NCBI GenBank assembly: GCA_024697655.1
Contig: JAILFI010000129.1
Coordinates: 1 to 11,516 of the forward strand
Length of the DNA stretch: 11,516 nucleotides
DNA from: Clostridiales bacterium
Lineage (GTDB): Bacteria > Bacillota_A > Clostridia > Peptostreptococcales > Anaerovoracaceae
Direction of reading: 5' to 3'
Shown: one piece after another, positions 1-11,516 of the stretch
How the letters are laid out: the number at the start of each line of letters is the position of its first letter
How positions within the stretch are numbered: the first letter of the stretch is position 1
Position numbers and translations under genes: made by a program
The notes under the pieces: model-generated
What the model was told of the DNA's origin: nothing
Databases searched by the model: none
What the model saw: the letters and a program-made list of their open reading frames with translations, nothing else

Positions 1-54
1 GACCTGCGGGAGTTCGATCCTGCCGCATTCGTAGGAGGGATCTTCGATGAGTAA
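1..54 (+). CDS. 3' end of an unidentified upstream gene (partial)
   Basis: Frame 1 is open from the window edge to a TAA at 52-54 and gives a C-terminal tail DLREFDPAAFVGGIFDE. The stop lies inside the first codons of der, so the two genes would overlap by 8 bases (ATGAGTAA), a typical sign of translational coupling. In many Clostridia a DUF512/radical-SAM family protein lies directly upstream of der, and this tail is compatible with that, but 17 residues are too few to assign a family. The alternative is that the frame is open by chance and this is a plain 5' leader holding the der ribosome binding site. Confidence 0.4.
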   Translation, partial: DLREFDPAAFVGGIFDE

Positions 55-1372
55 ACCCGTAGTCGCCGTCGTAGGCAGGCCCAACGTCGGCAAATCGACT
101 TTTTTCAACCGGATCGTCGGCCGCCGGGTCTCCATCGTGGAGGATACCCCCGGCGTGACCAGAGACCGCATCTACGCGGAGGCAGAATGGAACGGCATCA
201 CCTTCGGTCTGATCGACACGGGCGGCATCGAGCCGGCCAACGAGGAGATCATCCCGTCCAAGATGCGCCAGCAGGCGGAGATCGCCATCGATATGGCGGA
301 CGCGGTCCTGTTCATGGTGGACGGCAAAGAGGGACTGACGACCGCGGACCACGAAGTGGCGGAGATCCTGCGCCGGCGCGCGGAACGCGTCATTCTGGTC
401 GTCAACAAGGTGGACACACCGAAACTGCCGGATGATTTTTATGACTTCTACGAACTCGGTCTCGGCGAACCGATCGCGATCTCCGCAGCCAACATGCTCA
501 ACTTCGGGGATCTGCTGGATGAAGTCGTCAAGTACTTCCCGGAAGGGGAGAACGAAGAGGACGAAGATGTCATCAAGATCGCTGTGATCGGCAAGCCGAA
601 TGTCGGCAAGTCCTCGATCGTCAATGAGATCCTCGGTGAGGAACGGGTCATCGTTTCCCCGATCGCCGGCACGACCAGGGACAGCATCGATTCACCGTTC
701 GAGAAGGACGGGGAAAAGTATCTTTTGATCGATACCGCCGGGATCCGGCGACGCAGCAAAGTCAACGACGACATCGAAAAGTACAGCGTGATCCGCGCGG
801 TCGCGGCGATCGAGCGGGCAGATGTCTGCCTGCTGATGATCGACGGCGCGGAAGGTGTGACCGAGCAGGACAAACGGATCGCCGGCATCGCCCACGAGTC
901 CGGCAAAGGTGTGATCATCGCTGTCAACAAATGGGATCTCGTCGAGAAAGAGACCAACACGATGCGCGATTACAAGAAACGCATCTACAACGAGTTCCCG
1001 TTCATGCCGTATGCGGTGGTCCTGTTCATCTCGGTCCTCAGACACCAGCGCGTCGATCAGGTGCTCGAGGCGGCGAAAGCAGTGGCGGAAAACCGCTCCA
1101 TGCGTGTGCCCACCGGCAAACTCAACAGCCTGCTCCAGGATGCGGTCATGATGAAACAGCCGCCTTCGGACAAGGGTAAACGGCTCAAGATCTACTATGT
1201 GACACAGGTCGGCGTCAAACCGCCGCTGTTCTCATTCCAGATCAACAAGCGTGAACTGATGCATTTCTCGTATTCCCGTTATCTGGAGAACAAGATCCGC
1301 GAAGCCTTCGGCTTTGAAGGCACACCGGTGAAGTTTGTCTTCCGGGAAAAAGGCGAGAAGGATGAACTGTAA
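47..1372 (+). CDS. der: Ribosome assembly GTPase Der (EngA)
   Basis: Der is an essential cytoplasmic GTPase with two G domains in tandem that acts in 50S ribosomal subunit assembly. At 441 residues it has the usual family length. G domain 1 shows the P-loop GRPNVGKST at residues 10-18, DTGG, NKVD at 120-123 and SA at 146-147. An acidic linker (about 165-175) leads to G domain 2 with GKPNVGKSS at 182-190, DTAG, NKWD at 294-297, and then the C-terminal KH-like domain (about 355-435). The start is fixed by an AGGAGG at 33-38, eight bases upstream of the ATG. The G5 loop of domain 2 is odd: residues 329-335 read SVLRHQR where the family nearly always has SALTGQR. It is followed 17 bases later by plsY, so they are probably co-transcribed. 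Confidence 0.97.
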   Translation: MSKPVVAVVGRPNVGKSTFFNRIVGRRVSIVEDTPGVTRDRIYAEAEWNGITFGLIDTGGIEPANEEIIPSKMRQQAEIAIDMADAVLFMVDGKEGLTTADHEVAEILRRRAERVILVVNKVDTPKLPDDFYDFYELGLGEPIAISAANMLNFGDLLDEVVKYFPEGENEEDEDVIKIAVIGKPNVGKSSIVNEILGEERVIVSPIAGTTRDSIDSPFEKDGEKYLLIDTAGIRRRSKVNDDIEKYSVIRAVAAIERADVCLLMIDGAEGVTEQDKRIAGIAHESGKGVIIAVNKWDLVEKETNTMRDYKKRIYNEFPFMPYAVVLFISVLRHQRVDQVLEAAKAVAENRSMRVPTGKLNSLLQDAVMMKQPPSDKGKRLKIYYVTQVGVKPPLFSFQINKRELMHFSYSRYLENKIREAFGFEGTPVKFVFREKGEKDEL

Positions 1373-1389
1373 AACTGGAGGAACCGCTA

Positions 1390-2055
1390 ATGTATAGTGA
1401 ACTTGGTGTGACCGGTCTGGGGATGAGTTCCGTCGCTGTGACGGTCATCGTCTGCGCGCTGGCTTACCTGCTCGGGAATATTTCGCCGTCGATCCTGCTC
1501 GGAAAAGCAAAAGGCATCGATATCCGGAAAGAAGGAAGCGGCAATCCGGGGACAACGAATACACTGCGTGTCATGGGAAAGAAAGCAGCCGTGATCGTGC
1601 TGCTGGTCGATATTCTCAAGGGCACGCTGGCGGTCGTGCTCGCCGGTGTTCTGTTCGGACAGCACATGGCGATGTACTGCACCCTGCTTGTCTTCTGCGG
1701 CCATGTCTGGCCGGTGCTGTTCGGTATGCGCGGAGGCAAGGGGGTCGCGACAGCCTTCGGTGCGCTGACGGGGCTTTGTCCGCCGCTGGGGCTGGGCTGC
1801 CTGGCAGTTGTCCTGATCGCGGTGGCGATCACCAGGTATGTGTCGTTCGGCTCGATCTTCGGGGCACTGGCATGTCCGATCCTGAGCGTATTTCTGATCC
1901 GTCCGTTCCTGCCGTACGCGGCCATCATGGCGGCGATCGTCATCTGGCGGCACCGCAGCAATATCGGGCGGCTCATGCGTCATGAAGAATCAAAACTGTC
2001 CTTCCATTCGGCCGGCAAAAAAGAGACGGCGGAAGAGAAGGCGGCACAGGACTAG
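1390..2055 (+). CDS. plsY: Acyl-phosphate:glycerol-3-phosphate acyltransferase PlsY
   Basis: PlsY is a small integral membrane enzyme that transfers an acyl group from acyl-phosphate (made by PlsX) to position 1 of sn-glycerol-3-phosphate, the first step of phospholipid synthesis in most Gram-positive bacteria. The 221-residue protein has about five membrane segments and the three family motifs on the cytoplasmic side: GSGNPGTTN (T replaces the common A of SGNPGATN), GHVWPVLFGMRGGKGVAT and HRSNIGRLMRHEE. A charged tail of about 25 residues (KKETAEEKAAQD at the end) extends past the last motif. A GGAGG at 1377-1381 precedes the ATG. It lies between der and gpsA, and GpsA makes its substrate, so the pair forms a functional unit. 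Confidence 0.96.
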   Translation: MYSELGVTGLGMSSVAVTVIVCALAYLLGNISPSILLGKAKGIDIRKEGSGNPGTTNTLRVMGKKAAVIVLLVDILKGTLAVVLAGVLFGQHMAMYCTLLVFCGHVWPVLFGMRGGKGVATAFGALTGLCPPLGLGCLAVVLIAVAITRYVSFGSIFGALACPILSVFLIRPFLPYAAIMAAIVIWRHRSNIGRLMRHEESKLSFHSAGKKETAEEKAAQD

Positions 2056-2063
2056 TATGAAAC

Positions 2064-2070
2064 GGGAGGA
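2064..2070 (+). promoter_or_regulatory. Ribosome binding site deciding the gpsA start
   Basis: GGGAGGA lies seven bases before the ATG at 2078. The in-frame ATG at 2057 lies upstream of this site and has no good site of its own, so the start at 2078 is preferred. Confidence 0.8.
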
Positions 2071-2077
2071 TATTGAT

Positions 2078-3097
2078 ATGGCATTGGCAGCAAATGAGAA
2101 AAAAACGATTGGTGTGATCGGGGCAGGCAGCTGGGGCACCGCGCTGGCGATCACGCTGTCCAATAAGGGACACGAAGTGCGCATCACGGATCTGGACCAG
2201 GCGATGCTTGCCGATATGGCGGAAAAGCACGAAAACGCAAAGTATCTGCCCGGGGCGAAGTTCGGGGACAACCTGACGCCTGTCAAGGATGCCGAGACAG
2301 CGCTGAAAGGGGCGGACGTGGCTCTCTTCGGCGTGCCGGCGCAGGCATTCCGCAGAGCTTTCCGGGGGGCGCTTCCCTATGTGACCGATGACATGCTCGT
2401 GGTCAATGTGGCCAAGGGCATCGAGCAGGGGACGCTCTGCCGGATGAGTGAGATCGCGGAGGAACTCAAGCCCGGCCTTAGATATGTGGCCCTGTCAGGG
2501 CCTTCCCACGCAGAGGAGGTCGGGATCGGCCTGCCAACGACCGTCGCCGTGGCGTCGTTTGACTCCCGTGTGGCGAAAGAAGCGCAGGACATCTTCATGA
2601 CAGAGCGCTTCCGTATCTACACAGCCACCGATCTGGTCGGTGTCGAACTGGGCGGTTCCCTGAAGAACATCATCGCGCTCGGCGCGGGCATCTCCGACGG
2701 CATGGGCTTCGGCGACAATGCCAAAGCGGCGCTTATGACGAGGGGGCTGGCGGAGATCCGGCGGCTCGGGACAAAACTCGGCGCGGACCCCGCGACATTC
2801 CTGGGGCTGACCGGGGTCGGCGATCTGATCGTCACATGCACCAGTATGCATTCCCGCAACAGGCGCTGCGGCATCATGATCGGCGAAGGTGTTGAGCCTG
2901 CCGAAGCGGTCAAGCGTGTCGGGATGGTCGTCGAGGGGATGACCACAGCCGTTGCCGCCAAACAGCTGGCAGCAAGGGAAGGCGTTGAAATGCCGATCAC
3001 TGAGACGATCAACGATGTGATCGACGGTAAGGTCAGCGCAAAAGAAGCGGTCGTTCAGCTGATGGGCCGTGACCGCAAACCCGAGATCGACAGATAA
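2078..3097 (+). CDS. gpsA: Glycerol-3-phosphate dehydrogenase [NAD(P)+]
   Basis: GpsA reduces dihydroxyacetone phosphate to sn-glycerol-3-phosphate with NAD(P)H in the cytoplasm, supplying the acceptor used by PlsY. With the start at 2078 it is 339 residues, the normal family length. The N-terminal Rossmann fold begins with GVIGAGSWGTALA (GxGxxG at residues 15-20). Conserved lysines are K113 (NVAKGIE) and K196 (GGSLKN), and D249 lies in GVGDLIVTCTS, followed by the substrate and NAD-contacting SRNRRCG segment. ALSGPSHAEE is also characteristic. In-frame ATGs exist at 1982 and 2057, but the first would overlap plsY by 74 bases and neither has a convincing ribosome binding site. The gene is 22 bases downstream of plsY and 30 bases upstream of miaB. 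Confidence 0.96.
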   Translation: MALAANEKKTIGVIGAGSWGTALAITLSNKGHEVRITDLDQAMLADMAEKHENAKYLPGAKFGDNLTPVKDAETALKGADVALFGVPAQAFRRAFRGALPYVTDDMLVVNVAKGIEQGTLCRMSEIAEELKPGLRYVALSGPSHAEEVGIGLPTTVAVASFDSRVAKEAQDIFMTERFRIYTATDLVGVELGGSLKNIIALGAGISDGMGFGDNAKAALMTRGLAEIRRLGTKLGADPATFLGLTGVGDLIVTCTSMHSRNRRCGIMIGEGVEPAEAVKRVGMVVEGMTTAVAAKQLAAREGVEMPITETINDVIDGKVSAKEAVVQLMGRDRKPEIDR

Positions 3098-3127
3098 CAA
3101 TAATTATATTTAAGTAAAGAGGAAAAT

Positions 3128-4564
3128 ATGCTGCAGAGCGATTCCAAAAAATATCATATCATTACCTTCGGCTGCCAGATGAACGAGCGCGACAGTGAAA
3201 CGCTCGCGGGCTATCTGGAGGAGCGCGGGTATACGCCGGCAGGCTCGCACGAGGAGGCGGATCTTGTGCTGATCAATACCTGCAGCGTGCGCGACAACGC
3301 GGACAAGCGGTTCTTCGGGACGCTCGGGCAGATCAAAAAGCACAAGGAACACGATCCGGACTTCGTGATCGGCGTCTGCGGATGCATGATGCAGCAGCAG
3401 TATATCGTCGACGAGATCAAGGAAAAGTACCCCTGGGTGGACATCGTTTTCGGAACGCACAACATCCATGTGTTCCCGGAGATGCTCGACGAAGTGCTGA
3501 TCAGCCGTGAAAAGCAGCTCGAAAAAGCGCGCCGGGAAGCAGCCCGGAAACAAGAGCCCGGTGAAGAGGACGGCACCCCGTTCCGCTACAGACAGAAGAC
3601 GATGATCGATGTCTGGAAAGAGGGCGGCGATGTCGTGGAGGGCATGCCGTACAAACGGCTGTATGACTACAAGGCATTCGTCAATATCATGTTCGGCTGT
3701 AACAATTTCTGTACCTATTGTATCGTGCCTTATACGCGCGGCAGGGAACGCAGCCGGGAAGCGGCGAATATCAAAGCCGAGGTGGAGCGCCTGGCTGCCG
3801 GCGGGGTCAAAGAGGTGACTCTGCTCGGACAGAACGTCAATTCCTATCGCGGCAAAGACGTGGATTTCACGGATCTGATCTACATGCTTGCGCAGATCGA
3901 CGGGCTGGAACGGATCCGGTTTATGACATCGCATCCGAAGGATATCTCCGACAAACTGATCAACGCGTTCGGGGATTGCGGCAAACTATGCAAATTCATC
4001 CACCTGCCGGTCCAGTCCGGCAGCGACGAAGTGATCCGCAGGATGAACCGCCACTACACACGGGACCAGTACCTGCGCATCATCGATAAACTGCGCACGG
4101 CAGCACCGGATATCTGCATTTCGACCGACATCATCGTGGGCTTTCCCGGGGAGACGGAAGCGCAGTTTGCGGATACGCTGGATCTCGTCGAAAGAGTGGG
4201 GTATGACAGTGCCTTTACGTTCCTGTACTCCATCCGGCCGGGAACGCCGGCTGCAAAGTATCCGGACCAGATCCCGGAAGAGGTCAAACATGAGCGGTTC
4301 GACCGGCTCGTCGAAGCGGTGAACCGTCATTCGCTGGCACGCAACAAGGCGTACGTCGGCAGAACGGTCGAAGTCATGGCGGAAGGCGCCAGCAAGCGCG
4401 ACGCCGGCAGACTGGGCGGCCGGACCGACGGATTCAAACTCGTCAATTTTGATGCCGGCCCCGCGGCGGGCGGTCTGATCAGGCCGGGCGATCTCTGCAA
4501 GGTGAAGATCACTGAAGCGAAGACGTTCAGTCTGGTAGGGGAACTGGTGACAGACCGGGGCTAG
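3128..4564 (+). CDS. miaB: tRNA-2-methylthio-N6-dimethylallyladenosine synthase MiaB
   Basis: MiaB is a radical-SAM methylthiotransferase that converts i6A37 to ms2i6A37 in tRNAs reading codons that start with U. The UPF0004 domain binds the auxiliary cluster with C16 (FGCQMN), C52 (NTCSVR) and C86 (CGCMMQ). The radical-SAM domain has the CxxxCxxC motif at C191, C195 and C198 (FGCNNFCTYC), followed by YTRGRERSR. A C-terminal TRAM domain covers about residues 400-475. The 478 residues include a longer charged linker (about 120-180) between the first two domains, seen also in clostridial MiaB, with the IDVWKE segment. An AAGAGGAAAA site precedes the ATG. It ends the housekeeping run: a terminator follows 29 bases after the stop. 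In many Clostridia mutS follows miaB; here it does not. Confidence 0.96.
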   Translation: MLQSDSKKYHIITFGCQMNERDSETLAGYLEERGYTPAGSHEEADLVLINTCSVRDNADKRFFGTLGQIKKHKEHDPDFVIGVCGCMMQQQYIVDEIKEKYPWVDIVFGTHNIHVFPEMLDEVLISREKQLEKARREAARKQEPGEEDGTPFRYRQKTMIDVWKEGGDVVEGMPYKRLYDYKAFVNIMFGCNNFCTYCIVPYTRGRERSREAANIKAEVERLAAGGVKEVTLLGQNVNSYRGKDVDFTDLIYMLAQIDGLERIRFMTSHPKDISDKLINAFGDCGKLCKFIHLPVQSGSDEVIRRMNRHYTRDQYLRIIDKLRTAAPDICISTDIIVGFPGETEAQFADTLDLVERVGYDSAFTFLYSIRPGTPAAKYPDQIPEEVKHERFDRLVEAVNRHSLARNKAYVGRTVEVMAEGASKRDAGRLGGRTDGFKLVNFDAGPAAGGLIRPGDLCKVKITEAKTFSLVGELVTDRG

Positions 4565-4593
4565 CGGAGAGGAACGGATAATAAGGAAAGACG

Positions 4594-4632
4594 GCACGGC
4601 GCAGGCGATTCGTCTGACAGCCGTGCTTTTTT
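4594..4632 (+). terminator. Intrinsic terminator after miaB
   Basis: A perfect 7-bp outer stem GCACGGC (4594-4600) / GCCGTGC (4620-4626) encloses a second hairpin CAGGCG-ATT-CGTCTG (4602-4616, one G-T pair), and TTTTTT follows at 4627-4632. It separates the housekeeping genes from the ech operon. Confidence 0.9.
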
Positions 4633-4691
4633 CATGCACTTATCGTAATATTCTGTTTATTATTTCGGGCATTCTTTACTTTCCTTTTAAC

Positions 4692-4720
4692 TTGCTTGCG
4701 CGGTGGCCAGCGGGTATAAT
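4692..4720 (+). promoter_or_regulatory. Probable promoter of the ech operon
   Basis: A perfect -10 box TATAAT lies at 4715-4720 with a weak -35 TTGCTT (4692-4697) at 17 bases. A start near 4727 would give a leader of about 70 bases before echA. It sits between the miaB terminator and echA, where a promoter is expected. The poor -35 suggests that an activator may help (inference). Confidence 0.7.
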
Positions 4721-4760
4721 ATTGAAGTGTACGTGGGTATGTTCCATTAGCGTGCAAACG

Positions 4761-4771
4761 TACGATTCGTA
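4761..4771 (+). repeat. Short inverted repeat in the ech leader
   Basis: TACGA-T-TCGTA is a perfect dyad about 35 bases downstream of the predicted transcription start and 24 bases before the echA ATG. A partly overlapping pairing, GTACGT (4729-4734) with ACGTAC (4758-4763), would form a larger leader hairpin. It could be an operator or part of an RNA structure; short repeats like this also occur by chance. Confidence 0.35.
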
Positions 4772-4795
4772 TCAATGTTCTTTTAGGAGGATTAA

Positions 4796-6745
4796 ATGAG
4801 CACTATTTTATTTCTAATCGGTTTTCCGCTATTAGTAGCAATAGTCCTTTTAGTACTCAAAGAGGATAGAGCGAGAGACGTAGTCGTCAAGGTGTCCGCG
4901 GCAGTGATCGCGGCGGCGTCCATCTATCTCGTTGCCACCAATGTGTCTTCCGGCGGGGAATACTTTGCGGTTCCCAAAGCGGAGACGATCGGCAACGTCA
5001 TGATGGCCATCGAAGTATGCCTGGCGCTCGTCATCATCGTCCTCGGTATCCAGAAGAAGCGGTATCTGGCTCCGGTCCTTTCGATCATCCAGACACCTCT
5101 TATGATCTGGTTTGAGTTGAAGCAAGGACATCACATCGACGTGCAGTATCCGATGTACGTGGATCATCTCGGGATGATCATGGTCCTGATCGTCGGTATT
5201 GTCGGTTCCCTCATCGCCGTGTTCGCCACGGGCTACATGAAGGATTTCCAGGCGCACGCGAAAGGGAAGGACAGAAGACCCTGGTTCTTCTTCCTGATCT
5301 TCCTGTTCCTGTCGGCAATGTTCGGACTGGTCATGTCCAACAACCTGATCTGGATGTACTTCTTCTGGGAGATCACCTCGCTTGTCTCGTTCTTCATGAT
5401 CGGGTACAACGGCCTGTTCCACAAAGAAGAGGAAGAAGACAAGATCGCGACCCGCAACGCGTTCCGCGCACTGGTCATGAACCTGGGCGGCGGACTAGGC
5501 TTTGCGATCGGTATCGTTCTGCTCGGGTCGAACTTTGACACGCTGGAACTGTCCAACATGATCCTGCTCGGCAAGATGGGACAGCCGGTCTTCATCGTCG
5601 CGATGTTCCTGGCCTTCGCCGGCATCACGAAGTGCGCACAGATGCCGTTCAACAGCTGGCTGCTTGGTGCCATGGTCGCGCCGACGCCGGTCTCGGCACT
5701 GCTCCACTCCTCGACGATGGTCAAGGCGGGCGTGTTCCTCATCCTCAAGCTGGCACCGGTCCTCGGCGGCAACCTTGCGGGCACGATGGTCTATCTGGTC
5801 GGCGGCATCACATTCCTGCTGGCGTCCTTCGCGGCGATCTCGCAGAGCAATGCGAAGAGAGTGCTGGCGTACTCCACCGTTGCCAACCTCGGCCTGATCG
5901 TCACCTGCGGCGGCATCGGCACACCGGCTGCGGTCTGGGCAGGTACGCTGCTCATCATCTTCCATGCGATCACCAAGTCTCTCCTGTTCCTCTGCGTCGG
6001 TACTGCGGAGCATCACATCGGCAGCCGCGACATCGAGGATATGGATGGTCTGTTTGACAGAATGCCCAAGCTGGCGGCCTGCATGCTGATCGGTATCGCC
6101 GGCATGTTCCTGGCTCCCTTCGGTATGCTCATTTCCAAGTGGGCGACGATGGTCACCTTCGTCGACGCGGGCAATCCGCTCCTCATCCTGATCATCTGCT
6201 TCGGCAGTGCCGCGACAGCGTTCTATTGGAGCAAGTGGATGGGCAAGCTGGCCGCGATCGTTGCGAACAGAGAGAACATCGAGAAGACGGTCCACGGTGC
6301 GGAGAGCTTCGTCCACGTCACGCTGACGGCGCTCGTCGTGCTGGTCTGCATCTGCTTCCCGTTCATCTCCAAGACCATGATCGTTCCGTATCTGTCGGGC
6401 ACCGCGGTCTTCGGTCAGGCGATCGATACACTGCCGCTGCAGAACAGCAACATGATGGTCATGGTCATCATGGTCGCTGTGCTGGTCCTGCTCTTCGCCT
6501 TCTTCTTCGGACGGACGAAGAAACGCATCGTGCCGATCTACATGGCCGGTGTCAACCAGGGCGACGACCTCACGTTCGAAGATGCCATGTTCCAGCCCAA
6601 ACCCGTGTCGCTGCGCAACTGGTATATGGAAAGCTATTTCGGCGAATTCAAGATGAATGTCATCGGCGTTGCCACCACATCTGTGATCATCCTTGGTTTC
6701 ATTGGCATGGTCGTCGGTGCGCTGATCGGTTATGGAGGTATGTAA
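4796..6745 (+). CDS. echA: Energy-converting hydrogenase membrane subunit EchA (NuoL/MrpA-like ion pump)
   Basis: EchA is the large membrane subunit of Ech hydrogenase, homologous to the antiporter-like NuoL of complex I, and it carries out proton or sodium translocation driven by ferredoxin oxidation. The 649-residue protein is almost entirely hydrophobic with roughly 14-16 membrane helices. Residues expected for the ion path are present: E192 (FFWEITS), K279 (GITKCAQMPF), K310 (SSTMVKAG) and K448 (LISKWATM), around the signature MPFNSWLLGAMVAPTPVSALLH. A soluble segment (about 575-620) precedes a last helix, as in other EchA proteins and unlike plain NuoL. AGGAGG at 4785-4790 is five bases before the ATG. 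The first 22 codons are AT-rich and use TTA, CTA and ATA, unlike the CTG/CTC-rich rest of the gene. It is the first gene of echABCDEF. Confidence 0.93.
   Translation: MSTILFLIGFPLLVAIVLLVLKEDRARDVVVKVSAAVIAAASIYLVATNVSSGGEYFAVPKAETIGNVMMAIEVCLALVIIVLGIQKKRYLAPVLSIIQTPLMIWFELKQGHHIDVQYPMYVDHLGMIMVLIVGIVGSLIAVFATGYMKDFQAHAKGKDRRPWFFFLIFLFLSAMFGLVMSNNLIWMYFFWEITSLVSFFMIGYNGLFHKEEEEDKIATRNAFRALVMNLGGGLGFAIGIVLLGSNFDTLELSNMILLGKMGQPVFIVAMFLAFAGITKCAQMPFNSWLLGAMVAPTPVSALLHSSTMVKAGVFLILKLAPVLGGNLAGTMVYLVGGITFLLASFAAISQSNAKRVLAYSTVANLGLIVTCGGIGTPAAVWAGTLLIIFHAITKSLLFLCVGTAEHHIGSRDIEDMDGLFDRMPKLAACMLIGIAGMFLAPFGMLISKWATMVTFVDAGNPLLILIICFGSAATAFYWSKWMGKLAAIVANRENIEKTVHGAESFVHVTLTALVVLVCICFPFISKTMIVPYLSGTAVFGQAIDTLPLQNSNMMVMVIMVAVLVLLFAFFFGRTKKRIVPIYMAGVNQGDDLTFEDAMFQPKPVSLRNWYMESYFGEFKMNVIGVATTSVIILGFIGMVVGALIGYGGM
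6734..6739 (+). promoter_or_regulatory. Ribosome binding site of echB inside the end of echA
   Basis: GGAGGT, the site for the ATG at 6747, lies within the last codons of echA. The in-frame ATG at 6732 would sit on top of this site and is therefore unlikely as the start. Stop and start are one base apart, so translation is probably coupled. Confidence 0.75.
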
Positions 6746-6746
6746 T

Positions 6747-7613
6747 ATGGCTAAGATGATCATTTGTGTAGTCGCATACCTGATCCTGGCCCCCGTGGTC
6801 GGCGGTCTCCTGGCCGGTATCGACAGAAAGATCTCGGCGAGGATGCAGGGCCGTGTCGGTCCTTCCATCCTGCAGCCGTTCTACGATGTTCTCAAACTGC
6901 TTGAGAAGGAAAAGATCACGGTCAACAGAGTGCAGGATTTCTATATTTTCTGCTTCTTCCTGTTCGTGGTCGTCACAGGCTGCATGTTCTTCGCGGGACA
7001 GAGCCTGCTGATGGTGATGTTCACGCTGACGCTTGCCAGTGTGTTCCTCATCGTCGCCGCATTCTCCTCGAATTCCCCCTATGCACAGGTCGGTGCCGAG
7101 AGAGAAATGCTGCAGATGATGGCGTATGAACCCATGGTCCTCATCGCCTGCGTCGGTTTCTACATGTACACCGGCAGCTTCAATGTGTATGAGATCATGG
7201 CGACGCCCAAGATGCCGGTCATCTATCTGTGCGGCATCTTCGTGGGATTCGTCTTCATCCTGACCATCAAACTGAGAAAAGCACCGTTCGACCTGTCCAT
7301 GTCGCATCACGCGCATCAGGAACTGGTCGGCGGTCTGAAGACCGAGTTCTCCGGAAGCACGCTGGCGCTGGTCGAGGCGGCTCACTGGTACGAGAACGTC
7401 TTCCTGTTCGGTATGGTCTTCCTGTTCTTCTCCAATGGTGAGATCTCCGGGATCATCACAGGGGTTGTCGTCGCGCTGGCGGCGTACTTCCTCGAGATCC
7501 TGATCGGCAACAGTTTTGCAAGAATGAAGTGGCAGGTCGCGCTCAACTCGTCCTGGCTGGTCGCACTGGTCCTGGGCGGCGCCAACCTGTTTGCACTGAT
7601 CTTCATGAAGTAG
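6747..7613 (+). CDS. echB: Energy-converting hydrogenase membrane anchor subunit EchB (NuoH-like)
   Basis: EchB is the NuoH homologue that docks the soluble hydrogenase module onto the membrane and links electron transfer to the pump. The 288-residue product has about eight membrane helices. Family motifs in order are RMQGRVGPSILQPFYD (after helix 1), AEREMLQMMAYEP in the middle, and RKAPFDLSMSHHAHQELVGG followed by KTEFSG. These correspond to the acidic and charged loop motifs of NuoH/EchB facing the cytoplasm, where the connecting subunits bind. It begins one base after the echA stop and is followed 15 bases later by echC. Confidence 0.94.
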   Translation: MAKMIICVVAYLILAPVVGGLLAGIDRKISARMQGRVGPSILQPFYDVLKLLEKEKITVNRVQDFYIFCFFLFVVVTGCMFFAGQSLLMVMFTLTLASVFLIVAAFSSNSPYAQVGAEREMLQMMAYEPMVLIACVGFYMYTGSFNVYEIMATPKMPVIYLCGIFVGFVFILTIKLRKAPFDLSMSHHAHQELVGGLKTEFSGSTLALVEAAHWYENVFLFGMVFLFFSNGEISGIITGVVVALAAYFLEILIGNSFARMKWQVALNSSWLVALVLGGANLFALIFMK

Positions 7614-7628
7614 AAGGAGGGGAATGGC

Positions 7629-8153
7629 ATGTCATATATCACTAAATCTCCGTGGATCATCCACTATGACGGCTCCAGCTGCAATGGATGCGACATCGAA
7701 GTTCTCGCCTGCCTGACTCCTATGTATGACGTCGAACGTTTCGGCATCATCAACACCGGCAACCCCAAGCACGCCGATGTGTTCCTGGTGACCGGCTCCG
7801 TCAACGAGCAGAACAAGAACGTCGTCAAGCAGATCTACGAACAGATGCCTGAGCCGAAAGTCGTCGTGGCGGTCGGTATCTGCGCCAACAACGGCGGCAT
7901 CTTCAAAGAGTGCTACAACATCCAGGGCGGTGTCGACACGGTCATCCCGGTCGACTGCTACGTCCCCGGCTGCGCGGCGAGACCGGAAGCCATCATCGAC
8001 GGTGTCGTGAAGGGGCTCGGCGTCCTCGCTGAAAAGAGAGAAAAACTGCGTCAGGAACAGGCGGCGGCAAAGGCCGGTGCCAAGGCAGCGCCGCAGCAGG
8101 CGATGCCGGTCCTGGACGATCCGGCTGAAGCGAAAGAGGAGGAAGAAGCGTAA
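7629..8153 (+). CDS. echC: Hydrogenase small subunit EchC (NuoB-like, proximal [4Fe-4S])
   Basis: EchC carries the [4Fe-4S] cluster nearest the [NiFe] site and passes electrons between EchF and EchE. The four cluster cysteines expected in the NuoB/EchC family are present: C18 and C21 (CNGCDIE), C85 (VGICANNGG) and C115 (YVPGCAARPE). An AGGAGGGG at 7615-7622 precedes the ATG; the nearer ATG at 7624 is in another frame. The protein is 174 residues; after about residue 137 comes a tail of roughly 37 residues rich in Ala, Lys and Glu, ending in KEEEEA, with no sign of a fold. The tail resembles in composition the linkers of EchF three genes downstream. The stop overlaps the echD start by one base (TAATG). 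Confidence 0.94.
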   Translation: MSYITKSPWIIHYDGSSCNGCDIEVLACLTPMYDVERFGIINTGNPKHADVFLVTGSVNEQNKNVVKQIYEQMPEPKVVVAVGICANNGGIFKECYNIQGGVDTVIPVDCYVPGCAARPEAIIDGVVKGLGVLAEKREKLRQEQAAAKAGAKAAPQQAMPVLDDPAEAKEEEEA

Positions 8154-8509
8154 TGGATAAGAATATGAACAAGATCCAGAACTTCCGTGAGATCACGGCC
8201 TCTGAGCTTCTGCCCACGGTCAGAAATCTCAAGGAAGACGGACACCGTTTCGTACAGATGTGCGGCATCACTCAGGATGACGGCGCGATCGTCATGTATT
8301 CCTTCGACAAGGACTACGAGATGACCAACTACAAACTGCACGTCAAAGAAGGCGAAACAGTCGAAAGCATCACCGGTTCCTACTGGAATGCGTTCGTTTA
8401 TGAGAATGAAGTCCACGATCTGTTCGGGATCGAATTCCTGCACAGCGCGCTGGATTTCCACGGCAATTTCTTCAAGACCGCGGAACCGACACCGTGGAAG
8501 AAAAAGTAG
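8153..8509 (+). CDS. echD: Hydrogenase subunit EchD (NuoC-like)
   Basis: EchD is the small soluble subunit related to the 30-kDa NuoC protein. It has no metal site and helps hold the hydrogenase module together. The 118-residue product is of normal size for EchD and ends with the family signature YENEVHDLFGIEFL followed by LDFHGNFF, matching the E-x-D-[ML]-[FY]-G-[IV] region of NuoC. The start codon overlaps the echC stop (TAATG), and a GAGGAGG at 8136-8142 inside echC serves as ribosome binding site, so the two are translationally coupled. It is followed after 18 bases by echE. Confidence 0.92.
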   Translation: MDKNMNKIQNFREITASELLPTVRNLKEDGHRFVQMCGITQDDGAIVMYSFDKDYEMTNYKLHVKEGETVESITGSYWNAFVYENEVHDLFGIEFLHSALDFHGNFFKTAEPTPWKKK

Positions 8510-8527
8510 GGAAAAGGAGGTAAGAAA

Positions 8528-9610
8528 ATGGGTAAAAGAACGATCATTCCTTTCGGACCTCAGCATCCCGTACTTCCGGAGCCGGTCCATCTCGACCTGG
8601 TGATTGAGGATGAGAAAGTCGTCGAAGCGATTCCTTCCATCGGCTTTATTCACAGAGGCCTCGAAAAGCTGGTTGAAAAGAAAGAATACACCGAAATGGT
8701 CTATGTCATCGAGCGTATCTGCGGCATCTGCAGCTTCGGCCACGGCTGGGGCTACTGCGGCGCCGTCGAGAACGCCATGGGGATCGAGATCCCCGAAAGA
8801 GCGGAAACGATGCGTACGATCTGGCATGAACTGTCCCGTCTGCATTCCCACCTTCTGTGGCTGGGTCTTCTGGCTGACGGCTTCGGCTTTGACAGCCTGT
8901 TCATGCACTGCTGGAGGATCCGCGAAACGATCCTCGACATCTTTGAGGAAACCACCGGCGGCCGCGTCATTTTCTCGGTCTGCAAAGTCGGCGGTATCCG
9001 CAAGGATGTGGACAACGAATACCTGAAGGGCGTTGTCGAGAAACTGCACGCGATCGAAGACGACATCCGCAGCCTGACGACGGTCTTCATGAACGACACA
9101 TCCGTCAAGAACCGTCTCTGCGGCGTCGGCAAACTGACGAAAGAAGAAGCGATGGATCTGTGCACGGTCGGCCCGATGGCAAGAGCGTCCGGGCTCGATC
9201 TGGATCTGCGCAACGGCACACCGTCCTACCAGCGCCTCGGCTTTGAGCCGGTCGTCCGTACGGAAGGTGACTGCTACGCCAGATGCATGGTACGTATCGG
9301 TGAGATCTTCCAGTCGATCGAACTGATCGAGAAGGCAGTGGAGATCATCGAAGACGGTCCCATCGAAGTTGCTGTCAAGGGCAACATGGAAGGCGAAGCG
9401 ACGTTCCGTCTGGAACAGCCCCGCGGTGGTGCATTCTACTATGCCAAGGGCTTTGACAAGGGGACCAAGTTCCTCGAGAGAATGCGCGTGCGTACTCCCA
9501 CCAACATGAATATTCCTGCAATGACAAAGATGCTTCAGGGCTGTGATCTGGCGGACGTTCCGATGGTCGTCCTCACCATTGACCCCTGCATCAGCTGCAC
9601 AGAAAGGTAG
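8528..9610 (+). CDS. echE: [NiFe] hydrogenase large subunit EchE (NuoD-like)
   Basis: EchE holds the [NiFe] active site that reduces protons to H2 (or the reverse). Both pairs of metal-binding cysteines are there: C65 and C68 in RICGICSFGHGW and C354 and C357 in DPCISCTER. This distinguishes it from NuoD of complex I and from non-hydrogenase relatives that lost these cysteines. The protein ends three residues after the last cysteine, with no C-terminal extension, so it should not need the maturation endopeptidase that trims many other [NiFe] hydrogenases. HypA-F maturation proteins are still needed for the metal centre and are not in this window. An AAGGAGG at 8514-8520 precedes the ATG. The length of 360 is typical of group 4 enzymes. 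Confidence 0.96.
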   Translation: MGKRTIIPFGPQHPVLPEPVHLDLVIEDEKVVEAIPSIGFIHRGLEKLVEKKEYTEMVYVIERICGICSFGHGWGYCGAVENAMGIEIPERAETMRTIWHELSRLHSHLLWLGLLADGFGFDSLFMHCWRIRETILDIFEETTGGRVIFSVCKVGGIRKDVDNEYLKGVVEKLHAIEDDIRSLTTVFMNDTSVKNRLCGVGKLTKEEAMDLCTVGPMARASGLDLDLRNGTPSYQRLGFEPVVRTEGDCYARCMVRIGEIFQSIELIEKAVEIIEDGPIEVAVKGNMEGEATFRLEQPRGGAFYYAKGFDKGTKFLERMRVRTPTNMNIPAMTKMLQGCDLADVPMVVLTIDPCISCTER

Positions 9611-9614
9611 GTGA
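9608..9614 (+). promoter_or_regulatory. Ribosome binding site deciding the echF start
   Basis: TAGGTGA, complementary to the 3' end of 16S rRNA, lies five bases before the ATG at 9620 and overlaps the echE stop. An in-frame GTG at 9611 lies within it and would add only three residues; the ATG is preferred. Confidence 0.6.
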
Positions 9615-9619
9615 GGGTA

Positions 9620-10579
9620 ATGGCAACATTCAAAATCGGAAAAGTCGTCCTCAAGAGTCTGTTCAAAAAACCGGCCACCAAGATCACGGCGGACCAGCCC
9701 ATCATCACAAAGAACTGGAAAACCCGTACCCGAGGCCACATCGATATCGATAAAGATCAGTGCATCCTCTGCGGGATGTGCATGAGAAAGTGCCCGGCCA
9801 ACGCGATCACCGTTGACCGCGCCGGCAGCACCTGGGAGATCCAGCGCATGCAGTGCATCCAGTGCGGCAGCTGCGTAGAAGCCTGCCCGAAGAAGTGCCT
9901 GTCCATGGCGCCGGAGTACACAGAGCCCGGTACGGAGAAGGTCGTTGACAAGTTCGATATCCCGAAGAAGGAAAAGGCCGCGCCCAAAGCAGCTCCGGCA
10001 GCAGCGGCCGCAGCACCGGCGGGTGACGGTCCGGAAGGGGTCGCGCTCGACACATCCACCTGCATCGTCTGCGGGCTGTGCGCGAAGAACTGCCCGGTGG
10101 ACGCGATCACGGTCGACCGCAAGGAACGCACCTGGTCCATCGACAGGGACACCTGTGTCCAGTGCGGCATGTGTGTTGAGAAGTGCCCGAAGAACAGCCT
10201 GAGCATGGGTCCGACAGCCGGCGACAGTTTCACCATCCCGAAGGTGGAAAAGAAGGCTGCTCCCGCAAAGGAAGAGGCTCCTGCGAAAGAGGAGGCGCCT
10301 GCTGAGGCACCTGCCAAAGAAGAAGCACCGGCTCCCGCTGCAGCCCCTGCTGCGGACGGTCCGGACGGCATCGCGCTGGATGTGGAAAAGTGCATCCTCT
10401 GCGGTCTGTGCGCGAAGAACTGCCCGGTCGGCGCTCTCGAAGTTGACCGTAAGGATACCCGCACCTGGACCATCGACCGCGATGCGTGCATCGAATGCCA
10501 GGCCTGCGTCGGGGCTTGCCCGAAGGACGCATTGTCCTACGGACCTACGGCCGGCGACCGCTTCGTCATCCTGAAATAG
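9620..10579 (+). CDS. echF: EchF-type electron-entry subunit expanded to three tandem 2x[4Fe-4S] ferredoxin modules
   Basis: EchF (NuoI-like) takes electrons from reduced ferredoxin and passes them to EchC. Residues 1-119 form a normal EchF: a basic N-terminal segment, RTRGHIDID, and two cluster motifs (C48/51/54/58 and C79/82/85/89, the second followed by KKCLSMAPEYTEP). Usual EchF proteins end near here at about 120-140 residues. This one runs to 319 with two further 2x[4Fe-4S] modules: residues 137-208 (C148/151/154/158 and C179/182/185/189) and 247-319 (C258/261/264/268 and C290/293/296/300). All 24 ligand cysteines are intact. The modules are joined by linkers rich in Ala, Pro, Lys and Glu (about 119-136 and 209-246). 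Modules 2 and 3 keep EchF-like features (DRKxRTW-IDRD), so they probably arose by internal duplication. Last gene of the operon. Confidence 0.92.
   Translation: MATFKIGKVVLKSLFKKPATKITADQPIITKNWKTRTRGHIDIDKDQCILCGMCMRKCPANAITVDRAGSTWEIQRMQCIQCGSCVEACPKKCLSMAPEYTEPGTEKVVDKFDIPKKEKAAPKAAPAAAAAAPAGDGPEGVALDTSTCIVCGLCAKNCPVDAITVDRKERTWSIDRDTCVQCGMCVEKCPKNSLSMGPTAGDSFTIPKVEKKAAPAKEEAPAKEEAPAEAPAKEEAPAPAAAPAADGPDGIALDVEKCILCGLCAKNCPVGALEVDRKDTRTWTIDRDACIECQACVGACPKDALSYGPTAGDRFVILK
10028..10576 (+). repeat. Duplicated ferredoxin modules 2 and 3 within echF
   Basis: Module 2 (10028-10243) and module 3 (10358-10576) agree at about 48 of 72 aligned residues in a hand alignment. They share an identical 23-base stretch at 10076-10098 and 10406-10428, offset by 330 bases. 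Module 1 shares a further 14-base stretch (TGCATCCTCTGCGG) with module 3 at 9761 and 10391, so the copies look mosaic. Confidence 0.85.
10259..10324 (+). repeat. APAKEE-coding tandem repeat in the second EchF linker
   Basis: Three copies of an 18-base unit coding APAKEE lie at 10259-10276, 10277-10294 and 10307-10324, with a short APAE unit between the second and third, then an Ala/Pro run. Synonymous codons differ between copies, so the protein pattern is kept better than the DNA, which suggests selection for the linker property rather than a fresh slippage product. Confidence 0.85.
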
Positions 10580-10612
10580 GGAACGGAGCGCAAAGCAGCA
10601 TACTTGATCAGG

Positions 10613-10645
10613 AAAAGGACGAAGCCGTGTGCTTCGTCCTTTTTT
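10613..10645 (+). terminator. Intrinsic terminator of the ech operon
   Basis: The arms AAAAGGACGAAGC (10613-10625) and GCTTCGTCCTTTT (10631-10643) pair over 13 bases around a CGTGT loop, and the T run continues to 10645. It lies 33 bases after the echF stop. The A run on the 5' side could allow some function in the opposite direction. Confidence 0.93.
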
Positions 10646-10672
10646 ATACACCGCGCAGGACGGCGGGGCATG

Positions 10673-10701
10673 TTGACAGACAGCCCGCAGGCTGCGATAA
10701 T
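10673..10701 (+). promoter_or_regulatory. Strong promoter upstream of the transporter gene
   Basis: TTGACA (10673-10678), a 17-base spacer and GATAAT (10696-10701) with an extended TGC before the -10 make this the best promoter match in the window. The spacer holds a dyad CAGCC-CGCA-GGCTG (10681-10694), a possible operator. The start should be near 10708. Confidence 0.85.
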
Positions 10702-10738
10702 GAGCGCGTGAGAAGTCAGAATCTGTTGATTTGAGATT

Positions 10739-10762
10739 GCCACCCTTTGGGGTGGCTTTTTT
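10739..10762 (+). terminator. Intrinsic terminator in the leader of the transporter gene (attenuator or small-RNA end)
   Basis: GCCACCC (10739-10745) pairs perfectly with GGGTGGC (10750-10756) around TTTG, and TTTTTT follows at 10757-10762. It lies between the promoter at 10673-10701 and the ribosome binding site at 10766-10772, so transcripts from that promoter would often stop after about 55 bases unless read-through is controlled. I see no clear competing antiterminator pairing in the short stretch 10708-10738. It also would act as a second stop for the ech operon. Confidence 0.85.
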
Positions 10763-10776
10763 AACAGGAGGTTATC

Positions 10777-11199
10777 ATGAGTATGTATTGGCCGATCGCG
10801 CTGGCGGTCTTCGCAGACGTTTTCTATCAGGTCGCGGCGAAGTCGACACCGGAAGGGATCAATCCGTTTGCCTCGCTGACGGTGACCTATATGGTCGGGG
10901 CAGCGGCTTCTGCCGTGATCTTCTTTGCTATGACAAAAGGCGGCAGTCTGCTGCAGGAATGGGGGCAGGTCAACTGGGCGACATTCCTGCTGGGGGTCGC
11001 GATCGTGGGTCTGGAGGCGGGCTCGATCTATATGTATAAAGTGGGGTGGAACGTCAATACGGGGTATATCGTCAAATCCTGCTTTCTCGCGATCGCGCTC
11101 GTAGCTGTCGGTTACCTGCTCTACAAAGAGCAGATCACGCCGACGAAAGTTGCCGGGCTTGCGGTCTGCATGACGGGACTGTATCTGCTCAACCGGTGA
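10777..11199 (+). CDS. Half-size EamA/DMT-superfamily membrane protein
   Basis: The 140-residue product is hydrophobic with about five membrane segments (roughly residues 4-22, 33-52, 65-85, 92-110 and 118-138). The end, YLLYKEQITPTKVAGLAVCMTGLYLLNR in outline (KE at about 116-117, then a last helix with G-x-x-L), follows the pattern of one EamA domain of drug/metabolite transporters. Full-length members have ten helices in two such domains, so this would have to work as a dimer, as the SMR proteins do. The substrate cannot be inferred. AGGAGGT at 10766-10772 is directly upstream. It is transcribed from its own promoter behind an attenuator-like terminator, between ech and nifJ; no functional link to either is evident. 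Confidence 0.75.
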   Translation: MSMYWPIALAVFADVFYQVAAKSTPEGINPFASLTVTYMVGAAASAVIFFAMTKGGSLLQEWGQVNWATFLLGVAIVGLEAGSIYMYKVGWNVNTGYIVKSCFLAIALVAVGYLLYKEQITPTKVAGLAVCMTGLYLLNR

Positions 11200-11201
11200 A
11201 C

Positions 11202-11218
11202 CGGATTCATTGAATCCG
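11202..11218 (+). repeat. Small hairpin after the transporter gene
   Basis: CGGATTC-ATT-GAATCCG forms a 7-bp stem just after the stop codon. No T run follows directly, so it is at best a weak or factor-dependent end or an RNA-stabilising hairpin. Confidence 0.35.
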
Positions 11219-11274
11219 TGTCATCGGAAAAACGGAAAGAATTGCGGTTTTTCAATATTTTCGGCATTCTTTTG

Positions 11275-11283
11275 TGATATAAT
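11275..11283 (+). promoter_or_regulatory. Extended -10 promoter of nifJ
   Basis: TGATATAAT is a perfect extended -10 element (TG at 11275-11276, TATAAT at 11278-11283). No good -35 is present at 16-18 bases (ATATTT), which is common for extended -10 promoters. A start near 11290 leaves a leader of about 110 bases before the gene. Confidence 0.75.
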
Positions 11284-11314
11284 GTGTTCATTAGAATGGA
11301 GGGGAAGGTGGCTT

Positions 11315-11516
<202 letters not shown>

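Follow-up and report, generated by a model that had tools for sequence, protein, structure and literature searches.

Introduction

In fermenting anaerobes, energy conservation is linked to H2 formation by the [NiFe] hydrogenase Ech, and this H2 feeds methanogens. The ligands of the [NiFe] site lie in CxxC motifs, one at each end of the large subunit. An Ech hydrogenase with an EchF subunit has also been described in Methanosarcina barkeri. In another ferredoxin-accepting complex, RnfB is encoded with the other rnf genes and has a distinct N-terminal Fe-S domain.

The EchF subunit of Thermoanaerobacter kivui carries two 4Fe-4S clusters, according to the consulted excerpts of PMC4320612. Like the protein reported here it is a subunit of an ech cluster and the presumed entry point for ferredoxin, but it has two clusters and not six. 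Higher numbers are given, in the consulted excerpts of PMC3087415, for the polyferredoxins EhaP (6 clusters), EhaQ (10), EhbK (14) and MvhB (12); all of these are encoded in hydrogenase transcription units, and Eha and Ehb are energy-converting. These Eha, Ehb and MvhB polyferredoxins are separate gene products of methanogens, whereas the array described here is fused to an EchF core in a bacterium. The C-terminal domain of RnfB contains two to seven clusters depending on the organism (PMC12174285, in part), and varying numbers of fused ferredoxin modules with flexible linkers have been reported for it (PMC9588780, in part). RnfB is alike in being a ferredoxin-accepting subunit of an ion pump with a variable, partly flexibly tethered set of clusters, but it belongs to another complex, whereas the gene studied here sits in an ech operon. 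For accessory Fe-S subunits of the CooF/HycB type, a role of the extra clusters in supplying group 4 hydrogenases with electrons has been proposed (excerpts of PMC4320612 and PMC5861303); these are separate proteins, whereas the clusters considered here lie in tandem inside EchF.

The initial annotation of this DNA knew of no characterised Ech with such a layout, and our search of open-access literature (subscription papers and preprints lie outside this scope) agrees: the consulted excerpts of PMC4320612, PMC4478896, PMC13040438 and PMC4153887 describe no multi-module EchF, and no paper matched both EchF and polyferredoxin.

The ech operon and its extended EchF

The window, i.e., the whole stretch of 11,516 nucleotides that was analysed, contains a complete echABCDEF operon with echF as its last gene (Table 1). 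The six genes have NuoL-, NuoH-, NuoB-, NuoC-, NuoD- and NuoI-like products, and a CxxC is found at both ends of EchE (CGIC and DPCISC). No ech-named NCBIfam model was among the matches listed for the window proteins, so that the ech gene names rest on gene order and homology. The predicted product of the operon is an Ech-type energy-converting [NiFe] hydrogenase of group 4. HypD is present in the genomes of six of seven relatives, the exception being G014.

Table 1. Position of the ech genes, of the EchF segments and of the downstream hairpin in the window
Feature	Position	Strand	Description
echA	4796..6745	+	NuoL/antiporter-like membrane subunit
echB	6732..7613	+	NuoH-like membrane subunit
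echC	7629..8153	+	NuoB-like small subunit; acidic A/K/E tail
echD	8153..8509	+	NuoC-like
echE	8528..9610	+	[NiFe] large subunit; CGIC near N-terminus, DPCISC at C-terminus
echF	9620..10579	+	319 aa; three 2[4Fe-4S] modules, i.e., six CxxCxxCxxxCP motifs
EchF N-terminal segment, residues 1-38	9620..9733	+	common to relatives
module 1, residues 39-103	9734..9928	+	EchF/NuoI-like cluster domain
linker 1, residues 104-138	9929..10033	+	35 aa, A/K/P rich
module 2, residues 139-203	10034..10228	+	
linker 2, residues 204-248	10229..10363	+	45 aa, A/P/E/K rich
module 3, residues 249-314	10364..10561	+	66% identity to module 2
hairpin and T-run 3' of echF	10611..10645	+	RNA-fold result; absent from the terminator pattern-scan list

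The hairpin downstream of echF is probably the operon terminator. Beyond it, the region 10673-11199 carries a gene for a 140-aa EamA-like small transporter, a promoter-like TTGACA-17-GATAAT (three such sites in the region against 2.7 expected) and a terminator-like hairpin at 10739-10756. The acidic A/K/E-rich tail at the end of EchC (8060-8153) resembles the EchF linkers in style.

The echF ORF opens with the ATG at 9620, and an alternative in-frame GTG lies three codons upstream, at 9611. The initial annotation had read six intact CxxCxxCxxxCP motifs in a single chain of 319 residues in the echF position of a complete operon, and this was confirmed on the ORF and by motif scan. Scanned for the motif at the DNA level, the whole window gave exact matches starting at 9761, 9854, 10061, 10154, 10391 and 10487, all of them within echF, and 200 shuffles of the sequence gave no match. 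Motif ligands account for 24 of the 25 cysteines, the remaining one being C93. Pfam Fer4 matched six stretches, the two motifs of a pair are spaced by 31, 31 and 32 residues in modules 1, 2 and 3, respectively, and the modules share 46-66% identity with one another.

The models TIGR01971 and NF006221 exceeded their cut-offs on this protein, and so did several other ferredoxin models, because the repeats sum up. One of the models above cut-off was TIGR01944 (rnfB; 95.4 bits, cut-off 68.7), whose best stretch spans profile positions 107-172 only, the ferredoxin part. The gene lies in an ech operon and Pfam reveals only Fer4-type families and an LdpA Fe-S domain, which argues against an RnfB. Likewise, the EchF core present as module 1 separates the protein from stand-alone polyferredoxins such as MvhB, EhaP/EhaQ and EhbK. 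It has the shared N-terminal segment followed by a 2[4Fe-4S] domain, in the echF position, but with six motifs and 319 residues it departs from an EchF that binds two clusters only. As judged from its sequence, the protein is an extended EchF, not a canonical one.

Distribution of extended EchF

A protein search covered 7,999 candidates whose length was 0.55-1.75 times that of the query, a range in which single-module EchF is under-represented. It gave 211 matches; the 120 that were listed and counted, taken regardless of gene context, carried 4 (46 proteins), 6 (45), 8 (18), 10 (8), 7 (1), 9 (1) or 12 (1) motifs. A second set, anchored on EchE, comprised 79 genome loci, 67 of which had a closed EchF in the echF position, with 2 (29 loci), 4 (30), 6 (5) or 8 (3) motifs. 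Ten of the 79 loci gave no EchF: in six of them (L041, L056, L065, L069, L070 and L074) the sequence ends at most 207 bases from EchE, L028 offers 1,587 bases of room beside EchE and yet no EchF was found, and in L076, L077 and L079 the EchE identity is only 40-41% and the scanned stretch held no motif protein. The EchF genes of L011 and L019 run off the contig; they were kept outside the count of 67 and outside the trees, and their first modules were retained among the 70 analysed below. In two loci fetched later (L152 and L153), EchF frames with 10 motifs start 3 bases after EchE. The loci L155, L159 and L163, with 6, 8 and 6 motifs, are outside the tree.

In a survey of 296 genomes of the family of the nearest relative, 87 had an EchF core. 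The open frames were 110-445 aa long, and 22 of 88 had at least 241 aa; frame length exaggerates some of these proteins, since the 445-aa frame has four motifs. The best-scoring 30 of the 88 loci, a choice biased towards close relatives, had 2 (5 loci), 4 (16), 6 (7) or 10 (2) motifs. Anaerovorax and Sinanaerobacter, which NCBI places in the family Anaerovoracaceae, are represented in this sample. A class survey of 391 genomes found the EchF core in 35, and only two of these proteins were long, those of G001 (327 aa) and G626 (261 aa, six motifs). The other 33 frames measured 122-178 aa, and the 28 fetched as loci were all single-module; the motif pattern missed eight of 29 loci, which direct reading assigned to the single-module type, and five further matches were judged by length alone. 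A usual length of 120-140 residues for EchF, as first assumed, is therefore roughly right, but single-module frames reach 178 aa, and the Moorella echF gene measures 555 bp (PMC13040438, in part).

Six motifs in the echF position are also found in an isolate record, that of Anaerovorax odorimutans SL.3.17 (L067), and a six-motif protein match comes from the isolate record of Ihubacter massiliensis (P0036). Further extended forms occur in Candidatus Allocopromorpha and in many MAGs named 'Clostridiales Family XIII'; some record titles among the relatives refer to goat, water buffalo or roe deer gut. The MAG with a 94% identical EchE has an EchF of the same architecture, with 327 aa. An assembly artefact is unlikely, since independent MAG and isolate records share the six-motif architecture. 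EchF of A. odorimutans DSM 5092 has only two motifs, and the EchE proteins of this strain and SL.3.17 are 82.2% identical.

These results reveal that multi-module EchF is real and widespread in one lineage, and that it is an elaboration of known parts. The homologue search for long EchF that had been proposed as a check did find six-cluster forms, mostly in one family. The same data correct the impression of a single oddity, because the echF position of relatives holds 2, 4, 6, 8 or 10 clusters; the window EchF, by this comparison of predicted proteins, represents one copy number in an array that varies across the lineage. Long EchF is concentrated in one family, the Anaerovoracaceae and their kin, with one probable separate origin outside it.

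Origin and constraint of the extra modules

The comparison of modules covered 70 first modules, 51 extra modules and 12 fetched free ferredoxins. A motif spacing of 31 was observed in 70/70 first and 39/51 extra modules, and a spacing of 29 in all 12 free ferredoxins. A Trp lies between the motifs in 65/70 first modules, 48/51 extra modules and none of the free ferredoxins. The mean charge, a plain K+R-D-E count over fixed excerpts for the modules and whole ORFs for the 12 ferredoxins, was +0.9 for first modules, -1.5 for extra modules and -9.3 for free ferredoxins. Extra modules share on average 54.6% identity with one another within proteins and 55.9% between proteins; with first modules the values are 44.1% and 41.9%, and with free ferredoxins 35.2%. 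For most extra modules, the simplest origin is thus a duplication of the domain that EchF already has.

Modules 2 and 3 of the window have charges of -2 and -3, spacings of 31 and 32, and the Trp, and they look like duplicates of the EchF domain. Capture of a free ferredoxin as their source was considered; spacing, Trp and charge speak against it. Module 3, however, is on average as close to free ferredoxins (42.6% identity) as to first modules (42.5%), while its mean identity to extra modules is 47.3%. A different type of module caps five relatives (L017, L023, L038, L043 and L063), whose end modules have a charge of -5 to -11 and a spacing of 29-30 but keep the Trp. In the first four of them, the last module is 32-39% identical to its siblings and 45-68% identical between these proteins. 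These acidic end modules could have a source other than EchF.

All eight ligand cysteines are present in 51/51 extra and 70/70 first modules, which is partly by construction, the modules having been picked by motif. A ninth Cys column is occupied in 69/70 first modules against 26/51 extra modules. In the comparison with L001, the nearest relative (94% EchE identity), 64/65, 63/65 and 49/66 residues are identical in modules 1, 2 and 3, so that 17 of the 29 differing residues sit in module 3. The codon differences are 11 synonymous and 1 non-synonymous in module 1, 16 and 2 in module 2, and 17 and 17 in module 3. All ten gap columns fall in the linkers (9) or the tail (1) and none in the modules, and the aligned linker residues are 33/35 and 42/45 identical. 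This pattern of gaps and substitutions indicates that length changes are confined to the linkers and tail and that module 3 is clearly less constrained, its surface not being under tight constraint.

Changes in module number

On EchE trees, the cluster number requires 14 changes (trees of 68 and 64 rows) or 18 (74 labelled of 75 rows), counts that do not distinguish gain from loss. The six-cluster state alone requires five (68- and 64-row trees) or eight (75-row tree) gains or losses, three or six of which are forced by well supported branches. Four loci with a partial or odd EchE (L075, L078, L066 and L052) were in the first tree and were dropped from the next two, and L154 is unlabelled in the 75-row tree because its open frame extends far into another gene. 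The cheapest ancestral state is two clusters, with the root placed by choice on the two-cluster rows L048, L062 and L068. The closest pair that differs in number is L038 (8 clusters) and L045 (6), at 97.5% EchE identity; L002 (6) and L003 (4) share 89.7%.

EchE of G626 clusters with rows from Butyricicoccaceae, Oscillospiraceae and Acidaminococcaceae (support 99/95), a grouping of four branches of which three, that of G626 included, are flagged as long, and its highest EchE identity is 66%, to L003. Because this EchE groups outside the clade, the G626 array probably arose separately. Taken at the level of predicted proteins, the pattern suggests repeated lengthening, in these bacteria, of a tethered arm that would collect electrons.

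Predicted structure and free ferredoxin

The AlphaFold2 model of the window EchF (31 sequences) has a mean pLDDT of 76.8 and a pTM of 0.47. By block, pLDDT is 85-94 in the modules and mostly 39-61 in the linkers, and in linker 2 it falls below 50 at residues 213-216 and 218-244. The best PDB matches found with Foldseek were FwdF, followed by RnfB of A. woodii and NuoI-type subunits, and the HydB ferredoxin domain superposes at 1.5 A over 58 columns. The whole-chain TM-scores to FwdF are 0.18-0.19, and the model leaves the relative placement of the modules unfixed. What the predicted structure has in common with these PDB matches is the module fold alone.

Genes for ferredoxin and RnfC were analysed in 17 genomes with extended and nine with single-module EchF, drawn from a chosen 28 of the 79 loci, two of which were left out. 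A small ORF above the cut-off of NCBIfam NF058577, the clostridial-type ferredoxin, is present in 16/17 genomes with extended EchF (the exception is G018) and in 5/9 with single-module EchF. Extended EchF has not replaced free ferredoxin, because 16 of the 17 genomes keep the gene, and the idea that the extra modules make the enzyme less dependent on it is not borne out. RnfC exceeded the cut-off in 4/17 and 5/9 genomes, respectively, numbers too small, in genomes that need not be complete, to carry a claim on Rnf and EchF length.

Proposed role of the extra modules

We read the predicted enzyme as a six-subunit Ech [NiFe] hydrogenase in which EchF, the electron-entry subunit, has grown by tandem duplication of its 2[4Fe-4S] domain. 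We propose that the extra modules form a tethered arm of variable length which offers several docking ports for free ferredoxin and relays the electrons to module 1, and we give this reading a probability of about 0.48, just short of even. Module 1 would occupy the usual place of EchF and pass electrons on to the core formed by EchC and EchE. The other two modules would hang from it on flexible linkers and provide two more sites at which acidic free ferredoxin docks and gives up its electrons, which would then reach module 1 through collisions, the local concentration being high. It is plausible that a strongly acidic ferredoxin docks at such mildly charged modules. The arm could also donate electrons, should the enzyme work in the direction of ferredoxin reduction. 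If the potentials of modules 2 and 3 were too low, these modules could not collect electrons. Our own worm-like-chain estimate, with assumed persistence lengths of 4-8 A, gives a local concentration of 4.5-18 mM for linkers of 35-45 aa.

We counted in favour of the arm the split in pLDDT between modules and linkers, the gaps outside modules, the conserved ligand cysteines, the EchF-like spacing, Trp and charge, the retained ferredoxin, the repeated changes in module number and the chain estimate. The precedent of RnfB, a flexibly tethered ferredoxin acceptor of variable cluster number, was also counted (PMC12174285 and PMC9588780, in part). Counted against it were the substitutions in module 3, the closeness of this module to ferredoxins, the acidic end modules of five relatives, and the single module in 29 of the 67 closed EchF proteins of the EchE-anchored set.

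The differences between modules bear on an alternative in which they are docking ports specialised for different donors, e.g., pyruvate:ferredoxin oxidoreductase or [FeFe] hydrogenase, in direct contact with Ech. The 46-66% identity of the window modules and the distinct, acidic last module of L017, L023, L038 and L043 are in its favour, but none of the eight window ORFs run against Pfam is such a partner, modules 2 and 3 are alike, and frequent changes in number suit generic copies better; we regard it as unlikely. Frequent change is what copy-number drift predicts, i.e., recombination that expands and contracts the repeats with little functional effect. The 14-18 changes on the trees, the 8 and 6 clusters of L038 and L045, the fast divergence of module 3 and the linker-like tails on some single-module forms would all fit. 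Nevertheless, the ligands are intact in every extra module (partly by construction), module 2 differs from that of L001 by 16 synonymous and 2 non-synonymous codons, and long forms occur in numerous branches of the clade, with a probable further origin outside, so that we consider drift quite unlikely.

An electron store, in which reducing equivalents would be held on the extra clusters whenever ferredoxin reduction and H2 evolution fail to keep pace with each other, is suggested by chains with up to ten clusters in the echF position. The few electrons held per enzyme would, we argue, be small relative to the ferredoxin pool, and genes for free ferredoxin are retained, which makes a store very unlikely. 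The retained ferredoxin genes (16/17 genomes) also weigh on the view that the modules are tethered ferredoxins that replace the free protein. Each module does have the 2[4Fe-4S] fold, as the superposition on HydB illustrates, five relatives end in acidic modules with ferredoxin-like spacing (29-30), and module 3 of the window is equally near to ferredoxins and to first modules; most extra modules, those of the window included, differ from ferredoxins in spacing, Trp and charge, and even the five acidic ends keep the Trp. We judge replacement highly improbable. The reading of the extra modules as tethered ferredoxins in the initial annotation thus holds in part: they are extra 2[4Fe-4S] modules on flexible linkers at an EchF core, but in the window they resemble EchF duplicates, with the reservations just named for module 3 and the five acidic ends. 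FwdF was the top match in both fold and sequence, which speaks for a rigid wire or polyferredoxin like FwdF or MvhB. Against it stand the long linkers, predicted with low confidence, and, weakly, the low whole-chain TM-scores, which reveal no shared arrangement in a model that fixes no module placement; we hold a rigid wire to be the least probable of these alternatives.

Returning to the tethered arm, a wider proposal, which we make tentatively and rate somewhat below an even chance, is that the electron-harvesting reach of an ion-pumping hydrogenase is tuned, in one clade of clostridia and probably in at least one further lineage, by adding and removing copies of the EchF cluster domain on flexible linkers, from 2 to at least 10 clusters. 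The arm would be self-duplicated, capped in some members by an acidic ferredoxin-like end module, and convergent with RnfB and the methanogen polyferredoxins. These loci offer a natural series in which the cluster number is 2, 4, 6, 8 or 10 and the enzymes are otherwise similar, with 8 and 6 occurring at 97.5% EchE identity. It makes directly testable how extra tethered clusters affect a ferredoxin-linked pump in its rate, affinity and direction. The question is general, as extra tethered clusters are also seen in RnfB and methanogen polyferredoxins.

Other variants among the relatives

The N-terminus of EchF from L038, L043, L045, L156-L158 and L164 carries an extra hydrophobic stretch, e.g., IAVIIAALLLSAVVTARLG, which might anchor in the membrane a subunit that is normally peripheral. 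In L020, L030 and L032, module 2 has a spacing of 42 instead of 31 and does not match the Trp pattern, i.e., there is an insert in an extra module. The EchF of L063 (336 aa) has four clusters and an A/E/K-rich linker, followed by a Cys-free C-terminal segment of ~50 residues, which on visual inspection appears helical. Long Ala-rich tails, mostly with K, E and P and with no extra module, are present in the single-module EchF of L010, L051, L068, L138, L140, L142, L145 and L149; such a tail may be older than the added modules or a remnant of them. Finally, the Methanomassiliicoccales loci L054 and L058-L061 encode a single-module Ech whose EchE is 64-66% identical to that of the window, and a transfer between bacteria and archaea is possible.
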